Shown here one piece after another: positions 1 through 64,000 of a stretch of DNA of 64,000 nt. The position numbers and the translations under genes are program-made. The stretch is from an uncultured Tateyamaria sp. (GTDB taxonomy: Bacteria; Pseudomonadota; Alphaproteobacteria; Rhodobacterales; Rhodobacteraceae): contig NZ_CANMEU010000006.1 in the NCBI RefSeq assembly GCF_947497045.1, positions 124,001 to 188,000 on the forward strand. Reading direction: 5' to 3'. Each line of letters starts with the position of its first letter. Within the stretch, counting starts at the first letter, position 1. The notes under the pieces are model-generated. The model made no database searches. It saw only the letters and a list, made by a program, of their open reading frames with translations, and was not told the origin of the DNA.

Positions 1-1
1 G

Positions 2-829
2 TCCGATCCGGCACCGATGCAGTTCCTTGCACCTTATGCGGCGACTTCGATGGCGGAATTCTTCCGCGACAATGGCCGCCACGCGCTGATCATCTACGAT
101 GACCTTTCCAAACAGGCCGTGTCCTATCGTCAGATGTCGCTGCTGCTGCGTCGCCCACCGGGCCGCGAAGCCTATCCCGGCGACGTTTTCTACCTTCACT
201 CGCGCCTTCTGGAACGCTCGGCCAAGCTGAACGAAGACAATGGTGCGGGCTCGCTGACCGCGCTGCCGATCATCGAGACCCAAGGCGGGGACGTGTCGGC
301 CTTTATCCCGACCAACGTGATTTCGATCACCGACGGTCAGATCTTCCTTGAGACGGAACTGTTCTATCAGGGCATTCGTCCGGCGGTGAACACCGGTCTG
401 TCGGTGAGCCGGGTTGGCTCCTCGGCCCAAACGGACGCGATGTCCTCCGTTGCTGGCCCCGTGAAACTGTCGCTGGCTCAGTACCGCGAGATGGCGGCTT
501 TTGCCCAGTTCGGTTCGGACCTTGATGCCGCCACGCAGCAGTTGCTGAACCGGGGTGCGCGCCTGACCGAGCTGATGAAGCAGCCGCAATATTCGCCCCT
601 GACCAATGCCGAAATCGTCTGCGTTATCTTTGCAGGCACCAACGGTTATCTGGACAAGGTGTCCGTGTCCAAGGTGGGCGAATTCGAAGCCAGCCTGCTC
701 AAGTTCCTGCGCAGCCAGAAAACGGATTTCCTCAAGTGGATTTCGGACGAAGACCCCAAATTCAAATCGGGTGAGAACGTCGACAAGATGAAGGCGGTCC
801 TCGACGAGTTCGCTTCGACCTTCGCTTGA
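2..829 (+). CDS. atpA: F1F0 ATP synthase subunit alpha, 3' part
   Basis: C-terminal about 275 residues of the F1 alpha subunit, which forms the catalytic hexamer with beta and carries the non-catalytic nucleotide sites. The 5' half lies before the window. Visible are the family stretches [19 protein letters not shown], the [15 protein letters not shown] region and [15 protein letters not shown], followed by the helical C-terminal domain ending in FASTFA. Only 15 bases separate its stop from atpG, with a GGGAGG ribosome site in the gap, so it belongs to one ATP synthase operon. Nothing unusual was seen in the visible part. Confidence 0.97.
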
Positions 830-844
830 TCGGGAGGTAGGGCA

Positions 845-1717
845 ATGCCAAATCTCAAGGACCTGAAAAACAGGATCGAGTCGGTCAAATCGACCCGCAA
901 GATCACCAAGGCCATGCAAATGGTGGCCGCCGCGAAATTGCGGCGGGCGCAAGAGGCTGCCGAACAATCACGGCCCTATGCCGAACGGTTCAATGCCGTG
1001 ATGGCGGGCCTGTCCTCGGCCGCGTCCGGGTCAGACAGCGCACCCAAGCTGCTGTCGGGCACGGGGTCGGACCAAGTGCATCTGCTGGTCGTGATGACCT
1101 CTGAGCGGGGCCTGTGCGGTGGGTTCAACACCAACATCGCCAAACTGGCGCGCACCCATGCCGCCAAGTTGCGAGACGAGGGCAAGACAGTCAAGGTTTT
1201 GACAGTCGGCAAAAAGGGCCGCGATCAGCTGAAACGGGATCTCGGCGACAAGTTCGTTGGTCACGTGGACATGTCCGAGGTCAAGCGGATGTCCTATGCG
1301 GACGCCCAAGGCGTGGCCAAGGATGTGCTGGGCCGCTTTGATGCGGGCGAGTTCGATGTGGCAACGATCTTTTTCGCGCGCTTCCAGAACGTGGTGACGC
1401 AAATCCCGACCGCGCAGCAGATCATTCCCTTTGCGGTGCCCGAAGGGTACGAGGCAAGCGAGACGCTGTATGACTACGAGCCGGACGAAGAGGCCATCCT
1501 GGCCGATCTTCTGCCGCGCGCCGTGGCCACGTCGATCTTTTCGGCCCTGCTGGAAAACGGCGCATCCGAACAAGGTGCGCGGATGTCGGCAATGGACAAC
1601 GCGACTCGCAATGCGGGCGACATGATCGACCAACTCACGATCCAGTACAACCGCTCGCGTCAGGCCGTGATCACGAACGAGCTGATCGAAATTATTTCCG
1701 GCGCGGAGGCTTTGTGA
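845..1717 (+). CDS. atpG: F1F0 ATP synthase subunit gamma
   Basis: Central rotor stalk of F1, which couples proton flow through F0 to catalysis in the alpha/beta hexamer. The 290-residue length is normal. The N-terminal helix ([21 protein letters not shown]) and the C-terminal helix ([17 protein letters not shown] onward) that form the coiled-coil shaft are both complete. The start is the first ATG after GGGAGG. Its TGA stop overlaps the ATG of the following small gene (TGATG), which points to translational coupling. The usual next gene is atpD, but here a small gene intervenes. Confidence 0.98.
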
Positions 1718-1908
1718 TGAGCGATCAGTACGATCCTGCAAAGTCAATGAACCCGGGCGACCCTGCCGCTATGCGATGGGCGATGGACATCGTTAACCGA
1801 ATGGATGTCACAACTCTAGAAGAGTTGGACTTTGATGACAGTAGCAAGCTCAGAGCTTTCAAAGAGGCTCGTGAAAGCAAAATGAATTCCGGCGTGGAAG
1901 CGCTGTAA
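1717..1908 (+). CDS. Small unknown protein inserted between atpG and atpD
   Basis: A 63-residue acidic soluble protein ([19 protein letters not shown] at the start, ending SGVEAL) with no transmembrane segment or motif I recognise. Its ATG overlaps the atpG stop. A GTG one codon upstream (1714) is an alternative start. The stop is 18 bases before atpD, whose own ribosome site (GAACCGGAGA) lies in the gap. The 3' half is visibly richer in A and T and uses codons such as AGT, AGA and CTA that are rare in its neighbours. A regulator or assembly partner of F1 is possible from position alone. I cannot name a family. Confidence 0.72.
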   Translation: MSDQYDPAKSMNPGDPAAMRWAMDIVNRMDVTTLEELDFDDSSKLRAFKEARESKMNSGVEAL

Positions 1909-3351
<1,443 letters not shown>

Positions 3352-3357
3352 GAGATC

Positions 3358-3418
3358 GGGTGGGCAGGATTGCCCACCCTACGCCAACGCCCAAGGGTAG
3401 GGTGGGCAATCTGCCCAC
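3358..3418 (+). repeat. Double palindrome between atpD and atpC
   Basis: Starts six bases after the atpD stop. Arm one is GGGTGGGCA-ggat-TGCCCACCC. Arm two, 20 bases on, is GTGGGCA-atc-TGCCCAC. The 3' side of the first (GATTGCCCACCCTAC) is also a perfect 15-base inverted repeat of the 5' side of the second, so two mutually exclusive folds are possible. There is no U-tract, so it is not a standard terminator. It resembles the stop-proximal palindromes after ppaC, sat and trxB in having a strong stem followed by TACG. An effect on the atpD to atpC ratio is inference. Confidence 0.75.
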
Positions 3419-3439
3419 GGCCCTGCAAAGGAGGCAGCA

Positions 3440-3865
3440 ATGCAATTTGATTTGGTATCCCCCGAGCGCAGCCTTGCGTCGATGGAGGCAACATCCGTTC
3501 AAATCCCCGGCGCGGACGGGGACATGACCGTCATGGCTGATCATGCGCCCACGATCACCACCTTGCGCCCCGGCGTGCTGAAGGTGGATGCGAGCGGGAC
3601 GGTGCATGAGTTTGTCGTCACTGGTGGTTTTGCCGAGATCGGCACGCAAGGGATTTCGGTTCTGGCAGAGCGTGCCGTGTCCCGCAGCGACATCACCCAA
3701 ACCGACATGGATGCGATGTTTGACGAAGCCCAAGACAGCTATAGCCGCGCCAAGGACACGTTCAAGAACGACTCTGGACCCATTGATGATGCAGCAAAAC
3801 TGCTGGCTGACATGGTTGCGGTTGGGGCTGAAATCGGCCTGAGCACGAAACAGCCAAGCCTGTAA
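3440..3865 (+). CDS. atpC: F1F0 ATP synthase subunit epsilon
   Basis: Epsilon subunit of F1, which sits on the central stalk and can inhibit ATP hydrolysis. 141 residues. The N-terminal beta-sandwich is clear ([14 protein letters not shown], then a [19 protein letters not shown] stretch and the [12 protein letters not shown] strand). The C-terminal helical tail ([14 protein letters not shown]) is present. The ribosome site AAAGGAGG is strong. It is the last gene of the ATP synthase operon, followed within 30 bases by an intrinsic terminator. Confidence 0.96.
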
Positions 3866-3890
3866 GGTCAGCCCGTCTGGTGCGACTTTG

Positions 3891-3920
3891 AAAGGTCCCG
3901 CAAAATGCGGGGCCTTTTTT
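3891..3920 (+). terminator. Intrinsic terminator of the atp operon
   Basis: Stem AAAGGTCCCGC / GCGGGGCCTTT with an AAAAT loop, followed by a T run (TTTTTT) and a second T-rich stretch. It lies 25 bases after the atpC stop. One G-T pair interrupts an otherwise perfect stem. Confidence 0.9.
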
Positions 3921-3986
3921 GTGTTTTTTGCCTGATCCTGCGATCTTGACGTGCTAGCACTCCATAAGTTCGACAAAGACGATAGT

Positions 3987-4337
3987 ATGAAACGATTACG
4001 TAACCATCTGATTGGCATCGACCAGGGCGACACTGTTCTGTTTTCCGACTTTGAGGATGGGGGCGAGATGTGGACGGGCCGTGGCCAGCGCGAACGCCGT
4101 CGTCGTATCGCGTTCGAGGAGCCTTTCCGATCCATCCCGGTCGTGCATGTGTCGATTTCGATGTGGGACGTGGATACGCAAACCACGTTACGTGCCGATA
4201 TCACTGCCGAAACCATCACAGAGGGCGGGTTCGATCTGGTCTTTCGCACCTGGGGTGACACGCGCGTGGCCCGTGTGCGTGTGGCATGGATGGCGATGGG
4301 TGAGTTGCGCCAGGCGGATGAGTGGGATCTCTACTGA
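3987..4337 (+). CDS. H-type lectin domain protein
   Basis: 116-residue soluble protein made almost entirely of one H-type lectin-like beta-sandwich. The region reading MWTGRGQRERRRRIAFEEPF, then VVHVSISMWDVDTQTTLRA, GGFDLVFRTWGDTRVARV and AWMAMG matches that family, which binds sugars in animal agglutinins. No signal peptide is visible, so secretion is not indicated. The start is the ATG at 3987. An in-frame ATG at 3951 would add 12 unlikely residues and begin close to the terminator. This gene commonly follows atpC in roseobacters, as far as I recall. Ligand and role are unknown. Confidence 0.8.
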   Translation: MKRLRNHLIGIDQGDTVLFSDFEDGGEMWTGRGQRERRRRIAFEEPFRSIPVVHVSISMWDVDTQTTLRADITAETITEGGFDLVFRTWGDTRVARVRVAWMAMGELRQADEWDLY

Positions 4338-4401
4338 GCCCGGTGTGCTTTTGGCAAATCGGCCCTTCGGGGAGAGTTTTTCCGGCAAGATGAAGAGCGG
4401 A

Positions 4402-5139
4402 TCAGCGCAGGATCGAGGCGAGGAACTTGCGGGTTCGGTCCCGTTTCGGGTTTGAGAAGATCGCCTCGGGTGGGCCTTCCTCGGCGATCACGCCTTGATC
4501 CATGAAGCAGACCCGGTCTGCCAGTTCGCGTGCGAACCCCATTTCGTGGGTGGCCAGTACCATCGTCATCCCTTCGTCCCTGAGCGCGCGGAGCACATCA
4601 AGCACTTCGCCGACGAGCTCGGGATCAAGCGCGGAGGTGATTTCGTCAAAGAGCATCGTTTGTGGTGTCATCGCCAATGCCCGGATCACCGCAACCCGCT
4701 GTTGTTGTCCGCCCGAGAGCTGATCGGGATACTTGTGCATGTGGCTGCCCAGACCAAACCGTTCAAACAGCGCCTCGACCCGGGGGTGCAATGCGCTGTC
4801 GGTTTCTCCCAGAACCCGGCGTGGCGCGAGGCACACATTGTCAAAGGCCGTCATGTGCGGAAACAGGTTGAAGGACTGAAACACGATCCCGATCCGTTGC
4901 CGGATGGGTGCGAGGTCAAAGCCGGGTTCTGCGATATCGAGCCCATCCAGCAGAACCGCCCCGTCATCAACAGGTTCGAGCCCGTTCATGCACCGCAGCA
5001 GGGTGGATTTGCCCGAGCCGGAGGCCCCGATCAGGCATACCATTTCGCCTTGTCCGATGGTCATGTCGATGCCTTTCAGCACCTGCGCATCGTCAAAGGA
5101 TTTGGTGACGCCGCGCAACTCTAGTCTAGGATCGGGCAT
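4402..5139 (-). CDS. Amino acid ABC transporter ATP-binding protein
   Basis: ATPase of a polar amino acid importer. 245 residues. Walker [10 protein letters not shown] starts at residue 38, the signature [17 protein letters not shown] and Walker [13 protein letters not shown] follow, and the H-loop is [11 protein letters not shown]. These match the GlnQ/AapP subgroup. Its ATG lies 14 bases inside the permease gene, so the three genes 6750 to 4402 form one operon in the usual order of binding protein, permease, ATPase. Only one permease gene is present, implying a homodimeric channel. Confidence 0.93.
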
Positions 5140-5938
5140 TGCGGTCCTTGTTCAGCAAATAATCTGCGTAACGTGTGGCGGGCACGGTGACGCAGAGAAA
5201 GATGATCGCTGCGGCCACATATGGTGTGAAATTCGCGAGCAGGCTTTTGAAGATACCCGCCTGGCGCAGGATTTCGACGGGGCCGATGAAGGACAGAAGT
5301 GCGACATCCTTTTGCAATGCCACCAGCATGTTCATGTTTGCTGGCACCACCCGTCGGATAGCTTGTGGCAGGATGACATAGCGCATCGTGTCACGTTCGC
5401 TGAGACCCAGGCAGATCGCCGCGTTGCGCTGACTGGCGTGGATGCTTTCGATGCCCGACCGCAGCACCTCGGCGACATAGGCCGAATAGGTCAGCACCAG
5501 CGCCACCGTGCCCCAGATATAGGGCGAGTTCCACGGGCGGGGCAGGCCGAGACCGGGAATGCCGAAGCCGACAAGGTAGACCAGCAGCACAACAGGTATG
5601 CCGCGGAACAGATCGACATAGACCGCCCCGAAAATGCGCAGCGGAAACAGCGCCGGATTGCGCGCGCCGCGTGCCAGCGCAATGGCCAGTCCAAGCGCAA
5701 AGATCAGCGGCACGGACCACGCGAAGATCGCTACATCCAGCACAAAGGCCTGCAACAGCCCCGGAAAGGTGCGCAGGAACACTTCGCCATCAAAGAACGA
5801 CGCTTTGACCGCCTGCCAGCCGGGTGCAAGAGGGACCAGAACAAGGAGAAGGGCCAGCACCCCAAAGGTGCTGACCCCCGCAATCACGTTGGCCCGGCGG
5901 CGTTGCCGGGCCTCGTAGGCGGCGCGTCTTGTGCTCAC
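5126..5938 (-). CDS. Amino acid ABC transporter permease
   Basis: Inner-membrane channel of the importer, 270 residues. An arginine-rich N-terminus ([15 protein letters not shown]) precedes the first membrane helix ([21 protein letters not shown]). About five helices follow, with the His/Glu/Gln/Arg-type permease loop [23 protein letters not shown], where EAA-like contacts with the ATPase are expected. I chose the GTG at 5938, whose bases overlap the TGA of the binding-protein gene (GTGA). An upstream ATG at 5974 would overlap that gene by 40 bases. Usual length for the family. Confidence 0.9.
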
Positions 5939-6750
5939 TTGATCAGTGGAACGCCGGTGGCTTCTTGCAGCCATTCGGCCTCGATTTCGGCCAGTTTGCC
6001 ACTGTCGCTCAGCGCGGTCAGTGCCTCGTCCACACAGGCCTTGAGCGGATTGCCTTCAGTCATCAGCATCCCGAATTGGTCCGGGTTTTCGGCCGCTTCG
6101 GGGTCGAATTGCCCCAACACCATTCCGTTGTCGAGCAACACAGCCGATGTAAACAGCGCCGTGGGCAGATCGAACAGGGCCGCGTCGATCTGACCGGCCT
6201 TGATCGCGGCGGTCACGTTGGCATTGTCGTCATAGACCAGCGGGCTTTGGTCGGGGGCGATGGTCTCCATCACGATGGGCAGCGCCGTGGTCGAGGCAAC
6301 GACGCCCCATTTCAGGCCCTTCAGGCTTTCGAGCGTGGGTTTGGCCCCGCCCTCGGCGACCTCGACCGTGGTCAGGACCGCTTGGGGAGCGGTGTAGTAC
6401 GGAGCGGAGAAATCGACGACCTTGTCGCGCTCGGCCGTGATCGAGAATTGCTGCATGTTGATGTCGAAATTCTTGGCACCGGGTTGGATCGCCTCGTCAA
6501 AGGAGGTGCGCACCCATGTGACCGCTTCGTCAGCAAAGCCCATCTCGCCCGCGAGGGCATAGGCTACGGCGGCCTCAAACCCCTGTTTGCTGTCCGGGGC
6601 ATCGTCGATGACCCATGGGTAGTAGGCCGGGTTGCCGGTCGCGATTGTGAGCGTGCCGTCGGTCAGTGTTTTGCCAGCGGCGCAGTGGCCATCCGCAAGG
6701 GCGGCGGTGGCGGTGATTGTCAGGATGGCGGCGGTCAAAATGGTTTTCAT
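5935..6750 (-). CDS. Amino acid ABC transporter substrate-binding protein
   Basis: Periplasmic binding protein of the importer, 271 residues. A signal peptide is plain (MKTILTAAILTITATAALA, cleaved before DGHCAAG). The SBP family 3 fold is indicated by LTIATGNPAYYPWVIDDAPD, GFEAAVAYALAGEMGF, the FDINMQQFSITAERDKVVDFS hinge segment and GVVASTTALPIV. The ligand cannot be assigned. The ATG at 6748-6750 fits the signal peptide; longer in-frame extensions upstream run into unrelated sequence. Its upstream region was cut short by prophage insertion only 92 bases before the start, so its original promoter may have been displaced. Confidence 0.92.
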   Translation of the reverse strand: MKTILTAAILTITATAALADGHCAAGKTLTDGTLTIATGNPAYYPWVIDDAPDSKQGFEAAVAYALAGEMGFADEAVTWVRTSFDEAIQPGAKNFDINMQQFSITAERDKVVDFSAPYYTAPQAVLTTVEVAEGGAKPTLESLKGLKWGVVASTTALPIVMETIAPDQSPLVYDDNANVTAAIKAGQIDAALFDLPTALFTSAVLLDNGMVLGQFDPEAAENPDQFGMLMTEGNPLKACVDEALTALSDSGKLAEIEAEWLQEATGVPLIK

Positions 6751-6841
6751 GTGTGATCTCCCCGTGTGGTTGGGAAGATCATCGGCAATAGGGCGCAAGG
6801 TGTCCAGTGGGTTTGGGGGAGGGGGTGATGTTGGGGGCTGG

Positions 6842-6846
6842 CCAGG
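6842..6846. repeat. Target-site duplication CCAGG, first copy
   Basis: Five bases immediately outside the prophage end TGTAGCGG. The same five bases flank the other end at 16107-16111. Mu-family transposition makes 5-bp target duplications, so the match in both length and position supports the exact borders. Confidence 0.85.
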
Positions 6847-6895
6847 TGTAGCGGCGCACTTGAGTTGGCAAAATGGCTCACTTGATTTGTCAGGA
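6847..6895 (+). repeat. Right prophage end with two transposase-site repeats
   Basis: The end reads inward TGTAGCGGCGCACTTGAG, strikingly like the Mu right end, which starts TGAAGCGGCGCAC. Two 21-bp repeats stand one base apart at 6853-6873 and 6875-6895. Reverse-complemented they fit TTGCCAWYTCAWGTGMKCC, the same motif as three repeats at the other end. Close packing of R1 and R2 is also the Mu arrangement. The chimeric tail gene ends 24 bases further in. Confidence 0.85.
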
Positions 6896-6919
6896 AAATT
6901 TTTCCCGTAAATTGGCCCT

Positions 6920-8617
6920 CTAGCGGTCAAGAACTGACACGTACTCGCCTTGGGGTTTCTTCGACTTGGGTGCCTGTTTATCTGACTTGTCATCGGCCTC
7001 TTCTTCTTGACCGAACTCTGCTTCTACGGTCGTCTTCGCGCCGCCTTCCTCACCATAGTCCCACAAGTGCGTCACTGTCGAGGCCACCCATGACCCGTCG
7101 ACATCCGGGGCCACGTTTGTGATGTTCAGCGGTGCCTCGGCACGCGCGTGTGGGTCGCCAATCAGCTCGAGGGTCAGCTCGCCTTCGCCAGCCCGCAATT
7201 CCTTCACGCGTGCGTCCGCCGCCTTCCGCGCATCCTCGCGATCCTGATAGACCTCTCGAAGCGTCATCGAAGGGCCTTTTTCAGCCGCTTTAACGGTCAC
7301 GCGCTTGGTCGTTCCACTGCCCCGATCCTGCCAGTTCGCGATCACCTTGGAATAGCGCGAGCGCGGCTTCAGCTCCGGGTTGGCTTGCGTCCACGCGTTC
7401 ACCTGTTCAACAAATCCGCGTGCGTTGGTCATCAGATCGGTGAAGATCGGCAAGAGCGCACCCGCCGGACCCAGCATGGCCGTCACGCTGTCGCGCAACA
7501 GCTTCCACTGCGCATTGAACCCCTGCAACACCCGCTCGGCGTCTGCATCCAGCGTCCCGTCGGCACCCATCGCCTTGTCCCGGATGCGCTGGTACTCTTC
7601 AAGGTTCGGAATGGCCGCGCGCAGGAAGTCCAGCACTTGTTTGTCTGCGAACAGCTCGCCCATCTTGAACGCGTCGCCACCGGTCATCTTCTCGATCACC
7701 ATCAGCATGTGTTCGAGCGGATCGGTGCCTCGCTCGAGCGCGATCTTCAGCTCCTTCTCGATATCGGTCCCGGCGTCCTTGAACTTCTTGACCGTGTCAG
7801 GGGCCGTGATCTTGCCCATGAAGTTGGTCAGGTTCGTCGCCGCCTGATCCTCCGAGCCTGCCGCTTTCATGGCCACCTGAAGCGCAGCCGCCAAGGACGC
7901 AACGGCGTCCACTCCATCCATCTTGAGCGACTTCGCGCCCGCCGTGATTTCAGGAAACTTGCGCGCCATCGCGGCCAGCTCGAACGACCCTTCCTTGCCC
8001 GAGACGGCCATGACATCGAAGGCCTTCTTCAGCCGATCCGGTGCCACTTCGAGGTTGTCCATGATCGAAAAGCCGGAACTGGCCATCTCGTTCATCATTG
8101 ATTTGGTGGCCACAGCCGCGATGCCCGTTGCCTCAATCGAGGCCAGCGCCTCGTCGAGGCCCAAACCCTTGCCCACGTAGGCCGAAAGCCCGTCGAGCAG
8201 TTCGACCTTGCCCTTGCCAGTCTTGCGCCGCAGATCATCCAGTTGCTGGTCCAGCGCCGCGACCCGATCGCCGCTGATCTCCGCCAGAATGGCGAAGTCG
8301 ATCATCTTCTCTTCGAAGTTGCCCGCCACGATCACGGGGGCGGCAAGGGTTGCGGCCATCGCGGCCGCGCCCATCAGGCGACCACGCGCCTGACTGATCC
8401 GCTGTTCGCTGCGCTCGATGGCCTCCGCGATCGACACGAAGTAATCCAGCACCGTCTCATTGTTCGCGGGCCGGTCCTGAAGGTCAGGCGCGAGAGAGCC
8501 GACGGATCGCCGCTCGATCCGCGTCCCAACGCGGGCCGTGAACAGCACACCAAGTGACTGAGCGATATGCGCCCAGCCGTCGATGCGCTGTCCGGTGCGG
8601 CGATCCATCCCGGCCAT
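6920..8617 (-). pseudogene. Chimeric tail ORF: baseplate gpW + tape measure + gpD
   Basis: A 565-codon open frame built from parts of three tail genes. Residues 1 to about 68 (MAGMDRRTGQRIDGWAHIAQ ... NNETVLDYFVSIAEAIE) are the N-terminal half of a GPW/gp25 baseplate wedge protein. About 69-416 (ARGRLMGAAAMAATLAAP, then SKEGSFEL-type repeats, ALERGTDPLEHMLMVI, AMLGPAGALLPIFTDLM) are the core of a tape measure protein, without its own N- and C-termini. About 417-565 (RSRYSKVIANWQDR ... LTLELIGDPHARAEAPLNIT) are the C-terminus of a late-control gpD baseplate hub protein. In related phages many genes separate these three. Two in-frame deletions are the simplest explanation. A functional product is unlikely, but the frame has no stop. 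Confidence 0.85.
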
Positions 8618-8621
8618 GGCT

Positions 8622-8849
8622 TTACTTGTCGCTCTTCTTGCCTGGGCCCTGGTCTTTGGACGTCACCGTGGGTGCCTTTGTGGCGCTGCCCTTCAGGCGG
8701 ATCGGCGAGGGCACGAGATACTTCGCTTGCGCGTCCGTCTTGTGAACAGTGTCGCCCACGGCGCGCAGATGGTTCCCGTCCCAGAACTCGGAGACGACCT
8801 CATAGGCCTTCGGCGTGTCCTGATCTTTTCCAGTTGGTTTTTTCGTCAT
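8622..8849 (-). CDS. Small phage tail-region protein, unknown
   Basis: 75 residues, highly charged, ending in a Lys/Asp-rich tail (KDQGPGKKSDK). The middle (AYEVVSEFWDGNHLRAVGDTV) resembles small proteins between gpV and gpW in Mu/P2-like tail operons, but I do not recognise a named family. It lies four bases upstream of the chimeric tail ORF and 11 bases after gpV, so it keeps its original operon place. Confidence 0.6.
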   Translation of the reverse strand: MTKKPTGKDQDTPKAYEVVSEFWDGNHLRAVGDTVHKTDAQAKYLVPSPIRLKGSATKAPTVTSKDQGPGKKSDK

Positions 8850-8860
8850 GGTCTTGTCCT

Positions 8861-9397
8861 TCAGTTGGGTACTTTGGTGTCGTCAGGGCCTTTGGAGATG
8901 CCGCCATGCGTGTGCGTTGCACCCACGTCCTTGCCGTCATGGGTGATATCGCCGCCGGTTACGGTGATGCCGGATCCGGTCAGCTCGACGGTCACGCCAC
9001 CGAGCACCACCACAGCCGATGCGCCCTTGAGCGTGATCGTGAGGCCGCCCAAGGTGAACACGGTCGCATCGCCATCCGCAGATGGTGCCGGGTTGGTGTC
9101 GGTGTAGCCGCCGCTGATCGCGAGCGACTTTTCGTCAAGATCACCCATGGGCGACATGACCGTCATCAGCGCGCCAACAGTCGGCGGGTTCCATGTCTTG
9201 GCCGCGCCGCCGGTGTCCGACCAGCGGATCCACGGCGAGACCAAGGGATTGTCGGCATCGCCCAGTTCGACCTTCACGCGCTGCGTTGCGGGATCGACGT
9301 CCACGACCTTGCCCGATCGCATGACATTGGCCTGTCGGCGCTCCAGCTCGACAATCTGGCGCTGCAGGCCAGCGATGATGGAAGGCAAACCGGACAT
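8861..9397 (-). CDS. Phage baseplate assembly protein V (tail spike)
   Basis: 178 residues. An N-terminal coiled segment (LQRQIVELERRQANVMR) leads into the OB-fold of gpV (GKVVDVDPATQRVKVELG, PWIRWSDTGGAAKTWNPPTVG, then AISGGYTDTNPAP). Next come repeated beta-strands of the needle (LTITLKGASAVVVLGGVTVE) and the metal-binding tip motif THTHGGI near the C-terminus. This protein forms the membrane-piercing spike of contractile tails. It looks complete. Its start overlaps the stop of the upstream gene. Confidence 0.85.
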   Translation of the reverse strand: MSGLPSIIAGLQRQIVELERRQANVMRSGKVVDVDPATQRVKVELGDADNPLVSPWIRWSDTGGAAKTWNPPTVGALMTVMSPMGDLDEKSLAISGGYTDTNPAPSADGDATVFTLGGLTITLKGASAVVVLGGVTVELTGSGITVTGGDITHDGKDVGATHTHGGISKGPDDTKVPN

Positions 9398-9930
9398 CAG
9401 TCATCCAACCCCGGTTCTTGGATCAGCTCGAAATGCTCGGTCAGCTCGCGCTCCGAATCCGGCACCGCTGCATCCAGCGAGGCGGTACCGGAGCCGACGC
9501 TCGCGCCGATCCGCATGGCCTGCGTCCAGGACACCGAAAAGATCGACACGCCTTTATCATCCACATCGCCCGAATACAGAGTGTCCAGGCGGATGCTATC
9601 GGGGATCCCGACACGCGCATGGCTGAAGCGGTTCAGCTCGACAACCTCGGCCACGAGTTCGGTCAGGTCCAGGCCCTCGATCGCGCGGTTGCGCCCTTCG
9701 GTCAGGATGAACACCGCAAAGGCGCAGCCGTACCGGCGGGACGTGTCAGCCAAAGGTGTCGTGCGCGGTGCGCCAAGGAACGCCACGCGCAGCGCAGGCC
9801 CCCGGAAACTCGTGCGGCCCAGCTCGCTTGCGTCGAACCGCCCAGGCGAGATTGCCACGTCACAGCACGGCGGCAGATCGGCGTCATTCAACGCGGCCTC
9901 GATGGCTTGAAGGTGGGCGGCCAGCGTCAT
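9397..9930 (-). CDS. Mu gp37-like (DUF1834) tail protein
   Basis: 177 residues. The layout MTLAAHLQAIEAALNDADLP, LRVAFLGAPRTTPLADTSRR, CAFAVFILTEGR, LTELVAEVVELNRF and SVSWTQAMRIG fits the gp37/DUF1834 family found before gpV in Mu-like phages, probably a tail-terminator or completion protein. It overlaps gpV by one base and its ATG overlaps the stop of the upstream fragment (ATGA). The frame looks complete. The family call rests on recall of typical members and is moderately sure. Confidence 0.6.
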   Translation of the reverse strand: MTLAAHLQAIEAALNDADLPPCCDVAISPGRFDASELGRTSFRGPALRVAFLGAPRTTPLADTSRRYGCAFAVFILTEGRNRAIEGLDLTELVAEVVELNRFSHARVGIPDSIRLDTLYSGDVDDKGVSIFSVSWTQAMRIGASVGSGTASLDAAVPDSERELTEHFELIQEPGLDD

Positions 9931-10168
9931 TGCAGCACCGCTTTCATGAAATCGCCGATCGCGCTCTCGATCTCGCGGGCGTTGTCGGTGCTGACACCCA
10001 TGTAGGGGCGCGCCGGAATGGTGACCTGTTTGGCAAACACGCTGTCGCCACCCGCCTTGAACGCCAGCGCCTTGGCCTTCTTGGGTTTGATGACGCCGCC
10101 AAAATGGTGGATGGCCGCGTAGCTCAGCGGTGAGCCAACGGTGATGGAGTTCAGATCATCGAGACCAC
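9927..10168 (-). pseudogene. 3' remnant of phage virion morphogenesis gene
   Basis: About 75 codons without a start, ending in TGA that overlaps the next ATG. The reading (VGSPLSYAAIHHFGGVIKP, KKAKALAF, then VTIPARPYMGVS and a helical end IESAIGDFMKAVLQ) matches the C-terminus of the gpG/gpS virion morphogenesis family, where AAIHQFGG and IPARPYLG are typical. A stop codon lies just upstream in this frame, so the 5' half is gone. It marks the right-hand side of a large deletion that begins after muB. Confidence 0.75.
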
Positions 10169-10267
10169 ATCAGCCACCGAAACACGCCGCTCGGCGCATA
10201 CGGTTCTGATGATGATCCCTATGATGCCGGAAAACCGCTGGCCATGATCCAAGTGCGGTTGCACTAG
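10151..10267. other. Deletion junction between muB and tail remnants
   Basis: About 110 bases join the muB stop to the virion-morphogenesis remnant. On the minus strand a 37-codon frame starts at a GTG overlapping the muB stop (10264) and ends at 10151. On the plus strand another frame ends at 10267 and reads LGAYGSDDDPYDAGKPLAMI, which looks protein-like. I cannot tell which is the relic. The genes for protease, capsid, portal and terminase would have stood here. Confidence 0.4.
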
Positions 10268-11286
10268 ACGATCCCCCCGCCACGGCGCTCGTAAGCGATC
10301 TTGATGTCGATCGGTTCCATGGGGCGGCCTTGCCCGCGCGCAATCATCGCGGCCAGTTTCATGGTCTCACCTAAGGCACGGAATGCACCGGGTTTGTTGC
10401 TGACCTTGCGGGCGGTCTCGCGCAGATCCTCGCGGTCGATCTGCCACGCGTCGAGGAAAGCCTCTACATCCTCCGGGAATGGCCGCATCACATTCACCCG
10501 GAAACCGATGCGCGACACCACCTGCGTCGAAGCATGGTTGATGTCCCGGCTGGCATAGGGCGTTGTCGTCTCGTCATTGCCGAGCAGGACGAGGCCGCAC
10601 TTGGCCTTGTCCCGGAAATACCGCAGCTCGTTGATGCTTTCCTCGGAGAGGTTCTGAGCCTCGTCGACAATCAGGAGGGCGCTGAAACCATCGCGCTTGA
10701 GCGCCGTGGTGATGCCGAGCTTGAGCGTCGCACCGTTCTTGGTGTCGAGGCCAAGCGCCGTACCGATCTCCGTCTTCATCGTGTGCGGGCTGCGGCTCGA
10801 AGGGCTGAGCGTGACGATGTAGACGTGCGGGTGCATCGCCTGAAACGCCTCGGCGGCTTCCGTCTTGCCCAGACCCGAGACGAGCGTGGCAATCGCCATG
10901 GTGGGCATCATCTGCGCGTAAGTGAAGGCCTCGAACAGTTCGCGTGCCACGCGGGTCTGCAGAAAGGCCGGCTCAACAGGCAGCGCAGAGCGGGCCTCAG
11001 TTTCGGTGCGAACCTGTGCGATCAGCTTTTCGACGGCTTTGGTCGTGGTGTCGTAACGGCCACCGTAGGTGCCGTCATACCAGCCCGAGAATGTACCAAT
11101 GGCCATGTCGGCCCGGCGTGCAACCTCGGATTTGTTCCACCCCTGCTGAGCCGCGAGAATGGCCACCGTCTTCGTGGCAACAGTCCAGCGCTCGGACAGA
11201 TTGGCGTCGCCCTTGAAGTCCGGCACGCTCTTTGGGCTTGAAAATACGCTGGCTTTGCTCGTGCCTTGATCTGATTTCCCGTTCAT
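10264..11286 (-). CDS. MuB-like AAA+ transposition target protein
   Basis: 340 residues. In Mu, MuB is an ATP-dependent DNA-binding protein that captures target DNA and activates the transposase. An N-terminal helix-turn-helix (ILAAQQGWNKSEVARRADMA, then GTFSGWYDG) precedes the AAA+ domain: Walker A SGLGKTEAA, Walker B ALLIVDEAQNLSEESINELR, sensor-like LVLLGNDETTTPYASRD and an arginine-rich lid. It follows the muA pseudogene by 43 bases, in Mu order. The frame is complete and no catalytic residue looks lost, in contrast to muA. Confidence 0.88.
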   Translation of the reverse strand: MNGKSDQGTSKASVFSSPKSVPDFKGDANLSERWTVATKTVAILAAQQGWNKSEVARRADMAIGTFSGWYDGTYGGRYDTTTKAVEKLIAQVRTETEARSALPVEPAFLQTRVARELFEAFTYAQMMPTMAIATLVSGLGKTEAAEAFQAMHPHVYIVTLSPSSRSPHTMKTEIGTALGLDTKNGATLKLGITTALKRDGFSALLIVDEAQNLSEESINELRYFRDKAKCGLVLLGNDETTTPYASRDINHASTQVVSRIGFRVNVMRPFPEDVEAFLDAWQIDREDLRETARKVSNKPGAFRALGETMKLAAMIARGQGRPMEPIDIKIAYERRGGGIV

Positions 11287-11329
11287 GGGATATTCCTTGT
11301 GTTAAGAGAGAGACTTTGAAGGGGGCGGT

Positions 11330-12785
11330 TTATCCGCCCTCTTTTTTTTGGCTCGGCGTGTCGAAGATGCTCGACACCCCAAGCGATGCGGCAAGACCGG
11401 AGCCGAAACCGTCATTCTCACTGTCCGTCGTGGTTCGGTGCTTGTCGGAAAACTCGAGACCAACCACCTTTGGCAGCGCCACGTCGATCGGTTCAGGGTC
11501 TGGGATCTGCGCGGCGACTTGTGCGGGCGTCAACTGGCGGGCAAGCCGTAGCATCTCGCGGTTCGCCTTCAGGAACTGGCGCTTCAGTTTGGCGTGTTCG
11601 CGGGCGGCACCGGCATCGTTGAAGCCCACGGCCTCGATGCACTCAGCGAAGTCGATGAACCGACCGTCGAGGGTGTAGACATAGACGCCGCCGTGCATGT
11701 TCTCGGGATCGAACCGGATCATCAGCTTGCGGCCTGCATGGGCGATCAAGTGTTCGCTCCAATAGCGGTTGCCCGCGAGGTGGATTTCGCCGTTGCCCTT
11801 GCGCGCCGTCTTGCCTTCACCAGCCAGCAGAAAGAACTGACGCTGCAGGGCCGAGGCCTTGCGCACCATCACGCCCGGCTTGTCGATGCTCTCCTGAAAC
11901 ACCTCATGGAAACTGCGGCCTTTGGCAGTTTGGGTGTTCCTGTCCTTACGGGTGTTGTGACGCATGATTTCATGCGCAACAAACTTCCGGAATTCGTCGA
12001 TCGGGATAGCGCGGGCGCGGTAGTTCTCGGGCTTGGCGTCGATCGTGTTGCCGGTGAACGCGCCGTCCATCTTGGGGTGACGTGAAATGCGATCAACCAT
12101 GTCGCGCCACGCCCGTTCGATTGGCTTGGCCTGCCCATGATAGGGGGTGGTGTTATGAACCTCGACGCCGAGCTGTGTCAGCACCCCGCGCGGTTCCTCT
12201 TCTTTGATCTTGAAGCGGAAGCGATGCTTCATGCCGCCGCCGGTGATCCACTTCGACATGAACGCGCGACCGTTGTCGAAATAGACATGCTCGGGGAAGC
12301 CAATCGCTCTTGTGCAGGCCGCGCACTTCGCCGAGCCACCGGTAGAGCGTGCGCTGCGGAACTTTCGATGAAATCTCGACCAAGGTCAGGGCGACCATGT
12401 CAGGCTTGCTCTCGCGCAGCTTGGCGATCTGCTGCACCAGCTTGAGGCGCTTGTCAGCTTCGGTGCGCGATCCCTCGGGGGCCGTCTGGAAGCGATGCCA
12501 GAGGCTTTCCGATACCAACTCCGCGCGCTGATCGCGTTCCTGGGCGGTGACCTCGTCGATCATGGCGTTGGTGACGAGTTCAGCCTGAAGGAAGTGAGGC
12601 AGCAGGGTGTAGTGGTATTCTTTGCGCACACCGCGTTGTCCACCGCCGCCTGCGACCTCACGTGATCGGTTTTTGTCAGCGTCCCAATGGTTGTCGCGGG
12701 CCGTCCTGCGCAGCGACTTCTCACTGCCGGGCAGGCTGGCGTGGCGCAGCGCGACGAGGTCAGAAATCGAATACCACTCTTTCAT
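11330..12785 (-). pseudogene. Mu-type transposase A, internally deleted and frameshifted
   Basis: The 5' frame (from 12785) encodes the MuA DNA-binding domain: MKEWYSISDLVALRHASLPG, SEKSLRRTARDNHWDADK, then LTLVEISSKVPQRTLYRWLG and the HKSDWLP linker. At about 12293-12303 the protein-like sense jumps to another frame reading GFPEHVYFDNGRAFMSKWI, which continues to 11330 through HGQAKPIERAWRDMV and a complete C-terminal region. The second Asp and the Glu of the DDE triad remain, but the first Asp and about 130 codons are gone. A TGGCTTCCC-like stretch at the joint would suit a microhomology deletion. The product would be an inactive DNA-binding fragment. Confidence 0.88.
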
Positions 12786-13582
12786 TGATCGCTCGCAATC
12801 CGGGCCAAGAATTCGTCCCGCCAGGCCTTCTTGCCTTCGCCCCAGTGTGCGATCTGCTTTTCCATCCAGGCAGCTTTCGCACCCAAGGGCTTAGCGGGTT
12901 CGTCGAGGTCGCCGATTGCGATGCGCCAGTCCTTCACCGAGCCATAGCGACCTTCCGCAATGTCGTCGGCGCAGCGCTCGATCTGCATGGGATCGTCCAG
13001 CTTTGCGATCGCCTTGAGCTGGACCATGTTGTCCGCGATGCTCGAGCGTGAAAGGCTTCGCAGGGCGTCGACACCGAGCGTCTTAAACAGAGCGATATCG
13101 TCTGCGTTACTGCGACCAGAGCGCCCTGTTTTGCGCTCCATGATCTCGCGGTAGGAAACATGTGGCAAAGTTTGCCGCTTGCTGTCCTGATCACTGCTTT
13201 TGCGGTCACCTCCATGCGCATATTCCGGGTTTTTGGCCCGAAAGGCTTCATCCCAAATGCCCATCGAAATGGCACGCTCCGCTGCCGTCAACTCCCTGCG
13301 CAACAGGTTCTCTTCGACCTCGACCAAGTCGGCCTCGTCGTCGTCGAGATCACGAACAGCGGCGCGGATTGCGTCCCGTCCCAAAAGCTCGTGGGCGCGC
13401 AACCGGTGTGCGCCAGCGACAAGATCAAAACGCCCGACTTCTGTTGGACGTACGACAATGGCTTGGTGCAGGCCGTTCTCTTCGATCGAGAGCGCGTACT
13501 CTTCTGCACGATGCTCGTTGACGTCGCGAAGCCGCACACCGATGTCGATCAGCTCAATGGAAACGAACTGCTCTTCAGTCAT
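12782..13582 (-). CDS. ParB-like nuclease domain protein of the phage early operon
   Basis: 266 residues. The N-terminal ParB/Srx domain is clear: VSIELIDIGVRLRDVNEHRA, ENGLHQAIVVRPTEVGR, VAGAHRLRAHELLGRD and VEENLLRRELTAAERA. A second helical part (SLSRSSIADNMVQLKAIAKL) follows. ParB-like genes sit just before muA in several Mu-like phages of Rhodobacteraceae. The stop overlaps the muA start (ATGA). The role is not established; DNA binding or nicking during transposition is inference. Confidence 0.82.
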   Translation of the reverse strand: MTEEQFVSIELIDIGVRLRDVNEHRAEEYALSIEENGLHQAIVVRPTEVGRFDLVAGAHRLRAHELLGRDAIRAAVRDLDDDEADLVEVEENLLRRELTAAERAISMGIWDEAFRAKNPEYAHGGDRKSSDQDSKRQTLPHVSYREIMERKTGRSGRSNADDIALFKTLGVDALRSLSRSSIADNMVQLKAIAKLDDPMQIERCADDIAEGRYGSVKDWRIAIGDLDEPAKPLGAKAAWMEKQIAHWGEGKKAWRDEFLARIASDQ

Positions 13583-13662
13583 TGGGCGTCACCCCCGGCG
13601 TCGCTTCCGATCTGTAATTGAGCGCGAGCACGCTCACCGAACGATTTACGATCAAAAGTCAC
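13579..13662 (-). CDS. 27-residue micro-ORF in the phage early operon
   Basis: A GTG-started frame, VTFDRKSFGERARAQLQIG and seven more residues, fills the gap between two early genes. Its GTG overlaps the upstream stop (GTGA) and its TGA overlaps the ParB-gene ATG (ATGA). Perfect coupling on both sides supports translation. No function can be given; it may only carry ribosomes from one gene to the next. Confidence 0.45.
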   Translation of the reverse strand: MTFDRKSFGERARAQLQIGSDAGGDAQ

Positions 13663-13967
13663 CCGAAAATCTCCCCGATCCAAAGCAACCCAAACAGGAG
13701 CACAAAGAGGCTCAGCGCGCCGATAATGTCGCCGACCCAGACCCACGCGGCGTGGCGCACGATACGGCTCACACGGTCTCGTATCGACGGGCGGGAGGAG
13801 GTGCCCGCCGATACGGTCGCGCGGCCTTTCGGCGTCTCCGCGAGTGGAGCTGACGTTGTGACAAAAGTGTCCGGGAGCCGAACAGAACCTCCGGACAAGG
13901 TGGCCCGACTAGCGGCTGAGCCGCGAGGCGTGGTCGGGCGATCTGGAATGATCTCTGTGGGCATCAT
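13659..13967 (-). CDS. Small single-pass membrane protein of the phage early operon
   Basis: 102 residues: a long Ser/Thr/Pro-rich N-terminal part (PTTPRGSAASRATLSGGSVR) and one C-terminal membrane span (WVWVGDIIGALSLFVLLFGL). The ATG at 13967 overlaps the stop of the Ner-like gene. The N-terminal part is low in complexity. No family recognised; a superinfection or lysis-inhibition role would be guesswork. Confidence 0.6.
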   Translation of the reverse strand: MMPTEIIPDRPTTPRGSAASRATLSGGSVRLPDTFVTTSAPLAETPKGRATVSAGTSSRPSIRDRVSRIVRHAAWVWVGDIIGALSLFVLLFGLLWIGEIFG

Positions 13968-14239
13968 GCGGCCCACCGGTTGAACTCTTCGGCCTGCTGC
14001 AAAAGGCGATAGGAATACAGCGACAGAACAACATCGCGACCGGCGTCATCAATCAGCTTGTCGAGGGTCTTCTTGCTGCGCGGTCCGGCGTTCAAACCGT
14101 AGGTGTAGGTACGAACTGTCGTGGAACTGATACCACGATCCTTGCACCACTCCTCAAGTTTGATGCCGCGCCCTTTGAGAGCGCCCATGATGGCCTGGTG
14201 TAGCCATTCGCCTGCTGCAGGATCGGGTGTTCGTTTCAT
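13964..14239 (-). CDS. Ner-like phage DNA-binding protein
   Basis: 91 residues. It is the first early gene, divergent from the repressor gene, the place held by ner in Mu. The centre reads ALKGRGIKLEEWCKDRGISS, then TTVRTYTYGLNAGPRSKKTL, which fits a helix-turn-helix of the Ner type. Ner proteins turn down both early and repressor transcription. The tail (SLYSYRLLQQAEEFNRWAA) is longer than in Mu Ner, so this is a loose homologue at best. Confidence 0.6.
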   Translation of the reverse strand: MKRTPDPAAGEWLHQAIMGALKGRGIKLEEWCKDRGISSTTVRTYTYGLNAGPRSKKTLDKLIDDAGRDVVLSLYSYRLLQQAEEFNRWAA

Positions 14240-14256
14240 AGCTCGCCTCAGATGTA

Positions 14257-14298
14257 TGCGTTATGCCGTTGCCTCAACTAACGGCATTTCTGCGTTAT
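14257..14298. promoter_or_regulatory. Divergent phage operator region
   Basis: Between the Ner-like gene and the repressor gene. An 8-bp inverted repeat ATGCCGTT / AACGGCAT spans 14263-14287 with a 9-base centre, and TGCGTTAT occurs twice as a direct repeat (14257-14264 and 14291-14298). This arrangement suits overlapping operators for a repressor and a Ner-like protein. Which protein binds which site is not visible. Confidence 0.65.
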
Positions 14299-14390
14299 AT
14301 TGAGTGCACATGTCAACTGCTTTTCTGCGCTGCGCTGCCTGTCTAATTTTTGAGGTTTCCGAATCGCGGTTTGTCTGTCACGTCTTGGCG

Positions 14391-15038
14391 ATGCTTGGGA
14401 CTGGTCAAAGAATGCGCGCGGCGATCGAAGCGCGCGGTTTTAGCGAAGCGGCAATTTCTGCTAGGCTAGGCGTCCACAAGAGCACCTTTAACAATTGGCT
14501 CAACGACCGATCCGAACCAAAGTTCGCCACTTTGCTGTCCTTCTGCGAGATCGTCGGAGTGGACATTGGCAGCATCATCAAGCGTGACACCGACAGCCCT
14601 GTGAACCTTCATATCGACGCGGCAGATACCCGGTATGCCGAGATCGAATGCTACCCTTTTCCCGATGCGGATACGCCCGACATTCCCATTCAAGACCCGC
14701 CCGTGGCTTTCCTTTTGGAGTGGCTGAACCGTTCCGGCATCGACCCTGCCCACGCCTCCATAATTCAGGTCGCCGATGATGAGATGAAGCCTACCTTCAG
14801 CGAGGGCGATTTAGTCCTAGTCGACCACCGCAGCAACCGGACCGAAAGCAAGCGCGATGTCTATGCCGTGCGCGAAGGCGACCGGATCATTCTGCGCCGC
14901 CTGGAATACAACTTGGATGGCAAGATACTTGTGATGCACTCGGATCGCCATGACGTCCCATCGACGTTCGCATGGCGTGGGGAGCAAGGCCATTACCGCG
15001 TGATTGGTCGTGTCGTTTGGCTCGGGCGAAAACTGTAG
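14391..15038 (+). CDS. cI/S24-type phage repressor with altered catalytic residues
   Basis: About 215 residues. An N-terminal helix-turn-helix (RMRAAIEARGFSEAAISARL, GVHKSTFNNWLND) joins a C-terminal S24/LexA-like domain (VADDEMKPTFSEGDLVLVDH, DVYAVREGDRIILRRLEYNL). In self-cleaving members the motif is D-S-M-x-P and V-K-R-L. Here Ser is Glu (DEM) and Lys is Arg (LRRL), so autocleavage is not expected. The start is uncertain: 14391 gives the HTH at the normal distance, while GTG 14304 adds 29 unrelated residues. Encoded opposite to the early operon, as the Mu c gene is. Confidence 0.82.
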   Translation: MLGTGQRMRAAIEARGFSEAAISARLGVHKSTFNNWLNDRSEPKFATLLSFCEIVGVDIGSIIKRDTDSPVNLHIDAADTRYAEIECYPFPDADTPDIPIQDPPVAFLLEWLNRSGIDPAHASIIQVADDEMKPTFSEGDLVLVDHRSNRTESKRDVYAVREGDRIILRRLEYNLDGKILVMHSDRHDVPSTFAWRGEQGHYRVIGRVVWLGRKL

Positions 15039-15039
15039 G

Positions 15040-15159
15040 TACGACAGCGATAACTCGAATGTACCCACAGAACACGCCCAACCAGACGTCACCGCTGAGT
15101 TCGAAATCATCGGCGAGGTGGTGTGGTCTAACCGGGCGTGTCAGAATATTGGATACTGA
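15040..15159 (+). pseudogene. Leftover C-terminal tail of a second repressor gene
   Basis: Starting at the repressor stop but one frame over, 39 codons read YDSDNSNVPTEHAQPDVT, then AEFEIIGEVVWSNRA and a stop at 15157-15159. This lines up with the tail of the repressor just before it (HSDRHDVPSTFAW ... HYRVIGRVVWLGR): spacing is the same and IG-VVW, SD and VP are shared. No start codon or domain precedes it. Most likely it is the 3' scar of a replaced repressor gene or a partial tandem duplication. Confidence 0.65.
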
Positions 15160-15190
15160 TGCAAAATAACGATTTTGGAAGGATCAAACC

Positions 15191-15652
15191 ATGACCAAAA
15201 CCAGTCGAAGTTTACTAGCGGCCTGCTTTGCCCTGGGCGCGATTTCAGTGACGACCACAGGGGCATCCGCAGCAAACATGAACGTCGATTTTGAAGGTTG
15301 CGGAACTGGTAAACTCGCGCTGGTTTCGTCCGAGATTTCAGCCGCCACTCTGTCCGATGGAGAGTTCTTAGTGACGCTTAAAAACGTCTCACCTGATGAC
15401 GTCCACGGCGCGCTCATGCGCTTCAAGGTGACGGCCGGTGACCGCCCCACTCCGATCGCAATGGGCGTTGCTGGAAATCCGGCCTTTTTCTTCGGTGGAT
15501 TAAAGCCCGGCGAACAGATCAGCGTCGCGATCTACCATTTCATGGGCGAGCGCGAACTCGGTTTTGCTCTGGAAGCTGAAGAGGTAAGCGCCACGTTTCA
15601 GGTCGATCATTTCTTTACAGCAGATCGTGAGCTTGTGCCGTGCGGTCAGTAG
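15191..15652 (+). CDS. Secreted small protein, candidate prophage cargo gene
   Basis: 153 residues with a good signal peptide (MTKTSRSLLAACFALGAIS, cleaved near ASA-ANM). The mature part is a predicted beta-rich domain with two cysteines (FEGCGTGKLALVSS near the start and VPCGQ at the end), which could form a disulfide. GGAAGGA stands 10 bases before the ATG. It sits between the repressor and the left prophage end, where Mu-like phages often carry morons. No family recognised; a role in host surface or stress physiology is only suggested by export. Confidence 0.75.
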   Translation: MTKTSRSLLAACFALGAISVTTTGASAANMNVDFEGCGTGKLALVSSEISAATLSDGEFLVTLKNVSPDDVHGALMRFKVTAGDRPTPIAMGVAGNPAFFFGGLKPGEQISVAIYHFMGERELGFALEAEEVSATFQVDHFFTADRELVPCGQ

Positions 15653-15923
15653 AATTTTGCATCGGGCGAACTGATACGGTCCGCCCTGCCCAATGCGTGA
15701 AAAAGTGCCGCTACTTCCAAACGAAAGGTGCGCACCTCACTGTCCCCGATCATGCCTATATACTTGAGCGAACGTTCGGTCTCTGCGTTACCAAGGGAGT
15801 AGGGACACATCGCCGGAACTTCTCGACTTCAGGCTTTCAACGCCGCAGCTATCTTGAGGCGCTCTCCACCCTTTATTCACTGGCTTTTGAAAGCCTTTCG
15901 AAAGCCGTTCGTCGGTGCGCGCA

Positions 15924-16106
15924 CTTCGCCAATTCAAATGCGCCACAACAGCCTCGCCGCTCTTCTTTGCCATTTCATGTGAACCGCCGTTGTTCTCGCT
16001 CTGTCGATCGTCGCGCGTGCATCGGCCTTTTTTCTATGGCGTTCAGCGGATCCCGGCCTTACCCACCTCTACCCGCCTCTTTTGCCATCTCATGTGATCC
16101 ATAACA
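15924..16106 (-). repeat. Left prophage end with three transposase-site repeats
   Basis: Read inward from 16106 the end is TGTTATGGATCACATGAG, close to the Mu left end (TGTATTGATTCACTTGAA). Three 21-bp repeats fit TTGCCAWYTCAWGTGMKCC on the plus strand: L1 16080-16100, L2 15965-15985, L3 15924-15944. L1 stands far from L2 while L2 and L3 are close, the same pattern as Mu attL. The two repeats at the other end are in opposite orientation. Confidence 0.85.
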
Positions 16107-16111
16107 CCAGG
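16107..16111. repeat. Target-site duplication CCAGG, second copy
   Basis: Follows directly on the prophage end (ATAACA then CCAGG) and matches 6842-6846. Removing the prophage and one copy gives a continuous host sequence ...GGCTGGCCAGGTATTCC... Confidence 0.85.
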
Positions 16112-16235
16112 TATTCCTGGGCAGCTGCAATAGGAAAGTCAGCTTAGAGCCCATATTGCCATATGCTGCCACATCTACCAATGTCGGCTCCATGTTGTTG
16201 TTTCTGGAGATTCGTCGGCTCGCGCAGGTGCGCAA

Positions 16236-16490
16236 ATGAACGAGTACCAAGGCGTAATTCTGCTGGGAGCCATAGTAGTTGGATTCTTGCCTGTTACGAT
16301 CATGATCGTTTTTTGCCTGTTAACAGGACGGACAACGGCGCTCTTTTCACATAAGAAAGCAGAACAGGTCGAAGATTCACCATTTCTTAGACTTATGGGG
16401 CGCCTAAGCCTTATTCTGTTTCCCGCTTACATTGTATTACTTCTCCTCTATGCGTTCCTTAACTTGAGTGGAGCTGGATCAGGCGAGTAG
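16236..16490 (+). CDS. Small two-span membrane protein
   Basis: 84 residues with two hydrophobic spans (VILLGAIVVGFLPVTIMIVF and LSLILFPAYIVLLLLYAFL) joined by a basic loop containing HKKAEQVED. A weak ribosome site (GCAGGTG) precedes the ATG. It lies in host DNA just outside the prophage and runs convergent to prs. Base composition is AT-richer than the neighbours. No family recognised. Confidence 0.55.
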   Translation: MNEYQGVILLGAIVVGFLPVTIMIVFCLLTGRTTALFSHKKAEQVEDSPFLRLMGRLSLILFPAYIVLLLLYAFLNLSGAGSGE

Positions 16491-16561
16491 GGTTGCGATG
16501 TGAACCAAAGCAGTCATCGGCGCAATCGCAGCGAACTTCCGCAAAGTCCGCACCTGACCTC

Positions 16562-17581
16562 TCACTCCGCCGCATACATCCCGTCGTAAATCGGGCTCAG
16601 CGTTTCGGCCTCAAACAGCGACGACACGGACGTGCCGTGCCAGATGTTCAGGATCGCCTGGGCAAAGACAGGGGCTGTGGGCACGATGCGGATGTTGGGG
16701 GCAGATTTCACGGCATCAGTTGGTTCAATCGAATCCGTGATCACCAGCGATTTCATCACAGATGCCGTTACCCGCTCGACCGCGGGGCCGGACATGACGC
16801 CGTGCGAGATATAGGAATGGACCTCATTGGCCCCGTTTTCCGTCAGCACCTCGGCGGCTTTGCACAGCGTGCCTGCGGTGTCGACCATATCGTCCACGAT
16901 GATGCAGGTCTTGCCCGACACATCCCCGATCACGGTCATTTCCGCCACTTCGCCCGCCTTTTCGCGGCGTTTGTCCACGATGGACAAGGGCGCGCCGAGG
17001 CGTTTGGCCAGATCACGCGCGCGGGCCACACCGCCTACATCCGGCGAGACGATCATCAGATCGTTCATCCGATCCGCAAATTGTGTTTTGATATCAAGGG
17101 CAAAGATCGGCGAGGCGTAAAGGTTGTCCACCGGGATATCAAAGAACCCCTGGATCTGGGCTGCGTGCAGGTCCATGGTCAGAACCCGTTCGATGCCTGC
17201 GCCCACCAGCATGTTGGCCACCAGTTTGGATGAAATCGGCGTGCGTGCCTTGGTGCGGCGATCCTGGCGGGCATAGCCGAAATAGGGGATTACGGCGGTG
17301 ATGCGGGCCGCAGAGGAACGACGCAGGGCGTCGCACATGATCAACAGCTCCATCAGGTTGTCATTGGCGGGGTTCGATGTCGGTTGGATGATGAACATAT
17401 CCTCACCGCGCACATTTTCGAAGACCTCAACGAAAATCTCGCCATCGTTGAACCGCTCCACCCGCGCCTCGACAAGGCCCACATTGACACCTCGATGCAG
17501 TGACATGCGCCGCGCGATGGCTTTGGCCAACGGCAGGTTGGCATTGCCCGAGATCAGCTTGGGCTCTTGAATGTTTGGCAT
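16562..17581 (-). CDS. prs: Ribose-phosphate pyrophosphokinase
   Basis: Makes PRPP from ribose 5-phosphate and ATP for nucleotide, His and Trp synthesis. 339 residues. Family motifs are present: [15 protein letters not shown] at the start, [20 protein letters not shown], the [10 protein letters not shown] flexible-loop region, the [12 protein letters not shown] strand and the PRPP loop [19 protein letters not shown]. The start is the ATG at 17581 ([11 protein letters not shown]); the frame continues upstream only as non-homologous sequence. The divergent gene at 17689 begins 107 bases away. Confidence 0.97.
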
Positions 17582-17688
17582 ATGTCGGTCCCCGTGCAGC
17601 ACGATATGTGACAGATTCGTGTTGTTGACACCACCTAGCACGGGCGTACGGTCGCGCGAAACAAAAGACCCCCGAACCGGAGATAGAA

Positions 17689-18288
17689 ATGGCCCATATC
17701 GATTATTATTTTGCGACACTGTCCCCCTACACCTACCTTGCTGGCACCCGCTTTGAAGCGATCGCGGCCAAACACGGGGCGAGCGTGAGTTACAAACCGC
17801 TGGACGTGGTTGCGCTGTTTGGACGGACGGGCGGCACCCCGCCCAAGGATCGCCACCCAAATCGCGTTCAATACCGTGCGCAGGAACTGGTGCGGCAGGC
17901 CAAAAAGCTGGACATGCCCTTCAACCTCAAACCCGCGCATTGGCCCACCAACGCGGCCCCGTCCTCCTATGCGATCATCGCCGCCCAAGCGGCGGGGGGT
18001 GGTGATCTGGGCGCGCTCGTGCATGCGGTCTTGCGTGCCGTCTGGGCTGAGGAAAAAGACATCGCGCAAGACGACGTGATCAAGGCATGCCTGAGTGAGG
18101 CGGGCTTTGATCCGTCACTGGCCGATAGCGGCCTGCTCAGCGGGGCCGAAACCTACGCCCGCAACCTCGAAGAGGCGGTGGACAAGGGTGTGTTTGGCGC
18201 GCCGTTCTACATCGTGGACGGGGACCAGCGGTTCTGGGGGCAGGACAAGCTCGATGATCTGGATATGCACCTGTCCGGCGATCTGTGA
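17689..18288 (+). CDS. 2-hydroxychromene-2-carboxylate isomerase family protein
   Basis: 199-residue thioredoxin-fold protein of the DsbA/GST-kappa superfamily. [19 protein letters not shown] carries the active-site Ser/Tyr region of the isomerase family (SPYTYL), with RPLDVVALF-like, PHRVQYRA-like and [20 protein letters not shown] segments typical of the kappa-type fold. The namesake enzyme acts in naphthalene degradation, but members without that pathway are common and probably use glutathione on other substrates. Its stop overlaps the start of the next gene, so the two are likely co-translated. Confidence 0.85.
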
Positions 18289-19103
18289 TCCCACATATCC
18301 ACCGGCGGACCTTTGGGACGGGCTCACGGCCTGTCCTCGCCATCCATTGCTCGCTGGCGCATTCCGGTGCGTGGCGGGGCGTGGGCGCGGCACTGTCGGA
18401 TATCGCGACGCTCCATGCCTATGACCTGCCCAATCACGGGAAATCCGGTGATTGGGACGGGCAGGGGGTGATGCACGACACCGCCACCGATATGGCGCTG
18501 GCGGTGCTGGATGAGATTGGGCCGGTCGATGTGATTGGGCACTCTTTCGGGGCGACGGTGGCCTTGCGGCTCGCGATCGAGCATCCGATGCGTATCTGCT
18601 CCACCATCCTGTTTGAACCCGTCTATTTCGCACCTCTGATGGCCGACGATCCGGGATTTGCAGGCGGCTACAGGCATGACACCGCAGCCTACGATCAGGC
18701 GCTAGAGGCCGGGGACACGGCCGCTGCCGCAAAAGCGTTCAACAGCACATGGGGCGATACCGCCGCTTGGGACACCTTGCCCGAAGCGAGCCGGACCTAC
18801 ATGGCCGAGCGCATCCATTTCGTGCGCGACAGCGCCCCGTTTCTGATGAACGACAGCGCGGATTTGCTTGCACCGGGACGATTCGCGCAGGCCACCGGCC
18901 CGGTCTTGCTCATGCGGGGCGAAACGTCACCCTGGGCAGAGGATTTGAATGGGGCCATCGCGCGCAGGTTGCCAAATGTGCAAGAAGTCTCGTTGCCGGA
19001 TCTTGGGCATATGGCCCCGATCACGCACCCTGATCGTGTTGCCACCCATGTGCGCAGCTTCTGGGCGGCGCAGGGCCAAGGCCTCAGGTCGGCTCGTCTA
19101 TGA
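18285..19103 (+). CDS. Alpha/beta hydrolase
   Basis: 272 residues. Nucleophile elbow VDVIGHSFGATVALRLA, oxyanion strand VLAIHCSLAHSGAWRGV, likely acid in the MRGETSPWAED region and the His in DLGHMAPITHP complete the triad. The cap is small. It starts with GTG overlapping the TGA of the isomerase gene (GTGA). Substrate unknown; lactone or ester hydrolysis is plausible. Its 3' end overlaps the convergent ycgN-like gene by 20 bases. Confidence 0.85.
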   Translation: MIPHIHRRTFGTGSRPVLAIHCSLAHSGAWRGVGAALSDIATLHAYDLPNHGKSGDWDGQGVMHDTATDMALAVLDEIGPVDVIGHSFGATVALRLAIEHPMRICSTILFEPVYFAPLMADDPGFAGGYRHDTAAYDQALEAGDTAAAAKAFNSTWGDTAAWDTLPEASRTYMAERIHFVRDSAPFLMNDSADLLAPGRFAQATGPVLLMRGETSPWAEDLNGAIARRLPNVQEVSLPDLGHMAPITHPDRVATHVRSFWAAQGQGLRSARL

Positions 19104-19554
19104 TGTGATCTTCCCAATCGTCATCAGCGACATCGTATTCGCTGACGGTGCGCCCGCGCATGGACACGCCTGCGTCATGCACGCTGTCCGGGGTACCGCT
19201 GATCAGCGGGTGCCAGTCTGGCAAGGGCTTGCCCGCATGCAGCAGACGATAGGCGCAGGTCTGGGGCATCCAGTAGATATGACTGTCGATGTTGGAGGGT
19301 TTGAGGACAATGCAATCGGGCACAAATTGATGGCGCGTTTCATAATAGGCGCAGCGGCAGGTCGCATCGTTCAGCAAACGGCAGGCCACATTGGTCAATT
19401 CGACCCGCCCGCTGTCCTCGTCTTCCAGCTTGTTGAGGCAACACTTGCCGCACCCGTCACACAGGGCTTCCCACTCGGCGCGGTTCATCTTTTTCAAAGG
19501 GGTCGTTTCCCAATACCGGGGCTTGAGCCCCACGCGCGGGATCGGGTCGCTCAC
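19084..19554 (-). CDS. YcgN-family cysteine cluster protein
   Basis: 156 residues of the UPF0260/YcgN family. Cysteines cluster as CDGCGKCCLNK, then CRLL, CRCAYY, DCIVL and TCAYRLL, a likely metal or iron-sulfur site. Function is unknown in the family. It shares ATGA with ribF, so the two are one transcription unit. Length is normal. Confidence 0.88.
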   Translation of the reverse strand: MSDPIPRVGLKPRYWETTPLKKMNRAEWEALCDGCGKCCLNKLEDEDSGRVELTNVACRLLNDATCRCAYYETRHQFVPDCIVLKPSNIDSHIYWMPQTCAYRLLHAGKPLPDWHPLISGTPDSVHDAGVSMRGRTVSEYDVADDDWEDHIIDEPT

Positions 19555-20483
19555 AGCGCCCCCAGGATGGCACGAGACTGTGCACTGTCGCGATCCATCT
19601 GCATGATCAGCGCGTCCAGCCCGTCAAATTTTTCCTCGTCGCGCAGATAGGACACAAGGGCGACGGACAAGGGGGTGCCGTAAAGGTCACCGGAAAAATC
19701 GAACAGGAATGTCTCAAGATTGGGGCGATTTTCCCCGAACATCGGGCGCACACCCATGCTGGCGACCCCATGATAATGCCCGGCATGGGGCCCTTCGAGC
19801 ACATCGACCAATACTGCATAGACCCCGAACCGGGGTGGATGCAGACCATCAATGGACATGTTGGCAGTTGGGTATCCCAACTCGCGCCCGCGCTGCTCGC
19901 CGCCGATAACCGGGCCTTCGATCCGGTGCCAATGCCCAAGCATCGAGGCGGCGTCCTGTGGCCGCCCATCACTCAAGGCCTGACGGATCGCGGTCGAAGA
20001 CACGGTGGCTTCGGAGTGTTCCAAAAGGGGGGCGATGGTGACGCCAAATCCCATGTCGGCACCAAAGTTCTTCAGTGTCTCGGCAGTGCCAAGGCGCTTG
20101 TGCCCAAAACAGAAATCAGCCCCCACAACCACATGGCGCAGGCCCAACCCTTCGCAGATCACGCGGCTGGCAAACTCCTCGGGGGTGAGGCTCGCCAGTC
20201 CCGCGTTAAAGGGCAATTCGTACAAGTGCTCCACCCCCAGCTTTTCAAGACGGCTGGCCCGGGCTGCTTGGCTCATCAGGCGAAACGGCGCGGCGTGCGG
20301 GGCAAAATACGCCCTCGGATGTGGCTCAAAGGTCAAAATACCCAAGGGGGCACCGGGGGCGGCCGCACGGGCCAGATCAATCACCGACTGGTGGCCCAGA
20401 TGCACACCGTCAAAGTTGCCGATGGCCACGGTTGCGCCGCGACTCGACTGATCAACAAACTGATAATCCCGGATGATCCTCAT
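19551..20483 (-). CDS. ribF: Bifunctional riboflavin kinase / FAD synthetase
   Basis: Converts riboflavin to FMN and then FAD. 310 residues from the ATG at 20483 (MRIIRDYQFVDQSSRG). The N-terminal nucleotidyltransferase half has TVAIGNFDGVHLGHQSVIDL and the VVGADFCFGHKRLG strand. The C-terminal flavokinase half has the GYPTANMSIDGLHPPRFGVYA stretch, and ETFLFDFSGDLYG with the catalytic Glu region. ATGs at 20492 and 20507 are alternative starts. No riboswitch was seen. Confidence 0.93.
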   Translation of the reverse strand: MRIIRDYQFVDQSSRGATVAIGNFDGVHLGHQSVIDLARAAAPGAPLGILTFEPHPRAYFAPHAAPFRLMSQAARASRLEKLGVEHLYELPFNAGLASLTPEEFASRVICEGLGLRHVVVGADFCFGHKRLGTAETLKNFGADMGFGVTIAPLLEHSEATVSSTAIRQALSDGRPQDAASMLGHWHRIEGPVIGGEQRGRELGYPTANMSIDGLHPPRFGVYAVLVDVLEGPHAGHYHGVASMGVRPMFGENRPNLETFLFDFSGDLYGTPLSVALVSYLRDEEKFDGLDALIMQMDRDSAQSRAILGAL

Positions 20484-20534
20484 AAGCGCCATGCCTAGCG
20501 GCACCACTCCGCAAGGGCAAGCAGGCGGCCCTGT

Positions 20535-20588
20535 CTTCTTTTGACCAGAAATACCGCGGGGGAGGCGTAGCCGGGGGCGGAGCCCCCC
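20535..20588 (-). repeat. Composite palindromic intergenic repeat, copy 1
   Basis: Read on the minus strand: GGGGGCTCCGCCCCC, then about 10 variable bases, CTCCCCCGCGGTATTT, then CTGGTCAAAAGAAG. The same composite occurs at 34512-34567 with only a few changes, and a shorter version at 44500-44530. It lies between maoC-like and ribF genes. Function unknown; a rare terminator or nuclease-resistant 3' end are possibilities. Confidence 0.75.
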
Positions 20589-20629
20589 AAATAATGAATC
20601 CGGCCTTCGGCTCCTAGTCCGTCACACCA

Positions 20630-21073
20630 TCAGTCGAACTTGCGCGACGGAGCCAGCACCATCGCCTCACCCACCAACACCTTCTTGCCCTCAACACTGC
20701 AATGGCAATCCAGCTTCACCCGGCGCTTGGCAAAATCAATGTCGATCACCTTCACCTCGGCATGGACCAGATCGCCAGGACGCACAGGGGCGAGGAACTT
20801 CAGCGACTGGCCCATATAGACGGTGCCATGACCGGGCAGCTGTTCGCCAATCACCGCAGAAATCAGACCAGCGGTCAGCATCCCGTGGGCGATGCGGCCC
20901 GCAAAGATCGTGTCGCGGGCATAGTCGTCATCCATGTGGACAGGATTGTGATCGGTGGAGACTTCGGCAAACAGTTCGATATCGCGATCCTTAACCTCTT
21001 TGCGCAGATACCGGGTCATGCCCATTTCGATGTCTTCGATACAGATCGTGCCGCGGGGCATATTGTCCAGCAT
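20630..21073 (-). CDS. MaoC-like hotdog dehydratase
   Basis: 147 residues. A single hotdog fold with the R-hydratase motif: AEVSTDHNPVHMDDDYA supplies the catalytic Asp/His pair, then the RIAHGMLTAGLISAVIG helix and the KFLAPVRPGDLVHAEV strand. Members hydrate enoyl-CoA or act in related acyl-CoA chemistry. The ATG at 21073 is preceded by a good GGAGA; upstream in-frame codons add no homologous sequence. Substrate not assigned. Confidence 0.88.
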   Translation of the reverse strand: MLDNMPRGTICIEDIEMGMTRYLRKEVKDRDIELFAEVSTDHNPVHMDDDYARDTIFAGRIAHGMLTAGLISAVIGEQLPGHGTVYMGQSLKFLAPVRPGDLVHAEVKVIDIDFAKRRVKLDCHCSVEGKKVLVGEAMVLAPSRKFD

Positions 21074-21161
21074 ATCGGTCTCCGGTAATTTTCTGACGCT
21101 TTGCGCGCCTCTCACGCAAGGTAATTACTTTGCGCGCGCAGAAAATCAAGCAGAAAGAAGG

Positions 21162-22034
21162 TCAGCGCAGATGCCCTATCGCAAAGGTCGGGCTGCTTTG
21201 TTCGGCCTGCAAATAGGTCTCAAGCGCCTCTGCATCCGGTTGGGTTACGGTTTTTGTCTCGCTTGCGGCCAACCCACCCGAGATAAACAGCGAATCGATA
21301 TCCTCGCCCATCGCGCCTGCTATGTCCGTCAGCACCCCATCACCAATCGCCAGAATGCCGCTGTCAGCCACGTCCACACCCAGTTCCGCCAGGCGACGGC
21401 GCGCCAGATCATAGATCGGCGGATGGGGCTTGCCGAAATAAAGGCTCTCACCACCCATCTCTGTATAAAGCTGCGCCAGCGCGCCCGCGCACCATTCACG
21501 CACGTGACCCCGGTCCACGACGATATCCGGGTTGGCACATAGCAGCGGTAAACCCAGTTGCTTGGCCATCAGGAACTCACCGCGCATGGTGTCGGGATCG
21601 GCCATCGGGTCGCGCGGGCCGGTGCACACGATGCCCGTGGCCTGCTCCAGCGGGACCATCTTGATATCGACCGGGTCCTTGATCACGCCGATGGGTTCAA
21701 AGAATTTCTCCTCCCCCGGCTGCCCGACGAAATAGACCTTGTTGCCAACCGCCCCGCGAAACATCGCCGTGCGGGCACTGTCGCCCGAGGTGGCAATCGT
21801 GTCCCAGGCATCATCCGGCACACCAAAATGGACAAGCTGCTTTTTCACTCCGGCGCGCGGACGGGGTGAGTTTGTGACCAGCACCACCTTGCCGCCCTTG
21901 GCGCGGTAGGTCTGCAAGGCGGCAACCGCTTCGGGCAGGGCTTTGACCCCGTTGTGCACACAGCCCCACAGATCGACGAACAGTGCATCATAGCGGTCTG
22001 AAACCTCGGCAAGGGATGAAATGATCTGGGCCAT
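21162..22034 (-). CDS. HAD-superfamily hydrolase, TIGR01459 type
   Basis: 290 residues of the HAD IIA group. Motif I is altered to DLWGCVHNG, the hallmark of this subfamily. Motif II VLVTNSPRPRAGVKK, the cap, then GKPHPPIYDLA and the acid motif AIGDGVLTDIAGAMGEDIDS are complete. Probably a sugar or nucleotide phosphatase; no specific substrate is known to me. A palindromic element lies upstream at 22065-22088, in the 64-base gap to ppaC. Confidence 0.87.
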   Translation of the reverse strand: MAQIISSLAEVSDRYDALFVDLWGCVHNGVKALPEAVAALQTYRAKGGKVVLVTNSPRPRAGVKKQLVHFGVPDDAWDTIATSGDSARTAMFRGAVGNKVYFVGQPGEEKFFEPIGVIKDPVDIKMVPLEQATGIVCTGPRDPMADPDTMRGEFLMAKQLGLPLLCANPDIVVDRGHVREWCAGALAQLYTEMGGESLYFGKPHPPIYDLARRRLAELGVDVADSGILAIGDGVLTDIAGAMGEDIDSLFISGGLAASETKTVTQPDAEALETYLQAEQSSPTFAIGHLR

Positions 22035-22064
22035 GCGGCAAATCTCCTGAAGGTGCGAAAAAGA

Positions 22065-22088
22065 CGTAAGGCGGACGTGTCGTCCGCC
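22065..22088 (-). repeat. Stop-proximal palindrome after ppaC
   Basis: On the coding strand of ppaC: GGCGGACG-ACA-CGTCCGCC then TTACG, starting 10 bases after the stop. The same layout follows sat (34600) and trxB (38291), and a variant follows atpD. No U-tract. Confidence 0.8.
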
Positions 22089-22098
22089 CTGTTTGGCC

Positions 22099-23019
22099 TC
22101 AGACCTTGAGGTTGGGAATGATCTGCTTCTTGCGGCTCATCACGCCGGGCAGCACGACAGTGTCACCGCTCACGCTCACATCAAAGCTCTTTTCGGCCAC
22201 CCCTTTCACCCGATCATTGGGGATCAGCATGGTGGCTTCCTCGTTCAGAATATCGACAACGAACAACAACACCTCGTCTGCGCCGTCCTCGCGGGCAACC
22301 TCGCCCATGGAGGCGATGAGGCTGTCTTTGCGATCCAGCACGATCCTGGGGGCTGTGGTCTCCAGTACGGAGACGCGGAACTGTGTACCATCGACCTCGT
22401 ATTCCTTGCTGTCCATGCGCAGCAATTCGGCATCTGAAAAGGCGGACACATCCGATTTCGCCTCGAACATCTCCGCTGCATATGCCGACAGATCAATGTC
22501 GAGATCGTTGGCCAGCCCATGTGCAATCGCCTTGTCTTCCTGCGTCGTGGTGGGCGAGCGGAACTCAAGCGTGTCCGAGAGGATGCAGGACAGCATCGCG
22601 CCCTTGATCGCGGAAGGGGCCTGCGCCATGTCCTTGCCGATCATCTTCCACATGATGGTGGCGGTGCAGGCCAGGGGTTCAATACGAATATCGATAGGGC
22701 CTTTGGTCTCAAGCCCGCCCACCAGCTTGTGGTGATCAATGATCGCCGTGATGTCCGCATCATTGATCGCGTCGGGCAGTTCGGCGGGGTTGTTGGTGTC
22801 CACGATAACCACGGGCTGATCTGCCGCCACGGCGTCGATGATGCGCGGCTTGGGCAGGTTCCACTTGTTCAGCACAAAGGCGGCCTCGGTGTTGGGCTCG
22901 CCAAGCAGGACCGCTTCGGCATCCTTGCCTTTGATCTCGTTCAGATACCAGGCCCAGATGATGGGCGATCCGGTAGAGTCGGTATCTGGGGATTTGTGGC
23001 CGAAAACGAGGGTGGTCAT
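22099..23019 (-). CDS. ppaC: Manganese-dependent inorganic pyrophosphatase
   Basis: Family II pyrophosphatase of the DHH group, which splits PPi and drives biosynthetic reactions. 306 residues. Metal ligands are visible in GHKSPDTDSTG at residues 7-17, VIVDTNNP, and IIDHHKLVG. The C-terminal domain holds the RKKQIIPNL substrate motif. No CBS domains, so the short form. Family II enzymes are less usual than family I in proteobacteria but are known in roseobacters. Confidence 0.95.
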   Translation of the reverse strand: MTTLVFGHKSPDTDSTGSPIIWAWYLNEIKGKDAEAVLLGEPNTEAAFVLNKWNLPKPRIIDAVAADQPVVIVDTNNPAELPDAINDADITAIIDHHKLVGGLETKGPIDIRIEPLACTATIMWKMIGKDMAQAPSAIKGAMLSCILSDTLEFRSPTTTQEDKAIAHGLANDLDIDLSAYAAEMFEAKSDVSAFSDAELLRMDSKEYEVDGTQFRVSVLETTAPRIVLDRKDSLIASMGEVAREDGADEVLLFVVDILNEEATMLIPNDRVKGVAEKSFDVSVSGDTVVLPGVMSRKKQIIPNLKV

Positions 23020-23118
23020 GGGGGTCAGGTCCTGAACTAGAGGTCATTTTGCGCCCTTATAGCAAGGTGTGGGGCCATGTCACGGGGGGCAGGGCTGCGC
23101 TGATGTCGCGGCGCGGAT

Positions 23119-23270
23119 TTGACGGATGGCATTGCACGGGGTTATGGTTGGGCATCTGAAAAGGAGTGCCCTGCACATGGATCAGCTGGTTTAACCGCAC
23201 ACCCATCCTTGCGCCGCGATCTGGCGCGCCTTTCTTCAGGAGTGATCTGACAATGGACAAGTCCGACTGA
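23119..23270 (+). promoter_or_regulatory. Promoter and leader with two five-codon cistrons
   Basis: TTGACG (23119-23124) and TTATGG (23142-23147) are spaced 17 bases. Within the leader, AAAAGGAG precedes ATG-GAT-CAG-CTG-GTT-TAA (23177-23194, MDQLV). CAGGAG then precedes ATG-GAC-AAG-TCC-GAC-TGA (23253-23270, MDKSD). After these come two hairpins, CCCGC-ttg-GCGGG and ATTGGCC-ctgcac-GGCCAAT. The structure recalls attenuation leaders but the peptides lack runs of one amino acid. It leads to a 57-residue basic protein at 23346. Confidence 0.5.
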
Positions 23271-23345
23271 CCCGCTTGGCGGGCGCAGACCCTATTGGCC
23301 CTGCACGGCCAATGTCCCGATCCCATATGACAGATGAGGCACATC

Positions 23346-23519
23346 ATGCCCAAATCCAAGAAACCAAACCGCACGCGCGGTGACACCCGCACCTTGCCCA
23401 AGACAAAGCGGCCTTCCCAACCCCCGGCGCGGCCTGGGCTGGCGGACACCCCGCACCTGCGCACGCAAATCCGGGGTGGGCGACCGCCCCGCTTTCCGGG
23501 GCGCACCGGCGGGCGCTAG
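23346..23519 (+). CDS. Small very basic protein
   Basis: 57 residues, rich in Arg, Lys, Pro and Thr (MPKSKKPNRTRGDTRTLPK at the start, FPGRTGGR at the end), with no hydrophobic core. An ATG four codons upstream (23334) is an alternative start. It follows a promoter with two mini-cistrons and ends 13 bases before a strong GC hairpin, so it may be a short transcription unit of its own. Nucleic-acid binding is suggested only by charge. The low complexity means a spurious frame cannot be excluded. Confidence 0.45.
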   Translation: MPKSKKPNRTRGDTRTLPKTKRPSQPPARPGLADTPHLRTQIRGGRPPRFPGRTGGR

Positions 23520-23531
23520 GGCTTGCATAGA

Positions 23532-23560
23532 GGCCGCGCGTGGGGTTTCCTCGCGCGGCC
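23532..23560 (+). terminator. Strong hairpin, possible terminator
   Basis: GGCCGCGCG / CGCGCGGCC, perfect 9-bp stem with an 11-base loop, followed by CGATCTTTTC. The U-tract is weak. It separates the small basic gene from the DUF2161 gene. Confidence 0.5.
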
Positions 23561-23582
23561 CGATCTTTTCAAAAGTGATCCC

Positions 23583-24257
23583 GTGACGCTGCGCGAAACC
23601 GACCTTTACCCCCCCGTCAAAGCCTTTCTGGAAGGGCAGGGATATGTGGTGAAGTCCGAAGTGGGGGCTGCGGATGTGGTCGCGGTGCGCGGGGCCGAGC
23701 CACCTGTGATTGTCGAGTTGAAACTGGGGTTCTCGCTGACCCTTGTGCATCAATGCGTGGCGCGCCTTGCAGTCAGCGATGACGTCTACATGGCCGTGGG
23801 GCGCGGCAAGGGAAAGCGGTTCCTCAAATCGGTCAAGGACATGACGCGCCTGTGCCGCCGCCTTGGCTTGGGCCTGATCACGGTGCGCAGCAGCGACGGG
23901 CTCGTGACGGTCCATTGCGATCCCGGCCCTTACGCGCCGCGCAAGAACACCAAGCGCAAGGGGCAGTTGTTGCGTGAATTTGCAGGCCGCGTGGGGGACC
24001 CCAATGATGGGGGGCAAACGCGGGTCGGGCTGATCACGGCCTATCGGCAGGATGCGTTGAAGGTGGCGATGTACCTGTTCGAGGTGGGCGCGTGCAAAGG
24101 GGCCGATGTGGCGCGCGAAACCGGTGTGGGGCGGGCCACGACGATGATGCGGGACGATCATTATGGCTGGTTTGAGAAGGTGGAAAAGGGTGTCTACGGT
24201 CTGACCCCCCTCGGGGCCGAGGCGGTTGCGAAGTCCGGACGAGTCCTCGGGCAATAG
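23583..24257 (+). CDS. DUF2161 PD-(D/E)XK-type phosphodiesterase-like protein
   Basis: 224 residues. TLRETDLYPPVKAFLEGQGY, then VVKSEVGAADVVAVRG and PPVIVELKLGFS give a restriction-endonuclease-like core: the D in GAADVV and E-x-K in VELKLG are the expected catalytic residues. A C-terminal winged-helix-like part follows (VARETGVGRATTMMRDDHYG, then VYGLTPLGAEA). I take the GTG at 23583 as start because the family begins TLRETDLY. Role unknown; nuclease activity is predicted by fold only. Confidence 0.78.
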   Translation: MTLRETDLYPPVKAFLEGQGYVVKSEVGAADVVAVRGAEPPVIVELKLGFSLTLVHQCVARLAVSDDVYMAVGRGKGKRFLKSVKDMTRLCRRLGLGLITVRSSDGLVTVHCDPGPYAPRKNTKRKGQLLREFAGRVGDPNDGGQTRVGLITAYRQDALKVAMYLFEVGACKGADVARETGVGRATTMMRDDHYGWFEKVEKGVYGLTPLGAEAVAKSGRVLGQ

Positions 24258-24301
24258 ACTTGTGGCGCGGTCGGTGGACTGTTGCGAAGGGTAGACCGGC
24301 C

Positions 24302-24802
24302 TCAGGCGGCGGGTTCGATCAGCGTATCCGCCATCAGATCATCCAGAAACAGGCTCAGCAGTTGAAGTCGCCCGGACACATCGGCTTTGCGATAGAGGGC
24401 CGCGCATTGCGCCTTGACCGTGCCTTGCGCGGTGTTGCGCAGCTGCGCCATGTCAGCCACGGAATAGCCTTTGATGGCCAGCACAGCGACGGCGCGTTCC
24501 GCTTCGGTCAGTTGCCACTCGGAAAACCGCACATCCAGCAGATCGCTGAACGCCCCGGAGGCGACCTTGAGCTGGTCGGTGATCTTGTCCTGACGGCGCA
24601 TCAGGCGGCGCAATTCGGCCCCTGAAAAAGCCAGACCCAGAAACAAGGCCAGCGTTACGATGGCTTCGACAATGTCACTGTCCGCAAGTGTGTTGGTGTA
24701 TTGGCGTAGAAAGAAATCAAAGAAGATGTCGATCAGGAAATAGCCGCAGCACAGGGCCTGCACGCAAAACAGGATCCAAAGGGTGGTGCGGCGTGATGGC
24801 AT
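24302..24802 (-). CDS. Membrane-anchored LuxR-type HTH protein
   Basis: 166 residues from MPSRRTTLW (an ATG at 24814 is an alternative). Two membrane spans (LWILFCVQALCCGYFLIDIF and IVEAIVTLALFLGLAFSG) are followed by a coiled segment and a C-terminal GerE/LuxR helix-turn-helix (LTEAERAVAVLAIKGYSVAD, then NTAQGTVKAQCAALYRKADV). The combination puts a DNA-binding domain on the cytoplasmic face of the inner membrane. No sensor domain is visible. It lies 46 bases or more after the PepSY gene with a strong hairpin between. Confidence 0.8.
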   Translation of the reverse strand: MPSRRTTLWILFCVQALCCGYFLIDIFFDFFLRQYTNTLADSDIVEAIVTLALFLGLAFSGAELRRLMRRQDKITDQLKVASGAFSDLLDVRFSEWQLTEAERAVAVLAIKGYSVADMAQLRNTAQGTVKAQCAALYRKADVSGRLQLLSLFLDDLMADTLIEPAA

Positions 24803-24822
24803 GATCAGTCTCAACTTTTGGG

Positions 24823-24844
24823 GTCGCCCGGCGCACCGGGCGAC
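24823..24844 (-). repeat. GC hairpin between PepSY and LuxR-type genes
   Basis: GTCGCCCGG-tgcg-CCGGGCGAC on the minus strand, a perfect 9-bp stem. No T run follows on either strand. It could slow transcription or protect the upstream message. Confidence 0.6.
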
Positions 24845-24860
24845 AATTGCTCAGCGGATG

Positions 24861-25142
24861 TTAGTCGTCTGTGTCGTCGTCGTCATCCTCGGTTTCGATC
24901 TCAATGACCTTACCGGTGTCGAGCGCGACCTCAATCTCGTACTCCACCCCATCGAGGGTCACTTCGGCCTCAATCTCGTCATCTTCGATTTCGATCTCCT
25001 GCACGTCATAACCCATAGCCGTCAACGCCGCCCGAATATCTGCCTCTGTTGTGCCAAGCTGATTGCCTGTGCTGAGGCCGGCCAGAGCAAAGCCCGGAAC
25101 AATAAGGGCAGCCAGAACAGTGGTTTTTGTCATGTAAGTCAT
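24861..25142 (-). CDS. Secreted acidic PepSY-domain protein
   Basis: 93 residues: signal peptide (TKTTVLAALIVPGFALA), then a single PepSY-like domain (TEADIRAALTAMGYDVQEIE ... YEIEVALDTGKVIEIETE) and a run of Asp at the end. PepSY domains bind or inhibit proteases and some sense metals. The Asp tail suggests cation binding, which is inference. Start at ATG 25142 (GGAGAA just before); ATG 25133 is equally possible. Confidence 0.8.
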   Translation of the reverse strand: MTYMTKTTVLAALIVPGFALAGLSTGNQLGTTEADIRAALTAMGYDVQEIEIEDDEIEAEVTLDGVEYEIEVALDTGKVIEIETEDDDDDTDD

Positions 25143-25318
25143 TGAGTTCTCCGTTTCTCGGTCTGTGCCGCATCGGGGCGGCTGGGATTGATCTGGGCAC
25201 CGGATGGGGCGTGCTGAATAGGACTTTGGACCAAGACGGGCAGGCCTATGCCGAAGGTTTATGGAGGGCCGACGGCAAAAAACGGGAGGGATTTTAACAA
25301 ACTGCTGAGTGCACCCCG

Positions 25319-25347
25319 TTGACTCGGTGCGGTGTGTTGCCTAACTA
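25319..25347 (+). promoter_or_regulatory. groESL promoter
   Basis: TTGACT and TAACTA spaced 17 bases, ending just before the CIRCE-like operator, so the transcript would start in or next to it. The 25143-25436 gap otherwise holds only this, the operator and a hairpin GGCCCTC-ggat-GAGGGCC at 25383-25400. Confidence 0.65.
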
Positions 25348-25353
25348 CGCTTC

Positions 25354-25382
25354 GTTATCACTCGATACATATGAGTGATAAC
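25354..25382 (+). promoter_or_regulatory. CIRCE-type HrcA operator
   Basis: GTTATCACTC-N9-GAGTGATAAC, a perfect 10-bp inverted repeat. The classical CIRCE is TTAGCACTC-N9-GAGTGCTAA. The N9 spacing and the CACTC/GAGTG core are identical, and the one G-C pair is replaced symmetrically by T-A. HrcA repression of groESL is therefore likely. Confidence 0.88.
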
Positions 25383-25436
25383 GGCCCTCGGATGAGGGCC
25401 CTAGGGAGAAACTTTGAGCCTAAAGGAGCTGCAAAG

Positions 25437-25724
25437 ATGGCATTGAAACCGCTTCATGACCGCGTGCTGGTGCGCCGCACGGAAAGCGAAGAGAAAACCG
25501 CTGGTGGGCTTATCATCCCCGAAAGCGCCAAGGAAAAGCCAAGCGAAGGCGAAATCGTCGCAGCAGGCCCCGGTGCCCGCAAGGACAGCGGTGAGCTGAT
25601 CGAGATGGCCGTCAAGGCTGGTGACAAGATCCTGTTCGGCAAATGGTCCGGCACCGAGGTCACCATCGACGGCGAAGAGCTGCTGATGATGAAAGAATCC
25701 GACATCATGGGGATCATCGAGTAA
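25437..25724 (+). CDS. groES: Co-chaperonin GroES
   Basis: 95 residues. Lid of the GroEL folding chamber. [30 protein letters not shown] contains the mobile loop, ending with [20 protein letters not shown]; the C-terminus is [18 protein letters not shown]. Start at ATG 25437 after AAAGGAG. Earlier in-frame codons lie in the operator and leader. It is followed by groEL after 53 bases. Confidence 0.98.
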
Positions 25725-25774
25725 GCGCCTGCGCTCTCTCTGACCTCATTTCAAGACATTCTCAAAGGAGATAG

Positions 25775-27415
<1,641 letters not shown>

Positions 27416-27441
27416 ATCACGCCAACCTTGTGTTGATTGAG

Positions 27442-27471
27442 AGGGGTCGCTTTCGAGCGGCCCCTTTTTTT
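27442..27471 (+). terminator. Intrinsic terminator of groESL
   Basis: AGGGGTCGCT-ttcg-AGCGGCCCCT followed by a run of seven T. One G-T style mismatch pair. 26 bases after the groEL stop. Confidence 0.9.
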
Positions 27472-27570
27472 GCTGGTCGGAGGGCTGGACTGTTTTGCCC
27501 AAAGGTCAAAAGGCACCCGCCCACCGACCCGTGACTGGACTGCGACCCGAAACGAGCGTACCCGTCTCAG

Positions 27571-28419
27571 ATGCGTTTGTTCCTACTCACTGTTTTGACG
27601 ATGACGGCCTTTGCCGCCAATTCGGTGCTGAACCGGATGGCGGTCGACAGCGGCGCGATTGATCCCTCAAGTTTTGCGATGATCCGCACATTGGCTGGCG
27701 CATTGGCGCTGTGCATGGTGTTGACCATCCGCGGTGGCGGTTTGCCCATTTTCGTGCGGGGCCGTGTGCTGGGGGCCACCAGCCTTGCCGCCTATATGAT
27801 CGGGTTCTCGCTGGCTTATGTGAGTTTGGATGCGGGCCTTGGAGCCTTGATCCTGTTCGGGACGGTGCAGATTTCCATGTTCGGCTGGTCGGCCCTGCGG
27901 GGCAGCGCACCTTCGTCCCGTCAGATCATCGGGGCATGTGTCGCCTTTTTGGGGCTGGTCATTGCCTTGTGGCCGGGTGAAGCGGCGTCGGGCGATATGC
28001 ACGGCTCGATCCTGATGGTGATCGCAGGGCTTGGGTGGGCCGCCTACACGTTGGCGGGCAAGGGCGCGCGCGATCCTGTGGCGACGACGGCGGCCAATTT
28101 TGTGGCGGCCTTGCCGCTGCTTGTACTGTTGCTGTTGGGGGCGGGACTGCACGCGGCACCTTCCGGTATTGCGCTTGCGATCCTGTCGGGTGCGCTGACA
28201 TCGGGCTTGGGCTATGCGCTATGGTATCATGTGCTGCCGCAGTTTGCAGGCCAGACGGCAGCCGTCGTGCAGTTGAGCGTGCCGATCATCGCAATCGCAG
28301 CGGGGGCCGTGCTGCTTGGGGAAAGCGTGACGCTTACGATTGGGCTTGCGGCATTGCTGGTACTGGGTGGGATCGCCCTAGCGATCACGTCATCAGGGGT
28401 TCGAGGGGGTCGTAACTGA
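27571..28419 (+). CDS. DMT/EamA-family transporter
   Basis: 282 residues with about ten membrane helices in two EamA repeats (first starting LFLLTVLTMTAFAANSVLNR, second LMVIAGLGWAAYTLAGKGAR). The motif PQFAGQTAAVVQLSVPIIAI in the second repeat is typical. Drug/metabolite exporters of this kind often export amino acids or similar; the substrate is unknown. The 3' end overlaps the convergent Nudix gene by 35 bases. Confidence 0.88.
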   Translation: MRLFLLTVLTMTAFAANSVLNRMAVDSGAIDPSSFAMIRTLAGALALCMVLTIRGGGLPIFVRGRVLGATSLAAYMIGFSLAYVSLDAGLGALILFGTVQISMFGWSALRGSAPSSRQIIGACVAFLGLVIALWPGEAASGDMHGSILMVIAGLGWAAYTLAGKGARDPVATTAANFVAALPLLVLLLLGAGLHAAPSGIALAILSGALTSGLGYALWYHVLPQFAGQTAAVVQLSVPIIAIAAGAVLLGESVTLTIGLAALLVLGGIALAITSSGVRGGRN

Positions 28420-28837
28420 TCCCGTCGCGCCCAAAGGCCACGCCCGCCAGACTGTCAGGTTTATGCGGCACCTGGGCCAGTTCCGCCGCGGTCAGCCAGC
28501 GGCGCAGCGTCACGACGTTTTCGGTATCGCACCACTCGTCCGGTCGGGCCGTTCCGGGCACAATGATGCAGCGAAAGAACAGCTCTACCTGATGAAACTG
28601 GCTGTCGGGGTCGTGGTACTCGTTCACAAGGCAGGGCGCGCCGACCTCGACCGTCAACCCGGTTTCCTCATAGACTTCGCGGGCCAGATTGGCGGGCAGG
28701 CTGGCGTTCACCTCGACCCCGCCGCCCGGCGCGCACATCAGCGGGCTTTTGGCCTCGTGCCACGCATTCACCATCAGCAGGCGGCCTTCCTCGACGATGA
28801 TGGCGCGCACGGCAAGGCGTGGGGATTTTTGGCGCAT
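28385..28837 (-). CDS. Nudix hydrolase
   Basis: 150 residues. Nudix box GGGVEVNASLPANLAREVYE followed by ETGLTVEVG matches G-x5-E-x7-R-E-U-x-E-E-x-G-U with one variation (S for the usual E/G at the fifth place). Preceded by LAVRAIIVEEGRLLMVNAWH. It hydrolyses a nucleoside diphosphate derivative; the exact one is not predictable. Stands alone on its strand. Confidence 0.87.
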   Translation of the reverse strand: MRQKSPRLAVRAIIVEEGRLLMVNAWHEAKSPLMCAPGGGVEVNASLPANLAREVYEETGLTVEVGAPCLVNEYHDPDSQFHQVELFFRCIIVPGTARPDEWCDTENVVTLRRWLTAAELAQVPHKPDSLAGVAFGRDGISYDPLEPLMT

Positions 28838-28908
28838 GAGCAGCTTTCTCGCATTTGGACGGAGCGTTCCTGTTTCATATGGCGGCGTGCGACGCTATCT
28901 CAAGCGGT

Positions 28909-29682
28909 ATGAGAGTTTTGACGGCCCTTTTCATGCTGATGCTCAGCACAGTGGCAGCCCGTGCGGATTGCGTTGTGTTGTTGCACGGCCTTGCCCGGAC
29001 CGAGGCGTCGCTGATCGTCTTGGAACAGGCGCTTGAGGCGAAGGGCTACCGGGTGGTGCGTCCGGGTTATCCGTCGACCTCCGAAACGGTGCAGACACTG
29101 GCCAGCGCTGTGGTGCCTCAGGCCATAGCCCAATGCGGTGACGACGTGGTGCATTTCGTGACCCACTCGATGGGCGGGATCCTGGTGCGGTACTGGTTTG
29201 CGCACCACCACCGGCCGACCCGTCTGGGCCGCGTTGTGATGATGGGCCCACCCAACAGAGGCAGCGAGGTTGTCGACACATTGGGTGATCTTGAGGCCTT
29301 TGGCTGGTTGAACGGACCTGCGGGCGAGCAGTTGGGCACAGGGCCGCAGAACCTGCCGCGCGGTTTGCCTGCTGTGGATTATGAAGTGGGAATCATTGCG
29401 GGTAATCAATCTCTTAACCCCTACTTTTCATCCCTTTTGCCGGGACCGGATGATGGCAAGGTGTCGGTGCTGTCCACCCCTGTTGCGGGCATGCGCGACC
29501 ATATCGTCTTGCCGGTGACCCATACGTTTATGATGAACAACCCAAACGTCATTGCCCAGGTGACGACCTTTCTTGAGACTGGCAAATTCGACCGCGATCT
29601 GCGGTGGGTGGATGCGGTGCTTGAGCAGTTGGGCTGTGACGATGGCAACTGTTTTCAGGACGAGGTCGATGCTGGAAATTGA
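28909..29682 (+). CDS. Secreted lipase-like alpha/beta hydrolase
   Basis: 257 residues. Signal peptide [19 protein letters not shown] leads to [15 protein letters not shown], then the nucleophile elbow [15 protein letters not shown] and [13 protein letters not shown], a pattern of the lipase/PGAP1-like hydrolases. The likely His is in VTHTFMMNN near the end. The ATG at 28909 starts the signal peptide; an ATG at 28855 adds unrelated residues. The last 14 bases overlap phnM, so the two are coupled. Confidence 0.85.
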
Positions 29683-30811
29683 TCTGGTTGGTGCGGATGT
29701 GCTGACCCCTCGCGGCTTTGGGCCTGCGACAGTGTCCATGTCAGAAGGGTATATCGTGGCAGATCGCGCCGGACGGTGCGTAAACCTGAGCGGATACAAG
29801 GTGTTGCCCGGCATTATTGATGTGCATGGTGATGGATTTGAGCGGCACATGGCCCCGCGTCGGGGTGCGATGAAACAGATGGCCGAAGGCTTGATCGCGG
29901 TCGAGGCTGAATTGGCGGCCAACGGGATCACCACAGGCGTTCTGGCACAATTCGTGAGTTGGGAAGGGGGGGTGCGCAGCCTTGAATTCGCCGACCAAGT
30001 GTTTGGTTCCCTGCGCGATACCCGTGGTGCGCTCGTCACCGATCTGCGCCCGCAATTGCGCTTTGAGATCAGTCTGTTGGACCTTTATAAAGACTTGCCA
30101 AAGTGGATTGCGGACTGGGGCGTCACCTATGTCGTGTTCAATGATCATCTGCCGCATGACCGCCTGGCGGAGGGGCGCAAACCGCCTCGACTGACGGGGC
30201 AGGCGTTGAAGGCTGGGCGCAATCCGGAGGCGCATTTTCAGATGTTGCTGGAGTTGCATGCGCAGGCGATGCAGGCATCCGAAGCGTTGGGCCCTCTTTG
30301 CGCAACTCTGGCGGCGCAAGGTGTGAAGCTTGGCAGCCATGACGATAGTGCATCGCACGGACACCACATGTGGCACGAGCGCGGCGTTACTGTTGCGGAA
30401 TTTCCCGAAACACTTGAGGCGGCAGAGGCCGCGCAGGGCGTGGGGAACACCGTGGTTCTGGGCGCGCCGAATGTCGTGCGGGGCGGGTCGCACAAGGGCA
30501 ATGTCTCGGCGCTTGATCTGGTGACCATGGGGCTGGGTGATGCGCTCGCATCTGATTATCACTATCCCTCACCGCGCCGGGCTGCATTGATGCTGACGCG
30601 CACGGGGGTGCTTGATTTTGCGCAGGCATGGGCCTTGGTGTCGTCGGGTCCGGCGGCTGTTCTGGGATTGGACGATCGGGGGATCTTGGCACCTGGCAAG
30701 CGCGCCGATATCGTTGTGCTCGACGCGCAGGACCAGGTGGCCGCCACCCTGTCGGGCGGGCGCGTCAGTTACATGTCAGGCGATATTGCGGCGCGTTTTT
30801 TGGCGGGCTAA
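29669..30811 (+). CDS. phnM: PhnM-like triphosphate diphosphohydrolase
   Basis: 380 residues of the amidohydrolase superfamily. PhnM cleaves alpha-D-ribose 1-methylphosphonate 5-triphosphate in the C-P lyase pathway. Visible are [20 protein letters not shown], the [16 protein letters not shown] metal region, [17 protein letters not shown] and [17 protein letters not shown], all typical of PhnM. No other phn gene is in the window, so it is an orphan here or works with genes elsewhere. The ATG at 29669 overlaps the upstream hydrolase gene. Confidence 0.88.
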
Positions 30812-30819
30812 AGACCGCC

Positions 30820-31887
30820 TTACGAGGTGATGCGGTTGATGTGGCCCATCTTGCGGCCCTTACGTACCTCGGCCTTGCCATAAAGATGCAGCGCCGTTTT
30901 CGCCTCTTGCGCAAGGGCCGGGACCCGGTCCATATCGTCGCCGATCAGGTTTTCCATGCTCACATCAGAGTGCCGTTGCCCATCGCCCAGAGGCCAACCG
31001 ATCACGGCCCGGATGTGTTGTTCGAACTGATCGACCACGCAGCCGTTTTGTGTCCAATGCCCGGAATTATGCACGCGGGGCGCGATCTCGTTCACGATCA
31101 GGCCCGTGGGCGTCACGAACAATTCCACCCCCAGCACACCGACATAATCAAGCGCATTCAGGATGTTGGCCGCCAGTAGCACCGCGTCGGTGCGTTGGCT
31201 GGCGCTCAGCCGGGCAGGGACGGTTGTGGTGTGCAGGATGCCATCGCGGTGCACATTTTCGCCCGGATCAAAACAGGCCACCGCACCATCTGCCCCACGT
31301 GCTGCGATCACGGAGACCTCATGGCTGAAATCCACGAACCCTTCGAGGATCGCAGGGGCGCCGTTCATGTCCGCCATTGCCGCCTCGGCCTGGCCCGTGT
31401 CCATGATCCGCGCCTGACCCTTGCCGTCATAGCCAAAGCGGCGGGTTTTGAGGATCGCAGGTGCCCCGATCTTGTCCAATGCAGCCGTCAGCGCGGTCAT
31501 GTCAGGCACATCCGCGTAAGGGGCGGTGCGCAGGCCCAGATCGCTCAGGAACGCCTTTTCGACCAATCGATCCTGACTGACGCGCAACGCTTCGCGACCC
31601 GGTCGGATGGGTGCGTGATCCTCAAGCGCATCCAGTGACAGGGTGGGGACGTTTTCAAACTCGTAGGTGATCACATCGACCGTGGTGGCAAAGGCGAACA
31701 GGGCGTCGTTGTCTTCAAACGGGGCGGTGGTGACAAGGTGGGCGACATCGCCCGCAGGGGGCAGGGGGCCGGGATCAAAGATATGGGTCTTGAACCCAAG
31801 ACGGCTTGCGGCCACGGCCAGCATGCGGCCCAACTGGCCACCGCCCAGAATGCCGATGGTTGATCCCTGGGGCAGCGGCTCAGTCAT
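30820..31887 (-). CDS. purK: 5-(carboxyamino)imidazole ribonucleotide synthase
   Basis: 355 residues, ATP-grasp enzyme adding bicarbonate to AIR in purine synthesis. [20 protein letters not shown] at the start, [15 protein letters not shown] for ATP binding, [18 protein letters not shown] and [17 protein letters not shown] for the metal site. The ATG at 31887 overlaps the purE end by eight bases. Together they turn AIR into CAIR. Confidence 0.96.
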
Positions 31888-32374
31888 TTTGGGGTTCCTC
31901 TGGGATGGAGGCGGACAGGTCGGCGCGCCACGCATCCAGACGGGCGGCCAACGCAGGATCGGAGGTGGCCAGAATTCCGGCTGCCATCAAGCCCGCATTG
32001 GCCGCACCTGCCGCGCCTATGGCCATTGTGGCCACGGGAAAGCCACGTGGCATTTGCAGGATGGAGTACAGACTGTCCACGCCAGACAGCGCCTTGGTCT
32101 GCACCGGAACGCCAATCACCGGAACACGGGTTTTTGAGGCCATCATACCGGGCAGATGGGCCGCGCCACCCGCGCCTGCGATGATCGCCTTGAGGCCGCG
32201 GCTCGCAGCCGTCTTGCCATAGTCCCACAACCGATCGGGTGTGCGGTGGGCCGACACGATCCGGCTTTCGTAAGGGATGCCCAACGCGTCCAGCATCTGC
32301 GCGGCTTCGATCATGGTGGACCAGTCCGATTGACTGCCCATGATGAGGCCGACGGCGGGGGTTTGATCTGTCAT
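31880..32374 (-). CDS. purE: 5-(carboxyamino)imidazole ribonucleotide mutase
   Basis: 164 residues, class I Pur[18 protein letters not shown], the catalytic [12 protein letters not shown] segment and the [20 protein letters not shown] loop are all present. It moves the carboxyl group made by PurK. Overlaps purK; first gene of the pair. Confidence 0.97.
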
Positions 32375-32444
32375 TTCAGGGCCCTGATTAGCGAAAAAAC
32401 CGCACTATAGCCAGATGGAACCGGGTGGCAATGGAGTGTCGTGA

Positions 32445-32669
32445 TCAGGCGATGATATCCGGTGTCAGGCGGTCGTCGATGATGGCAATCTTGTCCTTGA
32501 GCTGTAGCTTTTTCTTTTTCAGCCGCTGGATGGTCAACTGGTCGGACGTGCCCAAATCCTGCATGGCCCGGATCGCTTCATCAAGATCGCGATGTTCCTG
32601 ACGCAGCACTTCAAGCTCGAACCGCAGCACGTCGTCTGTTTTCATCGACAGGTCCGAAGGGGCGTTCAT
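32445..32669 (-). CDS. YdcH/DUF465-family protein
   Basis: 74 residues. VLRFELEVLRQEHRDLDEAI, then MQDLGTSDQLTIQRLKKKKL and LKDKIAIIDD match the DUF465 family of small helical-hairpin proteins, function unknown. The ATG at 32669 (MNAPSDLS) gives the family length. Confidence 0.88.
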   Translation of the reverse strand: MNAPSDLSMKTDDVLRFELEVLRQEHRDLDEAIRAMQDLGTSDQLTIQRLKKKKLQLKDKIAIIDDRLTPDIIA

Positions 32670-32731
32670 GGTGTGATTCCAAGCCGTTGCAGAACCTACA
32701 ATATAATCACGCAGTTGCGACACGCCTAGCC

Positions 32732-32760
32732 CTTGTTCCAATCAGCGTTACCGCCCATAT
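32732..32760 (+). promoter_or_regulatory. Heat-shock (RpoH-type) promoter candidate
   Basis: CCCTTGTTC and CGCCCATAT separated by 15 bases, close to the sigma-32 consensus (CTTGAA and CCCATNT). It precedes the Hsp20 gene, which would be expected to use RpoH. Confidence 0.5.
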
Positions 32761-32826
32761 TCAGAGAGAACCACTGCCGAATCCGGGGTGGGCACTGACT
32801 GTCGCTTGATCAAAAGGACGTGTCGC

Positions 32827-33255
32827 ATGACGAAAATGACTTTGGGCTCATACCCGCACATGCTGGGCTTTGAGCAACTTGAACGGCTTTTGGAACGCAC
32901 TGCAAAGGGCAGTGAAGGGTATCCACCGTTCAATATCGAACAGACTTCGGACCATTCCTATCGGATCACTCTGGCTGTGGCCGGGTTCGCCGAAACCGAC
33001 CTGTCCATCACCGTCGAAGATCGGCAACTGGTCATCCGCGGGCGCCAGTCCGATGATGGCGACGGGCGCATATTTTTGCATCGCGGCATTGCCGCGCGCC
33101 AGTTTCAACGAAGTTTTGTACTGGCGGAGGGTGTCGAAGTGGGCGAGGCTGTCATGGAAAACGGGCTGTTGCACGTCGACCTGACCCGCGCCCAGGCTGA
33201 AACGATTGTCCAGACCATCAGGATCAAGGCAACGCACGGAAAGGAAACGTCATGA
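32827..33255 (+). CDS. Hsp20-family small heat-shock protein
   Basis: 142 residues, IbpA-like holdase. Central alpha-crystallin domain: PPFNIEQTSDHSYRITLAVA, GFAETDLSITVEDRQLVIRG, FLHRGIAARQFQRSFVLAEG and the MENGLLHVDL strand. The C-terminal I-x-I motif appears as IRI in VQTIRIKATHG. ATG at 32827 after AAAAGGA. It overlaps the next gene by ATGA, as usual in alphaproteobacteria. Confidence 0.95.
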   Translation: MTKMTLGSYPHMLGFEQLERLLERTAKGSEGYPPFNIEQTSDHSYRITLAVAGFAETDLSITVEDRQLVIRGRQSDDGDGRIFLHRGIAARQFQRSFVLAEGVEVGEAVMENGLLHVDLTRAQAETIVQTIRIKATHGKETS

Positions 33256-33476
33256 ACACTGCTTTTGATTTGAACGCCGATGTGGGCAGGATGGTCTATG
33301 TCAAACCTGTTCTGGTAACGGACCTTCCAAGTGAGGTGCGCGAGCAGGCGCAAGGTCTTGACCAACTGTTTGCGGTGCACGACGCGGAAGGTCAGCAACT
33401 GGCCCTTGTGGCGGATCGCAAGATGGCCTTTGCCTTGGCGGTTCAAAACGACTACGCCCCGCAACCCTTGCACTGA
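33252..33476 (+). CDS. DUF1150-family protein
   Basis: 74 residues. VYVKPVLVTDLPSEVREQAQ and LFAVHDAEGQQLALVADRKM, then AFALAVQNDYAPQPLH match DUF1150, which is regularly the partner of an Hsp20 gene in alphaproteobacteria. Function unknown; a helper of the small heat-shock protein is a reasonable guess from the constant pairing. Confidence 0.92.
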   Translation: MNTAFDLNADVGRMVYVKPVLVTDLPSEVREQAQGLDQLFAVHDAEGQQLALVADRKMAFALAVQNDYAPQPLH

Positions 33477-33486
33477 TGCGGTTGTG

Positions 33487-33521
33487 ATCCAGCCCCGCGA
33501 TGCGGTGGGGCTGGGTGTTTT
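33487..33521 (+). terminator. Probable terminator after the Hsp20-DUF1150 operon
   Basis: CCAGCCCC / GGGGCTGG with a 10-base loop, then GTGTTTTC. The T run is short, so efficiency is uncertain. Confidence 0.6.
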
Positions 33522-33607
33522 CGGGATCAGGCGCGTCAAGGTTTGCCTTGTGTCCCATCTCTGCTCGGACCAGTAATGGCGCGCTATTTCAGGTCTGAGG
33601 AGCCACG

Positions 33608-34480
33608 ATGACATTCGATGTTGATTGGGTGGATGCGTTTACCGACGTGCCCTTTGGGGGCAATGGCTGCGCTGTGGTCCATGGTGGTGCGGTTTTGGAC
33701 GATGCGACCTGCATGTCCCTCGTGCGCGAAACCTCCCTTGTGGAGTGCACGTTTACCGGCCCTTCCGACATTGCCGATATCCGCGTGCGATATTTTCTGG
33801 CCAGCCGAGAGATCCCGTTTGCAGGCCACCCGACCGTGGCCACCGTCGCGGCCTTGCGCCACCGTGATCTGATCGCAGATGGATCGCTGACGCTCGACAC
33901 TGGTGCCGGTGTGGTCGCTGTTGAGGTGGACGGGATGCAAGTGAAAATGGCCCAGGTTGCGCCGCAATTCGGGTCATATGCGGAGCCGGGTATCGTGGCC
34001 GCGGTGGGGGGCATTGCGTCGGATCTGATCGTGCACCCGCCCCGCGTTGTCTCGACCGGTTTGCCGTTCTGTATCACGGTTCTGAAAGATCGGGTGGCCC
34101 TTGAAAGCCTGCGTTTTGATCAGGGTGCCTTTGGCGTCTATCTTGATCATTTGGGCGTGCAGGGCGGCACCGACATGATGGAGCCGTTTTGGGTGACCCA
34201 GACCGGCGCGACAGCGTCTGGCGACACGTTTGCGCGTTTGTTGATGGCCCCGCCAAGCCCTGCGGAAGATCCCTTTACCGGGTCGGCGACAGGTGCGATG
34301 GCGGCATATCTGTGGTCCGAGGGGCTGCTGGCAGGCCCGGACTTTATCGCCGAGCAGGGCCACGGCATGGGGCGGCCCGGGCGTGCATCTGTCCGTGTGC
34401 TTGGCCCGCGTGATGCGATCGCGGGGGTTGAGGTGTCGGGGTCTGCGCATGTGCTGATCAGTGGCACCTTGCATCTGTGA
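33608..34480 (+). CDS. PhzF-family isomerase/epimerase
   Basis: 290 residues. FDVDWVDAFTDVPFGGNGCA, the ETSLVECTF segment with the catalytic Glu, REIPFAGHPTVATVAAL and EDPFTGSATGAMAAYLW define the PhzF fold with two symmetrical halves. PhzF itself acts in phenazine synthesis, but most members, and probably this one, have unknown substrates. No phenazine genes nearby. Confidence 0.9.
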   Translation: MTFDVDWVDAFTDVPFGGNGCAVVHGGAVLDDATCMSLVRETSLVECTFTGPSDIADIRVRYFLASREIPFAGHPTVATVAALRHRDLIADGSLTLDTGAGVVAVEVDGMQVKMAQVAPQFGSYAEPGIVAAVGGIASDLIVHPPRVVSTGLPFCITVLKDRVALESLRFDQGAFGVYLDHLGVQGGTDMMEPFWVTQTGATASGDTFARLLMAPPSPAEDPFTGSATGAMAAYLWSEGLLAGPDFIAEQGHGMGRPGRASVRVLGPRDAIAGVEVSGSAHVLISGTLHL

Positions 34481-34511
34481 TCCGAAGGGCGCTGCGCGAC
34501 ACGATGTTTTA

Positions 34512-34567
34512 GGGGGCTCCGCCCCCGTCCTGACGGACTCCCCCGCGGTATTTTTAGTCAAAAGAAG
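34512..34567 (+). repeat. Composite palindromic intergenic repeat, copy 2
   Basis: GGGGGCTCCGCCCCC, GTCCTGACGGA as spacer, CTCCCCCGCGGTATTT, then TTAGTCAAAAGAAG. It matches the minus-strand copy at 20535-20588 outside the spacer, with one transition each in two places. Confidence 0.75.
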
Positions 34568-34576
34568 GGGTAAGGT

Positions 34577-34600
34577 CGTAAGGCGGAGGTGTCCTCCGCC
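34577..34600 (-). repeat. Stop-proximal palindrome after sat
   Basis: On the sat coding strand: GGCGGAGG-ACA-CCTCCGCC then TTACG, nine bases after the stop. Relative to the ppaC and trxB copies the last stem pair before the loop region is changed from C-G to G-C on both sides, a compensatory change. Confidence 0.8.
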
Positions 34601-34609
34601 CCTTTGGGT

Positions 34610-36313
34610 TTAGATCAGGCCTATGCTTTCGAGTTTCAGCAGCACCTGGTGGGCGCAATTGTCCACGTCCACGTTTTCCGTTTCGACCCGGAGTTCGGGG
34701 CTTTCGGGCACGTCGTAAGGATCCGAGATGCCTGTGAACTCCTTGATCTTGCCCTCGCGTGCCAGCTTGTAGAGCCCCTTGCGGTCACGTCGCTCGCATT
34801 CCTCGATGGATGTGGCGACGTGCACTTCGACAAAGGCCCCGAAGGCTTCGACATCTTCGCGCACGGCCCGCCGTGTGGTGGCATAGGGCGCGATGGGCGC
34901 GCAGATTGCGATGCCCCCGTTCTTGGTGATTTCACTGGCCACATAGCCGATCCGGCGGATGTTGAGATCGCGGTGCTCTTTCGAGAAGCCGAGTTCCGAG
35001 CTGAGGTTCTTGCGCACGATATCGCCGTCCAGCAGGGTGACGGGGCGTCCGCCCATCTCCATCAGTTTGACCATCAGCGCGTTGGCGATGGTGGATTTGC
35101 CCGACCCGGAAAACCCGGTGAAGAAGACGGTGAACCCTTGCTGGCTGCGCGGCGGGCGGGTGCGGCGCAGTTCCGCCACCACTTCGGGGAAGGAGAACCA
35201 TTCGGGGATTTCCAGCCCTTCGGCCAGACGGCGGCGCAATTCGGTGCCCGAGATGTTCAGGATAGTGACGTTGTCGCGGTCCGCGATTTCGTCATTGGGT
35301 TCGTATTGGGCGCGTTCCTGCACATAGACCATGTGTTTGAAGTCGACCATTTCGATGCCCATCTCGTCCTGATGTTCGCGGAACAGATCCTGGGCGTCGT
35401 AGGGGCCGTAGAAATCCTCGCCGGCCGAGTTGGTACCGGGCCCTGCGTGATCGCGCCCCACGATGAAATGGGTGCAGCCGTGGTTCTTGCGGATGAGCCC
35501 ATGCCAGACCGCCTCGCGCGGGCCGGCCATGCGCATCGCAAGGTTCAGCAGGGATATGGACGTGGTGGCTTGCGGATACTTGTCCAGCACCGCCTCATAG
35601 CAGCGCACGCGGGTGAAGTGATCGACATCGCCCGGTTTGGTCAGGCCCACGACAGGGTGGATCAGCAGGTTGGCCTGCGCCTCACGGGACGCGCGAAAGG
35701 TCAGTTCCTGATGGGCGCGGTGCAGTGGGTTGCGTGTCTGAAATGCCACGACCTTGCGCCAGCCCATCTTGCGGAAATAGGCCCGCAATTCGTTGGGTGT
35801 GTTGCGTTTGGCCCGGAAATCATAGTGCACAGGTTGCTGGATGCCGGTGATGGGTCCGCCCAGATAGACGTCGCCTGCGGTATTGTGCAGGTAGTTCACG
35901 GCCGGGTGGGCGCTGTCATCGGCCCCGAAGACTTTTTCGGCCTCATGTGCCTTGTTTGGCGTCCAGCGGTCGGTGACCGTCATGGTGGCGAGGATCACAC
36001 CCTCCTGGTCGCGCAGGGCGATATCCTGACCCACCTCAAGGGTGTCGGCGAACTTTTGGGAAACATCCAGCGTGATCGGCATGGGCCAGAGCGCGCCATC
36101 GGCGGTGCGCATCGTATCCACGACGCTGTTGTAATCCGCCTCGCTCAGGAACCCTTTGAGCGGGTTGAACCCTCCGTTCATCAGCAGCTCCAGATCGCAA
36201 ATCTGGCGGGGTGTCAGATCCCAGCTGATCAGATCGCCAGCTTCGGTTTTCAGCTTTTGGGCGCTGTCATAGGAGACGAATAATTCGGGGATCGGGGCAA
36301 GATTAGTGCTCAT
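34610..36313 (-). CDS. Bifunctional sulfate adenylyltransferase / APS kinase
   Basis: 567 residues, activating sulfate to APS and then PAPS. The N-terminal sulfurylase part has QTRNPLHRAHQELTFRAS and the MRMAGPREAVWHGLIRKNHG and GRDHAGPG motifs. The C-terminal APS kinase has Walker A GFSGSGKSTIANAL near residue 399, then DGDIVRKNLSSELGFSKEHR and the RKGLYKLAREGKIKEFTG lid. The fused form with an active-looking kinase is common in roseobacters. It stands alone, with a 130-base promoter region upstream to 36446. Confidence 0.95.
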   Translation of the reverse strand: MSTNLAPIPELFVSYDSAQKLKTEAGDLISWDLTPRQICDLELLMNGGFNPLKGFLSEADYNSVVDTMRTADGALWPMPITLDVSQKFADTLEVGQDIALRDQEGVILATMTVTDRWTPNKAHEAEKVFGADDSAHPAVNYLHNTAGDVYLGGPITGIQQPVHYDFRAKRNTPNELRAYFRKMGWRKVVAFQTRNPLHRAHQELTFRASREAQANLLIHPVVGLTKPGDVDHFTRVRCYEAVLDKYPQATTSISLLNLAMRMAGPREAVWHGLIRKNHGCTHFIVGRDHAGPGTNSAGEDFYGPYDAQDLFREHQDEMGIEMVDFKHMVYVQERAQYEPNDEIADRDNVTILNISGTELRRRLAEGLEIPEWFSFPEVVAELRRTRPPRSQQGFTVFFTGFSGSGKSTIANALMVKLMEMGGRPVTLLDGDIVRKNLSSELGFSKEHRDLNIRRIGYVASEITKNGGIAICAPIAPYATTRRAVREDVEAFGAFVEVHVATSIEECERRDRKGLYKLAREGKIKEFTGISDPYDVPESPELRVETENVDVDNCAHQVLLKLESIGLI

Positions 36314-36446
36314 TATAACTCGGCTTTCTTGATCAACTCACGTGCGGTTGTGCGCGGGTTAAACGCTGATTCGGATTAAAGTCTAGCGTTGTTTGGGCGA
36401 TTTCAGGGCGTCGGCGGAAAGCCGTGCCTTTCATGTTGCGCATCCC

Positions 36447-38132
36447 TCAGGCTGGCGCGCGTGATTTGAGGATTTCACCCAAGCGGGTGACATCGGCGAT
36501 GGGCAGTGCCTTGAGCGCGCTGTCCCGCCCGCGCAAGGACAGATCAATCAGTGCGTCATGGGCCGCATCCTTGCCCGACGCCCGAAGCACGTCGATCGAA
36601 ATCAGCGCCTGCACCCCAAGCGCCTTGGTCTGCCCCTCAAGTCGCGAAGCCGTGTTCACGGTGTCGCCGATCAGAGTGCGGGGAGCTTGCCCTGCGGCTC
36701 CGATCTCTCCCAGCACGACATTGCCCAGATGCACGCCCATGCCGATGGCCACAGGTGCGCTGCCTTCGGAGGTCAGGGTGGCATTAAAGTGATCCAGCGC
36801 GCCCCCGATCCCCTGCACCGCATCCAGGGCGGCCCGTGCCGAACTGCCCCCATCCTGCGTTTCGAACACGGCCATCAGCCCATCGCCCATGTATTTGTCG
36901 ACGGTGCCCCCGCTTGCCACGATGGGCGGCACGATTTCATCAAAAAACCGGTTGAGCAGGAAGACCACGTCATAGGGCAATTGCCCGTCGGTGCGTGCCG
37001 TAAACCCGCGCATATCAAGGAACAGCACCGCCAGTTGCGCCTCTTTCCCCTGACTGGCGTGGGCGCGGCCGCGCTTGCCGTCGCTTGCAAAGACCCGGAA
37101 CACGGTCAGGGGGGTGTTTGGGCTGACCTGACAGGCGAGCCGCGCATTTGGGGGCGCGCCCACGGCCTTGAGGCTGCGTGCTTCGGCGGCAGAGGGGGGC
37201 GGCAGGTCGCTCAGCCCCTCTTCGACGATGACACGGCAGGTGGTGCACCGCCCGCGCCCTCCGCATAGGGCGGTATGCGCCACGCCGCTGGTGCGCGATG
37301 TTTCGAGCAGGGTCTGATTACGCGGAGCGCGCACGGTTGGCCCATCAACATAGGTGATCCGCACCGGTTTGCGGATTGCGGCCAGTGTTCTTCGGGTGAC
37401 AAAGATCAGGGCGGTGAGGCCAAGGATCGCCCAGATCACTTGTGTCCCGATCCGGTCCGCGGCGGCCAGTTGCGCAAATCCCGCCGCATCGGGCCATTGC
37501 CAGGCGTCATATGCCACGTCCCGCGCCCGCGGGTCGCGGAGCAGCCCGTCGATGACCCGTGCGAAGTTCACGTATCCCATCAGGGCCAGCGTCGGGATCA
37601 GCACCGCGAGGGCGATCATCCAAGGCATGACGGATGACCACCACCGCGTCAGACGCAGCCACATATGCACCCCTATGCACCCATGTGCCCAGGTGACCGT
37701 CAGCAAAATCGCCTGAAGCCAGCCATTGCTGGTGCCCCATATCAGTGTGGTCACATAGCCAAACATCGGAGTGACATCGAGCATCCCCACAGCGCCACGC
37801 GTATAGACAACGTGGCTGATCAGCAGCAGCGGTATCGCGAGGCCAAAGGCAATCTGGATGGCGTCTGTGACAGGCATCCGCAAGGTGCGGGCCAGCGCAA
37901 CGCGCGACAGGGCCAGCACCATGTGAATGCCCAGTGCCAGCACTGTGATGGCGGTGCCGGGAACAGATCGGATGATGCTCAGCCGCACGGCCTGCACCGC
38001 ATCAAATGCTGTCGGCGAAATCAGCACTGCCGCGAGATTGAGCAGATGTGCGGTCACATAGACTATCAGGACAAGGCCGGAGATGATGCGCAGACGTACG
38101 GCCCAACTGCCGCGCCACAAGGCCTGTGTCAT
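36447..38132 (-). CDS. Membrane ferredoxin-like protein fused to class III adenylate cyclase
   Basis: 561 residues. About six membrane helices (first IISGLVLIVYVTAHLLNLAA, with His pairs like LGIHMVLALSR and THGCIGVHMW-type residues that could bind haem) fill residues 1-260. Next comes a 2Fe-2S ferredoxin-like domain (ALCGGRGRCTTCRVIVEEG, then RLACQVSPNTPL, four Cys in plant-type spacing). The last 190 residues are a class III cyclase: LAVLFLDMRGFTARTDGQ, VDKYMGDGLMAVFETQ, GMGVHLGNVVLGEIGA and IGDTVNTASRLEGQTKA. Both metal Asp regions look intact. Redox control of cAMP synthesis is a plausible inference. ATG at 38132 chosen; 38144 is possible. Confidence 0.9.
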   Translation of the reverse strand: MTQALWRGSWAVRLRIISGLVLIVYVTAHLLNLAAVLISPTAFDAVQAVRLSIIRSVPGTAITVLALGIHMVLALSRVALARTLRMPVTDAIQIAFGLAIPLLLISHVVYTRGAVGMLDVTPMFGYVTTLIWGTSNGWLQAILLTVTWAHGCIGVHMWLRLTRWWSSVMPWMIALAVLIPTLALMGYVNFARVIDGLLRDPRARDVAYDAWQWPDAAGFAQLAAADRIGTQVIWAILGLTALIFVTRRTLAAIRKPVRITYVDGPTVRAPRNQTLLETSRTSGVAHTALCGGRGRCTTCRVIVEEGLSDLPPPSAAEARSLKAVGAPPNARLACQVSPNTPLTVFRVFASDGKRGRAHASQGKEAQLAVLFLDMRGFTARTDGQLPYDVVFLLNRFFDEIVPPIVASGGTVDKYMGDGLMAVFETQDGGSSARAALDAVQGIGGALDHFNATLTSEGSAPVAIGMGVHLGNVVLGEIGAAGQAPRTLIGDTVNTASRLEGQTKALGVQALISIDVLRASGKDAAHDALIDLSLRGRDSALKALPIADVTRLGEILKSRAPA

Positions 38133-38267
38133 GTCTGTCCTCATGTGTTGGTCGGCTCAGAGTGGCCTGTGCGTGCGCGTGGGTCAATGCTGGGGTGATG
38201 TAAGTGACCTTGGTGGGGCTTCCGCTTGGCGCGGCAGGCGCAAAAGGTGTCCAGCACGTGGGCGAGG

Positions 38268-38291
38268 CGTAAGGCGGACGTGTCGTCCGCC
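38268..38291 (-). repeat. Stop-proximal palindrome after trxB
   Basis: On the trxB coding strand: GGCGGACG-ACA-CGTCCGCC then TTACG, ten bases after the stop. Identical in 24 positions to the copy after ppaC. Confidence 0.8.
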
Positions 38292-38301
38292 TGTCTGATC
38301 G

Positions 38302-39297
38302 CTACTCGGCGACTGCGCCATATCCCAGAGGCAGGCTTGTGTCTTTGTCCTCGTCCAGATCGTTTTCCGCCAGAAAGCGTTCGGCCTCAAGCGCGGCCAT
38401 GCAGCCCATACCGGCGGAGGTGACCGCCTGGCGGTATTTGTGGTCTGTGAGGTCGCCTGCCGCAAACACACCGGGGATCGAGGTTTCGGTACTGTCGGGC
38501 TTGGTGACGACATAGCCGCCCATATGCGTCTCAAGCACGTCCTTGACCAACTCATTCGCGGGGGCGTGCCCGATGGCCACAAAGACGCCCTTGGCCGGGA
38601 TATCCGTGATCTCACCGGTTTTTGTGTGCTTGACCTTGACCCCTTCGACGCCGAGGGGCGCATCGGTGCCATAGACCTCGTCGAGTTGGTGGAACCACAG
38701 TGGTTCGATCTTGGGGTTCTTCATCAGGCGGTCGATCAGGATCTTTTCGGCGCGCAGTTCGTCCCGGCGATGAATCAGGGTCACCTTGGAGGCGAAATTG
38801 GTCAGGAACAGCGCCTCTTCGACGGCGGTGTTGCCGCCCCCGATCACAACAATCTCCTGGCCCCGGTAAAAAAAGCCGTCGCAGGTCGCACAGGCCGAAA
38901 CGCCAAAGCCCTTGAACTTTTCTTCGGTGGGCAGGCCCAGCCATTTGGCGCGCGCGCCCGTCGCCAGGATGATCGCGTCGGCCACATAAACCGTGCCGCT
39001 GTCGGATTGCGCCACAAAGGGCCGCTTGGAAAAATCAACCGACGATATGATGTCGCCGATGATCTCGCAGCCCATCGCCTTGGCGTGATCCTGCATCCGC
39101 ACCATCAGATCGGGGCCTTGCACCTCGGTATCGCCCGGCCAGTTTTCAACCTCGGTCGTGGTGGTCAATTGCCCACCCGGTTCGATCCCCTGCACAAGGA
39201 TGGGGTTCAGCATTGCCCGGCTGGCATAGACCCCCGCCGTATAACCCGCAGGGCCAGAGCCGATGATCAGAACCTTGGTGCGTTTGGTATCAGCCAT
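38302..39297 (-). CDS. trxB: Thioredoxin-disulfide reductase
   Basis: 331 residues. FAD-binding [19 protein letters not shown], the redox pair CATC in [15 protein letters not shown] near residues 134-137, NADPH-binding [16 protein letters not shown] and the C-terminal [20 protein letters not shown] are complete. It reduces thioredoxin with NADPH. ATG at 39297 (MADTKRTKV) fits the family; longer frames start in the divergent promoter region. It faces an Lrp-type regulator across 190 bases. Confidence 0.97.
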
Positions 39298-39435
39298 GAG
39301 GGGCCCCTTGATATGGTGTGCAGCCTGTCCGATATAGCCCCGCGCGAGGCGGGTTTGAACCCTGATGTTACAGCTATGACTTGTGGTCATTAATTGGAGG
39401 CTGATTTCACAAAGTTGCGCGTATGCGAAACATTA

Positions 39436-39463
39436 TTGCGTGCCGCCGTGGTGCTGCTATAAG
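39436..39463 (+). promoter_or_regulatory. Promoter of the Lrp-type gene
   Basis: TTGCGT and TATAAG spaced 16 bases, about 25 bases before the GTG start and its AAGGAG. Confidence 0.55.
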
Positions 39464-39487
39464 AACCGAAAAAACAAGGAGCCCAAT

Positions 39488-39988
39488 GTGGCAAGCACGC
39501 GCCTGGACCCGATTGACCGCAAGATTCTGGCTGAGCTGCAGGCCGATGGTCGCATGACCAATGTGGAATTGGCCAAAAGGGTTGGCATTTCAGCCCCGCC
39601 CTGTCTGCGCCGGGTGCGCACGCTGGAGGAAAACGGCTATATTCGCGGCTATCACGGCGATGTGGACGCGCACGAGTTGGGCTTTGAGGTTCAGGTGTTT
39701 GCCAATGTGGGCCTCGCCAGTCAGGCCGAAGCGGACCTGAGCGCCTTCGAGGATCGCTGCCGCGCGTGGCCTTTGGTGCGCGAGTGCCACATGCTGAACG
39801 GCGAGGTCGATTTCATCCTGAAATGCGTGGCCCCTGACCTGTCCAGCTTTCAAAGCTTTCTGACGGGCGAGTTGCTGACGACCCCGAATGTGGAATCGGT
39901 CAAGACGTCGCTGGTGATCCGGCAGGCCAAGGATGCCCCGGGCGTGCCGTTTGATGTGCTGGAGGAGCGGTTGGCCAAGCTGGCCTGA
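39488..39988 (+). CDS. Lrp/AsnC-family regulator
   Basis: 166 residues from GTG 39488, seven bases after AAGGAG. N-terminal helix-turn-helix (LDPIDRKILAELQADGRMTN, VELAKRVGISAPPCLRRVRT) and C-terminal RAM ligand domain (AWPLVRECHMLNGEVDFILK). These proteins sense amino acids. Divergent from trxB; regulation of trxB or of itself is possible. Frames extending upstream are Cys-rich and do not fit the family. Confidence 0.92.
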   Translation: MASTRLDPIDRKILAELQADGRMTNVELAKRVGISAPPCLRRVRTLEENGYIRGYHGDVDAHELGFEVQVFANVGLASQAEADLSAFEDRCRAWPLVRECHMLNGEVDFILKCVAPDLSSFQSFLTGELLTTPNVESVKTSLVIRQAKDAPGVPFDVLEERLAKLA

Positions 39989-40002
39989 CCTTGCCGCGAT
40001 GC

Positions 40003-40743
40003 CTAGTCTTCGGTCTCGGGCGCGCGGGGATGCGCCAGGGGGCCGAAATCCGTCATGTGCGCGATGTGTGCAAACATCGACAAAAACAGATTGCGTTGCG
40101 CATGGGTGACCTGACGCGCGGCGCTCATGCCGGGGTGAAAGGTCTCGATCGCGATCCCGCCCACATCAATTGCGGCGTGGCGTGACAGACAGATGTGAAA
40201 CAGCCGGATCGGGGTGGGGGGCACGACTTCGATCACATTGACGCCGTCCACGAAGGCGCTGACCGGGGTCAACATCGGTGCACCGCCCGTCGTGCCGCGC
40301 AGATGGGCGGGCGTTTGCAGGATACGTGCCCCCGGACCCACTGTCACAAACGAGGCGGGCCGTGATTGCCCAAAACTGTCGGCCATGATCCGGATCAACG
40401 GCACCCGCCGCCCCGCATCGGCGGGGACGAAACTTGACGAGCCGATCCAGACCACCTGCGCGGCCTCACCCGAGGTCGTGTTCAGCCAGTCGCCCGGCTG
40501 AAGGTCTTCGATTGCGATCCCGCCATCGGGACTGGACAGCACGACACCGCGTGCAAGGGCCGAAAAGGCCGACTCAAACAGGGGCAGTGCGGGCGCTTTG
40601 AACGTCGCAATCGAGCGGGTGCCATCGGCGCGCAACGCCGCCACCTCGAACAGGCGCACAGGGGGCGTGTCGGGCCGGTTGGAATGGCTGAAAAATCTAT
40701 CGGTATCTGTGCGGGGGACCCGCAGGGCAGCAGTCTGTGTCAT
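40003..40743 (-). CDS. Hint-domain (Hedgehog/intein-like) protein
   Basis: 246 residues. The central part (LSSPDGGIAIEDLQPGDWLN, then AAQVVWIGSSSF, GARILQTPAHLRG and NVIEVVPPTPIRLFHICLSR) matches the bacterial Hint module common in Rhodobacteraceae. In self-splicing members a Cys stands at the start of the domain; here the place reads GVVLSS without Cys, so cleavage is not expected. No signal peptide is clear. ATG at 40743 (MTQTAALRV) chosen over 40824. Function unknown. Confidence 0.75.
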   Translation of the reverse strand: MTQTAALRVPRTDTDRFFSHSNRPDTPPVRLFEVAALRADGTRSIATFKAPALPLFESAFSALARGVVLSSPDGGIAIEDLQPGDWLNTTSGEAAQVVWIGSSSFVPADAGRRVPLIRIMADSFGQSRPASFVTVGPGARILQTPAHLRGTTGGAPMLTPVSAFVDGVNVIEVVPPTPIRLFHICLSRHAAIDVGGIAIETFHPGMSAARQVTHAQRNLFLSMFAHIAHMTDFGPLAHPRAPETED

Positions 40744-40881
40744 GTGTAACCTCATCTTATCGGTCACATCTGTGTCGGCCCCCACCGACGACGACAGATG
40801 GAATATGTCCATGTGCCTAAGCAATGCGCGATAATTCTTGTATTTAGATTAAACTGTCAAAAAATGAGGGACGTTAACCAC

Positions 40882-40908
40882 AAAAGACGCACCAATGGCA
40901 CGTCTTTT
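40882..40908 (-). terminator. Terminator after the 50-residue gene
   Basis: AAAAGACG / CGTCTTTT with an 11-base loop containing a CC/GG pair. T runs on both strands make it potentially bidirectional. It ends the small gene at 40969 on the minus strand. Confidence 0.65.
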
Positions 40909-40968
40909 AGCGGAATTGTTCAGGCGGGGCTAGGCCCACTCGCCATATTTTGATTCGGTTATGTCGGC

Positions 40969-41121
40969 TCAGGCCGATTTGCGCAGTTGGGTGGGGGCGA
41001 TGGTTTCGCCCTTACGCTTGGCGATAAAGGCCGCTCGGCGGGCCCCACGTGCCCAAGGCATCTGGGTTGTGTTGGCTTCGGCGGATTTGATCACCGATTT
41101 GATGAAGCGTGCGTTTGTCAT
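40969..41121 (-). CDS. Small basic conserved protein
   Basis: 50 residues: TNARFIKSVIKSAEANTTQM, PWARGARRAAFIAKRKGE and TIAPTQLRKSA. Strongly basic. Similar short proteins with the PWARG and RAAFIAKR parts occur in roseobacters as I recall. ATG at 41121; an ATG at 41178 would add 19 residues. A terminator follows. Function unknown. The 242 bases upstream to pgeF show no gene. Confidence 0.65.
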   Translation of the reverse strand: MTNARFIKSVIKSAEANTTQMPWARGARRAAFIAKRKGETIAPTQLRKSA

Positions 41122-41363
41122 GTGTCTGCCCTCGGCGTGTTTTGCGATGTGTGGGTCTGTTGCCCGTCTGAGGATCAAGATGGCGGGGCAATCGGGCAGG
41201 TTTTTGACGATTTGTCGAAAAATGCAGCTATTCTTTCACATGGTATCGCGCAAATGGGGCAATGCGGAGGGCCTTGTTTTCAACGGGAATGGCCGTGTGA
41301 TTGGCCACGTCTTGGAAACAATGGGGCCGGGGTTGGGCAAACCCTGCCTCGTTTGTGCCTCAC

Positions 41364-42119
41364 TTACAGAGTGATCGCCGAGATGAGCCGCCCGTAATCC
41401 GGATCTTTGGCATGCACCGCCCGGCGGTAGGAATAGAATCGGTCCGGGTCGTAATAGGTGCAGTGCCGCGTCCATTCCGCCGATGCGATCCCGGCGGCGC
41501 GCAATCGGGCCAGCCCGTAACCGGGCAGATCAAAGTGCATCCGGTCTCCGTCGCCGCCCGCGAAAAAACGGGTGTTGTCCGGGTCTTCGTCCAGAAAGGT
41601 GTCAAAGAATTCGGGCCCGACCTCATAGGCGCGATGACTGATCGAGGGGCCAATGACTGCATGGATCTGGTCGCGTTTGGCCCCCAGTGCGATCATGCCA
41701 TCAATCGTGGCCTCAAGCACACCGCTTTGCGCGCCTTTCCAGCCCGCATGCGCGGCCCCTATGACCTGCGCGTCGTGGTCCGCAAACAGCACCGGCTGGC
41801 AATCCGCCGTCAGGATCGACAATGCGATGCCGGGGGTGGCCGTCACCAGGGCGTCGGCCTTTGGTTTGTCGCTTTGAGGGCCCGTGACATGAACCGCATC
41901 AGCCGAGTGTATCTGGTGCACGCCCGTGAGGTGGCCGGGTGCGACCCCCATGGCGCTGGCCACACGGGCACGGTTGATGGCGACGATTTCGGTTTGATCC
42001 GAGCTGCCGGTGCCGCAGTTCAAACCCGAGAATATGCCGGAAGAGGCCCCCCCCTTGCGGGTGAAAAAGCCGTGGCGCAGGGGCGCAAGGCTGTCAGCAG
42101 TCAGAATTTCCAAGGTCAT
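41364..42119 (-). CDS. pgeF: Peptidoglycan editing factor / purine nucleoside phosphorylase PgeF
   Basis: 251 residues of the YfiH/DUF152 family. Zinc-site motifs are present: GVHQIHSADAV, SILTADCQPVLFAD with the Cys, and GAAHAGWKGAQSGVLEA. Members process peptidoglycan precursors with the wrong amino acid and show adenosine-related activities. The ATG overlaps the methyltransferase stop (ATGA), giving an lgt - methyltransferase - pgeF operon. Confidence 0.93.
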   Translation of the reverse strand: MTLEILTADSLAPLRHGFFTRKGGASSGIFSGLNCGTGSSDQTEIVAINRARVASAMGVAPGHLTGVHQIHSADAVHVTGPQSDKPKADALVTATPGIALSILTADCQPVLFADHDAQVIGAAHAGWKGAQSGVLEATIDGMIALGAKRDQIHAVIGPSISHRAYEVGPEFFDTFLDEDPDNTRFFAGGDGDRMHFDLPGYGLARLRAAGIASAEWTRHCTYYDPDRFYSYRRAVHAKDPDYGRLISAITL

Positions 42120-43174
42120 GTGGTCAGTCCCGGTGGCGGGGCGGCGTGGCTTGGGAACAGTCCCAATACTTTGAACAGGTTTCCCATTTCGCCCGCGTGC
42201 GTCAACCGCCGATGCGCGGCAATGTGATGCTCAAGCGCTATATCACGCAAGTGTTGGGCCAGTGTTTCGGCCCTTTGGGTGATCCCGAGCCGTTCGAGAA
42301 ATACACCTTGGGGCGTGACCATGGTGTGGGCGGCCGGGGCGGCGGCCCGTACCAGCGCCTCGAAATCGACGTGGGCGGTGAGATCTGCATTGCCCGGATC
42401 GGCCAGCGGGTCAGTTGGCGCATGCCCGCGCACGGCCTGCAACGTATCGCCTTGGCTGCACCAATCGCCGTAGTCCACGATCAGCGCGCAACCGCGTTCG
42501 GCGATCTGCGGTGCGATGTGCCGGATGAGCGCGGTGGCAGGCGCGCACAGCTCGACCAGATCGCCGTCGGTCGTATCCTCAAGCCTGTGCTCAAGTGCGG
42601 TTTGCGGCCCCAGAGGGGAAAGTCCGAAGGTCAGATGCCCGTCCTCCAGCCCCACGCATCGTTCCCGCCAGCCGTTTCCTTCGCGCACGAATTGGCGGAT
42701 CGGCAGTGCATCAAAAAACTCGTTTGCGACCAGCCAGAGTGGTCCGGGGGGGATGTCTTCGACGCCGTTGACCCATGTGGGTGCGTGGTCCTTGAGCATC
42801 TCCGCCTGCGTCTTGCGCAACGCTGGGGATGCCTCAACAAGAACGACCTGCGCGCTGGCGAGAAAGCCCGGCACTGTGGCCGTGGCGCGCAGGATATCGG
42901 CCATCAGCGTTCCGCGCCCGGGGCCGAGTTCGGCCAGCACAAAGTCGGAAGGTGCCCCCTGATCCAACCAGCTTTGGGCCAGACACAGGCCGATCAGCTC
43001 GCCAAACATCTGGCTGATTTCGGGGGCGGTGGTGAAATCCCCTTGCGTGCCGAACGGGTCGCGGGTGGTGTAATAGCCATGCGTGGGGTGCAGCAGGGCA
43101 GTGGTCATATACTCGGCAATGGTGATCGGCCCTTGGGCCGCGATCCGCTTGATCAGCACATCCCGAAGGGTCAT
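42116..43174 (-). CDS. NDUFAF7-like class I SAM-dependent methyltransferase
   Basis: 352 residues. [40 protein letters not shown] and [18 protein letters not shown] (SAM loop) define the DUF185/MidA family. Its mitochondrial relative NDUFAF7 methylates an arginine of complex I. ATG at 43174 overlaps the lgt stop (ATGA). A longer open frame reaching to 43855 is only the antisense-like continuation inside lgt. Confidence 0.93.
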
Positions 43175-44067
43175 GTGACGACAGGTTTGCCGCGCCGTGC
43201 CCGCACGATCAGAAAGGCCCCCAGCACAATCATCGGCAGGGACAGCAATTGGCCCATGGTCAGTCCGTAGCCGCCGACATGGGCCGCCAGCCCGAGCGGG
43301 TTGCCCTCCGTCACGAATTGTGCATCGGGCTGGCGCATGAACTCGACGGCAAAGCGCGACAGCCCATAGCCCGCAAAGAAGGTGCCACAGGTGAGACCGG
43401 GCCGTTTGAACGCGCCCCGCCGCCAGACCATCCACAGCAGTACAATCAACAACAGCGCCCCTTCGAGCGTGGCTTCGTAAAGTTGCGACGGATGGCGCGC
43501 GCAAGCCCCTGCGATGTCGGGACAATATTGCGCAGCGCGTCCCGGAAAGACGACGCCCCATGGCAGTTCGGTGGGTCGCCCCCAGAGCTCTGCGTTGATG
43601 AAATTGGCGAACCGGCCCAGCAGAATGCCCGGTGGCACGCCAACCACGATGGCATCTGCCGCCGTCAGTTTGTTGATCCTGTGTCGGGTCGTATAAACCC
43701 ATGCGGCGACGACAACGCCGATCAGGCCGCCGTGAAAGGCCATGCCCCCTTCCCAGATGGCCAGAATCGCCAGCGGGTCGCCGAGATAGGCACCGGGTTG
43801 GTAGAACAGCACATAGCCAAGCCGTCCCCCGAGGATCACCCCAAGGATGATCCATGTCAGCATGTCTTCGATCTGGGCAGGCGTCATAACGGGCGTGTCA
43901 TCTGGCCAGAGCCGGGGTGTTTTGACCGTCATCACCACAAGCCGCCAGCCGATGATGATCCCCACGATATAGGCCAGCGCGTACCAGCGCAGCGCAAACT
44001 CCATCCCCCACAGCGAGATCGAGAAGATGTCGGGTGAAATATCGGGGAAGGGGATCATGGCATTCAT
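43171..44067 (-). CDS. lgt: Prolipoprotein diacylglyceryl transferase
   Basis: 298 residues, seven membrane helices. First step of lipoprotein maturation, moving diacylglycerol to the lipobox Cys. The signature [20 protein letters not shown] is complete, with [16 protein letters not shown], the [15 protein letters not shown]-terminal helix and [17 protein letters not shown]. First gene of a three-gene unit. Confidence 0.97.
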
Positions 44068-44160
44068 CTGCGTCTGAATGCCTCTGCTTCAGGGCGAGGT
44101 CAACCTTGCCTCGCCCCGCCTTGCCCCCCATATATATCACGAGTTTGAAAGGGAGCCTTA

Positions 44161-44403
44161 ATGATGCAGGCACGTGGCAAGATTTTCGACGATATTTCGC
44201 AGTTGATGACCAATGCGATGGGTGTCGCCCAAGGCGCACGCGACGAGGCCGAGACGGCGATGAAATCGATGATGGATCGCTGGCTGGCGGATCGTGATTT
44301 TGTCACCCGCGAAGAGTTCGACGCGGTGCGTGCCATGGCTCAGAAGGCCCGCGAAGAGAACGAGGCCCTCAAGGCCCGGCTGGATGCGCTTGAGGTCAAG
44401 TGA
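44161..44403 (+). CDS. ubiK: Ubiquinone biosynthesis accessory factor UbiK
   Basis: 80 residues of the BMFP/DUF526 family. MMQARGKIFDDISQLMTNAM, then a coiled C-terminal part (REEFDAVRAMAQKAREENEA). In enterobacteria UbiK supports ubiquinone synthesis and binds lipids. GGGAG stands six bases before the first ATG; ATG 44164 is equally possible. Confidence 0.88.
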   Translation: MMQARGKIFDDISQLMTNAMGVAQGARDEAETAMKSMMDRWLADRDFVTREEFDAVRAMAQKAREENEALKARLDALEVK

Positions 44404-44747
44404 TCCAAAGGCGGCGCTGCCGCGCCATTTTATACATTCCTAGCTGCATGTGATCGCCCGGGGGTTCCTCGGGTGGTTTTTCGTTTGTGCTGTCGGACCC
44501 TCTGGGGGAGGTATTTTTGGCGAAAGGAAGATAAGCGGTGTGCAATGCCCATATATTTTGGGCGTATTGCCGGGTTGTCCCCAACTTATTGGGTTTATCC
44601 CCAAATAAAGGGTTGCCAGATGTCCTGCCCGCCGTCACCATATCTTGTAGAGGTGCGGGGGATCGCCCCGATATCTCTGAGCAGGCACCTAGCGCTTGGG
44701 GCGCTGCCAGCCCCTTTCGCTAAAAAGCGAACAAAAGAGGTGGCGAT
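44404..44747. other. Gene-free stretch with a partial composite repeat
   Basis: 344 bases between ubiK and the YbjN gene without a convincing frame. 44500-44530 is a shortened copy of the composite repeat (CTCTGGGGGAGGTATTTTTG, then GCGAAAGGAAG). Near 44575-44610 TTGTCCCCAA and TTATCCCCAA repeat around CTTATTGGGT. TTCGCT-aaaa-AGCGAA forms a small hairpin just before the YbjN ribosome site AAAAGAGGTG. Confidence 0.5.
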
Positions 44748-45248
44748 ATGGCACTTTCCGAGCAGTTCCTGGAAGACGACATTCATCCAATCGATATTGT
44801 CGAACATCTGGCCGAGCACCATGAGTGGGATTTTGACCGCATTGCGGATGATCAGATTGCCATGGCCGTCGAGGGGCAATGGCGCACCTATTCCCTGACC
44901 CTGGCCTGGTCGGGCTATGACGAGACGTTGCGCATGGTCTGCACCTTCGAGATGGAACCACCTGCTGAGAAGCTGGGCGCGCTTTATGAGCTTTTGAATC
45001 TCGTCAATGATCAATGCTGGGCCGGTGCCTTCACCTATTGGGAAGAGCAGAAACTGATGGTCTATCGTTATGGTCTGGTGTTGAGCGGGGGCCAGATGGC
45101 CAGTCCGGATCAGATTGACACCATGATCGGGGCCGCAGTAACGAGTGCGGAGCGGTACTATCCTGCTCTGCAGTTGCTGGTCTGGGGTGATCGCACGCCC
45201 AAGGATGCCATTCAGGTCGCCATTGCAGAGGCCTATGGCCGGGCGTAA
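44748..45248 (+). CDS. YbjN-domain protein
   Basis: 166 residues. HPIDIVEHLAEHHEWDFDRI and TYSLTLAWSGYDETLRMVCT, then LLNLVNDQCWAGAFTYWEEQ match the YbjN/T3SS-chaperone-like fold. Broadly linked with stress and motility regulation in E. coli; mechanism unknown. Followed by proC after 34 bases. Confidence 0.87.
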   Translation: MALSEQFLEDDIHPIDIVEHLAEHHEWDFDRIADDQIAMAVEGQWRTYSLTLAWSGYDETLRMVCTFEMEPPAEKLGALYELLNLVNDQCWAGAFTYWEEQKLMVYRYGLVLSGGQMASPDQIDTMIGAAVTSAERYYPALQLLVWGDRTPKDAIQVAIAEAYGRA

Positions 45249-45282
45249 CCTGACCCTCTGACAGGTTTGAGGGGATGTTTTT

Positions 45283-46095
45283 ATGAATGACGGTCGGATT
45301 GCCGCCTGCGGCTTGGTGTTGCTGGGCTGTGGCAAGATGGGGTCTGCCATGTTGGCGGGCTGGTTGGCGCGGGGCCTGCCTGCCACATCCGTTTGGGTGA
45401 TGGATCCGGCCCCGTCTGACTGGCTGCGCGGCAGCGGCGTGCATGTGAATGCGCCCTTGCCTGACGCACCCGCTGTCGTCCTGATTGCGGTCAAGCCACA
45501 GATGATGGGAGATGCTTTGCTGGAACTTGTGGGCTTTGGCGGCTCGGATACGGTGTTCGTTTCTGTGGCCGCAGGCACGCCGCTGTCTGCGTTTGAGGCT
45601 GTATTCGGTGCGGACACCCCGATCGTGCGCGCCATGCCCAACACGCCAGCGGCTGTGGGCCAAGGGATCACCGCGATCTGTGCGAATGCGGCGGGACAGG
45701 GGGCCTTGGATGAGGCGGAAACGCTGTTGTCGGCGGTCGGTGCGGTCGTCCGCCTTGAAGACGAGGCACAAATGGACGCGGTCACGGGGGTTAGCGGGTC
45801 CGGTCCGGCCTATGTCTTTCATATGATTGAAACCCTCGCGGCGGGCGGCGTTGCCCAAGGGTTACCGCCGGAGCTGGCCATGACCTTGGCCAAGGCGACG
45901 GTTGCGGGGGCAGGTGCCTTGGCGGCCGCAGCAAAGGAAGACCCGGGTCAGTTGCGCATCAATGTGACGAGCCCAAATGGCACGACCCAAGCCGCGCTTG
46001 AGGTCTTGATGGATGAACAAAACGGTTTTCCCGCCTTGCTGCCCCGAGCGGTGGCGGCGGCGGCGGCCCGGTCCAGGGAGTTGGCCAGTGGATGA
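45283..46095 (+). CDS. proC: Pyrroline-5-carboxylate reductase
   Basis: 270 residues. Last step of proline synthesis, reducing P5C with NAD(P)H. LVLLGCGKMGSAMLAGWLAR is the nucleotide loop; VRAMPNTPAAVGQGITAIC, the AVTGVSGSGPAYVFHMIE segment and LRINVTSPNGTTQAALEVL complete the signature. GAGGGGA precedes the ATG. Overlaps the next gene. Confidence 0.96.
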   Translation: MNDGRIAACGLVLLGCGKMGSAMLAGWLARGLPATSVWVMDPAPSDWLRGSGVHVNAPLPDAPAVVLIAVKPQMMGDALLELVGFGGSDTVFVSVAAGTPLSAFEAVFGADTPIVRAMPNTPAAVGQGITAICANAAGQGALDEAETLLSAVGAVVRLEDEAQMDAVTGVSGSGPAYVFHMIETLAAGGVAQGLPPELAMTLAKATVAGAGALAAAAKEDPGQLRINVTSPNGTTQAALEVLMDEQNGFPALLPRAVAAAAARSRELASG

Positions 46096-46426
46096 GATCG
46101 GCTTTGACGACTTTTTGAAGGTCGATGTGCGCGTCGGCCGGGTTGTACGTGCCGAACCCTACCCTGAGGCGCGCGTGCCTGCTATCAAGATGTGGGTCGA
46201 TTTCGGACCTGAACTGGGAGAGAAGAAGACCTCGGCCCAGGTCACCGTTCACTACACGCCCGAGGATCTGGTTGGACGGCAGGTGATGGCGGTGGTCAAC
46301 TTTCCGCCCCGTCAGATCGGCAAGTTCATGTCGGAGGTTCTGGTTCTTGGCGTTCCGGATGCGGATGGGGCAGTCGTTTTGGCGACGCCTGATGTGGATG
46401 TGCCCCTTGGGGGGCGGCTCCATTGA
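46088..46426 (+). CDS. csaA: CsaA-like tRNA-binding-domain protein
   Basis: 112 residues, a single EMAP/Myf OB-fold. FDDFLKVDVRVGRVVRAEPY, PAIKMWVDFGPELGEKKTSA, VVNFPPRQIGKFMSEVLVLG fit CsaA, an export-related chaperone in Bacillus that also binds tRNA. Starts with GTG 46088 inside the proC end; the nearby ATG at 46092 is out of frame. Confidence 0.9.
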   Translation: MDEIGFDDFLKVDVRVGRVVRAEPYPEARVPAIKMWVDFGPELGEKKTSAQVTVHYTPEDLVGRQVMAVVNFPPRQIGKFMSEVLVLGVPDADGAVVLATPDVDVPLGGRLH

Positions 46427-47379
46427 GCCGGGTCTGGATCACGCGGCCCTTGCCGGACACGGTTGTGGCGGCGGCGCGGGCCCTCGATGCAGAAATTGTG
46501 GTCCGCCGCGAGACATTGCCTTTGACGGCGGAGGAATTGCGTGCTGCGTTGCGGGACTTTGACGTGGTGCTGCCGACCCTGGGCGATCAGTTTTCTGCGC
46601 AGGTGTTTGCAGATGTCCCCGTGCCGCGCTGCACGTTGCTCGCGAATTTCGGGGTGGGGTACAATCATATCGATTTGGCTGCGGCGGCTGTGGCGGGTGT
46701 GCAGGTGACCAACACGCCCGGTGCGGTCACGGATGCCACAGCGGATATCGGGGTCATGCTGATGCTGATGTCGGCGCGCCGTGCGGGTGAAGGGGAGCGG
46801 ATGGTGCGCAGCGATGCGTGGCCGGGCTGGCATCCGACGCAGATGCTGGGGCTGCATATGTCGGGCAAAACAGTTGGCATCGTGGGCATGGGCCGCATCG
46901 GGCAGGCCATCGCGCAGCGCTGCCATTTCGGCTTTGGGATGGCGGTGCGGTATTTCAATCGCTCGCCCAAGGAGTTGCCGTTTGCCGCAACACGGGTCGA
47001 GGATTTGAACGCGCTGGCCGCGAGTGTCGACTTTCTGGTCGCCGCTGTGCCGGGTGGGGGTGCCACACGCCATATCATTAACGCTGAAGTGCTGAGGGCG
47101 ATGCAGTCCTATGCGCATTTGATCAATATTTCGCGCGGCGATGTGGTGGAGGAGGCGGCCTTGATCGCCGCTCTTGAGGCGGGTCAGATCGGTGGTGCGG
47201 GTCTGGATGTGTACGAACACGAACCTGCGGTGCCGGATGCGTTGCGGGCGTTGGACAATGTGACGCTGCTGCCGCATCTGGGCACGGCGGCGCTGGAGGT
47301 GCGCACTGATATGGGGCTGATGGCGGTGGATAATGTGGCCGCGTTCCTGGCCGGTCAAACGCTGCCGAACCCGGTCTGA
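46423..47379 (+). CDS. D-2-hydroxyacid (glycerate/glyoxylate) dehydrogenase
   Basis: 318 residues. NAD-binding GKTVGIVGMGRIGQAIAQRC, catalytic Arg in NISRGDVVEEAAL, Glu in DVYEHEPAVPDAL and His in LLPHLGTAALEVR. Probably reduces hydroxypyruvate or glyoxylate. It begins with a TTG that overlaps the stop of csaA (ATTGA), an unusual start but supported by the MSRVWITRPLP family beginning. Confidence 0.92.
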   Translation: MSRVWITRPLPDTVVAAARALDAEIVVRRETLPLTAEELRAALRDFDVVLPTLGDQFSAQVFADVPVPRCTLLANFGVGYNHIDLAAAAVAGVQVTNTPGAVTDATADIGVMLMLMSARRAGEGERMVRSDAWPGWHPTQMLGLHMSGKTVGIVGMGRIGQAIAQRCHFGFGMAVRYFNRSPKELPFAATRVEDLNALAASVDFLVAAVPGGGATRHIINAEVLRAMQSYAHLINISRGDVVEEAALIAALEAGQIGGAGLDVYEHEPAVPDALRALDNVTLLPHLGTAALEVRTDMGLMAVDNVAAFLAGQTLPNPV

Positions 47380-47386
47380 ACGGTCC

Positions 47387-47968
47387 CTAGGCGTCGGCCA
47401 TCGCAGCACGCCAGTGGCGGCGACACAGCGACACATAGGTTTCGTTGCCCCCCACCTGTACTTGCGCCCCGTCCGCCATGGCGCGCCCTTCGGCGTCTTG
47501 CCGGATCACCATGGTGGCGCGTTTGCCGCAATGGCAGATCGTGCGGACCTCTCGCATTTCATCGGCCAGCGCGAGCAACGTGGCCGAGCCGGGAAACAGC
47601 TTGCCCTGAAAATCGACGCGCAGCCCATAGCACATCACCGGCACGCCCAGATCATCGACCACGCGGGCCAGATCCCACACCTGCTGTTCGGACATGAACT
47701 GGGATTCGTCCACAAAGATGCAGGCCACAGGCCCTTGGACCAGTCGGGCCTCAATCTTGGCAAAGAGATTTTCGGAAGTTGTGAACGTATCTGCGACCGC
47801 CTTGATCCCGATGCGGGACTCGATCTGGCCAGCCCCGGCGCGGTCGGCGAAATGGGCGGTCAGCAGATACGGCTCCATCCCCCGTTCGCGGTAGTTGTGG
47901 GAAGCCTGAAGCAGGACAGCGGACTTGCCTGCGTTCATCGTGGAATAGTGGAAATAGAGCTTGGCCAT
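47387..47968 (-). CDS. tdk: Thymidine kinase
   Basis: 193 residues, type II enzyme salvaging thymidine. P-loop YFHYSTMNAGKSAVLLQAS, ACIFVDESQFMSEQQVWDLA with the catalytic Glu, GLRVDFQGKLFPGSATLL lasso, and zinc ligands CHCGKRA and LCRRHW. ATG at 47968 (MAKLYFHYS); the frame continues 39 codons upstream through proline-rich, non-homologous sequence. Convergent with the dehydrogenase gene. Confidence 0.95.
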   Translation of the reverse strand: MAKLYFHYSTMNAGKSAVLLQASHNYRERGMEPYLLTAHFADRAGAGQIESRIGIKAVADTFTTSENLFAKIEARLVQGPVACIFVDESQFMSEQQVWDLARVVDDLGVPVMCYGLRVDFQGKLFPGSATLLALADEMREVRTICHCGKRATMVIRQDAEGRAMADGAQVQVGGNETYVSLCRRHWRAAMADA

Positions 47969-48393
47969 GGCGGGCTGAATAGTCGGGGCAGGCCCCTCGG
48001 ACAAGGGGGCGGGCGGGTCCCGGGGGCGCACGCGATTGTTTTTATGCGCATCAAACCCCCGGACCGTTTTGGCACTGGGTGACATTGGGCAGACGTCGGG
48101 CTGCTTGCGCGCCCGCTCAGGGGATGGTGCCTGCCCCGTTACTTGTTACCTCAGACGGGCCTACCCCACTGACGACCAGCATGGCTGGCCCGCCGCCCCC
48201 AAACAGCAGAAGTGGTCGGCAGACCCCACCCGGTCCCGATGCTGGGGGCACCGGGTACTCGTTACGTCCCGAAAACCGAAGGGACGATTAACAAATGACA
48301 TTTCGTCTCGGCCCTATTAATGGGAAAAGAGCACTCCGGTTCCCCCAACGTCTGGGTTGAATCAGGGTGTGCAGCGTAAACAGGGGCAGGTAA
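47969..48393. other. Gene-free stretch containing a structured RNA candidate
   Basis: 425 bases between tdk and the gene at 48394. The centre, 48121-48256, folds into a long rod (separate entry). After it, CGTCCC-gaaaaccgaa-GGGACG makes another short hairpin at about 48265-48286. No coding frame looks real. Confidence 0.55.
48121..48256 (+). ncRNA. Candidate 6S-like structured RNA
   Basis: About 136 bases form one long imperfect hairpin. Closing stem GGTGCC(tg)CCCC pairs with GGGG(g)GCACC (48126-48137 with 48244-48252). A large 5'-sided bubble (GTTACTTGTTACCTCAGA) faces only a few bases. Then GGGCC pairs with GGTCCC, and CTGACGACCA (48169-48178) with TGGTCGGCAG (48213-48222), closing a terminal loop. 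A long rod with an asymmetric central bubble is the 6S RNA design, which mimics an open promoter. I could not match a remembered 6S sequence, and the opposite strand could fold too. SRP RNA and RNase P RNA motifs are absent. Confidence 0.4.
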
Positions 48394-48852
48394 ATGGCCG
48401 GTATGGGCAGCTATTTGAAAAAGCATACAGAGGCGCTGGTGAAGGATGTGGGCATCGAACCCGCCTGCGAACTGACCGGCAAATCCAAGGCCACGTTGGG
48501 CCGGTACTATTCGGACAACCCCGAACATGCGGACCGGTTCATGCCGATTGATGCGGTTGTGGCACTCGAAAAGGCGGCGAAGTATCCGCATGTCACCGCC
48601 GCGCTGGCCGAAATGCAGGGCATATCGCTCAGCTATGATGACCGTCGCCCCAATGCGGAACGAAAGGGGGGCGTGAACAGTGATGTGATCGCGCTCAGCC
48701 AGCGGTTTGCGATGCTGATGAGCGAATACCAGCAGTCCATCGAGGACGGCGTGATCACCGTGAACGAGGCCAAGCGCCTGCTCAAGGAGACGACAGGCCT
48801 GCAACAGGTGCTGATCGACATGAAGTTGCATCTGGAAGAAGAAAGTGGCTGA
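48394..48852 (+). CDS. Conserved hypothetical protein with a helix-turn-helix-like N-terminus
   Basis: 152 residues. [20 protein letters not shown] near the start resembles a recognition helix pair, and the rest is helical ([20 protein letters not shown]). No family I can name; phage-regulator-like proteins have a comparable build. The last bases overlap arsH, so they are probably one unit. GGGGCAGG precedes the ATG. Confidence 0.75.
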
Positions 48853-49576
48853 CACGCCCGGCGCAGAAGACGACCTGCCGGCCTTGGTGAAGGCGGCGTT
48901 GCCTGCGATTGATATTGATGCGTTGCGCGACCCCAATGATCCCGGCCATCCGCCCCGCATCCTTCTGTTGTACGGATCACTGCGCGAAGCCAGTTATTCG
49001 CGCCGGGCCGCCGAAGAGGCCGCGCGCATTCTGCGCCATTTGGGCTGTGAGACGCGGCTGTTTGATCCCACTGGCCTGCCCTTGGTCGATGACACCAGCG
49101 CCGAACATCCAAAAGTGGTGGAATTGCGAGAACTGGCCGTGTGGGCTGAGGGCATGGTCTGGTCCAGCCCCGAACGCCACGGCGCGATGACCGGCCTGAT
49201 GAAGATGCAGGTGGACTGGCTGCCCTTGTCCCTGAAGGGCGGTATTCGCCCGACCCAGGGCAAGACACTGGCCGTTATGCAGGTGTCGGGCGGGTCGCAA
49301 AGTTTCAATGCGGTCAATCAGATGCGCATTCTGGGGCGTTGGATGCGCATGGTCACCATTCCCAATCAGTCGAGCATCGCCAAGGCGTGGCTTGAGTTCG
49401 AGGGTGATCGCCTGCCTGCGGGGCCGTTTTATGCGCGTGTGGTGGACGTCATGGAGGAGTTGGTGAAGTTCACGTGGATGGTACGCGGGCGCGCGGCCTA
49501 TCTGGTGGATCGTTATTCCGAACGTCGAGAAAGTGTCGAGGATGTGCACACGCGCGTCTCCGGGAAAGACATCTAG
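48845..49576 (+). CDS. arsH: ArsH-type NADPH-dependent FMN reductase
   Basis: 243 residues. The flavodoxin-like core shows [59 protein letters not shown] and [20 protein letters not shown], a set specific to ArsH. ArsH oxidises trivalent organoarsenicals or acts as a quinone/azo reductase. No other ars gene is nearby. Start GTG 48845 overlaps the upstream gene. Confidence 0.9.
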
Positions 49577-49732
49577 GCGCAGGTGCGCGGTGCCTTTCAT
49601 GCGTGCGAGACATCAATCGGCACCCGTCTGCCGTTCCACCCTTCGCTCGTTTCGGCGGTCCGGGCCGCATGATGCTTGCCTGCGCGGGCGTGCGCGGTGC
49701 AGTCTGCGCGTCATATTGGGGAGCCTCGTGCC

Positions 49733-51619
49733 GTGAAAGACAGTATCCGCCGCGCCGAATTGATCGAGCTGTTGCAGGGCATTGAAGGGTTTAGTGCGCT
49801 GGAGCCGGACGTGATCGAGCAGATGGCGGACATTGCGGAGTACCGCGATGTCGAACATGGCGCATTGCTGATTGTCGAGGGGGACCCGGCGGATACGTTA
49901 TACATCGTTCTCAAGGGGCGCTTTACGGTGTTGGCAGGCCCTCGGGCCATTGCGGAAATTCGCATGGGCGAACCGATTGGCGAGTTGGCCTTTTTCGCCG
50001 GGGGGACCCGTACCGCCAGCGTTGTGGCCGCGCGCAACAGCACTGTGATGGAGTTGAGCCGCGCGGCCTATGACGCACTTGCCGCGCGCACACCTGCGCT
50101 TGCCAATGGGATTTTGGCGGCAGTGTCGCAGCGTCTGGCGCGCACCATCCCTGCCAGTCCCGGTCTGCGTCCCGCAGCGGGACAGGTCTGTGCGGTGTTT
50201 CCTGGGGCGGGGCAACCGATGGATGCGGCCCTTGTGGCCGGATTGCGCGCGGCATTTGAGGGGGATCCGGTCTGGACGATCCTTGATGCGACCTCCTGCG
50301 ATCCAGAGGCGCGCGGCACCGCGCAGTCCATGGCCAAGTGGCTGAATGCCCAAGAGGCGCGCTTGGGTCATCTGGTTCTGCTGTGCCCTGACCCTGAGAC
50401 TGATCCGATATGGGCCGATGTGGCGGCAAACAATTGCGACACGGTGATGATCGCGCTGGCCAAGGCGGGCGGGTGTCAGCCTGCCCACGCGCCATCGCCG
50501 CTGGAAGAACGAATTTATCAGGCGACGTTGCCAGCCCACCTGCATCTGATCCTGCACCGGGCGCGCAGAGATGCGCCGACAACGCAGACTGTGGACTGGC
50601 TCAGGGATCGCCCCGTTGGCTTGCACCACCATCTTGCCCTTGACACGCCCGAGGATTTTGAGCGGATCGCGCGGTTCATTCGCGGCCATGCTCTGGGCCT
50701 TGTGCTGTGCGGTGGTGGCTCCTTTGGTACGGCGCATCTGGGCGCGATCAAGTCGTTGCAGGATCATGGCTACCGCTTTGACTTTGTCGGGGGCACCAGC
50801 GTCGGATCAGCCATGGCAGGCGCGTTGGCATTGGGGCGGTCACCGGATGCGATCATGGAGCAATGCGAGGATATCTTTATCCGCTCTAAGGCGATGTCGC
50901 GCCTCGCGGTGCCGCGCTATGCGCTGCTGGATCACCACCGCCTCGATGCCGCGTTCAAAAAGCATTATGGTGGCTATGATGTCGAAGATTTGCCAATCAA
51001 CTTTTTCGCGGTGGCAGGCAGTCTGACCCATAATGATGTCAGCGTGATCCGCACCGGTCCCTTGTGGCAGGCCATCCGCGCCTCAACCGCGATTCCGGGT
51101 ATTTTCCCACCCTTCGTGCGCGCTGACGGCGAGGTGCTGATTGATGGAGGACTGATCGACAATGTGCCCATGACGGCGATGCGTGATCTGAAACCGGGCG
51201 CGAATGTGGTGCTGAATTTTCTGCCGGGCAAGCCGTGGCTGGTGGCCGCGCGTTATGAGGACCTGCCTACGCGGATGCATGCCCTTGCCGGGTTACTCAG
51301 CAAGCCCAAAAAGGGTGTGCCATCCTATCCAACCGCTTTCGCAGTGCTGGCCCGCGCGATGGTCGTGAATGCGCGCAAACTGATGCGGCAGGTGGATGTG
51401 GAAAACGACGTGGTGCTGAATATCCCCGTGCTCAAGGGCATGAACTTTATGAACTGGCGTCGCGGGCGCGAACTGTTCGAGGCGACCTATGCGTCTATGG
51501 AGGCCGCGCTTGAGCGGAACCCGATGCCGCGCAGTGGGCCCGCCCCGCATATGGCGCGCCTGCGCCGGGTGGCCGATGTTGTCAGCACCATCACCGATGA
51601 ACGCCTGAGCGAGCGTTAG
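49733..51619 (+). CDS. cNMP-binding patatin-like phospholipase
   Basis: 628 residues. Residues about 10-125 are a cyclic-nucleotide-binding domain (GFSALEPDVIEQMADIAEYR, GDPADTLYIVLKGRFTVLA, IGELAFFAGGTRTASVVAAR). A Rossmann-like middle follows. The patatin domain from about residue 330 has the oxyanion loop LCGGGSFGTAHLGAI, nucleophile FVGGTSVGSAMAG and the Asp in VLIDGGLIDNVPM. This is the NTE/RssA-like layout. The phospholipid target is unknown; control by cAMP is likely from the domain and there is a cyclase gene in the window. GTG 49733 is the best start; ATG 49676 has no support. Confidence 0.88.
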   Translation: MKDSIRRAELIELLQGIEGFSALEPDVIEQMADIAEYRDVEHGALLIVEGDPADTLYIVLKGRFTVLAGPRAIAEIRMGEPIGELAFFAGGTRTASVVAARNSTVMELSRAAYDALAARTPALANGILAAVSQRLARTIPASPGLRPAAGQVCAVFPGAGQPMDAALVAGLRAAFEGDPVWTILDATSCDPEARGTAQSMAKWLNAQEARLGHLVLLCPDPETDPIWADVAANNCDTVMIALAKAGGCQPAHAPSPLEERIYQATLPAHLHLILHRARRDAPTTQTVDWLRDRPVGLHHHLALDTPEDFERIARFIRGHALGLVLCGGGSFGTAHLGAIKSLQDHGYRFDFVGGTSVGSAMAGALALGRSPDAIMEQCEDIFIRSKAMSRLAVPRYALLDHHRLDAAFKKHYGGYDVEDLPINFFAVAGSLTHNDVSVIRTGPLWQAIRASTAIPGIFPPFVRADGEVLIDGGLIDNVPMTAMRDLKPGANVVLNFLPGKPWLVAARYEDLPTRMHALAGLLSKPKKGVPSYPTAFAVLARAMVVNARKLMRQVDVENDVVLNIPVLKGMNFMNWRRGRELFEATYASMEAALERNPMPRSGPAPHMARLRRVADVVSTITDERLSER

Positions 51620-52743
51620 CCGTGCCGCTCAACGATGACCGAGCCCACCGAATACCCGGCCCCGAACGAGCAGATGATGCCCAGATCGCCCGCGTTCAGA
51701 TCGTCGGAATATTTCGAAAAGGCGATGATCGACCCGGCTGAGGACGTATTGGCATAGTCCTGTAGGATGTTGGGTTGTTCACCGGGGGCCGGGGTGCGCC
51801 CAAGGACCTTCTTGCCGATAAAGTCGTTCATGGATTTGTTGGCCTGATGCAGCCACAGCCGTTTGAGGTGATCGGCGGAAATGCCCGTATCCTCCATGTG
51901 CTCGGCGATGTGGGTGCTGACCAGGGGCAACACTTCCTTGAACACCTTGCGCCCGTTTTGCATGAATTGCATGTCGCGCCTGTCGGCAAGCCCATCCGGG
52001 CGCGAGCGGCGCAAGTATCCGTTATTGTTGCGGATATTGTTCGAAAAAGCGGTGGCGCAGCGTGTGGATCTGATCTTGAAATAGGGGCCTTTGGCGTCCT
52101 CTTCCCGCTCGATCAGCATGGCTGTGGCCACATCGCCAAAGATGAAGTGGCAATCCCGGTCGCGCCATTCCAGATGGGCCGAACAGATCTCGGGATTCAC
52201 CACCAGTGCGGACTTGATCGAGCCCGCGCGGACCATGTCCGCCGCCGCCTGTATCCCGAAGGTGGCGGATGAACAGGCCACATTCATGTCAAAGGCAAAG
52301 CCGTTGACGCCAAGCAGGTCCTGTATCTCGATGGCGACAGCCGGATAGGCGCGTTCGAGGTTGGAGGCCGCGCAGATCACCGCCCCCACATCGCCCGCGG
52401 TCTTGCCCGCAGCCTTGAGTGCCTTTTGCGCTGCATCCAAGGCCATTTCAGCCATGATCGAAGGTTCGTCATCGTCGCGTTGACGCAGCAACGGGTGCAT
52501 GATGTCTGGGTCCAGAACACCGGATTTGTCCATCACATAGCGTTGCTCGATCCCCGAGGCCTTGAGGATGAACTCCTCTGAGGAATGCGCCTTGGCCTCG
52601 ACCGTGCCAGCGGCAATGGCATCCGCGTTTTCGGCATTGAACCGATCGGCATAGGCGTTGAAGGCCACGACCAGCTCGGCGTTTGAGATGGATTGCTCGG
52701 GCGTGAATACGCCAGTGCCGGTGATGACGGGAGTATAGGTCAA
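51616..52743 (-). CDS. FabH-like beta-ketoacyl-ACP synthase III
   Basis: 375 residues. Thiolase fold with Cys in FDMNVACSSATFGIQAAADM, His in LWLHQANKSMNDFIGKKVLG and Asn in DYANTSSAGSIIAFSKY, the complete Cys-His-Asn triad. Longer than housekeeping FabH because of an N-terminal insertion (DRFNAENADAIAAGTVEAK). It may serve a special acyl primer rather than general fatty acid synthesis. Convergent with and overlapping the patatin gene by four bases. Confidence 0.9.
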   Translation of the reverse strand: MTYTPVITGTGVFTPEQSISNAELVVAFNAYADRFNAENADAIAAGTVEAKAHSSEEFILKASGIEQRYVMDKSGVLDPDIMHPLLRQRDDDEPSIMAEMALDAAQKALKAAGKTAGDVGAVICAASNLERAYPAVAIEIQDLLGVNGFAFDMNVACSSATFGIQAAADMVRAGSIKSALVVNPEICSAHLEWRDRDCHFIFGDVATAMLIEREEDAKGPYFKIRSTRCATAFSNNIRNNNGYLRRSRPDGLADRRDMQFMQNGRKVFKEVLPLVSTHIAEHMEDTGISADHLKRLWLHQANKSMNDFIGKKVLGRTPAPGEQPNILQDYANTSSAGSIIAFSKYSDDLNAGDLGIICSFGAGYSVGSVIVERHG

Positions 52744-52827
52744 GGCGCGCCCCTTTTGCGGGTTGTCGGGTTGTGGGGAACGTACAGGGGGGCGTGTGAG
52801 GGGGCAAGAGGGGGAGGTGCCATGCTG

Positions 52828-53367
52828 TTACGGATCAGGTTCCAGCACCCATGTCCCGCTGCGCCGTGTCAGTGCGTGTCTGGCTTCGACAAACCGTTTG
52901 CCGTGTTGCGCCAGCCCTTGATTGATGGCCGCAATGATCGAACGCGGATTATTATCCAGAAAGGTCGTGTTGATTTGGTAGCGGCCCGTGTTGGTCGATA
53001 AGCCGAGCTTGCGATACCCGTACCACACCCCGCCATCGTCAATCTTGACGATCTCTGCCCAGGGCAAGGTTACCGGGTCCTGAACTGAACGGCTCAGCAC
53101 AAACCAATGCGTTTTGTCGGGCACCAACCAGACGCCGTCATCCAAGACCTGCAAGCGCGGTTGCATCGAGGGGGGGCGAGCAACGGCCAACAGTCCCAGG
53201 CCGCCAAAGACAATCCCTGCCAAAAACAGGATAGTCGCTTGTGCGTATCCGATGATCGTCCCCATCCATAAAGCCAGAACCAGGATCAGTACGGCCAGCG
53301 ACAGAAAGGCCCCACCGATGATCAAATGCAGCAGGCGGCTTTCGCGGATGTGCAGGTCTTGTGTCAT
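52828..53367 (-). CDS. Two-span membrane protein, unknown
   Basis: 179 residues. Two helices (LLHLIIGGAFLSLAVLILVL and IIGYAQATILFLAGIVFGGL) precede a PH-like cytoplasmic domain (LQVLDDGVWLVPDKTHWFVL, LPWAEIVKIDDGGVWYGYRK). The build resembles STM3941-type membrane proteins, though I cannot confirm it. ATG at 53367 chosen. 53395-53644 upstream holds nothing clear. Confidence 0.7.
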   Translation of the reverse strand: MTQDLHIRESRLLHLIIGGAFLSLAVLILVLALWMGTIIGYAQATILFLAGIVFGGLGLLAVARPPSMQPRLQVLDDGVWLVPDKTHWFVLSRSVQDPVTLPWAEIVKIDDGGVWYGYRKLGLSTNTGRYQINTTFLDNNPRSIIAAINQGLAQHGKRFVEARHALTRRSGTWVLEPDP

Positions 53368-53644
53368 ATGGGGTCCGGGTGTTGCGCGGCACATACCGTG
53401 TCTGATCCTTGAAGGTTAGCATCAAGGCGGGGCACCGAAAAGGCGTTGATCCGTCTGTGAGGGATTGCATCAACATGGCTTGTGCGTCACGTGCGCCTTG
53501 CGCATGGTGGGCCCGTTTGATGCTGTGAAAGGTCCGCCCCGTGACATCCATTGTTCGCCATGCCGCTCACGATCTGTGGATCACATCGCGTGACGTGGCG
53601 GATGCCGATCAGGCCCCGGATCCTATCTGCCGAAGGCTGACCTG

Positions 53645-54679
53645 ATGAACATTCTGCAAAACCCCCATCTGGGGACGGGCCTGACCCATCCTGCGTTGGC
53701 CGATGTGCCCTTTCCAAGCACTGATGCGCAGGCCCCCAAAACGCTGCTTGCGCGCTGCCCTGCTGCGGGCGTGACCCCTTTGCGCAGCGTACCCAGCCTT
53801 GCCGATGCGCTTGGTGTGGCCGAGGTGTGGGTCAAGGACGAGCGGGATCGTATGGGCCTTGGCAGCTTCAAGGCTCTGGGTGCGGCCTATGTGATCGCTT
53901 GCGATGCTGAAAACGGGGTCGCGCGCGGGACCACCTATGTCACCGCCAGTGCGGGCAACCACGGGCTGTCCGTCGCTGCGGGCGCGGCGGCATTCGGGGC
54001 GCGCTCGGTGATCTATCTGGCATACACCGTGCCCGAAGCCTTTGCGGAACGCCTGCGCGCAACCGGGGCGGAGGTTGTGCGGGCCGGGGACGACTACGAG
54101 GCGAGCATGGAAGCCGCGATGCAGGCGGCCGATGACATGGGTGCGGTGCTGCTGTCGGACAGTTCCTGGGCTGGCTATATGGCCCGCCCGCATCGGCTGA
54201 TGGAGGGCTACCTTGCGCTCATGGCCGAGGTCTTTGACCGTGTGAGCGCGCCCACGCATCTGTTTTTGCAGGCCGGTGTGGGGGGATTGGCGGGGGCGGC
54301 TGCGGCCATTGCGCGCCAGCACTGGGGGGCGGGCCCGCGCATCATCGTGGTCGAGCCTGAAGTTGCGCCCGCGCTGATCGCCTCCATCAGGGCCGCAGGG
54401 CCGGTGCAAACGCAAGGCCCCGTGTCTGCGATGGGGCGGCTTGATTGCAAGGTGCCTTCTTTGATTGCGCTCAAGGGTTTGGCACGCGACGCCAATGATT
54501 TCATCACAATCACCGAGGCCGAGGGGCAGGCGGGTGCGGACTTGGCGCATGGTCACGATCTAAGCTCCACCCCATCCGGCGCGGCTGGTCTGGCGGGGGC
54601 TTTGGCGGGGGGTGCTCAACTGGGGTTGAGTGCGCAATCGCGGGTGCTGTTCATTCTGTCCGAAGGCCCCGAGGCATGA
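53645..54679 (+). CDS. Diaminopropionate ammonia-lyase-like PLP enzyme
   Basis: 344 residues, fold type II. The PLP Lys is in RMGLGSFKALGAAYVIA near residue 76; TYVTASAGNHGLSVAAGAAA binds the carboxylate, and LQAGVGGLAGAAAAIARQ the phosphate. Similarity to DpaL is suggested by the LLSDSSWAGY and GPVSAMGRLDCKVPS parts. DpaL splits 2,3-diaminopropionate to pyruvate and ammonia; hydroxy-amino acids are possible substrates too. First gene of a run of five. Somewhat shorter than DpaL. Confidence 0.82.
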   Translation: MNILQNPHLGTGLTHPALADVPFPSTDAQAPKTLLARCPAAGVTPLRSVPSLADALGVAEVWVKDERDRMGLGSFKALGAAYVIACDAENGVARGTTYVTASAGNHGLSVAAGAAAFGARSVIYLAYTVPEAFAERLRATGAEVVRAGDDYEASMEAAMQAADDMGAVLLSDSSWAGYMARPHRLMEGYLALMAEVFDRVSAPTHLFLQAGVGGLAGAAAAIARQHWGAGPRIIVVEPEVAPALIASIRAAGPVQTQGPVSAMGRLDCKVPSLIALKGLARDANDFITITEAEGQAGADLAHGHDLSSTPSGAAGLAGALAGGAQLGLSAQSRVLFILSEGPEA

Positions 54680-55824
54680 CAGGTTTTGCGCCACAGGAAT
54701 TCGAAGCCCGCATGGCGCGCGCGCAGGGCCTCATGGCAAAGGCCGGGATCGAGGCGCTGTTACTCACGACCGAACCGGAGGTGCGCTATTTCACGGGCTT
54801 TCTGACGCGGTTCTGGGAAAGCCCGACCCGCCCCTGGTTTGTGATTGTCCCGGCGCAGGGTCAGCCGATTGCGGTCATCCCGTCCATCGGGGCACCGCTG
54901 ATGAGGCAGACCTGGCTGAGTGACATTCGGACGTGGCGTAGCCCGGACTACGGCGATGACGGGGTGTCGCTGGTCGCCGAAACCCTCGCAGAAGTGGTTC
55001 CGAAAGGGGGGCGGATCGCGGTGCCAAGCGGGCCTGAAACCCACTTGCGCTTGCCGCTGGAAAGTTGGGCCGCGCTCCGGTCCAAGCTGCCGGGTCGCAA
55101 GTTTGGCGATGATGTGCAAATCGCCAAACAGATGCGTATGGTGAAATCAACTGCCGAGATTGCCAAGATCGAAGCGGCCTGTGCAATTGGGGATGCCGCC
55201 TTTGTCCGTGTGCCTGAAATCGCGCAGGCTGGCGCGCCCCTGGCCCAGATATTTCGCGCCTTCCAGATGCTGTGTCTTGAGGAAGGGGCGGACTGGGTGT
55301 CCTATCTGGCGGGCGGCGCGGGTCCGGGGGGGTATGGCGATATCATTGCGCCGGCCACCGATGCACCGCTGCGCCCGGGCGACGTGCTGATGCTGGACAC
55401 AGGCGTCGTACGCGATGGGTATTTCTGCGATTTTGACCGGAACTGGTCGGTCGGGCCGCCAGCACCCGAAACCCGTGATGCTTATGCCCGCGTGCTTGAG
55501 GCCAGCGACGCCGCCTTTGAGGTGGCGCGCCCCGGCGCAACCGCTGCGGACCTGTTCCGTGTGATGGACAGCGTGTTGACGGGCGGTGCCGGTGGATCGG
55601 ACGCCGGGCGCTACGGGCATGGATTGGGCATGCAGTTGACCGAGTGGCCCTCGTTGATCCCGCAGGATCAGACCGTACTTGAGGCGGGGATGGTTCTGAC
55701 GCTTGAACCGGGGATCGAGATCGCGCCCGGCCGCACCTTGGTGCATGAGGAAAACATTGTGATCACTGAAAGCGGCGCGCGCTATCTGTCGACGCCTGCG
55801 CCGCGCGACATTCCGGTGATCTAG
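54676..55824 (+). CDS. M24-family metallohydrolase
   Basis: 382 residues. Pita-bread fold with an N-terminal creatinase-like domain (LLTTEPEVRYFTGFLTRFW). The five metal ligands are visible: two Asp in LMLDTGVVRDGYFCDFDRNW, His in GRYGHGLGMQLTEWP, Glu in LTLEPGIE and Glu in VHEENIVIT. X-Pro peptidases, creatinase and ectoine hydrolase share this fold. ATG overlaps the previous stop. Hydrolysis of an amide-type substrate in the pathway is inference. Confidence 0.88.
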   Translation: MTGFAPQEFEARMARAQGLMAKAGIEALLLTTEPEVRYFTGFLTRFWESPTRPWFVIVPAQGQPIAVIPSIGAPLMRQTWLSDIRTWRSPDYGDDGVSLVAETLAEVVPKGGRIAVPSGPETHLRLPLESWAALRSKLPGRKFGDDVQIAKQMRMVKSTAEIAKIEAACAIGDAAFVRVPEIAQAGAPLAQIFRAFQMLCLEEGADWVSYLAGGAGPGGYGDIIAPATDAPLRPGDVLMLDTGVVRDGYFCDFDRNWSVGPPAPETRDAYARVLEASDAAFEVARPGATAADLFRVMDSVLTGGAGGSDAGRYGHGLGMQLTEWPSLIPQDQTVLEAGMVLTLEPGIEIAPGRTLVHEENIVITESGARYLSTPAPRDIPVI

Positions 55825-55825
55825 G

Positions 55826-56548
55826 ATGGCCTTTCGCTATACCCGCGCCGCAGACCTAAGACCCAGGCTGGGACTGATCGCCCTTCAGGCGGATCGCACG
55901 CTTGAGGATGACATGCGCCGCCTTCTGCCCCGCGAGGTCAGTTTGCTGGTGTCGCGCGTGCCCTCGGGGCTGGACGTGACATCCGACGCCCTAGCCGCGA
56001 TGGAGGGGCATCTGAGCACGTCCGCCGCACTGTTTCCCGATGGTCACGTCTTTGACGCCATTGGCTATGGGTGTACCTCAGGCACGGCGCAAATAGGGGC
56101 GGCGCAGGTCGCAGGCAAGGTGCGGGCCGGGGCGCAAGCCCATGCGGTGACCGAACCCGTGTCCGCCTTGATTGCCGCTTGCGCTGCCCTTGAGGTGCAC
56201 CGGATTGCCATTCTGTCACCCTATGTGGCCTCGGTATCGGACCGCCTGCGTGCCGTGTTGCAGGATGCCGCGATTGCTGCGCCCGTTCTGGGCAGCTTTG
56301 ATGAAGCCGAAGAGGCGGCGGTCAGCCAGATTGATGCGCCCTCGATCAATGCGGCGGCTGAAACCCTGATGTGCGGGGCAGAGGTGGAGGCATTATTCCT
56401 GTCGTGCACAAACCTGCGCACTCTGGACGTGATCGCACCGCTTGAATCCACGCTCGGCTGTCCAGTCTTGTCCAGCAATCTGGTGTTGGCGTGGGATATG
56501 CTGCGCCTTGCCGGACATGATGTGGGGATGCCACGCGATCTGCTGTGA
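55826..56548 (+). CDS. Asp/Glu racemase-family protein (EutA/maleate isomerase-like)
   Basis: 240 residues. Two cysteines in the expected positions (AIGYGCTSGTAQIGAAQVA and LFLSCTNLRTLDVI) mark a catalytic pair as in maleate isomerase, arylmalonate decarboxylase and EutA of ectoine use. RPRLGLIALQADRTLEDDM at the start is also typical. One base after the M24 gene. The exact reaction (racemisation, isomerisation or decarboxylation) is open. Confidence 0.83.
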   Translation: MAFRYTRAADLRPRLGLIALQADRTLEDDMRRLLPREVSLLVSRVPSGLDVTSDALAAMEGHLSTSAALFPDGHVFDAIGYGCTSGTAQIGAAQVAGKVRAGAQAHAVTEPVSALIAACAALEVHRIAILSPYVASVSDRLRAVLQDAAIAAPVLGSFDEAEEAAVSQIDAPSINAAAETLMCGAEVEALFLSCTNLRTLDVIAPLESTLGCPVLSSNLVLAWDMLRLAGHDVGMPRDLL

Positions 56549-56565
56549 AAGTCCCGAAATTATCG

Positions 56566-56628
56566 GGCCATATTGGCGCGCGCTTGCACTTGCATTGCGC
56601 GTCGTGGTTTCGTGTCGCCAATATGGCC
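56566..56628. repeat. Perfect 13-bp inverted repeat before otnK
   Basis: GGCCATATTGGCG at 56566-56578 and CGCCAATATGGCC at 56616-56628, 37 bases apart, in the 102-base gap between racemase and otnK genes. The inner part (GCGC and GCAT-rich) can pair further. It could be an operator pair or an RNA hairpin that lowers expression downstream. Confidence 0.75.
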
Positions 56629-56650
56629 GCAAAAGAGGTAAGCGCGCGCG

Positions 56651-57883
56651 ATGAAACTGGGATGTATTGGTGATGATTTCACCGGCTCAAGCGATCTGGC
56701 CAACACGCTGGCCAAAGAGGGGATGCGCACGACCCAATATACGGGCGTGCCCGCCCATGATGCCGACCCATCGGTCGAGGCGGGGGTGGTTGCACTCAAA
56801 TCCCGCTCCATCGCCCCACAAGAGGCGGTGCGCAAATCCCTGGAGGCGCTGGAATGGTTGCGCGCACAGGGCTGCACGCAGTTCTTTTTCAAGTATTGCT
56901 CGACCTTTGACAGCACGCCGCAAGGCAATATCGGCCCTGTCGCGGATGCGCTGGCCGAGGTGCTTGAGGCGCATCGGGTCATTGTGTGCCCTGCATTTCC
57001 CGGCACCGGGCGATCCGTCTATCAGGGCCATTTGTTTGTGAATGACGTCCTGCTGAGCGAAAGCGGGATGCAGAACCATCCGCTAACCCCGATGACGGAC
57101 CCGGACCTGCGCCGTTGGCTGGGCCAGCAATCAAGTCATATCGTAGGGCATGTGGGGGCGGAGGCCGTGTTCCAGGGTGCCGGGGCGATTGCTGCCGCTT
57201 TGGCCGCGCAGCAGGCCGCAGGCCATCGTCATATCGTTGTGGATGCGATCCGCGATGCGGATTTGCGCGCCATTGGGGCCGCAGCCCGGGATTTGCGGTT
57301 GATCACGGGGGGATCGGGGGTCGCGCTTGGGTTGCCTGCCAACTTCGGATGCGTGGCGGGCGCAGTGCCATGGCAGGGGCAGGACGGGCGTGCGATTGCG
57401 CTATCGGGCTCGTGTTCGACCGCGACACGGGCACAGGTGGTACAGCATGCCCTCAGCCATCCAACACGCGAGATCATCGTAGCGGATGTCATTGAGGGAC
57501 GACTGACGGTGCAGGATATGGCGGATTGGCTGTTGGAACAGACTGGCGTGCCGCTGGCCTACAGCTCGGCCGACCCCGAAGAGGTGCGGCGCGTACAGGA
57601 TAGGTTCGGACGAGATCGCGCCGCCGCGGCCCTTGAGGGGTTCTTTGCCGAAGTGGCCCAATTGGCGCGGGCACGCGGGGCCACGCGGATCATCACGGCG
57701 GGTGGCGAAACCTCTGGTGCGGTGGTCGAGGGGTTGGGGCTGACCACGTTTGAGATTGGCCCCGAAATCGACCCTGGCGTGCCGGCGCTACGTGCCGGTT
57801 CTGATTTGGTCGTTGCGCTCAAATCCGGAAATTTCGGCGCGCCGGACTTCTTTGCGAAAGCGGATGGGGTGCTGGCCGGATGA
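56651..57883 (+). CDS. otnK: 3-oxo-tetronate kinase
   Basis: 410 residues, DUF1537 family. MKLGCIGDDFTGSSDLANTL at the start, then CSTFDSTPQGNIGPVADAL, CPAFPGTGRSVYQGHLFVND, GSCSTATRAQVVQ and the C-terminal ITAGGETSGAVVEGLGLTTF nucleotide site. OtnK phosphorylates 3-oxo-tetronates in D-erythronate/L-threonate breakdown. AGAGG precedes the ATG. Overlaps otnC by four bases. Confidence 0.92.
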   Translation: MKLGCIGDDFTGSSDLANTLAKEGMRTTQYTGVPAHDADPSVEAGVVALKSRSIAPQEAVRKSLEALEWLRAQGCTQFFFKYCSTFDSTPQGNIGPVADALAEVLEAHRVIVCPAFPGTGRSVYQGHLFVNDVLLSESGMQNHPLTPMTDPDLRRWLGQQSSHIVGHVGAEAVFQGAGAIAAALAAQQAAGHRHIVVDAIRDADLRAIGAAARDLRLITGGSGVALGLPANFGCVAGAVPWQGQDGRAIALSGSCSTATRAQVVQHALSHPTREIIVADVIEGRLTVQDMADWLLEQTGVPLAYSSADPEEVRRVQDRFGRDRAAAALEGFFAEVAQLARARGATRIITAGGETSGAVVEGLGLTTFEIGPEIDPGVPALRAGSDLVVALKSGNFGAPDFFAKADGVLAG

Positions 57884-58530
57884 GCAGTGAAAGCGCGCTG
57901 CGCGAACAGATATGCGTTCTGGCCAAGTCGCTGTTCGACCGGGGGTTGACCCATGGCTCGACCGGGAACATCTCGGCGCGGACCGAGGATGGGGGGCTGC
58001 TTGTATCACCCACGGGCACCAGTTTCGGGCGGCTTGACCCCGGACGGCTCAGTCGGTTTGACCTACATGGCCAGCACGTCGCGGGCGATGCGCCGACCAA
58101 GGAGATGCCGCTGCATTCAGCATTTTATGACACGCGCAGCACGGCGGGCGCGGTGGTGCATCTACACAGTTGCCATTCGGTTGCGTTGTCGATGCTGCCC
58201 GGCGCGGATACGGACAACTTCCTGCCGCCGCTCACGCCCTATGGGATTATGAAACTGGGCAAGGTGACCTTGCTGCCCTTCTTTCTGCCCGGCGATCCGG
58301 CCATGGGCGAGGCGGTGCGCAGCCTTGCCGGGAAACGCGCTGCGGTGATGCTGGCCAATCACGGCCCCGTTGTGGCGGGCATGGACGTCGAGGCTGCGTG
58401 CAATGCCATTGAAGAGCTTGAGGACACCGCGCGCCTCGCGCTGATCACGCGTGGACTGTCGCCCCAGGCGCTGAACGCGGATCAGATCGCAGCGGTGGTG
58501 CGCAAGTTCGATGTCGACTGGGACGGCTAG
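57880..58530 (+). CDS. otnC: 3-oxo-tetronate 4-phosphate decarboxylase (class II aldolase fold)
   Basis: 216 residues. GLTHGSTGNISARTEDGGLL and LVSPTGTSFGRLDPGRLS bind phosphate; Glu in PTKEMPLHSAFYDTR and His in VVHLHSCHSVALS with the later ANHGPVVAG His form the metal site. Partner of OtnK, giving dihydroxyacetone phosphate and CO2. Convergent with the GMC gene, overlapping by four bases. Confidence 0.9.
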   Translation: MSSESALREQICVLAKSLFDRGLTHGSTGNISARTEDGGLLVSPTGTSFGRLDPGRLSRFDLHGQHVAGDAPTKEMPLHSAFYDTRSTAGAVVHLHSCHSVALSMLPGADTDNFLPPLTPYGIMKLGKVTLLPFFLPGDPAMGEAVRSLAGKRAAVMLANHGPVVAGMDVEAACNAIEELEDTARLALITRGLSPQALNADQIAAVVRKFDVDWDG

Positions 58531-60122
58531 GCCGACGCGCGGATCAAGTCGGATGCCTTTTCCCCGATCATAATGGCGGGCGCGTTGGTGTTGCCGCTGA
58601 CGATTTCGGGCATGATCGAACAATCCGCTACGCGCAAACCTGTAATCCCGTGCACCCGCAGGTCCGCATCGACGACGGCGCTTTTGTCCTGGCCCATCTT
58701 GCAGGTGCCTGTGGGGTGATAGATCGATGCCGTGTTGTTGCGCGCCCAATCAAGCGTGGCGTCATAATCATCCATCGGCAGGTCAGCGTGCGGGCGGAAC
58801 TCCTCGGAAATCTTTGAGGTGAGCGGCGCGTGCCGCGCGATCCGGCGCGCTATATTGACGCCTTCCACGATGGTGCGGCAGTCGGTTTCGGTGCTGAGAT
58901 AGTTCGGAATGATCTTGGGGTAGGCACGGCCATCTTTGCTTGCCAGCCGGATTTCACCTTTGGATTCAGGGCGCAACTGGCAGACCGACATGGTGAAGGC
59001 CGAAAATTTGTCCGCCCCCTTGCCGGGGTTCTCGGCCGATAGCGGTTGGACGTGGAACTGGATGTCGGGCGTTTCCAGATCATCGCGGGTCTTCATAAAG
59101 CCGGTCGCCAGGCTGGCCGCCATGGTCATCGGTCCCGCACGGAACATCAGGTACTTGAGACCGATCTTGGCCTGTCCGAACAGGCTGCCGACCTCATCGT
59201 TCAGGGTTGGTTCGTTGCATTTGTAGACCAGCCGCGCCTGCAAATGGTCCTGCATGTTCTTGCCCACGCCCGGCAGGTCGGCGACGACATCTATGCCGTG
59301 GCGCTTCAGTTGCGCGGCCTCACCCAGACCTGACAGCATCAGCAGTTGAGGCGAGTTGATGGCCCCGCCGGACAGGATAACCTCGGACCGGGATATGATC
59401 GTGTGCAGGTTCCCGGCCTTGTCGCGATAGGTGACGCCCGTGGCGCGCTTGTCGGTGATTTCGACCTTTTCGACCTGCGCATGGGTGATGATTTGCAAGT
59501 TCTTGCGGTCTTTTACCGGGTTCAGGAACGCAACAGCAGACGAACAGCGCCGCCCGTTGCGCGCCGTCAGTTGAAAGAACCCGACCCCTTCCTGTTCGGC
59601 CCCGTTGTAATCAGGATTGAACTTGTACCCCGCGGCCTGGGCCGCAGCGACCCAGGCATCCGTGATCGGGCGCTGGATACGCATGTTGGACACTGACAAC
59701 CCGCCCTGATCACCGTGAAACTCATCTGCCCCGCGCTCGTTCTGCTCGGAGCGCTTGAACAGCGGCAACACATCATCCCACGCCCAACCGCGATTGCCCA
59801 TCTGAGCCCACCGGTCATAATCCTGAGGTTGTCCACGGACATAGAGCAGACCATTCAGCGAGGAGGAGCCGCCCAATACCTTGCCGCGTGGCCACTCGAT
59901 CGAACGCCCGTTCAGCCCCGGATCGGGTTCGGTTTTGTAACACCAATCCACGCTGGGGTTGTGGATGGTTTTAAAATATCCCACCGGAATGTGAATCCAT
60001 GGGTTAAGGTCACGACCACCGGCTTCGAGGAGAATCACTTTTTTGGAGGGGTCCGCACTGAGGCGGTTGGCAATCACGCAACCTGCGGAACCTGCACCAA
60101 CAATGATGTAATCGGCTTCCAT
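58527..60122 (-). CDS. GMC-family (choline-dehydrogenase-like) oxidoreductase
   Basis: 531 residues. FAD-binding DYIIVGAGSAGCVIANRLSA, GRSIEWPRGKVLGGSSSLNG and the active-site region IYHPTGTCKMGQDKSAVVDA with the catalytic His. AGGRDLNPWIHIPVGYFKT resembles alcohol dehydrogenases acting on small polar alcohols. Divergent from the TRAP operon across 111 bases, so probably co-regulated. It could oxidise the imported compound. Confidence 0.93.
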   Translation of the reverse strand: MEADYIIVGAGSAGCVIANRLSADPSKKVILLEAGGRDLNPWIHIPVGYFKTIHNPSVDWCYKTEPDPGLNGRSIEWPRGKVLGGSSSLNGLLYVRGQPQDYDRWAQMGNRGWAWDDVLPLFKRSEQNERGADEFHGDQGGLSVSNMRIQRPITDAWVAAAQAAGYKFNPDYNGAEQEGVGFFQLTARNGRRCSSAVAFLNPVKDRKNLQIITHAQVEKVEITDKRATGVTYRDKAGNLHTIISRSEVILSGGAINSPQLLMLSGLGEAAQLKRHGIDVVADLPGVGKNMQDHLQARLVYKCNEPTLNDEVGSLFGQAKIGLKYLMFRAGPMTMAASLATGFMKTRDDLETPDIQFHVQPLSAENPGKGADKFSAFTMSVCQLRPESKGEIRLASKDGRAYPKIIPNYLSTETDCRTIVEGVNIARRIARHAPLTSKISEEFRPHADLPMDDYDATLDWARNNTASIYHPTGTCKMGQDKSAVVDADLRVHGITGLRVADCSIMPEIVSGNTNAPAIMIGEKASDLIRASA

Positions 60123-60192
60123 GATTTCACCCTCTCTCGCAATTTATTCAAAAAAAGACTATGCAGATTGATCTCCCTGCGCTAGCATTTTC

Positions 60193-60209
60193 TGAGATAA
60201 AACGTCTCA
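60193..60209. promoter_or_regulatory. Inverted repeat in the GMC-TRAP divergent promoter
   Basis: TGAGA-taaaacg-TCTCA lies in the 111-base gap between the divergent genes, 25 bases before the dctP start with its GGGAGGA. Size and position suit an IclR-type operator, but the link to the regulator at 63648 is inference. Confidence 0.5.
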
Positions 60210-60233
60210 ATAATATGCATCAGGGAGGATAGC

Positions 60234-61463
60234 ATGGGAGTAGGAAACAAGATCAACGGCATTTCACGCCGGGATTTGTTCAGGGTGGCTGGTCGCTACG
60301 GCATGAGCTCGACGCTTATGGCAGCGGGTGGCTTTGGCGGCGCGATGAGCCTTGCCAACCTCGCAGCGGCGGCAGAGTCCACATATGAAAAGCGCTTTGC
60401 CAAGCCCGCCAAACATACGCTCAAGTTCGGCGCTGCCGGCTTTAACCAGCGTAACCTGTTGATTGAACGGGCTGGTGCGTTGGAATTTGCCCGCGATCTG
60501 GAAAGCCGGACCGACGGCGAAATTCGCATCGAGTTCATCGGCGACAACCAGATCTGTGGTCAGCTGAGCTGCGTTGAAAAAGCGCAGCAGGGTATCGTCG
60601 ATATCTATGCGGCCTCCACGCAGAACTCCGCCGGTGGTGCGCCATATCTGAACGTGCTGGACTACGCCTACATGTTCCGCAATCGGGCCGATCAGTACCA
60701 TTTCATGTACAGCCCCGAATCGCAGCGCATCCTGCGCGAGCCTTTCGAAAAGCGTCACGGCCTGAAATTCCTGTTCACCCACGCAGAGCTTCGCGGGATC
60801 CAGTTGGGTCTGGCGTGGGAAGACAGACCCACCGTCACAAAAATCGAAGAGCTGTTTGGCACTAAAAACCGCGTTACGGGCACCCAGTTGGGCCGGATCG
60901 CAATGAATGCCTTGAACCTGAATCCGGTTCCGGTTGCGTGGGAAGAAACCCTTGATGGTCTCAAGCAGGGCCTGATTGATGGTGCTGAAACATGGGCGTC
61001 GGCCGTGGCCTATGCCAACATGTCGCCAGTGGTCAGCCAGTCGGTCGATCTGCGCTTCTTCTGCGGCACAGAGCATACGGCGATGAACGCTTCGGTGTTC
61101 GACGGCCTTGACGGTAATCTGCAAGACGCAGTCATGGAATCCTCGTATCTTGCGCAGGTCCATGTTCAGGCCGCCAACGAAGCCGCACTGGTCAACACGG
61201 TCGGTCACTCCGATCCACAACTGCCAAACACGATTTTCGCACAAAACAACGTGCGCAACGCGTTTCTGGCCGATGACCAGATCAAGATTGCCGAAGAGAT
61301 GTGTTCGCCCGAGTTCCAGCCCCAACTGTGGGAAGAATGGCGCGAGCGGATCAACGGCTGGGCCGGTGGTATCGACACGTATCAGGACATCTATAACGAA
61401 GTGCGCACGAACTCGCACACGTTGGCCGAAAACGTGGAACCCCGCCGCTGGTGGAAAGCCTAA
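60234..61463 (+). CDS. TRAP transporter substrate-binding protein
   Basis: 409 residues, DctP family. A twin-arginine signal is seen (ISRRDLFRVAGRYGM, then a hydrophobic stretch to AAA), so it is likely exported folded. LKFGAAGFNQRNLLIERAGA, YLNVLDYAYMFRNRADQY and GVVAWEETLDGLKQGLID-like segments with DGAETW mark the fold. Longer than most DctP proteins. First gene of a dctPQM operon. Confidence 0.9.
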   Translation: MGVGNKINGISRRDLFRVAGRYGMSSTLMAAGGFGGAMSLANLAAAAESTYEKRFAKPAKHTLKFGAAGFNQRNLLIERAGALEFARDLESRTDGEIRIEFIGDNQICGQLSCVEKAQQGIVDIYAASTQNSAGGAPYLNVLDYAYMFRNRADQYHFMYSPESQRILREPFEKRHGLKFLFTHAELRGIQLGLAWEDRPTVTKIEELFGTKNRVTGTQLGRIAMNALNLNPVPVAWEETLDGLKQGLIDGAETWASAVAYANMSPVVSQSVDLRFFCGTEHTAMNASVFDGLDGNLQDAVMESSYLAQVHVQAANEAALVNTVGHSDPQLPNTIFAQNNVRNAFLADDQIKIAEEMCSPEFQPQLWEEWRERINGWAGGIDTYQDIYNEVRTNSHTLAENVEPRRWWKA

Positions 61464-61481
61464 GATACTGAAACAATCGGT

Positions 61482-61505
61482 GGACCGGCCCCTTCGGGCC
61501 GGTCC
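61482..61505 (+). repeat. Intercistronic hairpin after the TRAP binding-protein gene
   Basis: GGACCGGCCC-cttc-GGGCCGGTCC, a perfect 10-bp stem without a T run, 19 bases after the stop. Such hairpins keep binding-protein messages abundant relative to permease messages. Confidence 0.7.
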
Positions 61506-61589
61506 ATATCACTTAATGCCACCCAATTGCGGGTGTGATGTGACCGTCCGCCAAGTGACGGCACTGGCGTAAAAATGGAGGGGGACCGG

Positions 61590-62258
61590 ATGTCAGTCTG
61601 GGCAGACGCGATCGGGGTGTTTTCCGCGATCCTCACAAACGATTCATTCGAAATGAAAAACGCGTTCCGCACCCAGGGTGCGTATTTGGCTTTTGGCATC
61701 TTGACGTTGCTTGGGGGGACGTTGATGGCGTTTCTGTTCAAGCGCATCCCGCTGCTGGATCGCCATTTTGAGCGAACGATTATCATCTATGCCTATCTGA
61801 TTATCGCCTGGATCATCTTTTCGGGTGTGGTGCAGCGCTTTGCGCTCAACGGTCAGCCGCCTTGGTCTTCGACCATTCCGCCCCTTCTGTTCATGGTGAT
61901 GGTCTGGTTTGGCTGTTCCTTCAACGTCAAGCTGCGCACCCATCTCAGCTTTTCCGAATTCCGCTCCAATATGCCCCCCAAGGCGCAGCTGGTGGTGCTG
62001 AGCCTGGATGCGGTGCTGTGGCTGGTGTTCTGCATGATCTGCATGACCACGACCGCGCGCATCACCGCCAACTCTTCGGCGAACTTCCAGATCGTGCTTG
62101 GCACCGACGATTTCATGCAGTGGTGGTTCATTATCACTGTGCCCATCGCTTTCGTGGTGATGGCGGGGCGGGTCATCGAAAACCTGCTCGAGGATTACAG
62201 CAACTACCGCAACGGCAAGCCGTTGATTGAACAAGCGGTTATCGGGGGAGAGACATAA
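61590..62258 (+). CDS. TRAP transporter small permease
   Basis: 222 residues, DctQ type, with four main membrane helices (AYLAFGILTLLGGTLMAFLF, IIIYAYLIIAWIIFSGVVQR, LSLDAVLWLVFCMICMTTT, WWFIITVPIAFVVMAGRVIE). ATG at 61590 follows GGAGGGGGA; ATG 61575 is less likely. Larger than usual DctQ. One base overlap with the next gene. Confidence 0.87.
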   Translation: MSVWADAIGVFSAILTNDSFEMKNAFRTQGAYLAFGILTLLGGTLMAFLFKRIPLLDRHFERTIIIYAYLIIAWIIFSGVVQRFALNGQPPWSSTIPPLLFMVMVWFGCSFNVKLRTHLSFSEFRSNMPPKAQLVVLSLDAVLWLVFCMICMTTTARITANSSANFQIVLGTDDFMQWWFIITVPIAFVVMAGRVIENLLEDYSNYRNGKPLIEQAVIGGET

Positions 62259-63616
62259 TGGCTGACGGGACTCTGATCACCCTGATCTCGATCGGTGTGA
62301 CCTTGCTGTTTATGCTGGGCACGCCGGTTTTGCTGGTCATCTTTTACTGGACAGTAGGATGCAGCCTTGTGTTGGGCCTGCAACTGGACAACACGGGCAA
62401 CGAGTTGCTCAATACATTCAACAAAGGCTTTGCCCTTCTGGCGATGCCCCTGTTCATCCTGACCGGGGATTTGATCAACGTGTCCGGCATTGCCAAACGA
62501 TTATCGGACTTTGCCTATGCCTGCCTTGGCTGGCTGCGCGGCGGTCTGGCGATGGCGGCCATCGGGGCGTGCGGATTGTTTGCTGCGATTTCGGGGTCGA
62601 ACTCGGCCACGACGGCGACCATCGGGTCGATGTTGCACCCGGAAATGGTCAAAGGCGGTTATGACGAACGCTTCAGCGCGGCCACGGCGGCGGCGGGCGG
62701 GACGGTCGGGATCATCATCCCGCCCTCGATCATCTTTATCGTTTACGGGTTCCTGATGAACCTGCCGATTTCGGACCTGTTTGTGGCGGGTATCATTCCC
62801 GGTGCACTGATGGTGTTTGGTATGCAGTTCGCCGCCTGGATCATCTGCCGCCTCAATGGCTGGGGGGTTCTGATCCCGTTGCAACTGAACCGGGTTCTGA
62901 AAACCGCGTTCGGGGCGTGGCTGGGGTTCTTTGCCATCGGGCTTGTGCTTTGGGGCATTTACACCGGCAAGTTTTCCCCGACCGAAGCGGCGGGGGTCAC
63001 GGTGGGCTTTTGTATCATCGTGGGACTGATCTGTTATCCGCTCAACAAGATGATGGCCAGGGACGCAGACCGGGATGTGAATGACAAAGGCTATAGCGAG
63101 ATGTTCGTTGTCGAAGGGTTCACCATCCCCCAGATCCCGTCCATCGTGGTCCGTTCGGCCCAGATTACGGGCATTCTGGCCCCGCTGATTGCAATCTCGA
63201 TTGCGATGCAGCAGGTGCTGTCCGCCCTTGGCGCGCAGGAGATCATCGGGAACTTCGTGACCGGAATGGGGGGCTATCATGCGGTCCTGTTCACCTCGAT
63301 GGTCATCGTGTTCTTTTCAGGGATGATCCTTGAATCCCTGCCTGTGACGATTATTCTGGCGCCGATCCTTGCGCCGATTGCAGCCTCCGTGGGTATTGAT
63401 CCGATCCACTTCTCGGTGATCTTCCTTGTGGGTGCCTCGATTGGCTTCATTACGCCGCCATATGGGCTGAACCTCTACGTGGCGTCAGGTGTGACGGGGG
63501 TTCCGTATTTCAAACTGCTCCGCTACATCGTGCCCTACCTGGTGGCGTTGATCTCGGTTTGGGTTATTGTTGCATTGACCCCCGATCTGGCGCTGATGCT
63601 GCTGCCAGAGAGATAA
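62258..63616 (+). CDS. TRAP transporter large permease
   Basis: 452 residues, DctM type, about twelve helices. AMPLFILTGDLINVSGIAKR, then AISGSNSATTATIGSMLHPEM, GGTVGIIIPPSIIFIVYGFL and ASIGFITPPYGLNLYVASGV are the two conserved halves of the transport core. Sodium-driven uptake together with the binding protein and small permease. Confidence 0.95.
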   Translation: MADGTLITLISIGVTLLFMLGTPVLLVIFYWTVGCSLVLGLQLDNTGNELLNTFNKGFALLAMPLFILTGDLINVSGIAKRLSDFAYACLGWLRGGLAMAAIGACGLFAAISGSNSATTATIGSMLHPEMVKGGYDERFSAATAAAGGTVGIIIPPSIIFIVYGFLMNLPISDLFVAGIIPGALMVFGMQFAAWIICRLNGWGVLIPLQLNRVLKTAFGAWLGFFAIGLVLWGIYTGKFSPTEAAGVTVGFCIIVGLICYPLNKMMARDADRDVNDKGYSEMFVVEGFTIPQIPSIVVRSAQITGILAPLIAISIAMQQVLSALGAQEIIGNFVTGMGGYHAVLFTSMVIVFFSGMILESLPVTIILAPILAPIAASVGIDPIHFSVIFLVGASIGFITPPYGLNLYVASGVTGVPYFKLLRYIVPYLVALISVWVIVALTPDLALMLLPER

Positions 63617-63647
63617 AGCGCTATTCATAATCACAACTGAGTGAGAC

Positions 63648-64000
63648 ATGCCTGACGATCACCGCCCCCGCAAGGAACACCAAATCCCCACCAATCTGCG
63701 TTTGCTGATGGTGATGGAAGAGGTGGCCAAGCGCGGGGTGGCCGTCAAACCCGTGGACCTTATCGAGGCCCTCGGGCTGCCCAAGCCCACCGTGCACCGC
63801 TTGCTGCAAACAGCCGAGGCCGAGGGGTTCTTGCAACGTGATCTGGATGGGCGCAGCTATGGCCCCGGTGCCCGACTGCGGGCGCTTGCGGTATCAACGA
63901 TGTCGTCGGAACATTTGCGCACCGCCCGTCTGACCATCCTGCGCGGCGTTGCCGAAGAGATTGGCGAGACTTGCAATCTGGCCACCCCGGACCGCGAGGG
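63648..64000 (+). CDS. IclR-family regulator, 5' part
   Basis: 117 codons to the window end, no stop yet. IPTNLRLLMVMEEVAKRGVA, VKPVDLIEALGLPKPTVHRL, LQTAEAEGFLQRDLDGRSYG is the IclR winged helix; the ligand domain begins with ARLTILRGVAEEIGETCNLA. It starts 31 bases after dctM, with TGAGTGAGA before the ATG. Probably senses the imported substrate and controls this island. Confidence 0.9.
   Translation, partial: MPDDHRPRKEHQIPTNLRLLMVMEEVAKRGVAVKPVDLIEALGLPKPTVHRLLQTAEAEGFLQRDLDGRSYGPGARLRALAVSTMSSEHLRTARLTILRGVAEEIGETCNLATPDRE

What the first reader, a model, noticed from the sequence alone, without database searches (positions are those of the whole stretch)
6842..16111. Exact borders of a shrunken Mu-like prophage
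Seen: both ends start 5'-TGT, the same CCAGG stands outside each, and five 21-bp repeats (three left, two right, inverted) share TTGCCAWYTCAWGTGMKCC. The ends resemble Mu's own (TGTATTGATTCAC left, TGAAGCGGCGCAC right, from memory). Known: Mu transposition duplicates 5 bp. The element keeps all cis sites and muB but only 9.26 kb, so it could still be mobilised by a related phage supplying MuA. A non-autonomous, MITE-like Mu derivative of this size with intact ends is unusual.
Basis: partly seen in the sequence, partly recalled or inferred. Interest (0 to 1): 0.75.

Follow-up and report, generated by a model that had tools for sequence, protein, structure and literature searches.

The report
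Mu-like prophage shrunk by internal deletions
A Mu-type jumping phage inserted here and lost about three quarters of its genome from the inside, including a working transposase, while its two ends stayed intact; it looks like a well-preserved fossil of a known kind rather than a new type of mobile element.

Summary
The borders are real. The element is window 6847-16106 (9,260 bp), TGT...ACA, between two CCAGG copies. Five MuA-type end sites lie at offsets 6 and 28 (tail end) and 6, 121 and 162 (repressor end), as in an intact 37.5-kb relative in Cognatishimia sp. MH4019 that has its own 5-bp duplication. Against it, four internal deletions (about 5.0, 6.2, 16.8 and 0.5 kb) explain the shrinkage: three tail genes are fused, the stretch from MuB to gp36 is gone, and MuA is broken and lacks its first catalytic Asp. 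MuB, ParB-like, Ner-like and repressor frames stay open. Nothing shows that it moves: single copy; right-end pattern in 3 of 394 family genomes, once each; absent from 19 sister genomes; no second MuA-family match in its genome. Borders and Mu kinship are confirmed; the MITE-like, mobilisable reading is allowed by the intact ends but unsupported. The empty site could not be tested at base level. Verdict: a recently inactivated, deleted transposable prophage; new member of a known kind, modest interest.

The parts
6842..6846 (.). target-site duplication, left copy (CCAGG)
   Evidence: sequence; same layout in four relatives with other 5-mers
16107..16111 (.). target-site duplication, right copy (CCAGG)
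   Evidence: sequence
6847..16106 (.). whole element, TGT...ACA, 9,260 bp
   Evidence: termini match those of the intact relatives
6852..6893 (+). end sites R1 (6852) and R2 (6874), offsets 6 and 28 from the tail-gene end
15926..16101 (-). end sites L3 (15926), L2 (15967), L1 (16082), offsets 162, 121 and 6 from the repressor end
6920..8617 (-). 565-aa fused tail ORF: baseplate wedge gp25 N-part, then tape-measure part (about residues 56-409 of the G124 protein), then gpD/hub C-part (residues 218-370)
7369..7370 (.). deletion junction J1 (tape measure | gpD), in frame, about 5.0 kb missing relative to G124
8396..8431 (.). zone of deletion junction J2 (gp25 | tape measure), in frame, about 6.2 kb missing
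8622..8849 (-). 75-aa ORF, no Pfam or PHROG family; 34% to a 67-aa ORF in the same place in G115
8861..9397 (-). baseplate assembly protein V (Phage_base_V, over cut-off)
9397..9930 (-). Mu gp37-like protein (Pfam 22.9 bits, cut-off 25; 53% to the G124 protein)
9930..10154 (-). C-terminal piece (residues 85-159) of the neighbouring G124 gene, gp36-like by position
10155..10263 (.). deletion junction J3, about 16.8 kb missing; about 110 bp of remnant DNA that I could not place with confidence
10264..11286 (-). MuB transposition protein, full length (340 aa, 62% to G124)
11330..12259 (-). MuA C-terminal piece (part of the catalytic core plus C-terminal domains)
12153..12785 (-). MuA N-terminal piece (residues 1-164), in another frame, with an out-of-frame tail
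12294..12301 (.). deletion junction J4 inside muA, about 0.5 kb missing, out of frame
12782..13582 (-). ParB-like protein of the early region, divergent (40% to G124)
13964..14239 (-). Ner-like early regulator by position (55% to the G124 gene; family match weak, E 0.006)
14304..15038 (+). c-type repressor, HTH plus S24 peptidase-like domain
15191..15652 (+). 153-aa protein, signal-peptide-like N-terminus by eye, possible cargo; no Pfam or PHROG family; 36% over about 95 aa to a gene near the opposite end of the G124 prophage

Best explanation
A complete Mu-like transposable phage inserted by MuA/MuB-type transposition between an amino-acid-transporter gene and prs, duplicating CCAGG. After insertion (inferred) it lost about 28 kb through four internal deletions, as in illegitimate recombination; at two joints about 4 bp of shared sequence is possible, judged by eye. 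The stretch from MuB to the gp36-like gene, which by position holds the head, middle and lysis genes, is gone; the tail genes are fused; and MuA has lost most of its end-binding region and its first catalytic aspartate and is split between frames. The element should therefore neither transpose by itself nor make particles. The repressor, Ner-like, ParB-like and MuB frames and all five end sites remain. The most likely present role is none, or only passive immunity from the repressor. Shown: borders, end geometry, deletions relative to relatives, broken MuA. Inferred: that the deletions followed the insertion, and that the element is inert.
For: Ends and 5-bp duplications: the window and four relatives (G124 GTCGG, G115 ACCGG, G316 GTAGA, G413 GCGGG) show TGT...ACA with a matching 5-mer. 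End-site offsets are the same as in G124 and G412 and within 2 bp of G115. Colinear blastn and protein maps against full-length relatives define the junctions; at J1 the relatives agree within 3 bp. The intact G124 MuA aligns to Mu MuA (4fcy, E 1.2e-88); the missing segment 165-326 covers most of the end-binding domain and the Mu D269 equivalent (residue role recalled). One DDE_2 match and one MuB match in the genome. Inactivation looks recent: the MuA C-piece differs at 8 of 117 columns invariant in the three relatives, against 7 of 116 for intact G115 and 4 of 113 for G124. Element found in 1 of 20 genus genomes, its own.
Against: No site-by-site empty allele was found. The order 'inserted whole, then deleted' is not demonstrated. 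The retained frames are open, and 2 of the 3 joints inside genes are in frame, which could hint at selection but is not unlikely by chance. In the relative-rate comparison the window has more unique changes than G124 in all 6 proteins compared, so some relaxed constraint is possible.
Confidence: 0.85

Rival explanations
1. A natural mini-Mu: the deleted form arose elsewhere and was carried here by a related phage that supplied MuA in trans and packaged it, and it may still be mobilisable.
For: All five end sites with conserved geometry and termini, MuB intact, intact 5-bp duplication. A second, more degraded Mu-like remnant in the same genome (C1 about 507.6-510.2 kb; 348 bp of gpD 97% identical) shows that relatives infect this lineage. 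Engineered mini-Mu and mini-D3112 elements are established tools (PMC2837660, PMC5977238; passages seen).
Against: One copy. Right-end pattern in 3 of 394 genomes, once each, the other two on large prophages. 0 of 19 sister genomes carry it. MuA-junction pattern absent from viral contigs. No resident helper seen: no second DDE_2 or MuB match; the 10 rve-family matches elsewhere in the genome were not examined one by one.
Confidence: 0.08
2. A domesticated immunity locus: the repressor, perhaps with MuB and the MuA C-terminal piece, is kept by selection because it blocks superinfection by related transposable phages.
For: Repressor, Ner-like, ParB-like and MuB frames are open. MuA C-terminal domains act on MuB in Mu (recalled).
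Against: Selection after the deletions could not be separated from earlier phage evolution. The tail fusion, with no evident use, is equally open. PADLOC gives only weak matches: TnsC for MuB, RmrA for the repressor, and a cas-cluster model for a 105-aa ORF at 13659-13976. Found in one species of 20 searched in the genus.
Confidence: 0.06
3. Assembly artefact: the deletions are misassemblies.
For: Draft genome in 54 contigs; no reads were available.
Against: Four separate joins, and no second MuB or MuA-family match among the other contigs.
Confidence: 0.01

Closest known systems
Mu-like prophages of Rhodobacterales: Cognatishimia sp. MH4019 (G124), MAG DOLJORAL78_60_29 (G115), Aliiroseovarius crassostreae CV919-312 (G413), Paenihalocynthiibacter styelae MYP1-1 (G316)
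   Same: Colinear retained genes (64-77% DNA identity to G124 in the blastn pieces), TGT...ACA termini, 5-bp duplications; same or nearly the same end-site offsets in G124 and G115, two of five sites in G413
   Different: They are 34.9-38.5 kb; whole MuA seen in G124, G115 and G316, not checked for G413; the window element is 9.26 kb; G316 shows no end sites with my matrix
Escherichia phage Mu
   Same: c - ner - A - B early order, TGT/TGA termini, MuA (4fcy) and MuB homologues, 5-bp duplication
   Different: ParB-like gene between Ner-like gene and muA; tail gene order differs (V and gp25 before the tape measure, gpD last); early and late functions lost here
RcapMu (Rhodobacter)
   Same: Rhodobacterales transposable phage with TGTAG termini, ParB-like gene and annotated att repeats
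   Different: Different end-repeat sequence and different tail genes
Engineered mini-Mu / Mud / mini-D3112
   Same: Mu-type ends kept, interior removed; a 10-kb Mud is described in PMC2837660 (passage)
   Different: Man-made; movement is not shown here

Membership tests
Transposable (Mu-like) prophage | TGT...ACA termini with a 5-bp target duplication | tested here: met
   the 5-bp rule was also seen in a passage of PMC8705779
Transposable (Mu-like) prophage | several MuA-type binding sites at both ends in conserved geometry | tested here: met
   (sequence only, no binding assay)
Transposable (Mu-like) prophage | MuA DDE transposase, intact | tested here: not met
   present by homology in two pieces (DDE_2, Mu-transpos_C) but broken; so a defective member
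Transposable (Mu-like) prophage | MuB ATPase | tested here: met
   Phage-MuB_C and AAA_22 over cut-off
Transposable (Mu-like) prophage | genome length about 36-39 kb | tested here: not met
   9,260 bp; length range from a passage of PMC8705779; so a deleted member, not an intact one
MITE-like non-autonomous transposable element | several copies sharing the same internal deletion at different sites | tested here: not met
   single copy in own genome; 0 of 19 sisters; right end in 3 of 394 genomes, once each
MITE-like non-autonomous transposable element | moves with transposase supplied in trans | not testable with these tools
   needs an experiment
Phage satellite (PICI/P4 type) | own integrase or replication module and helper-interference genes | tested here: not met
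   recognised genes are a subset of the parent phage; the proteins of 8622-8849, 13659-13976 and 15191-15652 match no PHROG family, so an unknown function there is possible

The most novel reading that the evidence does not exclude
A naturally occurring mini-Mu satellite: a 9.3-kb deletion derivative that keeps ends, MuB and repressor and is carried between genomes by related transposable phages supplying MuA and capsids.
Probability: 0.08. Interest if true: 0.6.

Novelty: new member of a known kind. Interest (0 to 1): 0.3.

Why it matters
It gives base-exact borders and a deletion map for a transposable prophage of a Rhodobacterales group that I did not find described in the paper searches made, and shows the group's end-site geometry (6, 28 / 6, 121, 162). 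If a strain with the same junctions at another site were found, it would be the first natural mini-Mu known to me (recall, plus those searches).

Tried and rejected
Empty-site test: each flank matches in 18 of 19 sister genomes. By my reading of the coordinates the two flank matches lie 0.6-1.2 kb apart in 14 of those 18; in the other four they are 4 kb, 17 kb or 247 kb apart or on different contigs. Left-flank matches stop 33-143 bp short of the insertion and right-flank matches begin about 440-460 bp beyond it (13 left-flank loci rechecked), so the single CCAGG could not be seen. Single-protein MuB scans found no relative (genome contigs, viral contigs). The MuA alignment A1 found 76 genome loci, and 169 viral loci of which 80 were listed; only L114, L116 and L189 were followed, plus the three already known. 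L112, an exact 20-base match to junction J1, is unrelated DNA. G412 has both end types but on two contigs with unequal 5-mers, so it was not counted as a duplication. The rve search of the own genome gave 10 matches, 8 over cut-off, not examined further. The idea that in-frame joints show selection was dropped: too few joints. Papers: listings and starts of abstracts only, except passages of PMC5488378, PMC8705779, PMC2837660 and PMC5977238; none was read whole.
Full report
Borders. CCAGG stands at 6842-6846 and 16107-16111; TGT begins at 6847 and ACA ends at 16106. The element is 9,260 bp. The given interval includes both duplications.

Kinship. Searching 394 genomes of the family with the element gave matches at E <= 0.001 in 56, most of them short; strong colinear matches were in G124 and G115, weaker ones in G316. 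Their prophages run TGT...ACA over 37,496, 38,453 and 34,930 bp with GTCGG, ACCGG and GTAGA on both sides (lengths for G115 and G316 computed from its positions). A fourth, in Aliiroseovarius crassostreae (G413), runs 36,271 bp with GCGGG. A fifth (G412) has both end types on two contigs with unequal 5-mers. So a matching duplication is seen in the window and in 4 of 5 relatives examined.

End sites. A 20-bp matrix finds sites at offsets 6 and 28 (tail end) and 6, 121 and 162 (repressor end) in the window and in G124, and 6, 28 / 6, 123, 164 in G115. Six of those of G124 and G115 and three of the window were seeds; the inner L2 and L3 sites were not. G412, not a seed, gives the same offsets as the window; G413 shows 28 and 162 above threshold, the rest below (offsets by my arithmetic). 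G316 shows no end sites with this matrix. In the 64-kb window no other site scores above 13. I compared only the first bases of the ends with Mu.

Gene content and deletions. Pfam and PHROGs identify a fused tail ORF, baseplate V, a gp37-like protein (just under its Pfam cut-off), MuB, MuA pieces, a ParB-like protein and an S24-type repressor. Mapping G124 proteins on the window gives four joints: tape measure residue 409 directly to gpD residue 218 (7370|7369, in frame); gp25 to tape measure around 8396-8431 (in frame); the gene beside gp37 cut at its residue 85, then MuB (10155-10263); and MuA residue 164 to 327 (12294-12301, out of frame). G115 and G316 agree where their genes were recognised (my ORF picking missed MuB and gpD of G115). 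J1 and J4 are compatible with about 4 bp of shared sequence, judged by eye from relatives, since the parental sequence is unknown. The sizes 5.0, 6.2, 16.8 and 0.5 kb are my arithmetic coordinates; they sum to 28.5 kb, which fits 37.5 against 9.3 kb. That the 16.8-kb loss holds head, middle and lysis genes rests on position and on matches to C1; I ran families on only four G124 phage proteins of known role.

MuA is dead. The intact G124 MuA aligns along Mu MuA (PDB 4fcy). The missing segment contains the equivalents of most of the end-binding domain and of Mu D269 (catalytic role recalled); those of D336 and E392 lie in the retained part.

Age. The MuA C-piece departs from otherwise invariant columns 8 of 117 times, intact G115 7 of 116 and G124 4 of 113: no excess over G115. 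Against this, the window shows more unique changes than G124 in all six proteins compared; the ParB-like protein is an outlier (81 against 19), possibly a divergent allele.

A second remnant. C1:507633-507980 of the same genome is 97% identical to the gpD 3' piece. Beside it lie a MuF-like minor-head gene (58% over 407 residues; the stretch holds one stop) and pieces of two further G124 head-region genes. Of 116 codons compared, 12 differ: 7 synonymous, 1 stop-to-stop, 4 changing, one of which is a stop in the C1 copy. So related phages entered this lineage at least twice.

Mobility. The 19-bp motif at 0-2 mismatches occurs only in this element. The right-end pattern, up to 3 mismatches, occurs in 3 of 394 genomes, once each: the window, G124 and G115. 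It did not find G316, whose right end differs, and G412 and G413 were not in that set, so divergent ends would be missed. None of 19 sister genomes has element DNA. There is one MuB and one MuA-family match in the genome. A 30-base pattern over the MuA joint has no match in viral contigs. The intact ends would allow trans-mobilisation in principle; nothing shows that it happens.

Conclusion. A transposable prophage of a known kind, recently inactivated by internal deletions, with unusually clean borders.

Noticed in passing
L048:2195-3441 (G115:C9:47195-48441): The related G115 Mu-like prophage carries, towards its repressor-side end, an autoinducer synthase (LuxI type, PF00765, E 2e-15) next to a LuxR-type regulator (PF03472): quorum-sensing cargo in a transposable prophage.
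   Followed up: partly
L011:17633-20000 and L012:1-178 (G000:C1:507633-510178): Second, more decayed Mu-like remnant in the same genome, with a candidate right end of another type (TATAGCGGGTCAAAA...) just outside gpD, judged by eye.
   Followed up: partly
G000:C1:507500-507562: A roughly 56-bp GC-rich palindrome-like sequence beside that remnant recurs at least twice in 17 of 19 sister genomes and in this genome (7 own-genome matches to a 20-base core at up to 2 mismatches).
   Followed up: partly
window 15191-15652: Possible secreted cargo protein without known family; the only relative found (36% over about 95 aa) sits near the opposite end of the G124 prophage.
   Followed up: partly
window 16107-16555: The right flank with a small ORF (16236-16490) did not match at this place in the sisters; G005 has similar DNA (73%) on another contig (C32), so this intergenic spot may have taken other insertions.
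   Followed up: no
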